Shown: piece after piece, positions 1 through 41,464 of the stretch
How positions within the stretch are numbered: the stretch's first letter is position 1
How the letters are laid out: the number at the start of each line of letters is the position of its first letter
Virus record (IMG/VR): IMGVR_UViG_3300012964_000019
Location: 1 to 41,464 of that record
Reading direction: 5' to 3' (one strand)
Source: a virus
Length of the DNA: 41,464 bases
Translations under genes and position numbers: made by a program
Notes under the pieces: model-generated
Databases searched by the model: none
What the model saw: only the letters and a program-made list of their open reading frames with translations
Told to the model about the DNA's origin: nothing

Positions 1-2072
1 CTGATGGCGACAGACATCGGGTCCGAACCGCCTTGGTCGACGAATCTATCAAAAACAGAAGTTCCCTGGGCGGCTAACTGCGCCTTAACCATCTCGGGAC
101 TGATTCCCATGGCTTTGGCGGTTTCGGTAAGGTCTCCTCTGGCCGCGGAAAGCTGTTGTTTGAAATTCATACCCGTGGCCAGGTAATCCTGCCCGTAGGT
201 CGAAAGACCTGGCGCCACCTGCATCGCCGACACCAGATTCCGGCCCTGTTGGTAGGGGTCAAAACCACCGGCCAGTCTGTCGCCAGCCGCCAGGCCCTGC
301 TGAACCCTCTGGACGGCGAGCATGTCACCGGGCCCACCGGTTAGGCCCAAGACATCTGCTCCCCCCTGAGCCGCCGCCAGTAGCCCGATGCCCGAAGTCA
401 TACCCCGGGGGTCGTACTGAAATGCCATTTGACCTAATTGCATTCCCGCCGCCGTGTTGGCGGTGGCGCCGAGAGCCGTTCTAGCCAGGGCTCCGCCAGT
501 CATGCCGACTCTGCCACCGACGGCAGCCGCTCCGGCCAGAATACCTCCCCATTGTCCCCAACCCCCGGCAGAAGCCCGCATTATTTCATCGGAGTATGCC
601 CCACCAAGTCCCAGTTGTCGGGACTGAGCGACTGCCGATAGTTTTTCACCGACGTCATAGCCCCCCATCCTCATGAGGCGGGCCTGTTCGGTTAAAAACG
701 TATCCTGTCCTTCGTCGAGTATGACGCCACCCCGTCGTTTTCGGCTCAGACCCAGACCCATGATTCGGGCCGCCTGGGTCCGGGCCCCAAGACTGCCTTG
801 AAAACCCTGAAGGGCGACGAGACGCTGCTGATACACGACCCCCTGCCGATACCGTTCGGCTTCGCTGACACCCATTCCCATCAGAAATGTTTCTTGCGAT
901 TCCCCAGTTAAGCCTTCTCCAACACTGGCTCCGGGCCCCGCTCCTCCCAAACCAATGACGTTTCCAGCCGCCGTCTTGATACCCCGCGCAGCTGCTGCGG
1001 CGTGAGCCCAGTCTTCACCAGGCAATACGATGTCACGGCCCTGTCCGACCTGCCGGACGGCTATGCCGGCTTTAGCTGCAGCTAGAGCAGGACCACTAAA
1101 TATAGCAGTTTTGCCGATATCCCAGAGGGCTCCCATCTTAGACATCGCCACACCTTCTGGACGTCCGACCTGAGCCGCCAAATCCTTTCGCCGCGTCGAG
1201 TCTTTGTTCATTTCCCGGAGGGCGTCGAGATAGGTGATGTCTCCTCCCATCATGGCCCGGTTCATGGCCGCGACGACATTACCTCTCTGTGATTCAATAT
1301 TCCCATACATCCGGGAACCGGCGAAGCCTTCGTTAATAATTGCATTGGCTCCGACCAGCGCCGTGCCTCCCATCCGCATCAGACCCCCCATCGTCGTCGG
1401 GGCAATGCCTTGAATGGCGCCTCCAAAAAATTGGTCGGGCCCGGCGCCACCGGGGGTATGTAGCCACTGGGCAAACCTGCTGCGTTGGGCGGCAGCCTGC
1501 GTCTGCCCGGGCCATGGCACCTCCGGGAGGGGGTCTACGCCGGTTGGCGGCAGAGCCGCCAGGGCCTGGCGTTGGGCGTTGAGTTTGCCGGCCACCCCCG
1601 CCATCTTCACCGCCACCCGGTCGGCTACGGCTCCGCCACCGGGGCCCCCGAGCTTCTCGTAGGTCCTGACCAGGGCGTCGAGTGCCCCCTGTAGGCCCCG
1701 GATGCTCTGCTGCTGGTCTTGGGCCGACTTCTTCATGGCCTCGCTGAGGCCCTTCATGGCGAAGCCGCCGAACTGAGACAAATTCTTGAATGCAGCGACG
1801 TTGTCTTGAATAGCGGCCGTAATGGTGCTCTTGGGCCCAGCTGCTGCCTGCAGCTGGGCGCCGCTGGCCTGTCCCCCGACCTGACCTCCGCTCAAGAGGT
1901 TGGCGAACTGGGCATTGGGCTGGATGCCACCGGCTCCGCCTCCACCACGGCCCTGTAGGGCCTGTGCGAATTTGCTTGCTTCCCGCGTCAATTCCTGCAA
2001 CGCTGATTTAACACGTTGAAAGGACGCGGTATCCAGCTCGAATTTAAAGGAGAGGCGCTTAGATTCTGGCAA
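1..2072 (-). CDS. Tail tape measure-like protein (partial, runs off left edge)
   Basis: A single open frame of 690 codons reads from a TTG at 2072 to the left edge with no stop. The start is chosen from an AGGAG ribosome site 7 nt upstream; no ATG lies nearby. The product is rich in Ala, Gly, Gln and Met. Its N-terminus is charged and helical (PESKRLSFKFELDTASFQRV), a Gly-rich linker follows, and long Ala/Gly helical stretches come after. Length, composition and position directly downstream of the tail-assembly-chaperone pair fit a tape measure protein, which sets tail length and lies inside the tail tube. There are no catalytic motifs in the visible part. Another large internal virion protein is the main alternative. 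The C-terminus is outside the window. Confidence 0.7.
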   Translation of the reverse strand, partial: MPESKRLSFKFELDTASFQRVKSALQELTREASKFAQALQGRGGGGAGGIQPNAQFANLLSGGQVGGQASGAQLQAAAGPKSTITAAIQDNVAAFKNLSQFGGFAMKGLSEAMKKSAQDQQQSIRGLQGALDALVRTYEKLGGPGGGAVADRVAVKMAGVAGKLNAQRQALAALPPTGVDPLPEVPWPGQTQAAAQRSRFAQWLHTPGGAGPDQFFGGAIQGIAPTTMGGLMRMGGTALVGANAIINEGFAGSRMYGNIESQRGNVVAAMNRAMMGGDITYLDALREMNKDSTRRKDLAAQVGRPEGVAMSKMGALWDIGKTAIFSGPALAAAKAGIAVRQVGQGRDIVLPGEDWAHAAAAARGIKTAAGNVIGLGGAGPGASVGEGLTGESQETFLMGMGVSEAERYRQGVVYQQRLVALQGFQGSLGARTQAARIMGLGLSRKRRGGVILDEGQDTFLTEQARLMRMGGYDVGEKLSAVAQSRQLGLGGAYSDEIMRASAGGWGQWGGILAGAAAVGGRVGMTGGALARTALGATANTAAGMQLGQMAFQYDPRGMTSGIGLLAAAQGGADVLGLTGGPGDMLAVQRVQQGLAAGDRLAGGFDPYQQGRNLVSAMQVAPGLSTYGQDYLATGMNFKQQLSAARGDLTETAKAMGISPEMVKAQLAAQGTSVFDRFVDQGGSDPMSVAI

Positions 2073-2505
2073 GAGAAGGCTCCTGTAGATAAATAATAGC
2101 AGCCTTTAGTAATTTTGGACTGTCTTTAAAATGGCCTATCATCGTATTGCAATTGCTACAGAGCAGACCTCTCAATTTCCCTGTGCTATGGCTGTGATCT
2201 ATAGACAACCTGCTATATCCAAGGGAGGCCCGTGACAAATTTTACACAGCCCTCTCTGAGATTTTTCTAAATTACGAAAACCAGATTCGAAGTTTATCGG
2301 CATTTTCCAGTCTCCGGATAGAATCTTTGGTTCTGAGAGTCTCTCGATTCTTTTCTCTATAAGACTCTTTCTGAAGCAAGATGGCGTCTTTATTTTCTAT
2401 TTGATACTGTGTTTGTTGTTTCCGTATTTTTTCTCTATTTTTTAAATAATACTGGGCATCCGACTCTTTCTTTTTTGCCTTTTTCTCTTCAGGTGTCATT
2501 GCCAT
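2059..2505 (-). pseudogene. Broken HNH endonuclease (endonuclease VII type)
   Basis: The first frame starts at ATG 2505 (AGAAGG ribosome site) and gives a Lys/Glu-rich basic helix like those preceding phage HNH domains. It stops at 2272. Two frame changes further on, the missing half can still be read on the same strand: a Cys pair (GLCKICHGPP), then LSIDHSHSTGKLRGLLCSNC with the His-Asp-His core and second Cys pair, and an end at 2059 inside the start of the tape-measure gene. This is an endonuclease VII-like HNH homing enzyme inactivated by at least two indels, near positions 2285 and 2230. It is related in layout to the intact HNH gene at 23839-24453. Sequencing error is the alternative explanation. 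Confidence 0.75.
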
Positions 2506-2520
2506 AACCAACCTTCTAGA

Positions 2521-3096
2521 TTATTTGGCATTTTTAGGCCGGGGTCCGCAGGGGTCGTCAAAGAAATCTGCATCGCTTTCGATAAAGTCAAACCTGTGGC
2601 TGATGTCCCGGAGGACCCGGGGTTCTGGAGGTTCTTGGGGCTGTAAATCAGAAGCCTTCAACCCGTCGCCGTCCTTCTTATCCATCTCCTGAGCCTTCTT
2701 AACCGCCGCCGCCAGAGACCCCAGAGCCCCCTGGACCTGACTTACGGCCTCCGATATCGGCGTCGTCGGCTGCTTCCGGGCGGCGGCGGAGACCCGTCGA
2801 CTGAATTCCAAATCAGCAGCCTCACGGGCATCTTCTTCCCGGCATCTGAGTTCATGCTCTTTCTCGGTCTCCAGGAGTTTTTCTATCTCCTGTTTCCGAT
2901 CGGGGCCCGCCAGCTCTTCGTAGCGGACCTCAAAATAAGCCTGAAGCAAATCATCAACAGGGATATCCATTACATCTGCTAACGGAGTCGAAAACTCCCG
3001 GCTATACCACCTCTGGAGGTAGCGCAGATTATATTCATCCCCCTCCGAAACCACGGCGGCCATGGCCAGTAATTTGATGGCTCGGAGATTGTTCAT
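2521..3096 (-). CDS. Tail assembly chaperone-like protein, second of pair
   Basis: 191 aa. The N-terminal 65 residues (LQRWYSREFSTPLADVMDIP, then a YFEVRYEEL stretch) match the RWYS..F.TPL pattern of proteins encoded between the first tail chaperone and the tape measure in many myoviruses and siphoviruses. The rest is a charged coiled region and an acidic, Pro-rich tail. It sits just after 3100-3486 and just before the tape measure. These proteins chaperone the tape measure before tail polymerisation. Its ATG is in the same frame as the preceding gene, separated by only TAG GAT, so readthrough to a fused form is conceivable. The family call rests on pattern and gene order. Confidence 0.55.
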   Translation of the reverse strand: MNNLRAIKLLAMAAVVSEGDEYNLRYLQRWYSREFSTPLADVMDIPVDDLLQAYFEVRYEELAGPDRKQEIEKLLETEKEHELRCREEDAREAADLEFSRRVSAAARKQPTTPISEAVSQVQGALGSLAAAVKKAQEMDKKDGDGLKASDLQPQEPPEPRVLRDISHRFDFIESDADFFDDPCGPRPKNAK

Positions 3097-3099
3097 ATC

Positions 3100-3486
3100 C
3101 TACTTCTGGATCTCCGGCTCCAGGAGCTTCCGGGCCTCTTCCGCCTTCTTAGCCAGTTCCTGAGAGTATTGCCGCTCAGCCTCAACCACTGCTTCAAAAA
3201 CATCCATAATCGGCCCTTGATCCTCAAAATCTAAGCCATTGCCCGCCGATTGCCACCATGAAGGGGAATCAATGGTATGCACCCAAATTTTACTTAAAAC
3301 CGTCGCGAGGCCGTTGACGCCCTCTGCAGCCATGTCGCTACGGTCTCCGAGTAGAGAACGGCGGATCTCATCCAACTTCAGAGAATCTCTATTACTTAAC
3401 CGGGTCTTGATTTTGAAACGGCCGTGTAATACAGTTCCATCGCTGAGGGTCGTCTTGACGGTGATTTCTGTTGTTGGGGAAGACAT
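3100..3486 (-). CDS. Tail assembly chaperone-like protein, first of pair
   Basis: 128 aa from ATG 3486, chosen for the AAGGAAAAA ribosome site just upstream; an upstream in-frame start at 3534 would overlap the promoter. The protein opens with a beta-rich segment (ITVKTTLSDGTVLHGRFKIK), then RLSNRDSLKLDEIRRSLLG, then a WWQSAGNGLDFED motif and a charged C-terminal helix. This arrangement is typical of phage tail assembly chaperones encoded upstream of the tape measure. It is followed by a second chaperone-like gene in the same frame. The transcript probably starts at the TATACT box at 3525-3530. Confidence 0.6.
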   Translation of the reverse strand: MSSPTTEITVKTTLSDGTVLHGRFKIKTRLSNRDSLKLDEIRRSLLGDRSDMAAEGVNGLATVLSKIWVHTIDSPSWWQSAGNGLDFEDQGPIMDVFEAVVEAERQYSQELAKKAEEARKLLEPEIQK

Positions 3487-3523
3487 TGCTTTTTCCTTTT
3501 GGGGGTGGTAAGAGTCCGGCAAG

Positions 3524-3559
3524 TAGTATACCACAGGCTCTTGGCAACTGAGATTACCT
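3524..3559. promoter_or_regulatory. Divergent promoter region
   Basis: Between the minus-strand chaperone gene and the plus-strand gene at 3560. On the minus strand an extended -10 (TGTGGTATACT, box at 3525-3530) and a TAATCT box (3551-3556 on the plus map) both face the chaperone gene. On the plus strand the same palindromic stretch offers TAGTAT at 3524-3529. No clear -35 is present for any of them. Confidence 0.5.
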
Positions 3560-3925
3560 GTGAGCGCATACCAGCAGTGGATTACTAATTACCTGAAGTC
3601 TCTAGGTGACCAGACCCCGACGGGAAAATGCGGTCACGCCAGCCGGGCCATGCAGCTGGAGTTCCCGGAGCTTAGACTGGCCCGGGGCTACGTCTTCGAT
3701 GGCTGCTGGGGTGAGAGAACCCACTGGTGGTGTGTGACCCCCGACGGCGAGGTCGTCGACCCGACCTCCAGCCAGTTCCCGGCGCTGCTGCCCGGTAGTT
3801 ACCAGGAGCTGGGGCCCAACGACCGGATACCTAGCGGCCGGTGCCCGAACTGCGGGGAAACGGTTTACGACGGCGCCACCTTCTGTGACTCCAGCTGCTA
3901 CTCGGCGATGGTGACGTCTCTGTAG
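3560..3925 (+). CDS. Papain/transglutaminase-like fold protein with C-terminal zinc finger
   Basis: 121 aa from GTG 3560. A Cys-His-Asp trio is laid out as in small papain-fold/transglutaminase-like proteins: Cys in GKCGHASRAMQLEFPELRL, His in RTHWWCVTPDG, Asp in EVVDPTSSQFP. A C-terminal zinc-ribbon-like part (CPNCGETVYDGATFCDSSC) follows. Similar stand-alone proteins occur in many large phages without assigned function; the layout suggests a thiol hydrolase or an inactive relative. It is the first gene of the left plus-strand island and is followed directly by a strong promoter. GTG is the only suitable start after the divergent promoter. Confidence 0.5.
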   Translation: MSAYQQWITNYLKSLGDQTPTGKCGHASRAMQLEFPELRLARGYVFDGCWGERTHWWCVTPDGEVVDPTSSQFPALLPGSYQELGPNDRIPSGRCPNCGETVYDGATFCDSSCYSAMVTSL

Positions 3926-3928
3926 CTG

Positions 3929-3957
3929 TTGACATTAGCGATCCGTTCCCGTAGAAT
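3929..3957 (+). promoter_or_regulatory. Sigma70-type promoter, leaderless
   Basis: TTGACA at 3929-3934, 17-nt spacer, TAGAAT at 3952-3957. The ATG of the next gene is 7 nt after the -10 box, so the transcript should start at or next to the start codon, and no Shine-Dalgarno sequence fits. Confidence 0.8.
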
Positions 3958-3964
3958 GCCGGTT

Positions 3965-4732
3965 ATGTCACTTGCCTACTACCGAACCGAGAGACTGCAG
4001 TACCCGGAGGCGAAGAGAATTAATGTCACCCGGGAGGTCATCGACTTCGTCGTGCCTAAGATTTTCAACAGCTTAGGCTATACTGAAGTCAGGGTCGAAA
4101 TTAATCCCCGGGCCAAGAACTGGAGTTGGTACCGCCCCGGGGCCGGCTTCATGACCCCCCGTCACGGCCTGATGAGCCACCGGGAGGACAAGATTGAAAT
4201 CGCGACCTCCATGCTGAATTGGCTGACCGTGGCCCACGAAGTCGCACATGCCCTGCACTGCCAGGACTATGACCGGAGGTTCCGGGCGGCTCAAAAAGTT
4301 AAGTTTCCGGACGAGAGATGGGTTGTTTTGACCCGAGACAGGCACCTGGTGCTCCCGAAAGAACTCTGGCACGGCAAAGAGCACCGGCAGTGGGTGGCTA
4401 AGGTCATCGGGTTCCTGAAGTCTATCGACGCCATCCGGGAGCCGGTGGTCAGGCAAGACGCACCTGCCGACCTCTACAGCCAAAAGCAGTGGATATCTAA
4501 CGTCATTAGAACCCTGGAGTCGGATGGTGTCGACGGCCTGGAGGGTAGCGCCAGCGACTACAACAACCTCATGAAGGCCGAGGCCCTGGCGGCTCTGCCT
4601 CCAAAAATGCTCTGCCCCCACTGCCTCCAGGAACGGACCCGGGAGGAGTTCGGGGTCCGAATCGTTAAGAAAACGCCTCAGGGCCGGGCCCTGAAAGTCA
4701 TCCGTCAAAGTTATTGTGCCGACTGCCGTTGA
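3965..4732 (+). CDS. SprT-like zinc metalloprotease
   Basis: 255 aa from ATG 3965, fixed by the promoter whose -10 ends 7 nt upstream. The HExxH zinc site is HEVAHALH (about residue 95), and a further His lies in the WHGKEHRQWV stretch (about residues 138-147), matching the third ligand spacing of SprT/WSS1-type proteases. The C-terminus carries a CPHC....C..C zinc ribbon. SprT-like proteases act on DNA-bound proteins, so a role in clearing host or replication-fork proteins from DNA is plausible; the target is unknown. It is the first coding gene behind its own strong leaderless promoter, suggesting early expression. Confidence 0.65.
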   Translation: MSLAYYRTERLQYPEAKRINVTREVIDFVVPKIFNSLGYTEVRVEINPRAKNWSWYRPGAGFMTPRHGLMSHREDKIEIATSMLNWLTVAHEVAHALHCQDYDRRFRAAQKVKFPDERWVVLTRDRHLVLPKELWHGKEHRQWVAKVIGFLKSIDAIREPVVRQDAPADLYSQKQWISNVIRTLESDGVDGLEGSASDYNNLMKAEALAALPPKMLCPHCLQERTREEFGVRIVKKTPQGRALKVIRQSYCADCR

Positions 4733-4756
4733 CACCTTTTCCGGTTGTGGTAGTAT
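4729..4756 (+). promoter_or_regulatory. Sigma70-type promoter, with leader
   Basis: TTGACA at 4729-4734, 16-nt spacer, TAGTAT at 4751-4756. A leader of about 40 nt follows, with a small GGG/CCC hairpin (4781-4792) right before the AAGGAG ribosome site. The -35 overlaps the stop of the protease gene. Confidence 0.75.
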
Positions 4757-4804
4757 CTCGGTTGCTGTTCAAACAAACAGGGCTTTGCCCCAAGGAGTAG
4801 TACC

Positions 4805-5029
4805 ATGAAGGCTAGTTTTGACACCACGAAGGCAGTGGATTTCCTCAACGTGAAGTCTGGCCGCACCGTCCAGGAGGTCGCCGAGAAGTTCGAGGTGACG
4901 CCGGCAACCGCCCGTAAGCACTTGGGCTCGATGCTGGCGGCGAATCAGGTCGCTACGGCCGGGGTCCGCACCACCGGTACCAAGGGACGGCCGGCGACCC
5001 TGTATGTCGCGGCTCAGGTCGCCCAGTAG
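4805..5029 (+). CDS. Small winged-helix/HTH DNA-binding protein
   Basis: 74 aa. The centre reads GRTVQEVAEKFEVTPATARK, a clear helix-turn-helix (about residues 19-40), followed by a basic wing (GTKGRPATLYVA). Size and layout fit a small phage transcription regulator. It is monocistronic, with its own promoter, a good AAGGAG site and a terminator-like hairpin directly after. An abundant regulator or DNA-packing protein made early is the likely role. No operator repeats were recognised. Confidence 0.65.
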   Translation: MKASFDTTKAVDFLNVKSGRTVQEVAEKFEVTPATARKHLGSMLAANQVATAGVRTTGTKGRPATLYVAAQVAQ

Positions 5030-5038
5030 CCGCACCGG

Positions 5039-5090
5039 GTCTCTGGAGCCGGGTTCTGTCTTCCTTACCGGCTCCGGAGACTTCTTTCCC
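5039..5090 (+). terminator. Intrinsic terminator-like hairpin
   Basis: A 14-nt arm GTCTCTGGAGCCGG (5039-5052) pairs with CCGGCTCCGGAGAC (5068-5081) with one mismatch, around a 15-nt loop. It is followed by a pyrimidine run (TTCTTTCCC) rather than a pure T tract. It lies 9 nt after the HTH gene stop. Confidence 0.7.
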
Positions 5091-5133
5091 CCGGAGTTCC
5101 TGTCTAAACCTGATAATGAAAGGAATTGATATC

Positions 5134-5601
5134 ATGTCCGATGCTCAAATCTCAACATTCCAAGTGTTGGAATCTCAAGGAAAAATCAATCTCAGTAATG
5201 AGGAGGTCCGCCGTTTTTTGAAGGCCTTTACTCCAGAGGCGGAGGAGCCCGCGGCAACCGCAGAAAACCTCATTTTCTTCATCAGCGGAAACCGACAGAT
5301 GTCGGCAGTCAATGGTAAGCGACTCAGCCAGCCGGTCTATCGAGCACTCTCCGAACTGGCGGACCAAGGAATTGTCAGCGACGATGAAACCGCAATCAAC
5401 CCGGATACCGGCTATAAGAACACCCTCTACCGACTTCTGAAGGTTCCCCGACCACCCCGAGTGAAGAAAAACACCTGGAAAGAAAAAGCTTTGAAGCTTC
5501 AAGAGGAGATTGAAAACCTCAAGAAGCGGAACCAGAATCTTCTGGATCTCTGTCGAGGTTATGAGACCCTCTTAGAGGTCAAAACACAGCCGGAATCATA
5601 G
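5134..5601 (+). CDS. Putative winged-helix protein with coiled-coil C-terminus
   Basis: 155 aa from ATG 5134 (AAAGGAA ribosome site; an in-frame ATG at 5116 overlaps a GATAAT box and is less likely). The first 110 residues read like a winged-helix fold with a SQPVYRALSELADQGIVSD recognition part and a YKNTLYRLLKV wing. A Lys/Glu-rich coiled coil (about residues 115-150) follows. Such proteins are usually DNA-binding regulators that dimerise through the coil. It is AT-richer than its neighbours. The gene has no recognised family; function is inferred from fold impression only. Confidence 0.5.
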   Translation: MSDAQISTFQVLESQGKINLSNEEVRRFLKAFTPEAEEPAATAENLIFFISGNRQMSAVNGKRLSQPVYRALSELADQGIVSDDETAINPDTGYKNTLYRLLKVPRPPRVKKNTWKEKALKLQEEIENLKKRNQNLLDLCRGYETLLEVKTQPES

Positions 5602-5607
5602 TAGGTG

Positions 5608-5636
5608 TTGACATAAGAGCCACCCTCCTGTAGGGT
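5608..5636 (+). promoter_or_regulatory. Sigma70-type promoter, leaderless
   Basis: TTGACA 5608-5613, 17-nt spacer, TAGGGT 5631-5636, then exactly 7 nt to ATG 5644. No ribosome site is present. Confidence 0.75.
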
Positions 5637-5643
5637 GCTTCGT

Positions 5644-6528
5644 ATGGAAACCAAGACCTACGAAATCCCCGCCGAGAACCTCGCGAAGCTGACCTCCGTC
5701 ATCGAGAAGCTGAACCGTAAGGCCCAGAAGCTCGGTTGCGCCGCCATCAGCATCGAGATCGGCCCGGTGTACCCGGTCTACTACATCAACAAGCCCTACC
5801 AGGGCACTAGGAAGGCTACCGCCGATGAGGTCGTCGCCAAGGTCCCGGGCCTCTACGCCCGGAGCTACCACCGGGTCACCATCGGTGGCGAGGCCCCCGC
5901 CGTGGCCGGCTTCCGGTTCGTCGCCACCCTGCAGCACCTCAACATTGAGGGCGAGACCCTGAACGTCCTCCGGACTGCCCCGGGCTTCGAGGGCCAGGTG
6001 CCCGAGGAGTTCCGGACCGCCACCCCGGAGAACTGCGACCACTGCAAGAGGGTCATCTCGACCCGGAAGGAGACCTTCGTCGTCCAGAACACTGAGACCG
6101 GGGTCTGGCAGCAGGTGGGCCGGAACTGCCTGGCGGACTTCCTCGGCGGCCGGGACCCCCACGCCGTCGCCGGGGGCCTGGAGCTGCTTCTCAGGGCAGC
6201 GGACGCCGGAGAGGAGTTCGGAGGTGACTGCGGCGGCGGATGGCAGCTGGCTTGGCCTGTCGAGGAGTTCCTGGCCGTGACGGCGATGTTCGTCCGGACC
6301 GAGGGCTGGATGTCCCGCGGCAAGGCCCGGCTCAGCCCAGTACCGGGCTCTGTCCCCGCCACCGCCGACTTCGTGGTGCGGTATCTGAGCCCGCCTCCCC
6401 ACGACAGCATCGCCCGTGCCAAGTGGGAGGCCTGGAAGGATGCCCACCCGGTCCTCCCCGAGGACTACGAGGTCGCCTCCAGGTCCCTGGCCCACATTCA
6501 GGAAGTCGCTGAGGCCCAGGGGATGTAG
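5644..6528 (+). CDS. Conserved phage/plasmid-type protein with CxxC zinc site
   Basis: 294 aa from ATG 5644, fixed by the leaderless promoter. The middle has CDHCKRVISTRKETFVV followed by GVWQQVGRNCLADFLGG (about residues 138-180), a zinc-knuckle pattern seen in hypothetical proteins of actinophages, other phages and plasmids. I know no assigned function. The N-terminal 45 residues are helical, followed by a beta-rich part. The gene is GC-rich and strongly codon-biased like its neighbours at 6593 and 35035, consistent with high expression. Its own promoter and lack of leader suggest early synthesis. Confidence 0.55.
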   Translation: METKTYEIPAENLAKLTSVIEKLNRKAQKLGCAAISIEIGPVYPVYYINKPYQGTRKATADEVVAKVPGLYARSYHRVTIGGEAPAVAGFRFVATLQHLNIEGETLNVLRTAPGFEGQVPEEFRTATPENCDHCKRVISTRKETFVVQNTETGVWQQVGRNCLADFLGGRDPHAVAGGLELLLRAADAGEEFGGDCGGGWQLAWPVEEFLAVTAMFVRTEGWMSRGKARLSPVPGSVPATADFVVRYLSPPPHDSIARAKWEAWKDAHPVLPEDYEVASRSLAHIQEVAEAQGM

Positions 6529-6542
6529 GAACCGGCGGGGTG

Positions 6543-6572
6543 TTGACATTAACACCCCCGCCATGGCAGTAT
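6543..6572 (+). promoter_or_regulatory. Sigma70-type promoter, with leader
   Basis: TTGACA 6543-6548, 18-nt spacer, CAGTAT 6567-6572, then a 20-nt leader with a GGAGG ribosome site before ATG 6593. Confidence 0.65.
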
Positions 6573-6592
6573 CTAGACCACTGGAGGCCGTC

Positions 6593-7114
6593 ATGGCAAA
6601 GCCGCTTTCTGATTTTGAGTGGAACCTCATCGTGGCAACGAAGTCGAGCCTCATCACCCCGAAGCTGGCGGGCATCGTCGCCGCCCTGGTGCCGTACTAC
6701 CTCCGGGATGTCGAGAAGAGGGTCCTTCGGGAGGCTGAGGCCCGGAAGCTAGCGGACAGCCGGCATGTCGGGGCGGTGGGCGACCGGCTGAAGGACGTGG
6801 TGGTGATGGTGATGCGCATCAATAGCTTTGAGGGAAACTTCGGGATGACTTTCATCGTCAAGATGCTGACCGGCGACGGCAACGTCATGACCTGGTTCAG
6901 CAGCGGCCCCCCGGGCATGAACCCCGGCGCCGAGTACATGATTGCGACGACCGTCAAGGACCACAGCACGTACCAGGGCGTCAAGGAGACCCGGGTCACC
7001 CGGACCACGGTCTACACCGACGAGGGTCGGAAGCAGGCCGAGGAGAAGGCTGCCAAGAAGCTGGTCCGGGAAGCAAAAAAGGCTCAGAAGGTTGCAGCGG
7101 CTCAGCAGCCGTGA
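6593..7114 (+). CDS. Uncharacterised basic protein
   Basis: 173 aa from ATG 6593 with a GGAGG site 6 nt upstream. The N-terminal 60 residues are helical; residues about 60-140 form a beta-rich domain (VVVMVMRINSFEGNFGMTFI, then a TRVTRTTVYTDEGR strand). The end is a Lys/Ala-rich tail (about residues 145-173) that looks nucleic-acid-binding. I recognise no named family. It follows the zinc-site gene at 5644 and has its own promoter, so the two could belong to one process. An ssDNA- or RNA-binding role is possible only from the tail composition. Confidence 0.5.
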   Translation: MAKPLSDFEWNLIVATKSSLITPKLAGIVAALVPYYLRDVEKRVLREAEARKLADSRHVGAVGDRLKDVVVMVMRINSFEGNFGMTFIVKMLTGDGNVMTWFSSGPPGMNPGAEYMIATTVKDHSTYQGVKETRVTRTTVYTDEGRKQAEEKAAKKLVREAKKAQKVAAAQQP

Positions 7115-7126
7115 TATAGAGGGAAT

Positions 7127-7654
7127 ATGGGACTCGACATCAGAGCTGTTTCGGGACTGAAGCTCATCAAGGCTTACGACATCGCCAAAGACATTGACGA
7201 TTTTTACGAACTGGCCTATGGTCGGTTTCGGAGAATCTTCTTGAAGGAGGAACCGGGTTTCAACCGGGGAGACGGTCTGGTCGACGGCGTCTATGACTAC
7301 GTAGATAACTTCAACTTCCGGGCCGGGAGTTACGGCGGCTACAGCAACTGGAGGAACCAGCTGTCTCTACTGGCGCTTTCTGTCCCGGCCAAGGCGGTTT
7401 GGGACGACCCCAAGAAGTTTGCCGGCCAGCCTCTGGTGGAACTGATCGACTTCAGTGACTGCGAGGGATTCATCGGGCCACGGACCTCAGCAAAGTTGGC
7501 TCTGGACTTCCGGAGTCTCTGGGTATCCATTGCCTCCCGGGTCAATAATATTCTCAGAACCGACGGTGAAGGCAAGTACTTCATGGCCCGCTACGACGAC
7601 TGGACCCAGGCCTTTGAGCTGGCGGCTGACAACGGCGCTGTACATTTTGGATAA
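7127..7654 (+). CDS. Conserved hypothetical protein (MGLDI...SDCEG...AADNGAV family)
   Basis: 175 aa. It shows the marks of a widespread bacterial/phage hypothetical family: MGLDI at the N-terminus, FRAGSYGGYSNWR in the middle, FSDCEGFIGP, and a C-terminal AFELAADNGAVHFG. No function is known to me for the family. The ribosome site is GAGGGA. It is the first of four closely packed genes (7127-9174) ending with RNase H and a ClpP-like protease. Confidence 0.6.
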   Translation: MGLDIRAVSGLKLIKAYDIAKDIDDFYELAYGRFRRIFLKEEPGFNRGDGLVDGVYDYVDNFNFRAGSYGGYSNWRNQLSLLALSVPAKAVWDDPKKFAGQPLVELIDFSDCEGFIGPRTSAKLALDFRSLWVSIASRVNNILRTDGEGKYFMARYDDWTQAFELAADNGAVHFG

Positions 7655-7658
7655 GAGC

Positions 7659-8105
7659 ATGATTTACCGAACTCCCGTCTTCGACTCCAACCAGCTCCGG
7701 ATTCTCCAGGCTCTGTTGCGTGTCAATCTGATTCTCGAAACAGAAATTCTAATCCGAAACAGCAGGTCCAGCTCTGATACCGCACTCGACGTCATTAATA
7801 TCGGCGATCAATTCCAGCAGTTACTGAATCCCATCAGAATCTGGAGACTCCAGTTGCAAGAGCATGAAAAGGAGGAAATCCAAACGGTTATGCTGCCGGA
7901 GATGCTAGATATTCTCAGAGTCTATCTCGGCAGGGACTACAACCCGGTGGCGGGGTTGGCGCCCGTACTACAGGAACTTTTTTCCGAAATTCAAGCCGGT
8001 ATCCCGGATCTCCGGAAGGCGCTCGACGACGCCGGAGTCTACGACCCGGATGTAGAGGACTCCAAGCCAGTATTAAGTGGCAGGGCATCTACGGAGTTGA
8101 ATTGA
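7659..8105 (+). CDS. Uncharacterised helical protein
   Basis: 148 aa from ATG 7659, 4 nt after the previous stop. The sequence is mostly amphipathic helix (RILQALLRVNLILETEILIR) with no Cys and no catalytic motif. Codons are less GC-biased than the flanking genes. The 3' end overlaps the TTG start of the RNase H gene (TTGA overlap), so translation is probably coupled. Function unknown; real gene status rests on tight packing and clean frame. Confidence 0.5.
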   Translation: MIYRTPVFDSNQLRILQALLRVNLILETEILIRNSRSSSDTALDVINIGDQFQQLLNPIRIWRLQLQEHEKEEIQTVMLPEMLDILRVYLGRDYNPVAGLAPVLQELFSEIQAGIPDLRKALDDAGVYDPDVEDSKPVLSGRASTELN

Positions 8106-8545
8106 TTAGCGTTTTCTCCGACGGAAGCTCCTGCGGGGCCCGAAAAGGCCCGGGGGGTTGGGGGTACGTGGTCGTCCGTAACCACAACCGGGTTCTGGCC
8201 TGTGGCCATGGTGGGGAGCCGGTTTCTACCAATAATATCATGGAGTTAGAAGCCGCAATCAGGGGTCTAAATTACGTCGTCGGCCATAAACTGCATGTTG
8301 GTGAAGAAGTCGAACTGGTTTCCGACAGCCAGTACGTCCTCGGATTGGCTTCTGGTCTCAGCTACCCTAAGAAAAATGTCAGCCAAGCCATGGAACTCCG
8401 GGCCCTGATGAAACTGACGGCGGCCTCCAGCCGCTGGATACCCGGTCACAGCGGAGACCCAGTCAATGAACAGTGCGATAGACTGGCAAAGCTCGGGAAG
8501 AGTCTATATCTCGCCTCTGGGCCACCGAAGAGGAGATGGAAATGA
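8102..8545 (+). CDS. rnhA: Ribonuclease HI
   Basis: 147 aa from TTG 8102, overlapping the upstream stop. All acidic active-site positions are present: Asp in VFSDGSS (residue about 7), Glu in NNIMELEAA (about 48), Asp in LVSDSQYV (about 71) and Asp in VNEQCDRLA (about 123), plus the RWIPGHSGDPVNEQ loop with its His. RNase HI cuts RNA in RNA-DNA hybrids, removing primers during replication. Length matches stand-alone bacterial RNase HI. It overlaps the next gene by ATGA. Confidence 0.9.
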   Translation: MISVFSDGSSCGARKGPGGWGYVVVRNHNRVLACGHGGEPVSTNNIMELEAAIRGLNYVVGHKLHVGEEVELVSDSQYVLGLASGLSYPKKNVSQAMELRALMKLTAASSRWIPGHSGDPVNEQCDRLAKLGKSLYLASGPPKRRWK

Positions 8546-9174
8546 AAATGGATGACAACAACGATGGCATGGTGTCTGAAGCCGGGACCGGTAACCGGAT
8601 TTGGGTCCACGACATCTGTGACCAACAGGCCCAGATCTTCTGTGACTCAGTCATGGACGCCAATACCAAAGACCGTCAGGCCCCGATTCCGGTCTTCATC
8701 AACAGCGATGGCGGAGACATCGACGCCCTACTATCCATGTTGTCGGTGATGGACAGCGTCAGTAACCCGTTCCTGACCATCTGTACCGGCAGAGCCTATA
8801 GCGCCGGAGCCGTTCTGCTAAGTAATGGAGATGGACGCTTCATCGGGCCTCACGCCCGCGTCATGATACATGAAGCAACTGTCGGCGCCGATGGGCATAT
8901 CGCGGATTTTCAATCCACGGCTAAAGAATTTAAAAAAGTCAATGATTTGATGATGTCTGTCCTAGCCCGAAATATCGGTAAGTCGGTGAAAGAACTCCGG
9001 AAACTGCTAGCCCTTCGCCGGGATTTTTACTTCGGTGCCCGGGAGGCGGTGGATTTTGGACTGGTAGACGCCATTGGTATCCCCTGTCTCAGGACTCCGG
9101 CCCCCGAGTTGTCTTTTCAGCAACCCGCCCATAAACGCCGGGCCTGGAGATATTATGAAAAAGTTCGGAAGTGA
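8542..9174 (+). CDS. ClpP-like serine protease (cytoplasmic)
   Basis: 210 aa from ATG 8542, which overlaps the RNase H stop (ATGA) and has GAGGAG 7 nt upstream; an ATG 6 nt earlier is possible. The ClpP fold is clear: PVFINSDGGDIDALLSMLSV, the serine in CTGRAYSAGAVLLS, and the histidine in ARVMIHEATVG. The third triad Asp is expected in the region about 150-175 but is not certain. Phage ClpP-like enzymes are often capsid maturation proteases, but this one sits in an accessory island with RNase H, so regulatory proteolysis is equally likely. No signal peptide. Confidence 0.75.
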   Translation: MKMDDNNDGMVSEAGTGNRIWVHDICDQQAQIFCDSVMDANTKDRQAPIPVFINSDGGDIDALLSMLSVMDSVSNPFLTICTGRAYSAGAVLLSNGDGRFIGPHARVMIHEATVGADGHIADFQSTAKEFKKVNDLMMSVLARNIGKSVKELRKLLALRRDFYFGAREAVDFGLVDAIGIPCLRTPAPELSFQQPAHKRRAWRYYEKVRK

Positions 9175-9203
9175 TTGACAGAGACGTCATAAATCTATAG
9201 AGT
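9175..9203 (+). promoter_or_regulatory. Sigma70-type promoter, leaderless
   Basis: TTGACA 9175-9180, 17-nt spacer, TAGAGT 9198-9203, 7 nt to ATG 9211. The -35 overlaps the stop of the ClpP-like gene. Confidence 0.8.
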
Positions 9204-9210
9204 CACCGAT

Positions 9211-10170
9211 ATGAAAACAGACACCGACACCATCCTCTGCCTCAGAACCTGTCGGAAAGACGGGTCTAATGAATTCAACGACTTCCGGTGGCCACTGGTG
9301 GTCGGGGCCGTGGCCACGGCCCCGGACTGGGACCCGACCCCCACCTGCGGCTCCGGACTCCACGGCCTGGCCTGGGGGGCCGGGGACGCCGACCTGGTTG
9401 ACCCGGGCCCCGACGCCGTCGGCCTGGTCGTTGAGGCCGCCGCCGGCCAGGTCGTAGACCTCGGAGGCAAGGTCAAGTTTCCGGCCGCCACCGTCCGGTT
9501 CGTCGGGACCCTGGCCAAAGCCGCCTCCTGGCTGGCGGCTGAAACCGGCCGGACCGTTCACTTCGCTGGCGTCACGGCCGGGGACTCCGGCACCGCCACG
9601 GCCGGGGACTACGGCCAGGCCACGGCCGGGGACGGCGGCACCGCCACGGCCGGGAACGACGGCCGGGCCACGGCCGGGGACTACGGCACCGCCACGGCCG
9701 GGAACTACGGCCAGGCCACGGCCGGGGACTCCGGCACCGCCACGGCCGGGAACGGAGGCCGGGCCACGGCCGGGAACGACGGCACCGCCACGGCCGGGAA
9801 CTACGGCCAGGCCACGGCCGGGAACCACGGCCAGGCCACGGCCGGGAACCACGGCACCGCCACGGCCGGGTACTACGGCCAGGCCACGGCCGGGGACTAC
9901 GGCCAGGCCACGGCCGGGAACGGAGGCCGGGCCACGGCCGGGAACCACGGCACCGCCACGGCCGGGAACTACGGCCAGGCCACGGCCGGGGACTCCGGCA
10001 CCGCCACGGCCGGGAACCACGGCACCGCCACGGCCGGGAACCACGGCCGAATCAGTATCGACTGGTTCGACGGCAACCGGGACCGGACGGCCGTCGGCTA
10101 CACCGGAGAGGATGGAATTGAGGCTGGTGTCGCCTACGAGGTGGTTTCTGGGAAATTGGTGAAGGCGTAG
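9211..10170 (+). CDS. Octapeptide-repeat protein with conserved N-terminal domain (DUF7666-like)
   Basis: 319 aa. Residues 1-120 form a compact domain (CLRTCRKDGSNEFNDFRWPL, a CGSGLHGLAWG loop, VVDLGGKVKF). Residues 122-281 are 20 perfect-length octads of TAG[DNY]xG[TQR]A, predicted to stack as a beta-solenoid. A short C-terminal domain (VGYTGEDGIEAGVAYEVV) caps it. Proteins with a GLHG-containing N-domain and such repeats occur in phages and bacteria; function is unknown to me. The N-domain is about 94 percent identical in DNA to the gene at the right edge. The gene is leaderless behind a strong promoter. Confidence 0.7.
   Translation: MKTDTDTILCLRTCRKDGSNEFNDFRWPLVVGAVATAPDWDPTPTCGSGLHGLAWGAGDADLVDPGPDAVGLVVEAAAGQVVDLGGKVKFPAATVRFVGTLAKAASWLAAETGRTVHFAGVTAGDSGTATAGDYGQATAGDGGTATAGNDGRATAGDYGTATAGNYGQATAGDSGTATAGNGGRATAGNDGTATAGNYGQATAGNHGQATAGNHGTATAGYYGQATAGDYGQATAGNGGRATAGNHGTATAGNYGQATAGDSGTATAGNHGTATAGNHGRISIDWFDGNRDRTAVGYTGEDGIEAGVAYEVVSGKLVKA
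9574..10053 (+). repeat. 24-bp tandem repeat array, 20 units, inside CDS
   Basis: Twenty in-frame 24-bp units beginning ACGGCCGGG, each encoding one TAGxxGxA octad. Variation is confined to a few codons: the fourth and fifth residues, and the seventh which switches among Thr, Gln and Arg. The array reads without stops on both strands, which produces a long false minus-strand frame. Confidence 0.95.
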
Positions 10171-10199
10171 ATAAAAGGCACTACAAGGAAGGAGATGAG

Positions 10200-10499
10200 A
10201 TGCTGACGCTTGAAGAAATCTCCGTGGTAGTCGAAGCTTGTCATACCCCGACGGACCGAGGGACTCTCAGTTACAGGGCCGGACTCCGGGTGCCTGGCGT
10301 AGGACTCCGGGTCGTGCTGGCAGCTATTGATAAGCTATTGAAGTTAGACGTCCTACGGATTGATAACCGTGACCGTAAAATAGAGGTCACGCCCCGGGGT
10401 CTGCAGGCTCTCAAGGAATCTACCTGCGTACTAGAGGACCTCGTCGGGGCCTCCGGCAGAGCCAGAAACCGAAAAATGATGAGATTTTATGAGGAATAA
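10200..10499 (+). CDS. Small winged-helix-like protein
   Basis: 99 aa. Residues 20-75 (DRGTLSYRAGLRVPGVGLRV, then VLAAIDKLLKLDVLRIDNRD, then IEVTPRGLQAL) read as a MarR/PadR-like winged helix: helix pair, recognition helix, beta wing. A strong AAGGAG site lies ahead. It is likely a DNA-binding regulator, possibly of the adjacent GNAT gene or of the island, but no operator was identified. It belongs to no family I can name. Confidence 0.5.
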   Translation: MLTLEEISVVVEACHTPTDRGTLSYRAGLRVPGVGLRVVLAAIDKLLKLDVLRIDNRDRKIEVTPRGLQALKESTCVLEDLVGASGRARNRKMMRFYEE

Positions 10500-10515
10500 T
10501 TAGGAATAATTAGTT

Positions 10516-10920
10516 ATGAGAAGAGGATTTCGGACCAAATTTGTCGGAGCCGACAATAATATCTGTAATCTATCGTGTCCTGAAATCCTCGGTGAGGGGG
10601 AAAGGAGATTTTTGTTTGCTGAAAACAACCTCGACCCCTGTAAAGCCGCTGTCCTGGCGACAGTCGACGGGAAACTGGTGGGTTTTCTCCGCTTCGAGAC
10701 CAGCCACCGGACTGTCTACGCTCTGGGGACTTGGGTTCATAGGCGACACAGGGGCCAGGGTATCGCCGGGTGGATGTGGGGTCGACTACTTCGAAAATTC
10801 CCGGGTTATGAGATAGTTGTCACGACTATCAGCCGTCGGGGCTCTCAGTTGGTATGGGCCTTGAAGCAGAAGTATCCCGGACGCCGCTGGGCCTGGTATG
10901 ACCTCAGCGACAAATCTTAG
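10516..10920 (+). CDS. GNAT-family acetyltransferase
   Basis: 134 aa. The acetyl-CoA-binding motif A is clear: TWVHRRHRGQGIAGWMWG, with the R-x-x-G-x-G/A loop (about residues 72-88), preceded by the beta strand KLVGFLRFE. It is short but complete for a GNAT fold. The substrate could be a host protein, a small molecule or an aminoglycoside-like compound; nothing in the sequence decides. A 10-bp duplication (AGGAATAATT twice) immediately precedes the ATG and supplies the ribosome site. Its 3' end overlaps the convergent protease gene by 17 bp. Confidence 0.75.
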   Translation: MRRGFRTKFVGADNNICNLSCPEILGEGERRFLFAENNLDPCKAAVLATVDGKLVGFLRFETSHRTVYALGTWVHRRHRGQGIAGWMWGRLLRKFPGYEIVVTTISRRGSQLVWALKQKYPGRRWAWYDLSDKS

Positions 10921-11551
10921 AAACCTGCGGGTTCTTCCGTAGCTCCTGAGCCACTTCTTTCGTAGAACCGACAGCGCAGTCAACGGCTCCGGTCTCCAAA
11001 GCCTCTTGAAACGTCATCCACCACTGCTTCCCGCCTTCGATTTTTTTCTGCATGTCGGCGGCGCTGATGTTCATGCGGGCAACCAAGTGTTCAATCATGC
11101 CTGATTCCAGAGTCCGGAGTAATTCGGCAATGTTTTGGAATTCCTCTCTGGTACCACCAACTGTCCCGCGGATAGCCGGTTGATGAAACATGAGGGAACT
11201 ACGTCGGGTCATGATGCGGGTCGAACAGCTTTCAAGAAGATAGGCACCCATGCTAAGGGCTTCTCCGTCGACGACGCAGACCACGGGAACCTTAGAGTTT
11301 TCAATGGCTTTTGAGAGCCGGAACCCGGCTCCGACTCCGCCGCCGGAGGTGTTGAGTTCGAGGATAATGGCTTCAGCGCCTCCTGCGACAACGGCTTTCA
11401 TGGCCTGCAGGGTCTGATCGACGGAGGTCTCGTCAACGACGGCATCAAATCTGATGACGGGTACGTAATGAGACCTGGTCTCTGGAGCGGCTCTGGCGTG
11501 GGCGCAGGTCGTCAAAAACAGGAAAGCGACTGTAACAGTACGTAATTTTAT
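10904..11551 (-). CDS. Exported ClpP-like serine protease
   Basis: The ClpP/S49 core is clear: AIILELNTSGGGVGAG, catalytic Ser in GEALSMGAYLLE, His in LMFHQPAIRG. The first conventional start is TTG 11515, but the frame is open upstream and encodes a Sec signal peptide there (KLRTVTVAFLFLTTCAHARA, ending in an ARA cleavage site). The only plausible codon for a full signal is ATA 11551, or readthrough of the TAG ending the holin-like gene, which is in the same frame. I give 11551 as the likely 5' end. An envelope-located ClpP-like protease beside holin-like genes may act in lysis or superinfection exclusion; this is inference. Confidence 0.65.
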   Translation of the reverse strand: MKLRTVTVAFLFLTTCAHARAAPETRSHYVPVIRFDAVVDETSVDQTLQAMKAVVAGGAEAIILELNTSGGGVGAGFRLSKAIENSKVPVVCVVDGEALSMGAYLLESCSTRIMTRRSSLMFHQPAIRGTVGGTREEFQNIAELLRTLESGMIEHLVARMNISAADMQKKIEGGKQWWMTFQEALETGAVDCAVGSTKEVAQELRKNPQVSKICR

Positions 11552-11578
11552 AAAACACCGGAAGTACGAATCATTAAG

Positions 11579-11806
11579 CTACTCTTTGGGAGCCGCCAGA
11601 CCCTGTTGGAGCTTGCTGTCGACATGTTGCGATGCGATATTGCTGCTCAGGTAGAGTCCGGCGACGGCCGTGACTCCCCCGACAAATACGGGGTAGAGAC
11701 CTATCATTGCGGGAAATTTCGCAGCCGCGACAGCTACCGCCGCCAGAGCCGCGATACAGATGATACTAAAACCTAGCTTCCGAGACTTCCAGGACAGTGG
11801 TTTCAT
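11579..11806 (-). CDS. Small membrane protein, holin-like
   Basis: 75 aa with two membrane segments: about residues 12-33 (LGFSIICIAALAAVAVAAAK) and 37-55 (YPVFVGGVTAVAGLYLSS), a basic N-terminus and a polar C-terminus. Size and topology fit a holin or holin accessory protein. Its ATG overlaps the stop of the coiled-coil/membrane protein upstream (ATGA). A muralytic enzyme, which would confirm a lysis cassette, is not seen in this window. Confidence 0.5.
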   Translation of the reverse strand: MKPLSWKSRKLGFSIICIAALAAVAVAAAKFPAMIGLYPVFVGGVTAVAGLYLSSNIASQHVDSKLQQGLAAPKE

Positions 11807-12189
11807 TTATGAGCCAGGAGGCTCCAGAGGAACTCTCCCCCTTTCGTAGCCAGGCCGCCGGCCGCCGCCAGCAGTACCCCGACCCAAACAGATTTCAGAA
11901 TACCCTTCCTCTCCTTACTAATTACCTGCTGAGCCTCCAGGGGCTCCAGACGGTCTTGGAGATTCTGGTGGCTGGAGGTCAGGTCTTCGGTACGGCCGTA
12001 AACCTTATTAAGGCTGGCTTCCAACCTCTGGAAACCACTGCCGATTAAGCCGGTCAGGTCGTCTTGTTTGATACTGACTTTTCCTACTTCTACGGCTACT
12101 TCCTGCAGGGCTCCCTCCACCCTCTGTAGCCTCTCTTCATGACTTTCGATGGCGAGACTATATCCGTTGGAGGGCGTTACTATTGGCAT
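11803..12189 (-). CDS. Coiled-coil protein with C-terminal membrane anchor (XhlA-like)
   Basis: 128 aa. Residues about 15-95 form a long amphipathic coiled coil (RLQRVEGALQEVAVEVGKVS and following). Residues 100-120 are a membrane segment (SVWVGVLLAAAGGLATKG). This layout matches XhlA/hemolysin-like phage lysis accessory proteins, and the next gene is holin-like. The ATG lies 7 nt after a TAATCT box, so the message is probably leaderless. Confidence 0.55.
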   Translation of the reverse strand: MPIVTPSNGYSLAIESHEERLQRVEGALQEVAVEVGKVSIKQDDLTGLIGSGFQRLEASLNKVYGRTEDLTSSHQNLQDRLEPLEAQQVISKERKGILKSVWVGVLLAAAGGLATKGGEFLWSLLAHK

Positions 12190-12196
12190 AACTGCT

Positions 12197-12202
12197 AGAT
12201 TA
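12197..12202 (-). promoter_or_regulatory. TAATCT late-type -10 box, leaderless
   Basis: TAATCT on the minus strand, then 7 nt (AGCAGTT) to ATG 12189. The run TAATCTAGCAG.TATGCC is almost identical to the one at 27041-27056. No -35 is visible 16-19 nt upstream. Confidence 0.55.
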
Positions 12203-12499
12203 CAGCAGCCAGGACCAACTGCAGGGCCGGCAGAAGCTCAGGACATAGCCGTGGAGGTCCTCGCCGTCCCGCGCAACCACCCGGTACCGACGGTTAATAG
12301 ATGTATCCGGGATTTGAAAGAGGTCGCGGCCACAGATATAACAGCTCCGCAGCCAGGCACTGTCGGGCTCTGGACCATCTGGCTTCGGCGTATTCGGCTC
12401 ACCGGGGGTTTCGGGGGCTACCGGGGCGACTTTGTCCCAATCGCCTTTGTTCCAAGATGAAAAATCCCAATAGACCCCACTTCCAGAGTATTTACTCAT
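12200..12499 (-). CDS. Small protein with zinc-ribbon-like Cys pairs
   Basis: 99 aa from ATG 12499, which overlaps the upstream stop (ATGA). A Pro-rich linker (about residues 25-45) is followed by CYICGRDLF and, 35 residues later, CRPC, a four-Cys zinc-binding pattern. The N-terminus is aromatic and polar. Function unknown. It follows the nucleoside deoxyribosyltransferase-like gene. Confidence 0.45.
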   Translation of the reverse strand: MSKYSGSGVYWDFSSWNKGDWDKVAPVAPETPGEPNTPKPDGPEPDSAWLRSCYICGRDLFQIPDTSINRRYRVVARDGEDLHGYVLSFCRPCSWSWLL

Positions 12500-12921
12500 T
12501 TTATGAAGCAGCTCGTCGTGCACGGCCTTATATAATTGGCGATGGAATCAATCAATTCCAGACCCGAATCGACGTCCGGAACCTTATAGACATCCTTCAG
12601 GTGCCAGAAGATACAGTCTCGGATGTCTGGGCCCACCACCACCACCAGTTTGTCCAGCCCCAGGGCCACCCCGGTCTCCACCATGCCTCCAAAAAGTCTG
12701 TCGTGGTTCAGGACCAAGACGATGTCGGCCGTCACCACCCCGATGAAGTCGTGGTTGGCGCACCTGGCCAGATAAGCCTCCAGGTCGTCTCCCGAGAGGC
12801 CAACGGTATCCTCACGGGTCCAGTCATGGGAAATGATATGTCCTTGTTTTTCAAGCCGGTCCATTACCTCCCGGGCCCGTGGCGCTTCTTCAAATTTAGC
12901 CGCTACATACACTCTTGCCAT
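12496..12921 (-). CDS. Nucleoside 2-deoxyribosyltransferase-like protein
   Basis: 141 aa. The N-terminus RVYVAAKFEEAPRAREVMDR and the motif FGGMVETGVALGLDKLVVVV (about residues 78-97) are typical of the nucleoside 2-deoxyribosyltransferase fold, including the Glu that serves as nucleophile and the ADIVLVLN strand before it. Such enzymes exchange or hydrolyse N-glycosidic bonds of deoxynucleosides. Phages use relatives for base salvage, modified nucleotides or NAD/ADPR-type chemistry. Substrate cannot be inferred. It lies in the lysis-type minus-strand cluster. Confidence 0.65.
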   Translation of the reverse strand: MARVYVAAKFEEAPRAREVMDRLEKQGHIISHDWTREDTVGLSGDDLEAYLARCANHDFIGVVTADIVLVLNHDRLFGGMVETGVALGLDKLVVVVGPDIRDCIFWHLKDVYKVPDVDSGLELIDSIANYIRPCTTSCFIK

Positions 12922-12929
12922 CGCAGACC

Positions 12930-13154
12930 TCAGTGCAGAATACCAACCATCATTCCCAGACCGAACACGACAGCCATGCAGACAAAGACCCGGAGGCTCA
13001 CACCCCTATCGTTGTTGTCAATCAGGCACTCGACCAGGCTGACGGTGTACCGGATGTCTTCGGCGGTTCCCGTCTTCTGGGACAGGACCTCGGAGACAAT
13101 CTGTTGCGCCAGTGTCTGTGGGGGGTCACAGTATCTGCAGTGTCTAGAAGTCAT
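12930..13154 (-). CDS. Small protein with C-terminal membrane segment
   Basis: 74 aa from ATG 13154, chosen because it overlaps the stop of the tiny gene upstream (ATGA). The N-terminus has a CRYC pair, the middle is helical, and residues 55-74 (VFVCMAVVFGLGMMVGILH) form a membrane segment at the extreme C-terminus, so it is tail-anchored. Function unknown; the setting is a cluster of small membrane proteins near lysis-type genes. Confidence 0.5.
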   Translation of the reverse strand: MTSRHCRYCDPPQTLAQQIVSEVLSQKTGTAEDIRYTVSLVECLIDNNDRGVSLRVFVCMAVVFGLGMMVGILH

Positions 13155-13279
13155 GGACCATCTCCGCGGAAAAATGCATTCATGAGGAGGTAGCCCCAGA
13201 GTAGGACTATGGCTCCGGAAAAGACGCCGACGGTGAGGATGCCGGCCGTAACCAAGATGTCGAGAATGATACAAGTCAT
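13151..13279 (-). CDS. 42-residue membrane protein
   Basis: Starts at ATG 13279, overlapping the stop of the gene upstream, and ends overlapping the start of the gene downstream (ATGA at both ends). One hydrophobic segment spans nearly the whole product (LVTAGILTVGVFSGAIVLLW). The double overlap supports a real cistron despite its size. Function unknown; possibly a lysis-timing or envelope peptide. Confidence 0.55.
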   Translation of the reverse strand: MTCIILDILVTAGILTVGVFSGAIVLLWGYLLMNAFFRGDGP

Positions 13280-13533
13280 GGGTCGAACCACTCGATTTCC
13301 ATACGGCCATCATGGCCGTGGATTTTAAGGACAGTTTCTATGCAATTATAAATCCCGATGCTACTGAGGGCCGTGGTCCAACGCAGTACTACCTCACCGT
13401 TGGAGAACTGTATCCCCTCGACCACCGGACCAGTTCCGCTGACGCCGCTGACGTCTTCCGTCCGAACTAAGGTGAAACGCCGCATCGTCGACTTTGCGGC
13501 AACCGGAACCGGTACCAACTTCTTTCTAGCCAT
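13276..13533 (-). CDS. Uncharacterised small protein
   Basis: 85 aa from ATG 13533, which is 7 nt after a TATGGT box; an in-frame ATG at 13545 lies inside that box. The product is basic at the N-terminus (MARKKLVPVPVAAKSTMRRF) and beta-rich after that. It heads the run of overlapping genes that leads to the deoxyribosyltransferase-like gene. No family recognised. Confidence 0.45.
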   Translation of the reverse strand: MARKKLVPVPVAAKSTMRRFTLVRTEDVSGVSGTGPVVEGIQFSNGEVVLRWTTALSSIGIYNCIETVLKIHGHDGRMEIEWFDP

Positions 13534-13540
13534 GGCGCCC

Positions 13541-13571
13541 ACCATAACACAAAGCCCCGTGAGTCTGTCAA
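13541..13571 (-). promoter_or_regulatory. Promoter, extended -10, leaderless
   Basis: On the minus strand TTGACA (13566-13571) is followed after 19 nt by TATGGT (13541-13546), with a TGn extension ahead of it; 7 nt later comes ATG 13533. The -35 overlaps the stop of the endonuclease gene. Confidence 0.6.
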
Positions 13572-14623
13572 GGGCTAGCCAGGAACTCCAGTACCCTCTG
13601 CTGGACGGCAGCCGTGTTTTTGATGTAGTCCCTGTACTTGACTCTCATCAATTTGATGCCGACCTGGAGGCATTCGGCGTCTTTGCGGGCGTTCCTTTCT
13701 TGATCCTTTTCCAATCTGTCGTGACACCACTCTCCATCAAATTCGATGGCCTTCCGGAGGCTGGGTACCCAGATATCGAGTTCAAATAACTTGTTGGGGA
13801 GTAACTTCCTGACGGGTTTGTCGGAAACCTCCGGGTAATGTTGTCGGACAAAATTTCTTAATTCAATTTCTCGTTTACTCTGCTTCTTGGCGCAACGGGG
13901 ACACCAGGAATCTGGCTTGCCTATTATATTTAGAGCTGCCACTTCCCAGATATAACCGCAGGCGCATTCCCACTTAAGAGGAGTGACAACATTTACATAT
14001 TCAGTAGAGAGGCACTTACCGCCTTTAGACTCTGCCTTTTTCTGCATGATTTCTAGGCTGAGAGGAGAGAGCCCGGCGCAGACTTTACACCAGCTCCCCA
14101 CGTTTACAACACTACGGGCCACGGCCGGCCAGATGTGACCGGCCGCGCACTCCCATAAATACTTCTGGCCGTTATTAGTATACTCGGTGGACAAACATCT
14201 GCCACCTTTACTAGCGGCTACCTCGTGAAGTTTTTTGAGGCCCAAAGGGAAAACGCCGGCACAAGAGGGGCACCAAGAGTCCGCGCATCTAACATCTCTG
14301 GCGGTCGCCAACCACCGGTACCCGCAGGAACATTCCCATTGATATTTTGTCCCGCTATTAATGTATTTGATCGACAGGCACCTGCCGCCCCGTTCCTGCG
14401 CCATCTCTTGCAAGATTTCAATGCTCAGACGAGCTTTTCCTGCGCATTTAGGGCACCAAGTTTTATTATGGATGATGCCGCAACTAGCGAACCACTGGTA
14501 CCCGCAGGAACACGCCCACTGGTATTTAGCCTTCGTACTGGTATACTCAGTGGACAAACATCTGCCGCCTCTTGAAGCCGCGTAAGCCTGTAGTGGCCCC
14601 AATCCCAGTTTAGCCATAGCCAT
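13568..14623 (-). CDS. EDxHD (Vsr-like) homing-type endonuclease with zinc-ribbon repeats
   Basis: 351 aa from ATG 14623 (or 349 from 14617). Five imperfect repeats of about 50 residues each carry Cys pairs with a central aromatic core: GGRCLSTEY, then YQWACSCGYQW, then WCPKCAG. They likely form a chain of zinc ribbons that reads DNA. The C-terminal 100 residues hold a Vsr-like nuclease with LFELDIWVPSLRKAIEFDGE and WCHD, fitting the EDxHD motif of I-Bth0305I-type homing endonucleases. It sits between the tail tube gene and the lysis-type cluster, AT-richer than both, consistent with a mobile insert. Confidence 0.7.
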   Translation of the reverse strand: MAMAKLGLGPLQAYAASRGGRCLSTEYTSTKAKYQWACSCGYQWFASCGIIHNKTWCPKCAGKARLSIEILQEMAQERGGRCLSIKYINSGTKYQWECSCGYRWLATARDVRCADSWCPSCAGVFPLGLKKLHEVAASKGGRCLSTEYTNNGQKYLWECAAGHIWPAVARSVVNVGSWCKVCAGLSPLSLEIMQKKAESKGGKCLSTEYVNVVTPLKWECACGYIWEVAALNIIGKPDSWCPRCAKKQSKREIELRNFVRQHYPEVSDKPVRKLLPNKLFELDIWVPSLRKAIEFDGEWCHDRLEKDQERNARKDAECLQVGIKLMRVKYRDYIKNTAAVQQRVLEFLASP

Positions 14624-14625
14624 AT

Positions 14626-14654
14626 ATGATACCAGAAACGACAAAAGGGGTCAA
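14626..14654 (-). promoter_or_regulatory. Promoter for endonuclease gene, overlapping a hairpin
   Basis: TTGACC (14649-14654, minus strand), 17-nt spacer, TGG-TATCAT extended -10 (14626-14631). ATG 14623 is 2 nt and ATG 14617 8 nt after the box, so the message is leaderless from 14617. The -35 forms the loop and one arm of the terminator-like hairpin. Confidence 0.65.
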
Positions 14655-14665
14655 CCCCCTTTTGT
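14641..14665. terminator. Terminator-like hairpin
   Basis: ACAAAAGGGG (14641-14650) and CCCCTTTTGT (14656-14665) pair perfectly around a 5-nt loop. It lies after the tail tube gene on the minus strand; on the plus strand it is followed by TTTTAC. It could stop transcription in both directions. Confidence 0.65.
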
Positions 14666-14690
14666 TTTACAGCCTAAATGTAGTGGTTAT

Positions 14691-15176
14691 TTACGCCAGG
14701 ACAGTTACGGGAGGAACGACGCCACCGCCCTCGGTATTGGTGCCAGACTCGTCCTCAACCATGAGACCGATGTAATTCACCGTGATTTCCTCAAGATTAC
14801 GGGCACTTAGAGCCGTACTATACCCGGTGGGCCGACAGTCCCGAATCGTGCAAAGCGTCCTGCCGGTTTGACGGTCCTGAACCACGAGGGTAATGTATTC
14901 ATGCTCGAGTAGGCCCTGAAGATGCGGGACCCGGGCGGCGACGTGGGGCCCGAGGTCGACGATTCGGAAACCAGAGACACTGACGGCAACGGGTTCGGCT
15001 CCCGTGTAGGTCGTCTCAATTGCCGTGTAGCGGCCCAGGACAAAGACGGGCTGGACGTCATATGTTAATCCGTAGTTGATCGAATTAAAGATACCAACCG
15101 TCACGGCCTGGTTGGTATTACTGTCCATGATTTGAACCAGGGCCCGTGCCCCATGCATTGCTTTAGCGGGTGCCAT
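14691..15176 (-). CDS. Phage tail tube protein
   Basis: 161 aa, starting behind GGAGAATGATTA. The product is beta-rich and shows a pattern usual for myoviral tube proteins: IMDSNTNQAVTVGIFNSINY, a VFVLGRYTAIETTYTGAEPV loop, and EYITLVVQDRQTGRTLCTI. It directly follows the tail sheath gene, the conserved order in contractile-tailed phages. The tube is the inner channel through which DNA passes. The two genes are 21 nt apart and must be cotranscribed; a hairpin follows. Confidence 0.75.
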   Translation of the reverse strand: MAPAKAMHGARALVQIMDSNTNQAVTVGIFNSINYGLTYDVQPVFVLGRYTAIETTYTGAEPVAVSVSGFRIVDLGPHVAARVPHLQGLLEHEYITLVVQDRQTGRTLCTIRDCRPTGYSTALSARNLEEITVNYIGLMVEDESGTNTEGGGVVPPVTVLA

Positions 15177-15197
15177 TAATCATTCTCCTATTTCAAT

Positions 15198-17762
15198 TTA
15201 CCCGGCGGTTTGGACCACTGGAGCCACGAGGAAATCGATGGTGATGAAATCCAAGGCCGTAGCCAATTTTATTTCTAGTGAAACTTTCATGACGTTACCG
15301 AGGATTTGGACCCTGCCGTTCTTCCAGCCCTTGAGGGCGTCGTCAGAAGCCGCGATGAGCTTCAGCCGGAACATGTCGGCCATGATGACTTCCAAGAAAC
15401 TCAGACCGGTGGCGGCGCTGATGTCGGCTGGAGACTTACCGGCGAATGCCGTCTCCATTCTCTGGGCCGTGGTCAGGGCAATGACGTCGGCGGCATAAAC
15501 GGCCTGCACCGAGTTGAAAACGAAATTGTCATCGCGGCCGTAGGTGGTCTGGTCACTGGCCCAGGTCCAGCCGCCACCAGCCGCTTTCTTGATGGGCATC
15601 AGGCCCGCAGAAAGTGCGTCTTCAAGCTGACTGTCGTTCCGGGAGTCGAAGTCACCGGCGCGTTGGAGGGCACCGCTGATGTTAATGCCCTTGAACTCGA
15701 TATTCCGGTAGAAGCCAGCCGCCTGCATGCCAGCTGCTTTGACCGCCGCCATCCAAGGCAGGAACTGGGTGACGGTGCCGGCGCTGTTAGGCTCCTTGAC
15801 GTCCTGGAAGGGCATGCAGCACCTCCAGCTGGCGATGTTGGAGGCCGTATCCTTGGCGTTGGAGAAGGTGTCGCAGACCGACAGGAAGGCCTGGCGGTTC
15901 TTCCGGCGCTTGAGTGTCGACATAGCCAGGACATGTGACTTGACCGCCGCGTGGACTCCGGCTATGGTGTAGCTGCTTCCGGATTCAGTCAGGGAGTCGG
16001 CTTTATCGGAGGTGGCATCCCGGCTAAAAAGGGGTACGACGAAATTCCCTTGACAGAGTTCTAGTGCCGCCAGAGCCGCGACGACGTCGGAGTCGGCGGT
16101 GGAGCCCTTGGAGGCGCCGCTGAGGTATAGAGAGGCCGCCATGACGTCCGGGAGCCCGGCTCCGGCCTGGGCGGCGGGGTCGCCAACCTGTACCAGCTGG
16201 CTGTTGTCGACAACGGCGTGGTAGAATCTGTAGCCGTCGTCCTTGATACGGGCCACCCCTACTCCATGGGCACTGGCGGCGGTGGTGGTGACGTTATCCA
16301 GTACCGAAACCGGCAGGGTGCCGAGAGCCACCGTGGTGGCGGTGGCGACGTAGGGACTGAGACTGTTGATGTAATCCGCTAGCTCCTGGACGTTGGCGAA
16401 ATCCGACAGAGTCAGGCTCAGGTCGTCGGCGGGGGTGCTGCAGGTCGTGGTCAGGGCGGTGTCGGTGATAACCAGACTGCAGGTGGCTCCGATGTAGCCG
16501 AGGGACATCACGACTTCTCCGCCGGCCGTCCAGGACTCAGAAATACGGTCTGAGGTACGGGCGGCGGCAAGACTGACTCTGTATTCGGCTCCGCTGGTGA
16601 TGAGCTGTGGGGAAGCCAGAGTCGACACCTTGCTGTAGGCAAGGGGGGCGCTGGCACTGACGCTGAACAGGCACCGGGACAACAGGTCATTCCCAGTCGT
16701 CAGCTCCGCGATTTCCATGCTCTTACCAACCCCGTCGATGACGGCTGCCGCGGTATGATTGATGACGACCGGTGCATGACAGCTGACATCCGTCACGGCT
16801 CCGATGGTCTGGGGGGTATCGAGTAGGTCGGCGTCTGCCGGCGCGGTTTTATCCTCGGTGGGGGCCGTGACGACGCCAGCCACGGGACCAGCGGCTCCGG
16901 CGTCGCTGAGCTTCCGGGCAATGACGGTGGCGGCTCCAACGGTCAAAACCAGATAGGCTCCGACGTTGGCGTTATTGAGGCCTGCGATAATAGACCCAGT
17001 GGGGATGATGAGAGTATCCCCGACCGACGGTGCAGCGGCCCAAGCCACGGAGCGGGTGATGAGGACGTTGTTGGCATGAGGCAGGGCGCCGGGGTTGACA
17101 TCCAGAGTCAGGGTACCGGCGACGGTCAGGATTCCCCGGTTGGCGCCACCGGTGGCGTCGACGCCCGCCAGGCCGTTGACGTCGGAAACAAACTGAGCCG
17201 GGGTCCTGTTGGCGACGAGGGTACTGCCGACGGATGCGCCTCCGTTGACCCTGATACCATAAGCTACGGTATCTGCATTCGGAATCCAAGCCAGAGTGGT
17301 GGCGGCCGTAGTCGGGACGGTCTCGGCTTGCGCCGAAGTGGTCCGGTAACTAATCATATTCCCGGGCTTGCCGCTGCTCTTATCGGCTAGAACCGCATAG
17401 GTCCCGCCTCCGATTTTGGGCAGGTTGGCACTGGCCTTAGCCCCGATATTGGTCTTAACCATGATACAGCGGTTGAAGCTAGAGGTGATTTCGGGGTCGT
17501 TGGCGGCGGAGGCAGCGGCCCGGAAGGCATCCACCAGAGGCCCCGAGCGGTATTTAGTGACGACATCAGATACCTGGTCGGGTCCAAAGGCATTGGCTTC
17601 GAGGTCGGTCTCAGCACTGAAGTCGTCGCCGGCATCAGCTTCCCCCACCAGCATAAGAACCCCGGTCGTCGAGAGACCGGAAGGCTGGCTGGCGACACTG
17701 TAGCTGCTGTAAGCCCCAGGGATTTTAAGAGTTCCGTTTACGGTAGAGTAGCTCTTGGCCAT
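15198..17762 (-). CDS. Phage tail sheath protein
   Basis: 854 aa. The N-terminus (STVNGTLKIPGAYSSYSVAS, then GVLMLVGEADAG) and the C-terminal third (PWMAAVKAAGMQAAGFYRNI, ISGALQRAGDFDSRNDSQLE, and WASDQTTYGRDDNFVFNSVQ) carry the conserved sheath core, including the FNSVQAVYAADVI stretch. The middle (about residues 150-500) is a large Ala/Val/Thr-rich insertion, as in sheaths of large phages, probably exposed on the tail surface. The sheath contracts to drive the tube through the envelope. It is the first gene of the sheath-tube unit behind a TAATCT box. Confidence 0.88.
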   Translation of the reverse strand: MAKSYSTVNGTLKIPGAYSSYSVASQPSGLSTTGVLMLVGEADAGDDFSAETDLEANAFGPDQVSDVVTKYRSGPLVDAFRAAASAANDPEITSSFNRCIMVKTNIGAKASANLPKIGGGTYAVLADKSSGKPGNMISYRTTSAQAETVPTTAATTLAWIPNADTVAYGIRVNGGASVGSTLVANRTPAQFVSDVNGLAGVDATGGANRGILTVAGTLTLDVNPGALPHANNVLITRSVAWAAAPSVGDTLIIPTGSIIAGLNNANVGAYLVLTVGAATVIARKLSDAGAAGPVAGVVTAPTEDKTAPADADLLDTPQTIGAVTDVSCHAPVVINHTAAAVIDGVGKSMEIAELTTGNDLLSRCLFSVSASAPLAYSKVSTLASPQLITSGAEYRVSLAAARTSDRISESWTAGGEVVMSLGYIGATCSLVITDTALTTTCSTPADDLSLTLSDFANVQELADYINSLSPYVATATTVALGTLPVSVLDNVTTTAASAHGVGVARIKDDGYRFYHAVVDNSQLVQVGDPAAQAGAGLPDVMAASLYLSGASKGSTADSDVVAALAALELCQGNFVVPLFSRDATSDKADSLTESGSSYTIAGVHAAVKSHVLAMSTLKRRKNRQAFLSVCDTFSNAKDTASNIASWRCCMPFQDVKEPNSAGTVTQFLPWMAAVKAAGMQAAGFYRNIEFKGINISGALQRAGDFDSRNDSQLEDALSAGLMPIKKAAGGGWTWASDQTTYGRDDNFVFNSVQAVYAADVIALTTAQRMETAFAGKSPADISAATGLSFLEVIMADMFRLKLIAASDDALKGWKNGRVQILGNVMKVSLEIKLATALDFITIDFLVAPVVQTAG

Positions 17763-17792
17763 TTTGATTCACCAGTTCCTTGACGGAAAGTT

Positions 17793-17798
17793 AGATTA
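17793..17798 (-). promoter_or_regulatory. TAATCT late-type -10 box
   Basis: TAATCT on the minus strand, 30 nt upstream of the sheath ATG. The leader carries AAGGAA, so this copy is not leaderless. No -35 hexamer is visible. Confidence 0.5.
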
Positions 17799-17806
17799 TC
17801 TCGGGG

Positions 17807-20395
17807 TTACTTGGGCTTGTCGGATTTAGTAGGCATGGCCCTGGGTCTGTCGACTTTGGTTGAAATAGAAGCTGTTTCAGAAGACGGGGAGCCGCCGCTA
17901 TCCACTCCCATTTTCCAGCCGGGCTTCAGCTTCGGTGGCGCCACCAGGGTGGGGGAGACAGTGACTTTACCGGGCTTATGGAAGCGGGGGTTTTGCGGCA
18001 GTTCCGCCTTACCCATCTTCTGGTCCAGGCGACCAAAAATCCCGGGTCTAGGTGTAGACTGCTGGGGCTGGAAGGTCGGCTGTCCGGACATGGCGGAGGC
18101 AAAACCGGCCTGGCGGGCGCTGTGCTCAGCCGGAGTCGGCATGGGTTTCTTCGGTAGCTGAGGGGTCTGCTGGGCCTGGGCTACCGTGAATGAATGACTA
18201 AGGGGGTCTGCTCTCCGTGCCGCGTCTGCCATTCCCATGCCGGCCTTCTTTATGTATTCCGTGGACTTGGCTCCGGCCTTGACGTCGTAGTCCCGGTCCT
18301 TGGAAGGTGTTTTGGGGGGAGGCTGTTTACCCGGTACCACGACCTTGCTAACAGCCTTTACGACTGGATCCATGGCCGCACCGGGGATACGGTCGGTCTG
18401 ACCGGAGGCAACCTCTCCTTCAGCCTTTCCAAGACCAGCGGGTTTAGAGACTGGGACATGTGTACCCATGTTCTTGCCGCTGGGTGGCTTCGCCATCGGG
18501 GGTTCGGCCTTCTTGGCCGGCAGCTTGCCGCCGGGGTCCTTGGAAGCAAATTCTTGACCGACCTTCTTCGGGATGCCGAGAGTCCCCTTGCCGGCGGCTG
18601 CGGCGTGCATGGCGCCCCGCTGGGCCTCGGACACCGGAGGCTTGCTCAGGGTCTTCTTGTCCGCCGACATATTCATGAGCTGCTTCTTCAAGGCTTTCAA
18701 GGATTTGGCCGTCTTGACCCGGCCACCACTACCACTGGCTTCAACAGTTTCTTCCTTCTTGTCGCCCGGCAGCTTGCCGTCGGGATTAATGCCGTTGTCG
18801 ATAATCTTGCCCTTGGAGTCCGTCAGGATGGCCTTCTCCATGGCGCACTTGCAGGGTTCGGACTTACAGGTTTTACAGAGTTCGGCTTTAATGTTGATGG
18901 CCGGATCCTGCTTGGCGACCGGCGGCTGACCGGTGACGCCGTTCTGCTTCGGCATGCCGGGGGTCGGGGCTCCGGGGGGAGAACCGACGGCCTTGTCGAG
19001 GCTGCCCTCATTGGATTCCGATGAACTGGACTCCGACAGCTCGGCCTTCTTGGCCTTCACCTTTTCGTGACAAACCTTGCAGACCCCGTCGACAACGGAG
19101 CCTCGGTGGTCGCACTCATGGCCGCCGCGAACATCCTTGTCCTCAGACTGCTTCAGCTTGCCGGCCGGAACGTCCTCGACACCGGCGCCCACCGCCGTCC
19201 CCTGTGTGTGCTTATGGGGAGGGACGAGGGCCTTCTTTAGCTCCCGGGCCCGGAGTTCCTTGATTTCGGCCTCGAAGGTCCTGATTTTATCCTCAGCAGC
19301 CTTCTTCAGGACCTCAGCGGCTTCCGGAAGAGTAAAAGTCTTTTCATCTCTGGCCACGGCTGGGCTCCTTGTTGCACTAAAGATTACGTCGTCGGGTCCC
19401 GACTTCTGGACCCGACTCAGGTCCCGGAGGTGGTCCATAGCCACTGACAGAGGTATGTGGTGGTCGACGGCGCCAAAACCCGGAGGCAGTTGGCCGCCAG
19501 TCAGTTTTGAAAGAGCCTCGGCGACGCCAGTATTCAGGTCCCGGCGGAAATCGGCATCAGACACCGGGAGCCCTATTTTATGAGCTAGGTCCCGCCTCCG
19601 GTGTCCGGCGTCCCAGGCCAGCCGCAGGGCCTGCTGCTGGGGGACGTCGTCTCCATAGCAGCTCCGGGCCGAGGGCCTAGCCAGTTCCTCAGCCACGCCG
19701 TGGAGAACCGCGTGCGCCAGCGCCTGTCGGTGTTCCGGTAGACTCAGATCCGGCTGTGGCGGCACGACGACGACGCCGGGCCCGGGCTCACCGTGCTGCC
19801 GGACCTCGATACCATGCTGTTTGGCGGCTTCCAGTAATTCCGGCAGCTTATCGCCAACCTGGTAGACCGATCCGCCCTGGGCTCCGAGGTGACCGTAGCT
19901 GACCCAGGGCTCAGCCTTTTTCAGACCCGGTTCAACCGGATTCAGAGCCTGTGGGTCTCCATTAAAATCGAAATTGACTCGAAAATAACCTTGATTCCCC
20001 GGTAGTTTGGTGTAGTAGTCTTCCGGGGGCTCGTGGAAGAATTCAATCGGTTCTTTTCCGGCTTCAACACCCCTGACCTTGCCTTCATGGGGTCCATTAG
20101 TATATTGTAAATGATGAATACCTTTGTCCGAGAAGACGAAGCTCTCTTGTCCAAATTTTTTACCCAGCTCCGCCAGTTGTTCCCGGGGTAGGCCATGGAC
20201 GATGACCGACCTCTCCGGAGTCCCGTAGCGGCCATGTGTCTCCTCATGCCGGATGCCGGCATGCCTCAGGTGCCGGACCAGATTTTCATGACTGGCTTCG
20301 ACGGCAGCTGGATGTAGAGGATTATCTCCGCTCAGAATGCCGACTCTGCCTCCTGAGAACAGGGGGTGGCTCTTAAGGTGCTCTGGAATAGGCAT
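17807..20395 (-). CDS. Large virion-associated protein with DUF3293-like N-terminus and zinc fingers
   Basis: 862 aa. Residues 15-95 match the DUF3293 pattern: GRVGILSGDNPLHP, ENLVRHLRHAG, then GRYGTPERSVIVHGLP and LGKKFGQESFVFSDKG. Around residue 430 there is a CDHRGSVVDGVCKVCHEK zinc site and at about 515 a CKTCKSEPCKC cluster. The last 300 residues are Pro/Lys-rich and low-complexity, with many KPP and GKLP segments. Its place between sheath and kelch genes argues for a structural or injected protein; no enzymatic motif is certain. It has its own TAATCT box. Confidence 0.5.
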   Translation of the reverse strand: MPIPEHLKSHPLFSGGRVGILSGDNPLHPAAVEASHENLVRHLRHAGIRHEETHGRYGTPERSVIVHGLPREQLAELGKKFGQESFVFSDKGIHHLQYTNGPHEGKVRGVEAGKEPIEFFHEPPEDYYTKLPGNQGYFRVNFDFNGDPQALNPVEPGLKKAEPWVSYGHLGAQGGSVYQVGDKLPELLEAAKQHGIEVRQHGEPGPGVVVVPPQPDLSLPEHRQALAHAVLHGVAEELARPSARSCYGDDVPQQQALRLAWDAGHRRRDLAHKIGLPVSDADFRRDLNTGVAEALSKLTGGQLPPGFGAVDHHIPLSVAMDHLRDLSRVQKSGPDDVIFSATRSPAVARDEKTFTLPEAAEVLKKAAEDKIRTFEAEIKELRARELKKALVPPHKHTQGTAVGAGVEDVPAGKLKQSEDKDVRGGHECDHRGSVVDGVCKVCHEKVKAKKAELSESSSSESNEGSLDKAVGSPPGAPTPGMPKQNGVTGQPPVAKQDPAINIKAELCKTCKSEPCKCAMEKAILTDSKGKIIDNGINPDGKLPGDKKEETVEASGSGGRVKTAKSLKALKKQLMNMSADKKTLSKPPVSEAQRGAMHAAAAGKGTLGIPKKVGQEFASKDPGGKLPAKKAEPPMAKPPSGKNMGTHVPVSKPAGLGKAEGEVASGQTDRIPGAAMDPVVKAVSKVVVPGKQPPPKTPSKDRDYDVKAGAKSTEYIKKAGMGMADAARRADPLSHSFTVAQAQQTPQLPKKPMPTPAEHSARQAGFASAMSGQPTFQPQQSTPRPGIFGRLDQKMGKAELPQNPRFHKPGKVTVSPTLVAPPKLKPGWKMGVDSGGSPSSETASISTKVDRPRAMPTKSDKPK

Positions 20396-20404
20396 CAGGG
20401 GAGA

Positions 20405-20410
20405 AGATTA
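20405..20410 (-). promoter_or_regulatory. TAATCT late-type -10 box
   Basis: TAATCT on the minus strand, 9 nt before ATG 20395, with no ribosome site in between. It lies just downstream of the terminator of the kelch gene. Confidence 0.5.
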
Positions 20411-20430
20411 CCTGTCGGTATCTGGCAAAA

Positions 20431-20466
20431 AGAAACCGACCGGGCTCCGGGAGCTGGTCGGTTTCT
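20431..20466 (-). terminator. Intrinsic terminator of the kelch gene
   Basis: Perfect 11-bp stem AGAAACCGACC / GGTCGGTTTCT with a 14-nt loop that itself can fold; on the minus strand the arm is extended by TTTTT. It lies 27 nt after the stop at 20493 and before the next promoter. Confidence 0.85.
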
Positions 20467-20492
20467 GCCGCCTACCTGCTGAGACGGAGTCC

Positions 20493-23423
20493 TTAAACCG
20501 GAAGTTTTTCTCCGGCCACGCGGCCGTCGCCGTCGACGGCAGCCGTCACCACCCCGGCCTGGGCCGTGGTGCTGATGCCACCCAGCACCCAGAGCCGGTC
20601 GGGGCTGTTCAGAGCCCCACTGACGGCTAGACCAAAGTTTTTTAGCGCCACCGGCAGAGCGGCTGTCTGGAACCAGAGCCCGTTGGGGCCTGTACTATTT
20701 AGGGGCATGACATAAACGGTCGCGACTTCTCCGCTGGAATCGCCTCCAACCACAAAGAGTCTGTCGTTGATTACAGCCAGACCATTGGCGGTGCGGGAAG
20801 CGGCGGCGGGGGCCGACTGCCAGGCGTCCAGCCTCTCCCCGGTGGCACGAGCCCAGTACAAAACGGCCTCGGACTGCCAGTACAGGTTGTCTCCGTGTAC
20901 CGCCAGTGCCATGGGCCCGGTGGTGACGGCCGCCGGCAGGACTCCGATAGACTCCCAGGCACCGAGACTGCCGTCGGCAAAAATCCTGGCCCGATAGACA
21001 GTGGAATTCAGAACGTCAGCCAGAGCCGGGGCACCATCGGCGACAGCCGCCCCAGCAACCACTCCCTGAAGGTCCTCATCGTCGACAAAGGGTCCGCCGA
21101 CCACTGCGTCTCCGGCGAAGGTACCCGTGGCTCCTCCGTCGGTCTGAGTCAGGATGGTTAGCCTACCGGCACTAGTCAGGCCGACAACGGTGTCTCCGAC
21201 ACTGAAATTACCGGTCTGACCATCATATCCCAGAGCCTGGTATTGGGTACCATTGGCGTCGGCGTGGTCAACCAGCAGGAATTCGCCGTCACTGAAAGCA
21301 CCACTGATGGTCTTCAGACTCAGGGTACCGGTGGCGCCACCATCGGTCTGGGCCTGCAGGACACCGGTGGCTCCGCTGGTCTGGCCCCTGAGGGTTTGAG
21401 CCAGGCTGAAGTTCTTGGTTTGGTCCTTAAACAGTAGGGTCTTAAACTGCGTCAGGTCCACGAGGCCGAAGCTGACCCCCAACCAATCATTGGCCGTAAA
21501 TGTTCCACTCCAGAGATTGAGCTTCAAGGTACCGGTAGCACCTCCGTTGGCGTCGGCTTGAATGATGCCCTGGGCACCAGTCGCCAGGTCCAATACGGTT
21601 TGGCCAACAATGAAGCTGACAGTGTCGGTCTTGTAGACTAGGGTTTTGTAAACGGTACCGTCGGCGTCCGCCGCCAGCGTGACAATGCGTTCGTTGTTCG
21701 GGAAGGTGCCGGTAATCAACTTGACCTTGAGAGTACCACTGACTCCGGGGACGGCATTGTTGTCGGCCATGACGGTACCGGTGCCGCCACTGATAAGGCT
21801 CTGAATGGCTTGGCTGGCCGTGAACAATTTAACTTGACCATCATAGTTCAGGGTCTTGTACTGAGTAGTGGCCGCTACGACCGTAGCTGAACAGGCCCCG
21901 AGGGGTCCGCCACCGTCGGGGTCGGGCTGAGTAATGGCCTCACCGGCGACGAAAACGCCTCCGTTACCTCCGCCAATGGTATCGATTTCCAGAGTTCCGG
22001 AGCCCCCGCCTTCGGTCGGGATACTGACAATGACAGCCGTGGCTCCGGCGGCGCCGGTAATAGTCTGACCGACAGTGAAGGTCCCGACTTCATTATCGAA
22101 GTCAAGGTAATAGTTCGTCGACAGACCGCCGTCGCTATCAGCGTATTGAATAGCCAGCTTCTCATTATTGGCAAAAGGACCTGAAACAATTGAGGAAAGC
22201 GTCAGGGCCCCAGAACTGGGGCTGCCGGGGGTACTGTCGGCGTCTACGACGGCTACGCCACCACTGGTGACGCCGTGGATGACGTCGTTAACCGTAAAAT
22301 CAGCCGTTTGCGCGTCATAGTCTAGATAAGTAAGAGAGCTGAGGTCGCTAGTGACCTGAGCGTGACGAAGGGCTAGACTTTCATTATTCTGAAAATCGCC
22401 ACTGACGCTAGAAATTTCCAGGACACCGTCGGCGCCGCCACCCGGTACGTCCGCAACCACGGTACCCAGGGCTCCGGAGGTGACGCCCTGAACGACGCCA
22501 GAAACCGAATAGACGCCACCGGTGCTGCCGTCGTGATTCAGGAAATAGTTAGTACTCAGAACCCCGTCGGCTTTCGCCATCCGGACCGCCAGCTTCTCGT
22601 CGTCGGCAAAGGTTCCACTGACACCCGTCAGAGTAAGGACGGTGCCGCTGTCGACTCCGATGGTGCCGCTGGCATGACTGGTGCGACCATAGATGACATC
22701 CGTCACCACAAAAGCCACGGCCTGAGCGTCATACGCCAGGAGAATACTGGCTCCGAGGGTCCCGTTGACGACGGCGCTGCCGTAATGCTGGTCGTCAATT
22801 ACTTCATCATTCTGGAAGGTACCGACGACCCCCGTAAGATTCAGGGTACCGGTGGCGCCGCCATCGGTCTGGGTCTGCAGGACACCGGTGGCGCCACTGG
22901 TCTTGCCGGTGACGGTATCACCCAGGGTAAAGTTACCGGTCTGGCCCTTAAAATTCAAAGAAATACGCCGGTTCTGGCCCCCAACCAGATACAGCCAGTC
23001 ACGACTGGCGGCAACTCCGACCCCATTCAGGGCGTGGGGGAGCGTCTGCTCCGCCACCAGACCCGGGGCCTGAAGGTCGCCGTCCGGATTGAGCTGCCCC
23101 ACCAGGACATCGCGGCCAGCGGAGAGCATGGCGGCGTCTGGAGTAGCCTCCAAGGGGCTGCCACCAAAGATGTAAAGTTTCCCCGTGGGGCTGATCCAGA
23201 GTGCGGAACCCACCCGGCCGACAGGAAGTACGGCGATGGTCTTCCACTGACCAAGCATGCCTCCGGGTCCGATCCGGGCGGCAATCACCGATTTCCGGTA
23301 GGTTGTGACGGGGTCCGAAACTTCGACCGAACCGGCCGCAACAACTAGCCAATTCCCCCAGACTGAGGCGGCAGGGAATGCCCGGGTCTCGGGCAGCACG
23401 TATTCAGGTGAGGTCCATCCCAT
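20493..23423 (-). CDS. Kelch/beta-repeat tail fibre-like protein
   Basis: 976 aa. Kelch-like blades occur at the N-terminus (residues about 60-180: LYIFGGSPLEA, WLYLVGGQNRR) and at the C-terminus (about 830-970: RLFVVGGDSSGEV, LWVLGGISTT). Between them are about ten repeats of 55-75 residues with the pattern 'YDGQTGNFTVGDTVxGxTSGATGxL..DGGATGTLxLxxVxGxFxxxE'. Such repeats are frequent in adhesive or baseplate proteins of large phages. A receptor-binding or surface-decorating role is likely. It has its own TAATCT box with AGGAGA ribosome site and its own terminator. Confidence 0.6.
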   Translation of the reverse strand: MGWTSPEYVLPETRAFPAASVWGNWLVVAAGSVEVSDPVTTYRKSVIAARIGPGGMLGQWKTIAVLPVGRVGSALWISPTGKLYIFGGSPLEATPDAAMLSAGRDVLVGQLNPDGDLQAPGLVAEQTLPHALNGVGVAASRDWLYLVGGQNRRISLNFKGQTGNFTLGDTVTGKTSGATGVLQTQTDGGATGTLNLTGVVGTFQNDEVIDDQHYGSAVVNGTLGASILLAYDAQAVAFVVTDVIYGRTSHASGTIGVDSGTVLTLTGVSGTFADDEKLAVRMAKADGVLSTNYFLNHDGSTGGVYSVSGVVQGVTSGALGTVVADVPGGGADGVLEISSVSGDFQNNESLALRHAQVTSDLSSLTYLDYDAQTADFTVNDVIHGVTSGGVAVVDADSTPGSPSSGALTLSSIVSGPFANNEKLAIQYADSDGGLSTNYYLDFDNEVGTFTVGQTITGAAGATAVIVSIPTEGGGSGTLEIDTIGGGNGGVFVAGEAITQPDPDGGGPLGACSATVVAATTQYKTLNYDGQVKLFTASQAIQSLISGGTGTVMADNNAVPGVSGTLKVKLITGTFPNNERIVTLAADADGTVYKTLVYKTDTVSFIVGQTVLDLATGAQGIIQADANGGATGTLKLNLWSGTFTANDWLGVSFGLVDLTQFKTLLFKDQTKNFSLAQTLRGQTSGATGVLQAQTDGGATGTLSLKTISGAFSDGEFLLVDHADANGTQYQALGYDGQTGNFSVGDTVVGLTSAGRLTILTQTDGGATGTFAGDAVVGGPFVDDEDLQGVVAGAAVADGAPALADVLNSTVYRARIFADGSLGAWESIGVLPAAVTTGPMALAVHGDNLYWQSEAVLYWARATGERLDAWQSAPAAASRTANGLAVINDRLFVVGGDSSGEVATVYVMPLNSTGPNGLWFQTAALPVALKNFGLAVSGALNSPDRLWVLGGISTTAQAGVVTAAVDGDGRVAGEKLPV

Positions 23424-23455
23424 TTGAAAAGTCTCCTAAAGAGGTTGTATAGCTG

Positions 23456-23461
23456 AGATTA
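23456..23461 (-). promoter_or_regulatory. TAATCT late-type -10 box
   Basis: TAATCT on the minus strand, about 32 nt upstream of ATG 23423, with an AGGAGA ribosome site in the leader. It is divergent from the plus-strand promoter at 23492. Confidence 0.5.
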
Positions 23462-23488
23462 CTTCGGTACGATGCTCAAGTCCTTCCA

Positions 23489-23497
23489 TGGTATCAT
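23489..23497 (+). promoter_or_regulatory. Extended -10 promoter, leaderless
   Basis: TGG-TATCAT (box 23492-23497), then 6 nt to ATG 23504. No -35 match. The same extended -10 (TGGTATCAT) stands in front of the endonuclease at 14623. Confidence 0.55.
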
Positions 23498-23503
23498 GTC
23501 CCC

Positions 23504-23842
23504 ATGGATACCAGACTCAGTGACCCACAGCTCCAGGCCATCGCCGATTACCTACTCCAGGTCGTCACCGACCCCGGCGTCAAGCTCCGGTGGGGCGCCA
23601 GACTCCGGGAAGAAATCCGGCAGCAACTCTCTAAGGGCCAGACCCCGACCGGCTACCGTGTTAATTGGTTGAGGGAAACCGGGATGGAACTAATTGACAC
23701 CTTGCAGCGGCAGGCTCAGACCTTCAACGATAGATACCGGCATGACCGTATTTCTGTGTCTGATATGTGCGATGCCCTGACCACGACTCTCGCGCAACTG
23801 AAGGCGGCCTCAGAGAAGGCAGACGGGAAGGGCCGGGGTTAG
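23504..23842 (+). CDS. Uncharacterised small helical protein
   Basis: 112 aa, the only plus-strand gene between the late minus-strand genes here. The sequence is helical and charged (QLQAIADYLLQVVTDPGVKL, later SDMCDALTTTLAQLKAASEK). A leaderless start is fixed by the extended -10 box. Its stop overlaps the convergent HNH gene by 4 bp. No family recognised. Confidence 0.45.
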   Translation: MDTRLSDPQLQAIADYLLQVVTDPGVKLRWGARLREEIRQQLSKGQTPTGYRVNWLRETGMELIDTLQRQAQTFNDRYRHDRISVSDMCDALTTTLAQLKAASEKADGKGRG

Positions 23843-24453
23843 AGGCTGGAATTCCTGTAATTAGATATCCGGTCTATGAGTTGAGCTGCAGAAAGCCCCG
23901 CCTTCTTTTCAATCCTCCTCAGCATTCCTTCTAGGAGATTGCATTCGGAATGAATTAGGCCCCTCACTTCGCCCGTATCGTGACAGTGATCTACACAAAC
24001 CTTTGAATCTAAATTTTGGCCGCACAATGCACAAGAGCCGCATTGATTAACCAGCATCGCGTCATATTCAGCCCTAGTCAGCTTATAATTTTTCTTAAGA
24101 TAGCGTTCAAAAAGCACGGATGCATTTTCTGATCTCCACGTCGCGAGGTTCTGCCGAATTTTTTCTTTATTCTTTTTCTTCCACTGCCGCTGTTGGTCTA
24201 AAACTTTTTCTTTATTTTCCCGGACGTAGGATTTCTTACCCGTTTTAACAGCCTCAGGATTAGCCTCTCTCCATCTTTTATGGCTTTGGAGCTTAGACTG
24301 GCGATTGGCTCGGTAAAGGCGCCGCTCCTCTTCCCTTACCTCCTGCAAATGAGACTTTCTATACTCGTTAACCTCAGAGCGAATTCTTTTTTTGTTAGCG
24401 GCATACCACAAAGCATTAGCCGCCCTCTTCTTTTCAGGGTCTTTATATGGCAT
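23839..24453 (-). CDS. HNH endonuclease (endonuclease VII type)
   Basis: 204 aa. A long basic, coiled N-terminal half (residues 1-120; many Arg/Lys/Glu) precedes the nuclease domain: YDAMLVNQCGSCALCGQN, then VCVDHCHDTGEVRGLIHSEC with the paired Cys and the DHCHDTG core. This is the layout of phage recombination endonuclease VII-like homing enzymes. It is inserted between the kelch gene and the gene at 24466 and has its own leaderless start, so it is a free-standing mobile gene. It is AT-richer than its neighbours. Confidence 0.85.
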   Translation of the reverse strand: MPYKDPEKKRAANALWYAANKKRIRSEVNEYRKSHLQEVREEERRLYRANRQSKLQSHKRWREANPEAVKTGKKSYVRENKEKVLDQQRQWKKKNKEKIRQNLATWRSENASVLFERYLKKNYKLTRAEYDAMLVNQCGSCALCGQNLDSKVCVDHCHDTGEVRGLIHSECNLLEGMLRRIEKKAGLSAAQLIDRISNYRNSSL

Positions 24454-24459
24454 GACTAG

Positions 24460-24465
24460 ATCATA
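24460..24465 (-). promoter_or_regulatory. -10 box, leaderless, of HNH gene
   Basis: TATGAT on the minus strand, 6 nt (CTAGTC) before ATG 24453, with no ribosome site. It overlaps the stop region of the preceding gene. Confidence 0.5.
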
Positions 24466-25293
24466 TCACAAGCTATCAACAACTTTGTCGACGATCTTCT
24501 TAGAAATTACCCGATCCCATAAATCGACACACCAGGCCTCGCAAGCCTCGAAAAAATGTTTGCCTTCGAGCCCCGGATGCCGCCATCGGCCCTGACCCTG
24601 ATGCTTGCTGCTCGCTATCCTAAACGTCAGAATTCCTCTTTGGACTGAGGACTTACCAGTCTTAGGATCTTTCATCTGACGTTGGTACACCGAAACCCTC
24701 TGCAAAAATGGAATTCCCGTCGGCCCTTGCTTCGGGGCACCGATGGGGCCATGGCCCTGGCCGACCCCTTCGGACATCTTGGCGGGGGCGTTGATATCAA
24801 AGCTGTGTAGTTTCCCGATTTTAGGTCTCCCCTGACTGTCCATTTCAAGTTTCTTATATGGGATGTTCAGCTTCTTCATCTCGCTCTTTATCGTGTCAGT
24901 TAGTGACTTCTGAGCCGGGGTTTGTTGGGTAGGACCTCGGTCATGGCGGAATGGCACGATTAAGTATTTGCTGCCATCTTTAGCTATCCGGGCCTTTTTA
25001 GAGCCCAGTAGACCCGGCAACATATCAAATCCGGCCTGTAGTCCTTCTTCTATGAACATCGCCGAGGCGTCTAGACTCAGGACGAAGGTGTTTTCATCGA
25101 CCTGTTCAAAATGCAACGCCTCGACGTACTTCTCACGGCTGCTGTGGAGTTTCTGCTGCGTCTCCTCAACGACGTGGGCATGACTTTGGATACTGAGGTC
25201 TCTCGCTCCTTCCTTCAGGGCGGCTTCAGCCGCGGGCTGTAGCTCGGTGCTCAGGCTCAGAATGGAGCTTAAATCGAAATCAAACAGAATCAC
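24466..25293 (-). CDS. Probable tail/neck structural protein
   Basis: 275 aa from GTG 25293, overlapping the lipoprotein stop. The N-terminal half is helical (STELQPAAEAALKEGARDLS, EETQQKLHSSREKYVEAL), then a beta segment (VDENTFVLSLDASAMFIEEG), a flexible Pro/Gly stretch and a basic C-terminus. Sequences with this helix-plus-strand layout are usual for phage tail-completion or minor tail proteins of the HK97-gp10/Z class, and the gene lies among virion genes. The specific role is not certain. Confidence 0.45.
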   Translation of the reverse strand: MILFDFDLSSILSLSTELQPAAEAALKEGARDLSIQSHAHVVEETQQKLHSSREKYVEALHFEQVDENTFVLSLDASAMFIEEGLQAGFDMLPGLLGSKKARIAKDGSKYLIVPFRHDRGPTQQTPAQKSLTDTIKSEMKKLNIPYKKLEMDSQGRPKIGKLHSFDINAPAKMSEGVGQGHGPIGAPKQGPTGIPFLQRVSVYQRQMKDPKTGKSSVQRGILTFRIASSKHQGQGRWRHPGLEGKHFFEACEAWCVDLWDRVISKKIVDKVVDSL

Positions 25294-25691
25294 TTAATAA
25301 TCCACCAACCGAGGCTACAGGCTCCGGTCTTGGTCTGGGGGTTGTAGCAGGTGGTTTTACAGGCCCCACACTCACAGACGTGGTATTCGGTTCCGGACTT
25401 CTCGCAGCTGTATTCATAAATGATAAAATCGGGGGCCTCGTCGGGGTAGTCCGCGACACAGAGGTGGCGATCGGAGGCGGTACAGATATCTAGACCCCGG
25501 CAGAGGTCCTGACGGTCGTAATCGGTTTCGACCTGCTGGACGTATTTCCGATAAGGCTCCAACTCCTTTTGCAGCTCGGGGTCCACCGAACAGCTGCCTC
25601 CATCTGCTGAGACACCCGTGTCTACAGCCGGGCCCCCGCAGTCACAGGCAGGCGCCAGTAGCAGAAACCACAGCAGATTCAGATATTTCAT
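25290..25691 (-). CDS. Cys-rich lipoprotein
   Basis: 133 aa from ATG 25691 (AGGA ribosome site). The N-terminus MKYLNLLWFLLLAPAC is a lipoprotein signal with a lipobox ending at Cys 16. The mature part has about a dozen further Cys (CDCGG, CRGLDICTASDRHLC, VCECGACKTTC) that would form disulfides outside the cytoplasm. Phage lipoproteins often block superinfection or assist lysis; here it is embedded between virion genes and coexpressed with them. Target unknown. Confidence 0.65.
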   Translation of the reverse strand: MKYLNLLWFLLLAPACDCGGPAVDTGVSADGGSCSVDPELQKELEPYRKYVQQVETDYDRQDLCRGLDICTASDRHLCVADYPDEAPDFIIYEYSCEKSGTEYHVCECGACKTTCYNPQTKTGACSLGWWIIK

Positions 25692-25695
25692 GGTC

Positions 25696-26943
25696 CTACT
25701 CACTGCCCCGGCGGCTGCTCTGCGGCGTACCATCAGAAGCCAAAACAACCCCTGCTCTGACACTTCTCCATCGCGTTTGGCCATCTGGGGTTTGAATTTT
25801 GATACGCCCGCCGGTTTTCCCACCCCCGCTGCTGGGGTCAATCTGACTACCGACGGGTAGCTTCACAAGATGCTTTCCCGTGGTCCCCGGCTTCAGAGCG
25901 GCCTTGTCCAGTTCTTTATTGTAATAATTTTTATTTTCAACTAAATGGTCTTTCGCAACCTCTTTGGCCCGTGCCTCATCCAGGCCGTGCTCTTCCATCT
26001 CGGTCTCAATCCCGGTCCGGAGCTGTTCGGCATCAAACTCCGAATCCGGGCGGTCGTCACCCTTACCGCCAGGCATCAAATCTTTGTGGAGGACTCCCTC
26101 CGGAGGCGGAGACTCTTCGGGGAGGGTCTCGACTTTTTCTGATTTCTGGACCTGCTGCTGACCCCCGAATATCTGCCGGGCCATGGCGGTCATGCCCTGC
26201 ACCATGTCGACCATGGACCGGTAGAGGTCCGGGTCCTGTTGCCGGAGCTGCTCCAGCTCCTGGGTCTTGGACTGAAAGGTTTTGAGGACCTTGACGACCT
26301 GGGCTTTCAGAGCCTCTTGGTCTCCGTCGGCCTGGACCTGCTGTTGAGCCTGCGCCTGTCGGGATTCGGCATCCGATTCATGACGCTGCGCCAGCTGGGC
26401 AAAATCATCGTGCAACATCTCAGGATCGCTGACGGGTTCCGGTTTCTGGGGTTCTGGATCCGATTCAGGACCTGATTCACCGACGGGTTCTTCGGGGCCC
26501 ACCGGCGACTCGACTCCAACCTTCTGAGCCTTATTTAGATGGTCTTCGCGCTGGGCGGCGGCAAGAACCTTCTCGACGCCGGGCTCATAAAGAACGATTT
26601 GGTCTTTCCCCAGTAGCTTAGCCGCCTCCAGGGCCTTGTCGGCCTCACTGAACTTCATGCCGACCCCGACGCTACAGGTGGCTCCCACCGCCGTCTCGTA
26701 CTGCTTCCGGATCTGAGGTACTTCCTTCAGGCGGTCGGCGGGAATCTTGATTCTGATTTCTTCACCTCCGGCTTCTACCAGCTGTCCGCCATGACTCAGG
26801 GCAAATTGTTTCCAGAGATTCTCTCCGGCCTCAATGGCTTGTCCGAGACGCCGGAGCCCCTCTTCATCGTCCCTGAGACTGAGACCTCCGGCTTCGCGTC
26901 CAATTCCGTCGCCTGCGGCTGAAATATATACGACGTTACTCAT
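25696..26943 (-). CDS. Virion-region protein with GGDEF/mCpol-like cyclase-fold domain
   Basis: 415 aa from ATG 26943 (AGGA site). Residues 4-120 read as a small nucleotide-cyclase/polymerase palm: YISAAGDGIG, a helix (GLRRLGQAIEAGENLWKQFA), GGQLVEAGGEEIRIKIP, then VGATCSVGVGMKFSEADKAL and AAKLLGKDQIVLYEP. This is the order of GGDEF and minimal CRISPR polymerase (mCpol) domains. The usual first metal-binding Asp is Ala (residue 9), Asp 12 remains, and the GGDE-type turn is GGEE (59-62). Catalysis is therefore doubtful. Acidic, Gln-rich coils follow, then a basic C-terminal domain (GGRIKIQTPDGQTRWRSV). It lies among virion genes. Confidence 0.55.
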   Translation of the reverse strand: MSNVVYISAAGDGIGREAGGLSLRDDEEGLRRLGQAIEAGENLWKQFALSHGGQLVEAGGEEIRIKIPADRLKEVPQIRKQYETAVGATCSVGVGMKFSEADKALEAAKLLGKDQIVLYEPGVEKVLAAAQREDHLNKAQKVGVESPVGPEEPVGESGPESDPEPQKPEPVSDPEMLHDDFAQLAQRHESDAESRQAQAQQQVQADGDQEALKAQVVKVLKTFQSKTQELEQLRQQDPDLYRSMVDMVQGMTAMARQIFGGQQQVQKSEKVETLPEESPPPEGVLHKDLMPGGKGDDRPDSEFDAEQLRTGIETEMEEHGLDEARAKEVAKDHLVENKNYYNKELDKAALKPGTTGKHLVKLPVGSQIDPSSGGGKTGGRIKIQTPDGQTRWRSVRAGVVLASDGTPQSSRRGSE

Positions 26944-27043
26944 TGAAATTCCTAAAGGTTCTTCCGCAAGTAGTTTTCTGCTTACCTTGCACGACTCCGT
27001 CTCTTGGGTCAACAAGTCCATAAATTAGATATCTGGAAGGCAT
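26936..27043 (-). pseudogene. GIY-YIG endonuclease N-terminal remnant
   Basis: 35 codons from ATG 27043. The start, MPSRYLIYGLVDPRDGVVQ, is the signature first strand of GIY-YIG nucleases (Y-x-x-Y-G-L-x-D-P-R), but the rest (GKQKTTCGRTFRNFNE) lacks the following YVG, Arg and Glu elements and then stops. It is most likely the stub of a lost homing endonuclease. It is still placed behind a leaderless TAATCT box and its stop overlaps the start of the cyclase-fold gene (ATGAGTAA), so it may now serve as a leader cistron. Confidence 0.6.
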
Positions 27044-27050
27044 ATCTGCT

Positions 27051-27056
27051 AGATTA
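27051..27056 (-). promoter_or_regulatory. TAATCT late-type -10 box, leaderless
   Basis: TAATCT on the minus strand, 7 nt (AGCAGAT) before ATG 27043. It would drive the run of genes from the GIY-YIG stub through 24466. It shares TAATCTAGCAG.TATGCC with the box at 12197. Confidence 0.55.
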
Positions 27057-27068
27057 CCCCCGACGGGC

Positions 27069-27097
27069 TTGACAACCGTCTCTGGAGCCCTTAAGGT
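27069..27097 (+). promoter_or_regulatory. Sigma70-type promoter, with leader
   Basis: TTGACA 27069-27074, 17-nt spacer, TAAGGT 27092-27097, then a 19-nt leader with GGGAGAG before ATG 27117. It is divergent from the TAATCT box at 27051. Confidence 0.75.
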
Positions 27098-27116
27098 TCG
27101 GGTTCGGGAGAGAAAA

Positions 27117-27683
27117 ATGATATTGCGTGAATCCGGACCTCTAAACGTCACTGTCTGTAGCGGAGTCAATGGTCCTAATTACACAATAAGGCTCTGTGGA
27201 CACGACCATCTTCTGCAGGCTCTACCTCAGAACGCTTTTAACATTCTGTCTTTCCGCGCATCGGGCTCCAATGTCGTCGAAGTCGTAACCCAATCACAAC
27301 CCTCACAACCCTCTGTGTTTTTTATCCGGACCGGAATCAGTACTATAGCAGAAATCAGCGCCGAACAAGCCCAGGCTTTTGAGGCGTCTTGGAATTATCT
27401 CCAACTAGCAACAGGTAAGAGTCCTACGGCTATTGCGTCTCAGGTAGAATTTAAAGCAACGGGAACCGGAGACCCTCGATGCATATTCACAGACCTCACA
27501 ACCAATAAAACTTACGAAGGTTTTCCCCCGACCGGGGTTGCTCTGGCGGTACCGGTGCTGGTGGCGATGGATTTTTATCCTGGAGTTAAGAAAATTTCAA
27601 TGCCAGACCAGACCTGTCGCTGCCCTATTAAGAACCTGTTGTCAACCGGTCACGACGACGGCTGTCCAGAAAAAAGACGTTGA
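27117..27683 (+). CDS. Uncharacterised protein with C-x-I-K-NLLSTGHD tail
   Basis: 188 aa. The N-terminal part is beta-rich (LNVTVCSGVNGPNYTIRLCG); a central region reads EISAEQAQAFEASWNYLQLA. The last 22 residues contain CRCPIKNLLSTGHDDGCP, nearly repeated at the end of the unrelated gene 31856-32305. The Cys spacing suggests a metal-binding or interaction tag. No family recognised. First gene of the right plus-strand island. Confidence 0.5.
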   Translation: MILRESGPLNVTVCSGVNGPNYTIRLCGHDHLLQALPQNAFNILSFRASGSNVVEVVTQSQPSQPSVFFIRTGISTIAEISAEQAQAFEASWNYLQLATGKSPTAIASQVEFKATGTGDPRCIFTDLTTNKTYEGFPPTGVALAVPVLVAMDFYPGVKKISMPDQTCRCPIKNLLSTGHDDGCPEKRR

Positions 27684-27707
27684 CAAAGTCCGGGGACCTG
27701 ATATGGT
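27680..27707 (+). promoter_or_regulatory. Sigma70-type promoter
   Basis: TTGACA 27680-27685, 16-nt spacer, TATGGT 27702-27707. The first ATG (27715) is 7 nt downstream and opens a 6-codon frame; the next ATG (27732) has a GGAGG ribosome site. Confidence 0.75.
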
Positions 27708-27714
27708 GGCCGTC

Positions 27715-27735
27715 ATGAAGTCGGAGGAGCCATGA
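27715..27735 (+). CDS. Six-codon leaderless minicistron
   Basis: ATG AAG TCG GAG GAG CCA TGA, starting exactly 7 nt after the -10 box as in the leaderless genes here. Its codons GAGGAG are the ribosome site of the next gene, and its stop overlaps that gene's ATG (ATGA). Translation of the minicistron would deliver ribosomes to the next start. Whether it is translated is unproven. Confidence 0.35.
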   Translation: MKSEEP

Positions 27736-28139
27736 AAACTATCTGGGCAATTGAATCCGGTAGCTACAGTAATTACCACATCGTCGGTGTCTTCAGCACC
27801 CGCGAAGGGGCGCAACTGGTTCTCGATTTCATCAAAGACAGCGAGGCAGAAATCGTGGAGTGGGAACTCGACCCCGGAGTGGAAGGCATCCGGAACGGTC
27901 TCCAGCTCTTTCAGGTCCTTATGCGCCGAAACGGGGACGTCGAGTCCATCCAACTTCTATCTAACCGTTATATCGAGTCGGGAGCATTCGTTTATAGGCG
28001 CAGTCAAGCCCCAGCCTGTAAAGGAATGAATCTGGAAGACGTCATGAACGCCCACATCTGGGGGAAAGACGCGGAACAGGCCATCAAAGCCGCTAACGAA
28101 AAGCGGGTGCAATTCATCGCCACCGGAGAATGGGAATGA
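27732..28139 (+). CDS. Conserved phage protein (DUF7336-like)
   Basis: 135 aa. The N-terminus MKTIWAIESGSYSNYHIVGV followed by FSTREGAQLVLDF is a recurring phage/bacterial pattern (Y-x-V-E-x-G-x-Y-S-D...VFS..E.A) of unknown function, with a second conserved part at VEWELDPGVEGIRNGL. Begins a run of about twenty genes linked by ATGA overlaps. Confidence 0.6.
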   Translation: MKTIWAIESGSYSNYHIVGVFSTREGAQLVLDFIKDSEAEIVEWELDPGVEGIRNGLQLFQVLMRRNGDVESIQLLSNRYIESGAFVYRRSQAPACKGMNLEDVMNAHIWGKDAEQAIKAANEKRVQFIATGEWE

Positions 28140-28402
28140 CAACGACTACCTGTAACACCTGCGGCCGGAGGCATCGGGTACGGATGCTCCACCTCGATTC
28201 CGACGCCGTCTGCACCAACTGCTACTGGCTCAAACATGGCCTCACCGTCAAGCTTATTTGGGCCCAAGATGGCCGGGAGCAGATAGAGACTAGGGAAGGC
28301 GTCAATCCCATCGACCTCTACCTACTCCAGGAATCCGAGGGCCTTACCATCGATGGCAAGGTCTTAATCCATGTCCGGGTCGAGACCCCGGAGGTCTTGT
28401 GA
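28136..28402 (+). CDS. Small zinc-ribbon protein
   Basis: 88 aa from ATG 28136 (ATGA overlap). The first 35 residues hold a four-Cys zinc ribbon: TCNTCGRRH and, 20 residues later, CTNCYWL. The remainder is beta-rich (HGLTVKLIWAQDGREQIETR). Probably nucleic-acid- or protein-binding. Function unknown. Confidence 0.5.
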   Translation: MTTTTCNTCGRRHRVRMLHLDSDAVCTNCYWLKHGLTVKLIWAQDGREQIETREGVNPIDLYLLQESEGLTIDGKVLIHVRVETPEVL

Positions 28403-28887
28403 TTAAGTGGATTTTCGTCCTCCTGATGCTATCCTGTTCACCGAAGCCGGAGTCGACGCCAGTAGATAATCAACGGGTTGCCGCCGACATCCGGAATCCG
28501 ATTGACGTAAATATGGATACCGGTCATTTTGAATCCGTGGAATCTTTCGGGTTTTCTATGGACCAGGTGTCTACCGTCATGGCCTTCGACGGCGACGTGA
28601 GTCGGTCCCGGAGCGTCAGCATCACCTGGGTAGACACCGGGGCGGAATCCGTCCCGGCCCTAGTGGAGGTAGAGGATACGTCGGGAGACGTCGGGCACCG
28701 GCTCTGGGCCTCGGATGGGGCTGTCCTCCGTCTGGTGCCGGGCGCTGAAGTCAATGGCTCTGTTGACGACGTACAGATGCGCCCCGGCAGCTATAAAAGC
28801 ACCAGACTTAATACCAGGGGTTCATTTGTCCTGGACTGTACTATTTCAAACATCAGACTCCAGCAGGCGTCGCAGGCAGCCAAATGA
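28399..28887 (+). CDS. Probable lipoprotein
   Basis: 162 aa from GTG 28399 (GTGA overlap with the gene before). The N-terminus MIKWIFVLLMLSCSP is a short lipoprotein signal with lipobox Cys at residue 13. The mature part is soluble and beta-rich, with no Cys pairs. It is the second lipoprotein-like gene of the window, here in the accessory island. Envelope functions such as superinfection exclusion are possible but not shown. Confidence 0.55.
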   Translation: MIKWIFVLLMLSCSPKPESTPVDNQRVAADIRNPIDVNMDTGHFESVESFGFSMDQVSTVMAFDGDVSRSRSVSITWVDTGAESVPALVEVEDTSGDVGHRLWASDGAVLRLVPGAEVNGSVDDVQMRPGSYKSTRLNTRGSFVLDCTISNIRLQQASQAAK

Positions 28888-29081
28888 CTACATTGATAAC
28901 TGCCAGAAATACCTACATCGACAGCTTCCCCGGAATCCATCGCTGCTTTAATGAGGACCAAGTGCTACTGGAGCTGTCGATACTGCTGGGTCAAATCGCC
29001 ATCAGAACCCCCTACAGCAATCGCGTTTACGAATTGCACCAAAAAGTGAAAGCTCTCCGGAAGGAGCTTGAGTATGAGTAG
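28884..29081 (+). CDS. Small helical protein
   Basis: 65 aa; ATGA overlap at its start and ATGAGTAG overlap at its end. The product is helical (EDQVLLELSILLGQIAIRTP; VYELHQKVKALRKELEYE). The C-terminal codons supply the AAGGAGCT ribosome site of the next gene. No family recognised. Confidence 0.45.
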   Translation: MTTLITARNTYIDSFPGIHRCFNEDQVLLELSILLGQIAIRTPYSNRVYELHQKVKALRKELEYE

Positions 29082-29292
29082 CGTCGCCCGATTCAAGGTA
29101 AGTGGCCGTAACTTCAACGGGAAACGAGACGCGACCGTAGAAATTGACCGCGGGACTAACATGGTCAGGGTCCGACCCTTCCACTTCCGGAAGACCTATG
29201 ACCTGTTGCTGGAGGACATCGCTGAGATTGTAATCATGAGGTGCATCAAGGCTGATATAGCGGCTAAAAAGGCCATCAGGAGGAAGAAATGA
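29074..29292 (+). CDS. Small basic protein
   Basis: 72 aa from ATG 29074. The first 45 residues form a beta-rich module (ARFKVSGRNFNGKRDATVEI), followed by a hydrophobic helix and a tail of basic residues (AAKKAIRRKK) whose codons are also the ribosome site of the next gene. Likely nucleic-acid-binding from charge alone. Function unknown. Confidence 0.45.
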   Translation: MSSVARFKVSGRNFNGKRDATVEIDRGTNMVRVRPFHFRKTYDLLLEDIAEIVIMRCIKADIAAKKAIRRKK

Positions 29293-29546
29293 ATAAGACG
29301 CTGACGTTTGACGCAGAAATGCCCGAGACCCCCGAAGTCACAGTGACTCTGGGGGAAGAGGATGGGGACTCCACCTACAGCAAGGTCGTAATCAAAACCC
29401 GTGCCGGCAGCTGGAGTTTTGAAGCAGCCGGCGACCGACTGGCTGATAGCCAACAGATCACAATCCGGGCGGATGGAAATTGGGAGAGGGAAGGGCTCGC
29501 AGAGGCCCTGGAATTTGCTGCCCGGGCCCTGAGGTCGAGGCTATGA
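29289..29546 (+). CDS. Small uncharacterised protein
   Basis: 85 aa; starts with ATGA overlap. Beta-rich acidic first half (MPETPEVTVTLGEEDGD), then strands around WSFEAAGDRLADSQ and an Ala/Leu/Arg helix at the C-terminus (GLAEALEFAARALRSRL). No family recognised. Confidence 0.45.
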   Translation: MNKTLTFDAEMPETPEVTVTLGEEDGDSTYSKVVIKTRAGSWSFEAAGDRLADSQQITIRADGNWEREGLAEALEFAARALRSRL

Positions 29547-29872
29547 CTACCGGATGCCAAGACGTAATGGACAACTGGCCACAAGAGAGCCCCCTTCGTC
29601 GGAGGGTTGACAAAGCCGTCGATGCACTGATGGCTGATACCAGGCCCGAGCATCTGCGCTGGAGCCACCTGAACCCCATTGAAATAGGCACCCTGCTCCG
29701 GGCCCTGAGGCTGACCATCCCTACTCTAGAAACCGAACTTGAAGAAGAAGCCCGGAATAGTGGCGGCCGAGACTACGTTGTAGTCGCCATCAGAGCCGAA
29801 CTAAACCGGACCCGGGCGCTGGCACATAGCTTGTCCAACTGCCTGATAGGCTGTCTGGAGAAGAAACCATGA
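29543..29872 (+). CDS. Uncharacterised helical protein
   Basis: 109 aa from ATG 29543 (ATGA overlap; an earlier in-frame ATG would intrude far into the previous gene). Helical, with PIEIGTLLRALRLTIPTLET and a two-Cys end (SNCLIGCLEKKP). The GAGAAGAA tail codons double as the ribosome site for the next gene. Confidence 0.45.
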   Translation: MTTGCQDVMDNWPQESPLRRRVDKAVDALMADTRPEHLRWSHLNPIEIGTLLRALRLTIPTLETELEEEARNSGGRDYVVVAIRAELNRTRALAHSLSNCLIGCLEKKP

Positions 29873-30228
29873 AAATCAGCAAAACCGAGACCCAGAAGCG
29901 ACTGCAGTTCCTCCGTGATTTCTTCAGCCGGGACCCCGACAGCAGCTGCCAGGCGGCTCAACGGGCCCTCAAAGGCGCCTTCGGCCAGGAGATGAGGCCT
30001 CTGGTGGTCTCCGCCATCAAGCGGGGGGTCATCGAGGCCCAAAACGCCGCCATCATCAGCCAGGCCCTCGCCATCACCGATACTGTCCGGGAGTTCAACC
30101 CCAAAGCAGACCCCGGACTCCTCGTCAACATCTTCACTCCAGGCTTGACACCCGGTGACAACTCCGTCATAGTGGCCCCAACCGGCTGCGGTGGCGACTG
30201 CAGCAGCTGCAACTGCGGAGGAAAGTGA
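29869..30228 (+). CDS. Uncharacterised protein with Cys-cluster tail
   Basis: 119 aa. Helical body (GQEMRPLVVSAIKRGVIEAQ), then TPGLTPGDNSVIVAPTGCGG and a C-terminal Cys cluster GCGGDCSSCNCGGK that could bind a metal. It precedes the deoxynucleotide kinase by a one-base stop/start overlap (TGATG). Function unknown. Confidence 0.5.
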   Translation: MKISKTETQKRLQFLRDFFSRDPDSSCQAAQRALKGAFGQEMRPLVVSAIKRGVIEAQNAAIISQALAITDTVREFNPKADPGLLVNIFTPGLTPGDNSVIVAPTGCGGDCSSCNCGGK

Positions 30229-31646
30229 TGCACCCGGTCATCACCCTCTCGGGCCGGAAGAGATCGGGAAAGGGCGTTCTTTCCGACCTGCTGACACAGA
30301 ATGGAGCCCACCAGATTTCCATGGCCGGTTGGCTAAAAAAGGCTGCCGCTCGACTTTTCAGCATCAGCGAGGACAACCTCAATCTTCTAAAAAACGAAGG
30401 CGGAGACCTGCCCCCTATCGACCCCGTCCAAGTCGATGCCCTATGCACGGCAGAACCGGGGTTGTCTCCATTTAAGACTGTGATGCTGGAGCGCAATCCC
30501 TGGAATGCTCGCCATTTTTTACAGTTCTTCGGTACCGAGATTTGCCGGGCATCAGACCCAGAATTCCACACCAAAAAAGCATTCGGAGAAATCGAACGTC
30601 TCCGTGCCATGGGGCCGGTGGTCAGCGACGACGTGAGATTCCCCAATGAGTTGGTGCTCCGGCAGAAAGGGGCCCACTGCTTTTTTATCATCAGCCCTTG
30701 GAACTGGGACGTCTCCAATCACCCTAGCGAGACATCGATACTCTGGGCGGACTTTGACCGCTCCCACATCATCGTCAATGACCAACCTCTTTCTGCATTC
30801 CAGTGGCGATACCGACAGTTCTTTCAGCGGCTATTGAGTCACGGGTCGCCTTGGGAACACCCCATAGCACGTCGCATCTCCGAACTGGCGCAGGAGGGGC
30901 TGTCTAGCACCGACATAGCCCGCCGATTGAAATGCAGCCGCGACAAGGTGATTTGGTGGGCAATTCGCGCCAATCTCCGTTTCCGACACACCCGCTATGA
31001 ATCCCTTGACGCTGCGATGCTGGAGCCAACGGCAGAAACGGCGTACTGGGCTGGACTCCTGATGGCCGATGGCTGCGTCAAGAGGTCCGGGAATTCAAAT
31101 ACCCGCTACGTTGTGGAGCTGACTTCTATCGACAAGGAGCTAGTGGAAGGCTGGAAGAAATTCACTGGTAGCGGGCGCCCCATATACACCAAGGCGGCGT
31201 CCCAACACCCGTTTGGGGACCGGATGTACCAGTGTCAGGCCATTCACGGGCTGATTATCGAAAATCCCTTCATCTTGGAGAATCTCAAATTGTGGGGACT
31301 CAAACCCAGGAAGAGCCTTGATGAAGATATGCCCTACATGGTTCAACAACACCCCGACCTGCTGGGGCCCTGGCTCCGCGGGCTCATCGACGGCGATGGT
31401 TCTGTCTTTCAGACGACGCAGTACGGCAAGCCACAACGCCATGTCGTCGTGCTGACCAGTCACAAACTCAGTGCCTGGCTGCAGGAGACCTTGCGTATTC
31501 CCTGTAGCATCGAACCAGACCATAAGGGGGTTCCGGGCTTGACATCTATGCGCTTCGCTGGCAAAAATGCCGAACGACTCGGCAACCTGGTATCCGGATT
31601 CCCCAGACTCGAAAGAAAATGGGGCCCTCATTTTGAAAACTTGTAA
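30228..31646 (+). CDS. Deoxynucleotide monophosphate kinase fused to LAGLIDADG endonuclease
   Basis: 472 aa from ATG 30228 (GGAGG site). Residues 1-205 are a T4 gp1-like dNMP kinase: P-loop GRKRSGKG (9-16), SDDVRFPNEL (about 131), NHPSETS (about 165) and a C-terminal FDRSHIIVND strand. Then, in frame, a helix-turn-helix (IARRISELAQEGLSSTDIAR, about 213-245) and a two-motif LAGLIDADG nuclease: AYWAGLLMADGCV (about 271) and PWLRGLIDGDGSV (about 380). There is no intein splice junction and no C-terminal extein. The kinase would make dNDPs for replication; the tail is a homing enzyme fused to its end. Confidence 0.8.
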   Translation: MHPVITLSGRKRSGKGVLSDLLTQNGAHQISMAGWLKKAAARLFSISEDNLNLLKNEGGDLPPIDPVQVDALCTAEPGLSPFKTVMLERNPWNARHFLQFFGTEICRASDPEFHTKKAFGEIERLRAMGPVVSDDVRFPNELVLRQKGAHCFFIISPWNWDVSNHPSETSILWADFDRSHIIVNDQPLSAFQWRYRQFFQRLLSHGSPWEHPIARRISELAQEGLSSTDIARRLKCSRDKVIWWAIRANLRFRHTRYESLDAAMLEPTAETAYWAGLLMADGCVKRSGNSNTRYVVELTSIDKELVEGWKKFTGSGRPIYTKAASQHPFGDRMYQCQAIHGLIIENPFILENLKLWGLKPRKSLDEDMPYMVQQHPDLLGPWLRGLIDGDGSVFQTTQYGKPQRHVVVLTSHKLSAWLQETLRIPCSIEPDHKGVPGLTSMRFAGKNAERLGNLVSGFPRLERKWGPHFENL

Positions 31647-31655
31647 GGAGAACTG

Positions 31656-31859
31656 ATGCTGACACCCAGGGAGATGTCGCAGCTCTTTAAGGCCACGACG
31701 GCGATGGCCGGGACCGTCATCAACGGCGACCAGCTGGTCGGCCTCCAGGACGTTCTGGACCTCCTCTGCCTCTACAGCTACGACTACCCCATCGTGACCA
31801 ACAACGGCGCCACCTGGACGCTCCGGTTCCAGGACGCCGAGAAGGAAAAGAAGCGATGA
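31656..31859 (+). CDS. Small uncharacterised protein
   Basis: 67 aa behind an AAGGAG site. Helical N-terminus (MSQLFKATTAMAGTVINGDQ), a short beta hairpin and an EKEKKR tail whose codons form the ribosome site for the next gene (ATGA overlap). No family recognised. Confidence 0.45.
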   Translation: MLTPREMSQLFKATTAMAGTVINGDQLVGLQDVLDLLCLYSYDYPIVTNNGATWTLRFQDAEKEKKR

Positions 31860-32305
31860 AATATCGGGTCAAGGTCCTGAACTACGACGGGGTTCCGGAC
31901 TCCAGCGGCGAAATCTTTAGGCCCCAGGGCCTTCAACTCCCGTACCAAAGCCTGCCGATATACCAGGGTCCGCCGATGGTTGAAAACCTCATCGGATATG
32001 CGGACCCGGAATCAAAATCCGACGGCCTCTACGCCGACCTGGAATTCATCGACCTCTGGCAGCGATACCTCTATGACCTCTTGCTTCACACCCCCTACGT
32101 GATTGGCTTGGTTCATGACCATCGAGGTCCTGAAATCTTAAAGTATTCAGTAAATGCCATCGGGCTTTCAACTGGTCCGAATGTCGACCGGCGGGTCCTC
32201 AGTATCCGAGACCAGATTTCTTGGAAGCCGGTGGTCTGCTGCTGTGACATCCGAAATCTGCTGTCAACAGGTCACGACTCCTGCTGCCTGGAGAAGAAGA
32301 AATGA
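31856..32305 (+). CDS. Uncharacterised protein with C-x-I-R-NLLSTGHD tail
   Basis: 149 aa. The body looks like a small beta sandwich (YRVKVLNYDGVPDSSGEIFR, YADLEFIDLWQRYLYDLLL). The last 25 residues (CCCDIRNLLSTGHDSCCLE) repeat the Cys-flanked NLLSTGHD motif of the gene at 27117, though the rest of the two proteins differs. The DNA of the motif is also close (19 of 21 bases over CTGyTGTCAACmGGTCACGAC). Confidence 0.5.
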   Translation: MKYRVKVLNYDGVPDSSGEIFRPQGLQLPYQSLPIYQGPPMVENLIGYADPESKSDGLYADLEFIDLWQRYLYDLLLHTPYVIGLVHDHRGPEILKYSVNAIGLSTGPNVDRRVLSIRDQISWKPVVCCCDIRNLLSTGHDSCCLEKKK

Positions 32306-32517
32306 CCGCCGCGCCCTCCTGGTTTCCGTTTTTTGCCGGCCACATACTGGAGTTCGACGGCGACCGGGTCTTTTTCCGGAACCCCGGCGACCAGCGGATT
32401 GACTACGTCATGACCGTCAACGACTACCAGGCAATCATGGAGCTAGCAGCCCATCTGGACCGGGTTACGTCATCCCTTTTCCTTGATACCGCCTGGGAGC
32501 CTAAGGACGAGAAATGA
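32302..32517 (+). CDS. Small uncharacterised protein
   Basis: 71 aa with ATGA overlaps at both ends. Beta-hairpin N-half (GHILEFDGDRVFFRNPGD), helical C-half (MTVNDYQAIMELAAHLDRV). No family recognised. Confidence 0.45.
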   Translation: MTAAPSWFPFFAGHILEFDGDRVFFRNPGDQRIDYVMTVNDYQAIMELAAHLDRVTSSLFLDTAWEPKDEK

Positions 32518-32768
32518 CACCGGCAGAAATCATCAGAGACGCCGAAGACATGGCCAGGAACTACCCCGACGACCGGCTGCGGTTAACCGGCGCCGAAATC
32601 ATGGCCCTGGTCGCCGTCGTCCGGGAGCAGGCTTTGGAAGCGGTGCTCGCCGAGATCTGGAAGGACTACATCCATCCCGACAACGTCGAGGTCTGGGCTG
32701 CGGACCGCAATGTCAGACAAGAACTGACATCAGCTATCAACCAACTCCAAGGTAAAAATGACAAATAA
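32514..32768 (+). CDS. Small uncharacterised helical protein
   Basis: 84 aa with ATGA overlap. Mainly helical (EIIRDAEDMARNYPDDRLRL, then ALVAVVREQALEAVLAEIWK). Overlaps the next gene by 11 bp. No family recognised. Confidence 0.45.
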   Translation: MTPAEIIRDAEDMARNYPDDRLRLTGAEIMALVAVVREQALEAVLAEIWKDYIHPDNVEVWAADRNVRQELTSAINQLQGKNDK

Positions 32769-33072
32769 GGTCGTCAAAGACGGAACGGTCGCAGTACTTT
32801 ACTCCCCGGGGTACGGAGCCGGTTGGTACACCTGGAATGGGGCCAATACCGATTGCCTGTTCGATCCCGACATCGTCGCCCTGGTCTTGGCTAACCGCCA
32901 CGACGAAATCGACGACCTGGCCAAAACCAAGTGGCCGGACATGTATCTTGGCGGCTCTGAGAACCTGAAGGTTGAATGGGTGCCGGTGGGCAGCCTGTTC
33001 AAAATCAGGGAGTACGACGGCTCAGAGCGTGTCGAAATCATGGATATCGACGACGGCTGGATTCAGGCATGA
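32758..33072 (+). CDS. Conserved phage protein (SPGYGAGWYTWN family)
   Basis: 104 aa. It carries a strongly conserved set of motifs seen in hypothetical proteins of diverse phages: VAVLYSPGYGAGWYTWN near the N-terminus, WVPVGSLFKIREYDGSERVE in the C-half, and a Trp near the end. Function is unknown to me. Starts 11 bp inside the previous gene. Confidence 0.6.
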   Translation: MTNKVVKDGTVAVLYSPGYGAGWYTWNGANTDCLFDPDIVALVLANRHDEIDDLAKTKWPDMYLGGSENLKVEWVPVGSLFKIREYDGSERVEIMDIDDGWIQA

Positions 33073-33221
33073 GCCACCACTACGAAGAGGGAACCCTGGA
33101 ACCCCACATCGACCCCCAGGAACTCCTGAGGAAAGCCCAGACTCGGATCCGGCGTCTGGAACGGAAGACTCGGCTACTGAAGAAGGCTGTTATCCGGAAG
33201 CTCAAGAGGAAGAAGAAGTGA
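33069..33221 (+). CDS. Small basic protein
   Basis: 50 aa from ATG 33069 (ATGA overlap). The C-terminal 30 residues are strongly basic (RRLERKTRLLKKAVIRKLKR) and end in four Lys/Arg; these AAG/AGG codons are also the ribosome site for the next gene. Probably nucleic-acid-binding. Function unknown. Confidence 0.45.
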   Translation: MSHHYEEGTLEPHIDPQELLRKAQTRIRRLERKTRLLKKAVIRKLKRKKK

Positions 33222-33442
33222 TGCTGCCCTTCAACTGCGGCAACAGCTACCGATACGCCACTGACTCCGAACTCCGGACCGGGATTCGGGAGAGAAAAAG
33301 ACAGGTGCGGACCGGGGTAATCCACCCCGCTATCCGCTGGACACTCCAGGCCATGACCGGGGACCTGCCGGACCTGCGGAGAACCCCGGAGAAGCCCCTA
33401 CTGCCCCCGATTCCAGGCCACGGATGCCGAACCCCGCCATGA
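33221..33442 (+). CDS. Small uncharacterised protein
   Basis: 73 aa from ATG 33221, one-base stop/start overlap with the gene before. Arg-rich centre (ELRTGIRERKRQVRTGVIHP) and Pro-rich end. Its stop overlaps the next ATG. No family recognised; acceptance rests on the overlap pattern. Confidence 0.4.
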   Translation: MLPFNCGNSYRYATDSELRTGIRERKRQVRTGVIHPAIRWTLQAMTGDLPDLRRTPEKPLLPPIPGHGCRTPP

Positions 33443-33642
33443 CTGACTCCCAGAGAAACTGCTGCCACCGCTGGATGCTGGTGCCCGGCGGCGAGGTCGG
33501 CGGCATCATGCAGCTCGGGCACTGGGTCTGCATCAAGTGCAATTTGAAAGGTCCCAGCAGCCGGTTCCGGTGCCCAGGCCTTGACTGGACCCATACCGAC
33601 GTGGCATCCTGCAGCTGTACGGCCTGTTCGGAGAAGAAATAA
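33439..33642 (+). CDS. Small zinc-finger-like protein
   Basis: 67 aa from ATG 33439 (ATGA overlap). Residues 8-40 give CCHRWMLVPGG and HWVCIKCNLKG, a Cys/His zinc-ribbon arrangement; a second Cys group lies at the end (CSCTACSEKK). Function unknown. Confidence 0.45.
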   Translation: MTDSQRNCCHRWMLVPGGEVGGIMQLGHWVCIKCNLKGPSSRFRCPGLDWTHTDVASCSCTACSEKK

Positions 33643-33824
33643 TGGCCAGATCTAAGCAGAAAGATTCGATTCCAGAATCCCTATGGGAGCAAATCAAATC
33701 CGGTAATAAAGAACCTTGGAGGGATGCACTGATGGTCATCCTCCGCGGACATGAGAAAAATCAGAAGCAGCAGCGGCTCCGTGTTCATCAGGCCAATAAG
33801 ACCAAGCCACAGGAACCACGATGA
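33642..33824 (+). CDS. Small basic uncharacterised protein
   Basis: 60 aa, one-base overlap (TAATG) with the gene before and ATGA overlap with the 25-residue gene after. Charged and Gln/Lys-rich (GHEKNQKQQRLRVHQANKTK). No family recognised. Confidence 0.4.
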   Translation: MARSKQKDSIPESLWEQIKSGNKEPWRDALMVILRGHEKNQKQQRLRVHQANKTKPQEPR

Positions 33825-33898
33825 CCCCCGAAGAAGCTGAAGAAGAGGCCCGAGACTGGGCCGCAGAAGCTGGTGTAGAATACCGAGAGAGGAAATAA
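33821..33898 (+). CDS. 25-residue acidic peptide
   Basis: ATG 33821 overlaps the previous stop (ATGA); TAA 33896-33898 is 1 nt before the next ATG. Product is acidic (MTPEEAEEEARDWAAEAG...). The GAGAGGAAA codons at its end are the ribosome site of the next gene, so it may be kept mainly for coupling. Confidence 0.4.
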   Translation: MTPEEAEEEARDWAAEAGVEYRERK

Positions 33899-33899
33899 T

Positions 33900-34094
33900 A
33901 TGGCGATGGAAGACTACTGCCAGGGCTGCGGGAAACGGAACTGCATCTGCCCGCTAGAACAGCTCCCTCTTTTGGAAACGAAAACTATCAGCCGCTGCAA
34001 AAACGCCAGCCGATACCGAGGCTTGAGATTCCCGACCTGTAACGGCGGCAACCCCTGCCTGGCCTGCCTGAGAAAGTGGGAGAACCACAAATGA
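33900..34094 (+). CDS. Small Cys-rich (zinc-binding) protein
   Basis: 64 aa. N-terminal CQGCGKRNCICP and C-terminal TCNGGNPCLACLRKW give about eight Cys in a two-cluster pattern. Probably zinc-binding. Function unknown. Ends with ATGA overlap. Confidence 0.45.
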   Translation: MAMEDYCQGCGKRNCICPLEQLPLLETKTISRCKNASRYRGLRFPTCNGGNPCLACLRKWENHK

Positions 34095-34297
34095 CGCCCG
34101 ACGACTTCAAGGCCCTGATTTCCATCCTGTCGACAGCCGACGGTGGCTGCAGCTACTGCTTCAAACGCCTGGTCGAGCAGTGCTACAAGAAGTTCCCGGA
34201 CTGGCCCTGGGACCTGCTGCCGGAGACCGAGGACTGGAATCACGAGTTTCTATCTGCCCTCCTGGCAGATCTGAAAGCCAACCGGAGGCCGTCGTGA
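34091..34297 (+). CDS. Small uncharacterised protein
   Basis: 68 aa from ATG 34091. Contains GGCSYCFKRLVEQCYKKFPD and a DWPWDLLPETEDW acidic/aromatic stretch. Ends overlapping the GTG start of the next gene. No family recognised. Confidence 0.4.
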   Translation: MTPDDFKALISILSTADGGCSYCFKRLVEQCYKKFPDWPWDLLPETEDWNHEFLSALLADLKANRRPS

Positions 34298-34662
34298 AGA
34301 CCTGCCGCACCTGCCATTACGACACCGACACTTCCCATGACGTGAAGTCACTTGAAGGCGATCTAAGTTTTTGTAGCCCGATCTGCCACCTCTGGTACGA
34401 CCGTCAGGCCCGGCCTCCGGAGTCACTGAGAGAAGAGTACGATAAAGCCCGTAAAATCCTAGAAGACAACCCCCAATTCCGACCCGGCGACCAGTTCGAT
34501 AGCTGCTACGCCATTTGTCCGTACTGCGGCTCCGCCATCGGAGACTGCCAGGACTGGGTCTCCCAAGACCCCGATATTTCTGAGTGTTTCCGCTGTGGAA
34601 AGAAATACAGGGTCTGGGCGGAATACAGCGTCGACTACTACACGGAACCCGTCGAAGACTGA
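34294..34662 (+). CDS. Double zinc-ribbon protein
   Basis: 122 aa from GTG 34294 (GTGA overlap). First ribbon: CRTCHYD with CSPICHLWY; second ribbon near residue 70: CPYCGSAIGDC and CFRCGKKY. Acidic C-terminus. Probably binds nucleic acid or protein. Last gene before the strong promoter at 34664. Confidence 0.5.
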   Translation: MKTCRTCHYDTDTSHDVKSLEGDLSFCSPICHLWYDRQARPPESLREEYDKARKILEDNPQFRPGDQFDSCYAICPYCGSAIGDCQDWVSQDPDISECFRCGKKYRVWAEYSVDYYTEPVED

Positions 34663-34663
34663 G

Positions 34664-34692
34664 TTGACACAGACACTGAGCTGCGATAGTAT
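34664..34692 (+). promoter_or_regulatory. Sigma70-type promoter, with leader
   Basis: TTGACA 34664-34669, 17-nt spacer, TAGTAT 34687-34692, 20-nt leader with AGGAGA before ATG 34713. Confidence 0.8.
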
Positions 34693-34712
34693 TCAAAAAG
34701 CCAGGAGAACCG

Positions 34713-35042
34713 ATGACTGCAAAGACTAAGAAGCCCGTCGTCAAGAAGAAGCCGCTTAAGACCCCGGAGGCCCTGCTACTGAAGTCCAATCTCAAGACCT
34801 TTAGTGGCGCCGCCAACCTCTACCGGCTGTCCCGGCCCCTCAAGGACTACGACGGCAAGGGCCACCGGTTCGTAATCGTCAGCGCCAAAGACGTCATGTT
34901 CAGTGGCCCGGAGACCTACATCTTCCCGGCCACCGAGGATGGCGAAATCGTGGACTGGATGGAGATGCCCGGCAGTTTCCGGGGTAGCCTCGACCACAAC
35001 CAGGCCCTCCGGAACGCCGGCTACGAGGTCGTCGATGGCTGA
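34713..35042 (+). CDS. Uncharacterised basic protein upstream of RNA ligase
   Basis: 109 aa. Lys-rich N-terminus (TAKTKKPVVKKKPLKT), then a globular beta-rich part (GHRFVIVSAKDVMFSGPETY, TEDGEIVDWMEMPGSF). Overlaps the RNA ligase gene by 8 bp, so translation is coupled; a partner in the same repair step is conceivable. No family recognised. Confidence 0.5.
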   Translation: MTAKTKKPVVKKKPLKTPEALLLKSNLKTFSGAANLYRLSRPLKDYDGKGHRFVIVSAKDVMFSGPETYIFPATEDGEIVDWMEMPGSFRGSLDHNQALRNAGYEVVDG

Positions 35043-36177
35043 GCAAACCGAGTTCCTGGTCCGGGTGGTCCGGATTCCCGGCGTCGAAAAACACCCACAG
35101 GCCGACAGGCTGGAGGTTGTTAACCTCGACGGCTACGTCTGCATCTCGCAGTCCGGGCTCTGGAAGACCGGTGACCTGGCGGTCTACGTGCCGGTCGACG
35201 CCCTGGTTCCCACCGACCGGCCGGAGTTCGCCTTCCTGAAGAAGGATGGCAAGACCCACCACCGCGTCAAGGCCGTCAGGCTCCGGGGCATCTTCAGCAT
35301 GGGGCTCCTGGTCCCGGCACCCCCCGGCTTCAAGGCCGGCGACGACGTCCAGGAGGCCCTGGGCATCTCGAAGTATATGCCACCGGCTGAGGCCCGTCTA
35401 GAGGCCCACAATGCCGGGGTCGCCGCCGCACGACTCGGCAAGAAGGTCGGGGGCCTCAAGCTACCGGTCTACGGACTTGATGCGGCAAGGAAATACCTAG
35501 GCTTCCTGGAATGGGGTCAAGATGTTGTAATCACAGAGAAAATTCACGGAACCAATTTCAAATCCTGCTACCATCGCGGGCGGCTCTGGGTCGGCAGCCA
35601 CAAGGTGATGCGGGGTTGTAGCCGGCACTGGGGCGCCGAGGCACTGGACCGGCTGAAGCTGAAGGTCATGTCGGTCCTGGGCTTCCGCCACCGGGCCCAT
35701 ACCCTCCAAGAGGCCGGAGACGTCTGGTGGCAGACCGCTGAGACCCTGCAGTTGAAAAAGAGGCTGGCTTTATTCCCGGACCACATCCTCTACGGCGAGG
35801 TCTACGGAGAAGGCGTCCAGGACCTGACCTACGACAGCCCGAAGGGCAGGAAATTCCGGGCCTTCGACGTCTTCGACATCCGGGAGAACCGGTTCCTGGA
35901 CTGGCCGGAGTTCCTGGACTTCATCACCAGAATCGGCCTCGATGAAGTCGATGACGTCGTACCGGCGCTCTATGAGGGGGAGTGGACCCCCGAGGTCTGG
36001 GCCCAGTTCAAGAAGTATGCCGACACCGGGGTCAGTACCCTGGCGCCTGAAGGCCGGAAACCCCACCTGGTGGAGGGCATCGTCATCAAGCCCCGGCAGG
36101 AGGTCATTCACCCCCATATCGGCAGGCTGGCATTGAAATATCCGGGAGAAAATTACTTGACCCGGAAGGAGGATTGA
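35035..36177 (+). CDS. RNA ligase (Rnl2/DRB0094-like)
   Basis: 380 aa from ATG 35035. Residues 1-110 form an N-terminal OB-like domain (VVRIPGVEKHPQADRLEVV, KTGDLAVYVPVDAL) as in the Deinococcus DRB0094 RNA ligase. The nucleotidyltransferase motifs follow: I at VVITEKIHGTNFK (Lys about 168, the adenylated residue), III near FRAFDVFDIRE, IV at EGIVIKPR and V at LALKYPGENYL. Such ligases seal nicked RNA, including tRNA cut by host defence nucleases. A tRNA gene lies 0.8 kb downstream. Confidence 0.85.
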   Translation: MAEQTEFLVRVVRIPGVEKHPQADRLEVVNLDGYVCISQSGLWKTGDLAVYVPVDALVPTDRPEFAFLKKDGKTHHRVKAVRLRGIFSMGLLVPAPPGFKAGDDVQEALGISKYMPPAEARLEAHNAGVAAARLGKKVGGLKLPVYGLDAARKYLGFLEWGQDVVITEKIHGTNFKSCYHRGRLWVGSHKVMRGCSRHWGAEALDRLKLKVMSVLGFRHRAHTLQEAGDVWWQTAETLQLKKRLALFPDHILYGEVYGEGVQDLTYDSPKGRKFRAFDVFDIRENRFLDWPEFLDFITRIGLDEVDDVVPALYEGEWTPEVWAQFKKYADTGVSTLAPEGRKPHLVEGIVIKPRQEVIHPHIGRLALKYPGENYLTRKED

Positions 36178-36398
36178 TGTCAAAGTACGGAGAAATGACC
36201 GACTTCCAATCCGCCGCCGCCCGGGGGGCCCCGCTTCCGACGACACTGGAGGATGCCCTGAAGGAGATCGAGACCCTTCGCCTCATCCTCTTCCGGGAGC
36301 GTAGGTTCCTGGTCGAGAAGGTCCAGGAGATTCAGGACCTTAAAAATCAGGTAGCGGCTCTGGAGGCTCTGGGGCCAACGGACTGCCTACAGGGCTGA
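36177..36398 (+). CDS. Small coiled-coil protein
   Basis: 73 aa from ATG 36177 (one-base overlap with the ligase stop, GGAGG site). Residues 25-65 form an amphipathic coil (LEDALKEIETLRLILFRERR, VQEIQDLKNQVAALEAL). Possibly a small partner or scaffold. No family recognised. Confidence 0.5.
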   Translation: MSKYGEMTDFQSAAARGAPLPTTLEDALKEIETLRLILFRERRFLVEKVQEIQDLKNQVAALEALGPTDCLQG

Positions 36399-36401
36399 GA
36401 C

Positions 36402-36608
36402 ATGGCCAAAAATCTGACTCCGCGTCTCCCAGACCCCCTCCCCAACTGGCTGCTGCAGGAGCTGCAGCAGGACCTGGAGGACACCGCCTTCGACGCCGGA
36501 GTCTCCATGCGGGAATGTGGGGGCTGTGAACTGGCTTTCGCCCGGTTCCAACAGGCCTCCGAGGACCTGAGGTTCGCCCTGCGGTTGCTTCGGACCTCCA
36601 AAAAGTGA
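36402..36608 (+). CDS. Small uncharacterised protein
   Basis: 68 aa. Helical (NWLLQELQQDLEDTAFDAGV; FARFQQASEDLRFALRLLR) with two Cys (CGGC). Ends KK. No ribosome site stands out; 3 nt after the previous stop. No family recognised. Confidence 0.45.
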   Translation: MAKNLTPRLPDPLPNWLLQELQQDLEDTAFDAGVSMRECGGCELAFARFQQASEDLRFALRLLRTSKK

Positions 36609-36614
36609 TAAGGT
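36609..36614 (+). promoter_or_regulatory. Possible -10 box, leaderless
   Basis: TAAGGT at 36609-36614, 6 nt before ATG 36621; TTGCTT lies 18 nt upstream as a weak -35. Confidence 0.35.
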
Positions 36615-36620
36615 GCCGGC

Positions 36621-36725
36621 ATGCACATCTGCAGCCTTGAAATCCAGCAGCTACTTCTGACACTTCCGGCCCTGGCCCAGGCCCTGGTCTGGTTCAAAAC
36701 TAGGAGAACCCGTGGAAATCACTGA
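36621..36725 (+). CDS. 34-residue hydrophobic peptide
   Basis: ATG 36621 to TGA 36725. The middle is hydrophobic (LEIQQLLLTLPALAQALVWF) and the end basic (KTRRTRGNH). It overlaps the next gene by 14 bp. Its place after a -10-like box and the AGGAGA ribosome site of the next gene within its 3' end support but do not prove translation. Confidence 0.35.
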   Translation: MHICSLEIQQLLLTLPALAQALVWFKTRRTRGNH

Positions 36726-36948
36726 GACAATGCTGCTGCAAATTAATAAGGCTAAGGATGGGGACATGATGGTCTTCAAAAGCAACAGCCCAGCTGATTG
36801 CGATGCCGTGGGTCTCTTTGACCTCATCAAGAGGACCTGTGGTAAGAAGCTGGCCGTCGTGATTATAGGGTCTGATGAAGAACTGACCCTCCTGGAGGCC
36901 TCTAAGGCCCGGGCGATTCTGGAGAGACTGGCTGGCAACAAGCCCTGA
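36712..36948 (+). CDS. Small uncharacterised protein
   Basis: 78 aa from GTG 36712 with AGGAGA 6 nt upstream. Alpha/beta pattern (GDMMVFKSNSPADCDAVG; KKLAVVIIGSDEELTLLEA). AT-richer than most neighbours. Last gene before the tRNA. No family recognised. Confidence 0.45.
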   Translation: MEITETMLLQINKAKDGDMMVFKSNSPADCDAVGLFDLIKRTCGKKLAVVIIGSDEELTLLEASKARAILERLAGNKP

Positions 36949-36951
36949 CCG

Positions 36952-37025
36952 GGCCCCGTGGTGACAACGGCAGCACACTCAGACTGATGACCTGAGAGAC
37001 GTGGGTTCAACTCCCACCGGGGCCG
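36952..37025 (+). tRNA. tRNA, isotype uncertain, enlarged anticodon loop
   Basis: Acceptor arms GGCCCCG (36952-36958) and CGGGGCC (37018-37024) pair fully; G at 37025 is the discriminator. D-stem GTG/CAC, T-arm GTGGG-TTCAACT-CCCAC. The anticodon stem pairs CTCAG (36978-36982) with CTGAG (36992-36996), leaving a 9-nt loop ACTGATGAC. Alternatively a shifted 5-bp stem with an A-C mismatch gives the 7-nt loop CTGATGA and anticodon GAT (Ile), with a 5-nt variable loop. No encoded CCA. The -35 of the next promoter starts at the next base. Confidence 0.75.
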
Positions 37026-37054
37026 TTGACAAAAGAACCACAACCCCATAAGGT
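37026..37054 (+). promoter_or_regulatory. Sigma70-type promoter, leaderless
   Basis: TTGACA 37026-37031 directly abuts the tRNA 3' end; 17-nt spacer; TAAGGT 37049-37054; 7 nt to ATG 37062. Confidence 0.8.
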
Positions 37055-37061
37055 ATTCGTT

Positions 37062-37316
37062 ATGGACTACTTCGCAATCTACAGGGACATCGACTTCATG
37101 CTGGTGGGCCTCCGGGAGGAACTGGAGGCCGGCCGCAACAACTGGGACCGGCTCTACAACGACCGGGGACTCCTCAACGCCGTCATCGGGGAGACCCATG
37201 GCATGGAGACGCACCGGGGCCATCTGGTACCCTACCGGATCCACCAACTCCGATTCCAGCTGATGTTCAAGGAAGTCCTCTTCAGGATGCGGCAGCGCTG
37301 GGAGCCGTCGACATGA
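37062..37316 (+). CDS. Small uncharacterised protein
   Basis: 84 aa from ATG 37062, set by the leaderless promoter. Helical and charged (YFAIYRDIDFMLVGLREELE; YRIHQLRFQLMFKEVLFRM). Overlaps the next gene by ATGA. No family recognised. Confidence 0.5.
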   Translation: MDYFAIYRDIDFMLVGLREELEAGRNNWDRLYNDRGLLNAVIGETHGMETHRGHLVPYRIHQLRFQLMFKEVLFRMRQRWEPST

Positions 37317-37612
37317 CTCATAAAGATTTCGACAAGGCCATTCCAACAACCATCACCGAAATTAACGGGGGTTGGCTCATTCATTGGGGCCATCCCTGGT
37401 TCCCGGACCAAAAGGTCCCGACTGTAGAGAAGGCCTTGGAAGCCCTTGAATTCTCTACGAAGGTCTTGGCATTTGCATTTGGTGTCGGGACCCTGAAACT
37501 TAGTTGGAGGCCAACAACTGAGGCCGGTCGTCTGGCAGTGGAGAAACTTCGAACTCAGGCTCCAGAAACTGCTCCTTCCAGCCCGGAACCCCGTCAAGAA
37601 CCAGAGGAATGA
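37313..37612 (+). CDS. Uncharacterised protein
   Basis: 99 aa (ATGA overlap). Trp-rich centre (GGWLIHWGHPWFPDQKVP), helical end, acidic Pro-rich tail. Its last 113 bp are shared, on the opposite strand, with the gene 37500-37898. No family recognised. Confidence 0.45.
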   Translation: MTHKDFDKAIPTTITEINGGWLIHWGHPWFPDQKVPTVEKALEALEFSTKVLAFAFGVGTLKLSWRPTTEAGRLAVEKLRTQAPETAPSSPEPRQEPEE

Positions 37613-37898
37613 CTTTCTCCCATTCCAGGTAGTCTCCGAATTTAAGCCGGTTGGGAACAACCGCCTTATCCCAATCCCGCAGCCTGAGCCACCAGCAGCT
37701 GTCAACGGCGTGGACTCTCCCCTTACAGACCCTCCGGAGCATGTAAAGCCGAGTAGCTTCGGCTTTGAGACCGAAGAGCCGGCGGTACTCCCGCCAGTCC
37801 GACATGTGCCCTGGGTATCTCATCTGGCCCTTCAGGGTCCGCAACTCCGCTTCAACCCGCCTCAGTTCCTGCAACCACTTAGATTTATTCAACTTCAT
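37500..37898 (-). CDS. Uncharacterised helical protein
   Basis: 132 aa from ATG 37898 with GGGAG upstream. N-terminal coil (WLQELRRVEAELRTLKGQMR), then YRRLFGLKAEATRLYMLRRV and an aromatic C-half. The 3' end overlaps the plus-strand gene 37313-37612 by 113 bp tail to tail, which is long for this compact genome; one of the two ends may be degenerate. No family recognised. Confidence 0.45.
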   Translation of the reverse strand: MKLNKSKWLQELRRVEAELRTLKGQMRYPGHMSDWREYRRLFGLKAEATRLYMLRRVCKGRVHAVDSCWWLRLRDWDKAVVPNRLKFGDYLEWEKVIPLVLDGVPGWKEQFLEPEFEVSPLPDDRPQLLASN

Positions 37899-37914
37899 AC
37901 ACGACTCCCTGGCC

Positions 37915-38196
37915 TCAGAGGCCGGCTAACCGGAGGCCCGACATGAGCTTCCGGAGGTTCTTGGTACGGGGGTGGGGCCTGACTCCAACGGCCATGGCTG
38001 CGCCCAACCAGGGGGCATTGGGTTCCCGAATCAGAACAAATTCGCAACCGGCTTCAGAAAGCCGAGCCGCCACCTCAAGGAGCTGGGCTTCGGAGTCGAC
38101 GCCAAGTATTACCGCATGTGTGTCCGGAGGCAGATTTCCGGGGCTACTCTCTCCGGCGGCGTGGCACAGCTGGGCGAATTGGACACCGGGCGGCAC
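37915..38196 (-). CDS. Peptidyl-tRNA hydrolase Pth2-like protein
   Basis: 93 aa from GTG 38196. Pth2-like features: PPGVQFAQLCHAAGE near the start, HAVILGVDSEAQLLEVAARL, AGCEFVLIREPNAPWLGAAM and a final AVGVRPHP strand. The frame is open upstream and encodes the expected first strand (WYHYCCIRTD), but no ATG, GTG or TTG occurs there, so the 5' end is uncertain. The active form would release peptides from stalled peptidyl-tRNA. It is 17 nt ahead of the gene at 37898 on the same strand. Confidence 0.6.
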   Translation of the reverse strand: MPPGVQFAQLCHAAGESSPGNLPPDTHAVILGVDSEAQLLEVAARLSEAGCEFVLIREPNAPWLGAAMAVGVRPHPRTKNLRKLMSGLRLAGL

Positions 38197-38372
38197 GTCG
38201 GTCCTGATGCAGCAGTAGTGATACCAGGGCCCGGTATCTACGCCGGGGCTCCATAAAGGAACACCTCCGGCTTGTGGATTCTGAATCTGGTCGCGAGCTT
38301 GGTTATCGCTGCGGCTGATGCCCTGATGCCATGGTCAGTAGATTACCACAGTTCCGGAGTCTGTCAAGGCTG

Positions 38373-38381
38373 TGGTATACT
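38373..38381 (+). promoter_or_regulatory. Extended -10 promoter
   Basis: TGG-TATACT (box 38376-38381), with a GGAGG ribosome site and ATG 38404 downstream. TTCCGG 18 nt upstream is a poor -35. The same TGTGGTATACT occurs on the minus strand at 3525. Confidence 0.55.
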
Positions 38382-38403
38382 GAAGGCCTCAATTGGAGGA
38401 AAA

Positions 38404-39024
38404 ATGGAACTCTATCGCGACATGCACGGAATCTGGGTCCGGGAACCTTACCCGGCGGAACTAATGGGCCAATTTCACTTGGATATCAACGAAATCGATA
38501 CCAGCCGATGGTCCCATCCTGATATTCTCAACAATATCATTTCACTTCCCATCCGGAAGAGCACGTTACTGCAATTCGACGAACCTCAAATTTACTCCGG
38601 GGGACCAATAACGACTCGGTTCGTCATCCCGGCCGGCTTTCTATCAGTGGTTTGTACCAACCGCAAGGATGCCGAACATATTCTACATGTCGAGTTAATC
38701 AAGCTCTGTAGAGTCGAGGGCATTGTCATTAAATCCATCATGGTTCGGCCTTCGGTACTGACCTGCTACAGTGAACCCCGAACTGGGGAGAAGCCGACTT
38801 GCGCCTGCCAATTTGGGCCAGACGATATCCGGCCAGCAATTACCCGATATGCGGCTTTCTGCATCCTTCACGGTTACGGTTACCTGCCGGGGATGGAACC
38901 CGGTGCCGACCCCGTGGGTCTCAGTCCTGAGACCCTTAGAACAATAGGAATACGAATCGGTCGCCTGGAAGGTCGCCTCGGGACCCCCGACGAGTTCGAG
39001 CCCGAGCCGTTTCAGCTGCTTTAA
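38404..39024 (+). CDS. Uncharacterised protein
   Basis: 206 aa from ATG 38404 (GGAGG site 4 nt upstream). Alpha/beta sequence with no clear catalytic motif; a SEPRTGEKPTCACQFGPDDI segment holds a Cys pair. The gene is more AT-rich than its neighbours. Its stop overlaps the convergent minus-strand gene by 4 bp. No family recognised. Confidence 0.5.
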   Translation: MELYRDMHGIWVREPYPAELMGQFHLDINEIDTSRWSHPDILNNIISLPIRKSTLLQFDEPQIYSGGPITTRFVIPAGFLSVVCTNRKDAEHILHVELIKLCRVEGIVIKSIMVRPSVLTCYSEPRTGEKPTCACQFGPDDIRPAITRYAAFCILHGYGYLPGMEPGADPVGLSPETLRTIGIRIGRLEGRLGTPDEFEPEPFQLL

Positions 39025-39407
39025 TCATTTAGAAGCAATCGGTCCGCTTGATGAGCCTTGAATTTACTGTGGCTCTTCCGGTCCGGGGCGTCTACCAGGG
39101 CCTGAATCTCTTGGGGAACCTGATCAAACTCATCAAAACCGAGAGAGTTGAGGTGCATGGCATACGCCACTCCATGCTTCCGGGCCTCCTCGACATCACC
39201 GGACCCCTGGGCAGACCTCAAGCCTCTCAAATGATGAGCAGCCGCCTGCAGGTGGTGCTCCCGGCTGTAGTCCCGATGGGCCTGTTCTTCGGCCTGTTCC
39301 CTGGGCATACCGTTTTCAAATTCGTGTACGGCCGATCGACGCTCCAGGTCCGGGACATGCTGAGCCGACACCAGCTTCCGACCCCTCCAGGTAGGTATTT
39401 CAGCCAT
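39021..39407 (-). CDS. Uncharacterised, possibly virion-related protein
   Basis: 128 aa from ATG 39407; GTG 39416 is an alternative. Charged and His-rich (AEEQAHRDYSREHHLQAAAH), helical throughout, ending at KSHSKFKAHQADRLLLND. Such short His/Ala helices are common in phage internal or portal-accessory proteins. It overlaps the HNH gene and follows the GNAT-containing gene on the same strand. Confidence 0.4.
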   Translation of the reverse strand: MAEIPTWRGRKLVSAQHVPDLERRSAVHEFENGMPREQAEEQAHRDYSREHHLQAAAHHLRGLRSAQGSGDVEEARKHGVAYAMHLNSLGFDEFDQVPQEIQALVDAPDRKSHSKFKAHQADRLLLND

Positions 39408-39954
39408 TGTCGTCACCCATCAGTGCCTTCCGGAGCGCCTTACGATGGACGGTCCTCAACCGATGGCAGTTGGAACACACCACTTCACATTTAGCCAATT
39501 CCTCCTGAAGAATTTTTATATTGACAGGAGTCCAAGCCATAGTAGATATATTCCCGACTTTAACGCCTCGAACGTGGTCAAAATCCATGACCGCAGTATG
39601 ATAGCTCACACCGCAATCTGCACAAGGATTACTTTTAATATTATTGATCAAATCTATATTTCGGCGCTTAAGCTCTTTGATACATTTCTTCTGTTGTTCT
39701 CGTCTTTGGGGTTCTTTATTTTTGACTGAATAGTAGGTAGCAAGATGCTCCTTGTTGTTGCTTTTAAATTCAGACATAGCTACCTTGTGTTTTTCCCACC
39801 CCGGTGCACCTTTCTTACGATAAGCAGTGATCCTTTTGGTGCGGCACCGTTTGCAGGTTTGGCGTCGTAAAATATTTCCCGTTTTCTTGGACACGCCCCT
39901 GAGGCTGAAGGATTCCTCGTCTTTTTCAATTCCGCACAAATTACAGATTTTCAT
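39400..39954 (-). CDS. HNH homing endonuclease
   Basis: 184 aa from ATG 39954, inside the last 14 bp of the preceding gene. N-terminal zinc ribbon (CNLCGIEKDEESF, CKRCRTKRITAYRKK), basic middle, and an HNH domain: NPCADCGVSYHTAVMDFDHV, then EVVCSNCHRLRTVHRK. It is AT-rich relative to both flanking genes and overlaps them, as expected for an inserted homing gene. Confidence 0.85.
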   Translation of the reverse strand: MKICNLCGIEKDEESFSLRGVSKKTGNILRRQTCKRCRTKRITAYRKKGAPGWEKHKVAMSEFKSNNKEHLATYYSVKNKEPQRREQQKKCIKELKRRNIDLINNIKSNPCADCGVSYHTAVMDFDHVRGVKVGNISTMAWTPVNIKILQEELAKCEVVCSNCHRLRTVHRKALRKALMGDDNG

Positions 39955-41029
39955 AACGCAAGGCTCTTATCAATGCCTTAACCAAATGCAAATCCGACCC
40001 AATCTTAAACTCTATCACACTTCCGTCTTCATATACAGTAGTCGTGATATTTTTTCGCAATTCGGACCAACAAAGACACCCGACAAAGCGCCCATTTTTA
40101 AAAATTACCCCGTCACAGGCCGGACAGCTGCGCTCCAGGTCCGACTTCCCGACTTTCAGAGACGGAATTTTCGGGATTTTAGGCAGTTTCACCCCGGGTT
40201 TGGCCCCGCCTCCGGGCTGCTGGGGCTGTTGAGGCTTCTGGGGATTAACACCTTTTGCTTGGACGTCAGGGCCCTGAGGAGGGGTGGGGCCCAACTGTTT
40301 CTGGGGTCTGGCGGTCTGGCCCGGGAGTTCAGTCTTGTAAGTACTGCGGAACGCAGCCCCCTCATCGGTCTGGACATCTCCGGCCAGAATGGGCTTCCCG
40401 CTGATCTTTTTGGCGTGGTCGTACATGGCCGAAGCCAGGCCCCGACGCTGGTGGTCGTCGTCTACGGTTACCGTAACGGGTTTCAGGCCCTCGGGGTGGT
40501 GACTGAACCAAGCCGTGCCGACGTGCTGACCTCCGGGCGCAAAGGCGTGAACCTTAAGGCCAGCCGGGCCGTGCTCCTCCTTCAGCTGGTAGCCGGCTCC
40601 GGGGTCCAGGACTTTCTTAGCCAGCGACTTCGTCAGTTCCTGCGTCCGGGCCAGGGCGTCAATCGAAGCCCCTAACCTCAGCAGCTGTCGGTCTTTGGCG
40701 CGGCCACTACCGGGAGCCGGGACTCCCAGACTTACGGCTACGGCCGCAGCCATAAACTCCGGAGAAGCCGTCTGAAACTCCAGGGTCTGGTCGCCGCCGA
40801 GACTGATAACGCCCTGGAATCCGGCCTCGGATTTCTGAAAACGTAAATAACTATTGTCGTCCCCCGGCACCCGCCCCTCATAGTAGTCCCGCAGCCCCAA
40901 CCAGGCCAGGGCGGCGCGGGGTACCAGTAAAGGCTCTAGGGTGGGTTCGGCGTCAGTGGCTTTTTCAAGGGCTGAAGCTCCTTCGACGCCGAGAGTCTCT
41001 TTCAAAAAGCCATAAACACTGGAATCCAT
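39941..41029 (-). CDS. Probable virion protein with GNAT-like domain and zinc knuckle
   Basis: 362 aa from ATG 41029, 7 nt after a TAATCT box. Residues about 160-250 read as a GNAT fold (VGTAWFSHHPEGLKPVTVTV, DDDHQRRGLASAMYDHAKKI, including the QRRGLA acetyl-CoA loop). A Pro/Gln-rich linker follows, then CPACDGVIFKNGRFVGCLCW (about 310-330), a zinc knuckle that recurs at the C-terminus of virion-region proteins of large phages. Whether the GNAT domain acetylates or only binds is unknown. Confidence 0.55.
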   Translation of the reverse strand: MDSSVYGFLKETLGVEGASALEKATDAEPTLEPLLVPRAALAWLGLRDYYEGRVPGDDNSYLRFQKSEAGFQGVISLGGDQTLEFQTASPEFMAAAVAVSLGVPAPGSGRAKDRQLLRLGASIDALARTQELTKSLAKKVLDPGAGYQLKEEHGPAGLKVHAFAPGGQHVGTAWFSHHPEGLKPVTVTVDDDHQRRGLASAMYDHAKKISGKPILAGDVQTDEGAAFRSTYKTELPGQTARPQKQLGPTPPQGPDVQAKGVNPQKPQQPQQPGGGAKPGVKLPKIPKIPSLKVGKSDLERSCPACDGVIFKNGRFVGCLCWSELRKNITTTVYEDGSVIEFKIGSDLHLVKALIRALRYENL

Positions 41030-41036
41030 GTCTGTT

Positions 41037-41042
41037 AGATTA
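41037..41042 (-). promoter_or_regulatory. TAATCT late-type -10 box, leaderless
   Basis: TAATCT on the minus strand, 7 nt (AACAGAC) before ATG 41029. It is back to back with the plus-strand promoter at 41048. Confidence 0.6.
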
Positions 41043-41047
41043 CACCG

Positions 41048-41076
41048 TTGACAGCCAAAGATGAATTCGATATAGG
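41048..41076 (+). promoter_or_regulatory. Sigma70-type promoter, copy 1
   Basis: TTGACA 41048-41053, 17-nt spacer, TATAGG 41071-41076, 7 nt to ATG 41084. Confidence 0.7.
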
Positions 41077-41083
41077 AGAAGAT

Positions 41084-41119
41084 ATGAAAGCCAAAACCGT
41101 CAAGAAGTCCCACCGTTGA
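41084..41119 (+). CDS. 11-residue minicistron from duplicated start
   Basis: The first copy of the duplicated start reads MKAKTVKKSHR and then stops because the second promoter copy follows. The TGA lies within the -35 of copy 2. Likely a by-product of the duplication. Confidence 0.4.
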   Translation: MKAKTVKKSHR

Positions 41120-41144
41120 CAGCCAAAGATGAATCCGATATAGG
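41116..41144 (+). promoter_or_regulatory. Sigma70-type promoter, copy 2
   Basis: TTGACA 41116-41121, 17-nt spacer, TATAGG 41139-41144, 7 nt to ATG 41152. Confidence 0.7.
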
Positions 41145-41151
41145 AGAAGAT

Positions 41152-41464
41152 ATGAAAGCCAAATCCGTCAAGAAGTCCCCCAAGAAGTCCCCCAAGAAGT
41201 CTAAGTTCCCTGAAAAGACCATCCTCTGCCTCAGAACCTGTAGGAAAGACGGCTCTAATGAATTCAACGGTTTCCGGTGGCCACTGGTGGTCGGGGCCGT
41301 GGCCACGGCCCCGGACTGGGACCCGACCCCCACCTGCGGCTCCGGACTCCACGGCCTGGCGTGGGGGGCCGGGGACGCCGGCCTGGTGGACCGGGGCCCC
41401 CACGCCGTCGGCCTGGTCGTTGAGGCCCGTGCCGACGAGGTCGTAGACCTCGGAGGCAAGGTCA
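41152..41464 (+). CDS. Second copy of repeat-protein gene, N-terminal part (partial)
   Basis: 104 codons to the right edge. The N-terminus is new: a Lys/Ser/Pro-rich stretch (KSVKKSPKKSPKKSKFPEK) resembling a basic DNA-binding or histone H1-like tail. From CLRTCRKDGSNEFNGFRWPL on, protein and DNA closely match residues 8-90 of the gene at 9211, including the CGSGLHGLAWG loop. Whether octad repeats follow lies outside the window. Confidence 0.7.
   Translation, partial: MKAKSVKKSPKKSPKKSKFPEKTILCLRTCRKDGSNEFNGFRWPLVVGAVATAPDWDPTPTCGSGLHGLAWGAGDAGLVDRGPHAVGLVVEARADEVVDLGGKV

Follow-up and report, generated by a model that had tools for sequence, protein, structure and literature searches.

Why would a phage encode, among the genes of its virion, a protein that begins with a domain of bacterial anti-phage defence? 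Two studies of 2025 (PMC12657218, PMC12657230) described mCpol as the signalling enzyme of the bacterial Panoptes defence against phages, its product holding a toxic effector in check, and the authors of one of them expected phages to have an answer. The locus considered here is an mCpol-like gene in the viral record IMGVR_UViG_3300012964_000019, a stretch of 41,464 bases that was analysed over its whole length and is referred to as the window. The protein originally predicted at this locus was confirmed together with all peptides quoted from it, and it is encoded on the minus strand (26943→25696), which the original prediction had left unstated. Translation starts at the ATG at 26943, with AGGA just 5' of it; homologues begin at this same Met, so an in-frame ATG at 27021 is unlikely to be the start. 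The gene, its N-terminal domain and the key residues of that domain are as follows:

25696..26943, minus strand: whole gene, encoding a modular protein of 415 amino acids with an N-terminal mCpol-like domain (Pfam, shared start Met)
26518..26943, minus strand: mCpol palm domain, residues 1-142 (Pfam match, AF2 model, Foldseek matches to OptS)
26914..26916, minus strand: Ala10 codon GCA, in place of a catalytic Asp (OptS Asp6, by alignment to OptS)
26758..26763, minus strand: Glu61-Glu62 of GGEE in the beta hairpin, at the position of OptS Asp57 (GGDE in relatives)
26617..26619, minus strand: Lys109, retained, an invariant Lys/Arg in intact orthologues (orthologue alignment)

The identity of the domain is evident from profiles. 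Residues 6-119 match the Pfam family mCpol (PF18182) over profile positions 1-114 of 114 with an E-value of 9.9e-12 (45.7 bits, curated cut-off 26.4), the sole Pfam family above cut-off in the protein, and the NCBIfam mCpol model scores 31.7 bits, under its cut-off of 40. When the window protein was compared with PDB sequences by phmmer, two sequences of Panoptes OptS ranked first (E 0.002-0.003); a profile of the phage family presented below reaches OptS at E 3e-14, and 27 of 28 phage domains match PF18182 (best E 2.4e-20). Such profile E-values lie far beyond chance, and a chance similarity to mCpol was rejected. A Pfam search of the window record with GGDEF (PF00990) had no match, a PHROGs search found no family covering the mCpol domain, and a PADLOC run gave nothing useful.

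Structure prediction led to the same family. An AlphaFold model of residues 1-144, built with a 26-row alignment, has a mean pLDDT of 96.2 and shows the order beta-alpha-alpha-beta-beta-alpha-beta-alpha-beta expected for a palm, with predicted elements beta 4-11, alpha 14-23, alpha 27-50, beta hairpin 54-59/62-68, alpha 69-86, beta 90-95, alpha 98-110 and beta 116-118. Panoptes OptS structures (9pd0, 9mnr and 9nwn among the top) take Foldseek ranks 1-5 and 8 for this model, with TM scores of 0.84-0.88 by target length and an rmsd of 1.4-1.9 Å, while GGDEF domains rank after OptS with TM scores mostly about 0.4-0.6. The palm of OptS is matched over its full length at 24-28% identity. The closest predicted viral structure is the BFVD model A0A6J5L1I5 of an uncharacterized protein of an uncultured Caudovirales phage, compared by structure (TM 0.86 on the query, rmsd 1.2 Å). 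The palm core foreseen from the letters alone is thus present by structure prediction and fold search, and of the two classes named for it, GGDEF or mCpol, only the latter holds: the N-terminal domain is mCpol, with a palm of the OptS/Cas10 type, and not GGDEF.

The placement of the gene among virion genes was borne out as well, its neighbours being connector and tail genes. Two of them anchor the comparison with other phages:

15198..17762, minus strand: tail sheath, which puts the window beside Myxococcus phage Mx1 (sequence comparison)
24466..25293, minus strand: next core gene of the connector region (phrog_16819), adjoining the mCpol gene in orthologous loci

Among cultured phages, Myxococcus phage Mx1 is the nearest (tail sheath 42% identical); it has a genome of 169.6 kb and a contractile tail (PMC10720576). 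Its syntenic orthologue is WNM70340, annotated as a hypothetical protein, which has the same next gene and agrees in module order; the mCpol domain is recognisable but more degenerate (21.0 bits, below the Pfam cut-off), its catalytic Asp being replaced by Ser and GGDE lost. Querying viral contigs with the window protein, like the first two alignments, yielded at most one relative, and tblastn of phage records with the mCpol domain found Mx1 only, the one cultured relative found to carry the gene. Relatives were recovered instead by searching IMG/VR with the next gene, which gave 79 loci whose reading frames were then profile-searched; the mCpol gene lies upstream of the next gene in these loci, with 28 distinct members including the window, Mx1 and L007. 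A second search, independent of the first and using only the domain, returned 21 loci, six of them new and the remaining ones on contigs already in the set, and all six new loci have the same next gene, so that the gene is a fixed one in this phage group. The total is 34 phage members, each directly upstream of the same connector-region gene, and the near-complete member genomes (~165-180 kb) are Mx1-like. A scan of cellular genome contigs with a narrow peptide pattern gave no cellular relatives, which does not show their absence.

Is the phage domain an enzyme? The catalytic residues of KpOptS are Asp6 and Asp57 (PMC12657218). In our alignment these correspond to Ala10 and Glu61 of the window protein, so that acidic residues are not present at both positions. 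The first metal-binding Asp had been reported as lost from this domain, and the loss is real, although the residue is Ala10 and not Ala9. A single sequencing error was rejected as its cause because turning GCA into an Asp codon takes two base changes or more. The GGEE turn, by contrast, had been taken as a sign of degeneration, and this does not hold: the motif of GGDEF enzymes is defined as GG[DE][DE]F (PMC12657218), and 6eib, labelled an "active GGEEF domain", is among the structural matches found by Foldseek. GGEE as a disabling change was accordingly rejected. The phage proteins have GGDE (GGEE in the window) where OptS has AADG, and intact phage relatives have the catalytic Asp pair in common with OptS. 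Since its first catalytic Asp is Ala, the window domain is most likely catalytically dead. It has lost Asp10 and Asn41 and keeps Asp12, Gly15, Glu62 and Lys109; by these residues it ranks among the mildest pseudoenzymes of the phage set and is most likely kept as a folded, non-catalytic remnant, possibly a nucleotide binder.

The description of the palm as degenerate fits the window protein and not most of its orthologues. The active site of DGD and GGDE is complete, with Asp10 and Asp61, in 22 of the 34 phage members, and the 12 degenerate ones are the window, Mx1 and ten others. The family is therefore mainly a phage-encoded putative enzyme, with the window protein as a pseudoenzyme member. 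Five residues that had no part in this classification follow the same division: Gly15 (22/22 intact versus 2/12 degenerate), Lys/Arg109 (22/22 versus 4/12), Glu62 (22/22 versus 5/12), Asn41 (20/22 versus 3/12) and Asp12 (22/22 versus 8/12), with Fisher p values from 5e-7 to 0.01 that overstate the number of independent events because the rows are related. The scaffold glycines G53, G93 and G95 are kept in both groups alike. Read from the alignment, the pattern is that of an enzyme with pseudoenzyme offshoots. With active-site columns left out and OptS as outgroup, the tree places intact members at its base, nearest the bacterial OptS root, hence the loss looks derived; the best trees need three to five changes, and well-supported branches force only one. 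Most active-site positions are lost in Mx1, L007, L029, L035 and L038. It may also be speculated that Asp or Glu at the position of OptS N34, found in many phage members, perhaps favours guanine.

What the domain is attached to bears on how it might act. In most orthologues the mCpol domain is followed by an acidic and Pro-rich linker, then by a helical module, by variable modules such as DUF5661 or GNAT, and by a C-terminal beta module. In a full-length model of the window protein there are four ordered blocks, and the linkers at about 143-173, 262-289 and 343-377 are wholly or partly at very low confidence. The modules and the putative cleavage sites between them are:

26167..26424, minus strand: helical module, residues 174-259, conserved in most orthologues (alignment and model)
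25915..26037, minus strand: DUF5661-like helical module, residues 303-343, variable cargo (Pfam E 2.6e-5; 24.9 bits, just under the cut-off of 27)
25708..25806, minus strand: C-terminal beta module (WRSVRAG...SSR), conserved in most orthologues (alignment and model)
26527..26532, minus strand: Lys138-Ala139 of LNKAQ, putative prohead-protease site where the last mCpol helix ends (motif)
26140..26145, minus strand: Lys267-Ser268 of VQKSE, putative prohead-protease site in the disordered linker 262-289 (motif)
25900..25905, minus strand: Lys347-Ala348 of LDKAA, putative prohead-protease site in the disordered linker 343-362 (motif)

Among these three sites only K267 fits the strict motif [LIVMF]xK[AS][EDG], and K138 and K347 fit the looser [LIVMF]xK[AS]. 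Compared with composition shuffles, the strict motif is about 8-fold enriched beyond residue 125, i.e. in the linkers (54 versus 7.0 expected), and occurs once inside the mCpol domain (1.9 expected) and twice in tail sheaths (6.9 expected), an enrichment that is not made of independent events because the rows are related. Lys stands out at its position (54, maximum 15 in 200 shuffles), the next residue there being His (12 versus 3.5). K[AS]E is similarly frequent in the morphogenesis module of Mx1 (21 versus 6.9 expected; elsewhere 17 versus 17.4), where it is high in the portal and in the protein before the capsid gene and not in sheath or tube. Recovered major capsid proteins have a similar LxKA at their N-termini, and FAKA lies inside the Mx1 protease ORF. 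In HK97, the protease cleaves the capsid protein at Lys-Ser. From these patterns we infer cutting by the prohead protease. Four members forming a divergent subgroup (L037, L041, L117 and L118) have an intact mCpol domain, no LxK[AS][EDG] linker sites and a different acidic C-terminal half, and perhaps face a protease of different specificity.

The reading that we consider probable, with some reserve, is that of a head-cargo polyprotein cut by the prohead protease, from which the mCpol domain is released and probably ejected, ancestrally an enzyme and here a pseudoenzyme. In this view the phage is a large one with a contractile tail, like Mx1, and the gene product is a modular protein carried as cargo in its head. 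During head assembly, the prohead protease would cut after the Lys of [LIVMF]xK[AS] between modules, leaving the mCpol domain (~15 kDa) free inside the head, from where it would be ejected along with the DNA. The domain would have joined this phage group as an enzyme, most relatives keeping a complete active site, and the intact ones would be expected to synthesise a cyclic dinucleotide early in infection.

Proteins with such a fate are known. Alt and the internal proteins of phage T4 are packaged, cut by the prohead protease and ejected with the DNA. Late head proteins of phage SPN3US are cut in the prohead and ejected with the DNA (PMC10052503). The mCpol proteins are likewise late; packaging is here predicted from sequence patterns, the putative cut motif differs and the cargo is mCpol. 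Several unrelated modules in one late-gene protein, as found here, also characterise polyvalent phage proteins, multidomain late-gene products with effector domains that are predicted to be packaged and injected and for which GGDEF domains are mentioned (Iyer et al. 2017, PMC5512222). The word mCpol is absent from that paper, no metallopeptidase module was seen in the phage mCpol proteins, and their linker sites point to the prohead protease. Both the mCpol domain and packaged polyvalent proteins are thus already known, while no description of a phage-encoded mCpol was found in the literature searched, subscription papers such as a 2015 survey naming mCpol being outside it. In contrast to OptS, the phage version is phage-encoded, N-terminal in a multi-module late protein and, in the window, devoid of the Asp6 equivalent.

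A serious though unlikely alternative is structural reuse, where the palm serves as a folding or assembly module of a neck or head protein and catalyses nothing in any member. The constant position of the gene within the morphogenesis module agrees with this, as does the retention of the fold in the 12 members that lost catalytic residues, the window included, and the location beside connector and tail genes is equally compatible with a neck part that is never packaged. However, catalytic and neighbouring residues are invariant in 22 members despite low identity (46% mean pairwise and 26% minimum among the first 16), and residues that are invariant and decay together when lost are not demanded by structure alone.

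If the domain is head cargo with an enzymatic ancestry, a target can be tentatively proposed, at a rather low probability: in large phages, packaged active mCpol would be injected and, right from the start of infection, supply cyclic dinucleotides that silence Panoptes-type effectors or jam CBASS or type III signalling, and activity would be lost where hosts lack the guard, as in the window and Mx1. The effector is held back by the OptS product and set off by sponges (PMC12657218, PMC12657230), so that blunting of Panoptes would be the hypothetical outcome if an active mCpol were injected. A phage family with mostly intact mCpol in a protein that looks suited to packaging is a directly testable candidate for the phage answer, and infected cells may receive such enzymes from the phage. 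A series graded from intact to dead active sites is available, and the cultured relative Mx1 allows packaging and cutting to be checked. The OptE/S-2TMbeta effector (PF18153) had no match in 12 phage records, in a search where the control was equally silent.

We regard as improbable that degenerate members act as sponges or decoys, binding CBASS or Panoptes second messengers without making them. The window protein itself, with K109, E62, D12 and G15 kept and Asp10 and N41 lost, fits binding without catalysis, but the Mx1 branch, where nearly all active-site positions are gone (L007, L029, L035 and L038 likewise lacking most of them), is poorly explained, and a sponge would be costly against Panoptes given that sponges such as Acb2 trigger it (PMC12657218, PMC12657230). 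That the domain is a degenerate diguanylate cyclase is scarcely credible, since the shared palm fold, the GG[DE]E hairpin and the presence of a separate GGDEF protein in the same phages are set against the missing Pfam GGDEF match in the window, the best profile and fold matches to mCpol/OptS and the fact that the GGDEF proteins are products of a different gene. Such a protein was found in nine of 12 Mx1-like phage records tested (Mx1 WNM70324 and L090-L098); the GGDEF motif and the upstream Asp motif are present in the eight selected by regular expression, and the ninth reads GGDEM. Both motifs look intact in the members inspected, so active-site loss is particular to the mCpol gene. In Mx1, WNM70324 (L003:2174-2905) is flanked by the prohead protease on one side and the major capsid protein on the other.

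Returning to the head-cargo reading, two further late proteins of the window are likely cargo:

17807..20395, minus strand: second likely head-cargo protein with a DUF3293-like N-terminal domain (7 K[AS]E sites versus 0.9 expected)
39941..41113, minus strand: third likely head-cargo protein with a GNAT-like domain (likeness to Mx1 WNM70337 read by eye)

The former, whose Mx1 counterpart also matches SAM lyase weakly, is a possible packaged anti-restriction module; the latter differs from WNM70337 in having the GNAT-like domain. Chimeric late neighbours in Mx1 carry NUDIX, ART-PolyVal, GNAT, HipA/PI-kinase-like and SAM-lyase/DUF3293-like domains, ART being the one whose name refers to polyvalent proteins, which as a class are predicted to be injected (PMC5512222). 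Two very large chimeric late proteins of Mx1, L003:9405-13844 and L003:13852-15711 (NUDIX/ART-PolyVal/GNAT and HipA/PI-kinase-like), the first with an excess of K[AS]E sites, are likely further head cargo.

Some observations concern other genes. The major capsid protein match in L125 (the record of L024) crosses one in-frame TAG, for which a sequencing error, recoding or an interrupted gene are candidates. On the plus strand of the window, the otherwise different proteins at 27069-27683 and 31856-32305 have a Cys-rich C-terminal tail in common (C.C.I[KR]NLLSTGHD..C.EK[RK]), and the protein at 30225-31646 reads by eye as a deoxynucleoside monophosphate kinase-like N-terminal part followed by a LAGLIDADG-type homing endonuclease-like part. 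Imperfect repeats of the ATAG[ND]xGxATAGDxG type follow one another at length in the plus-strand protein at 9211-10170 and form a low-complexity stretch that is apparently beta-solenoid-like.
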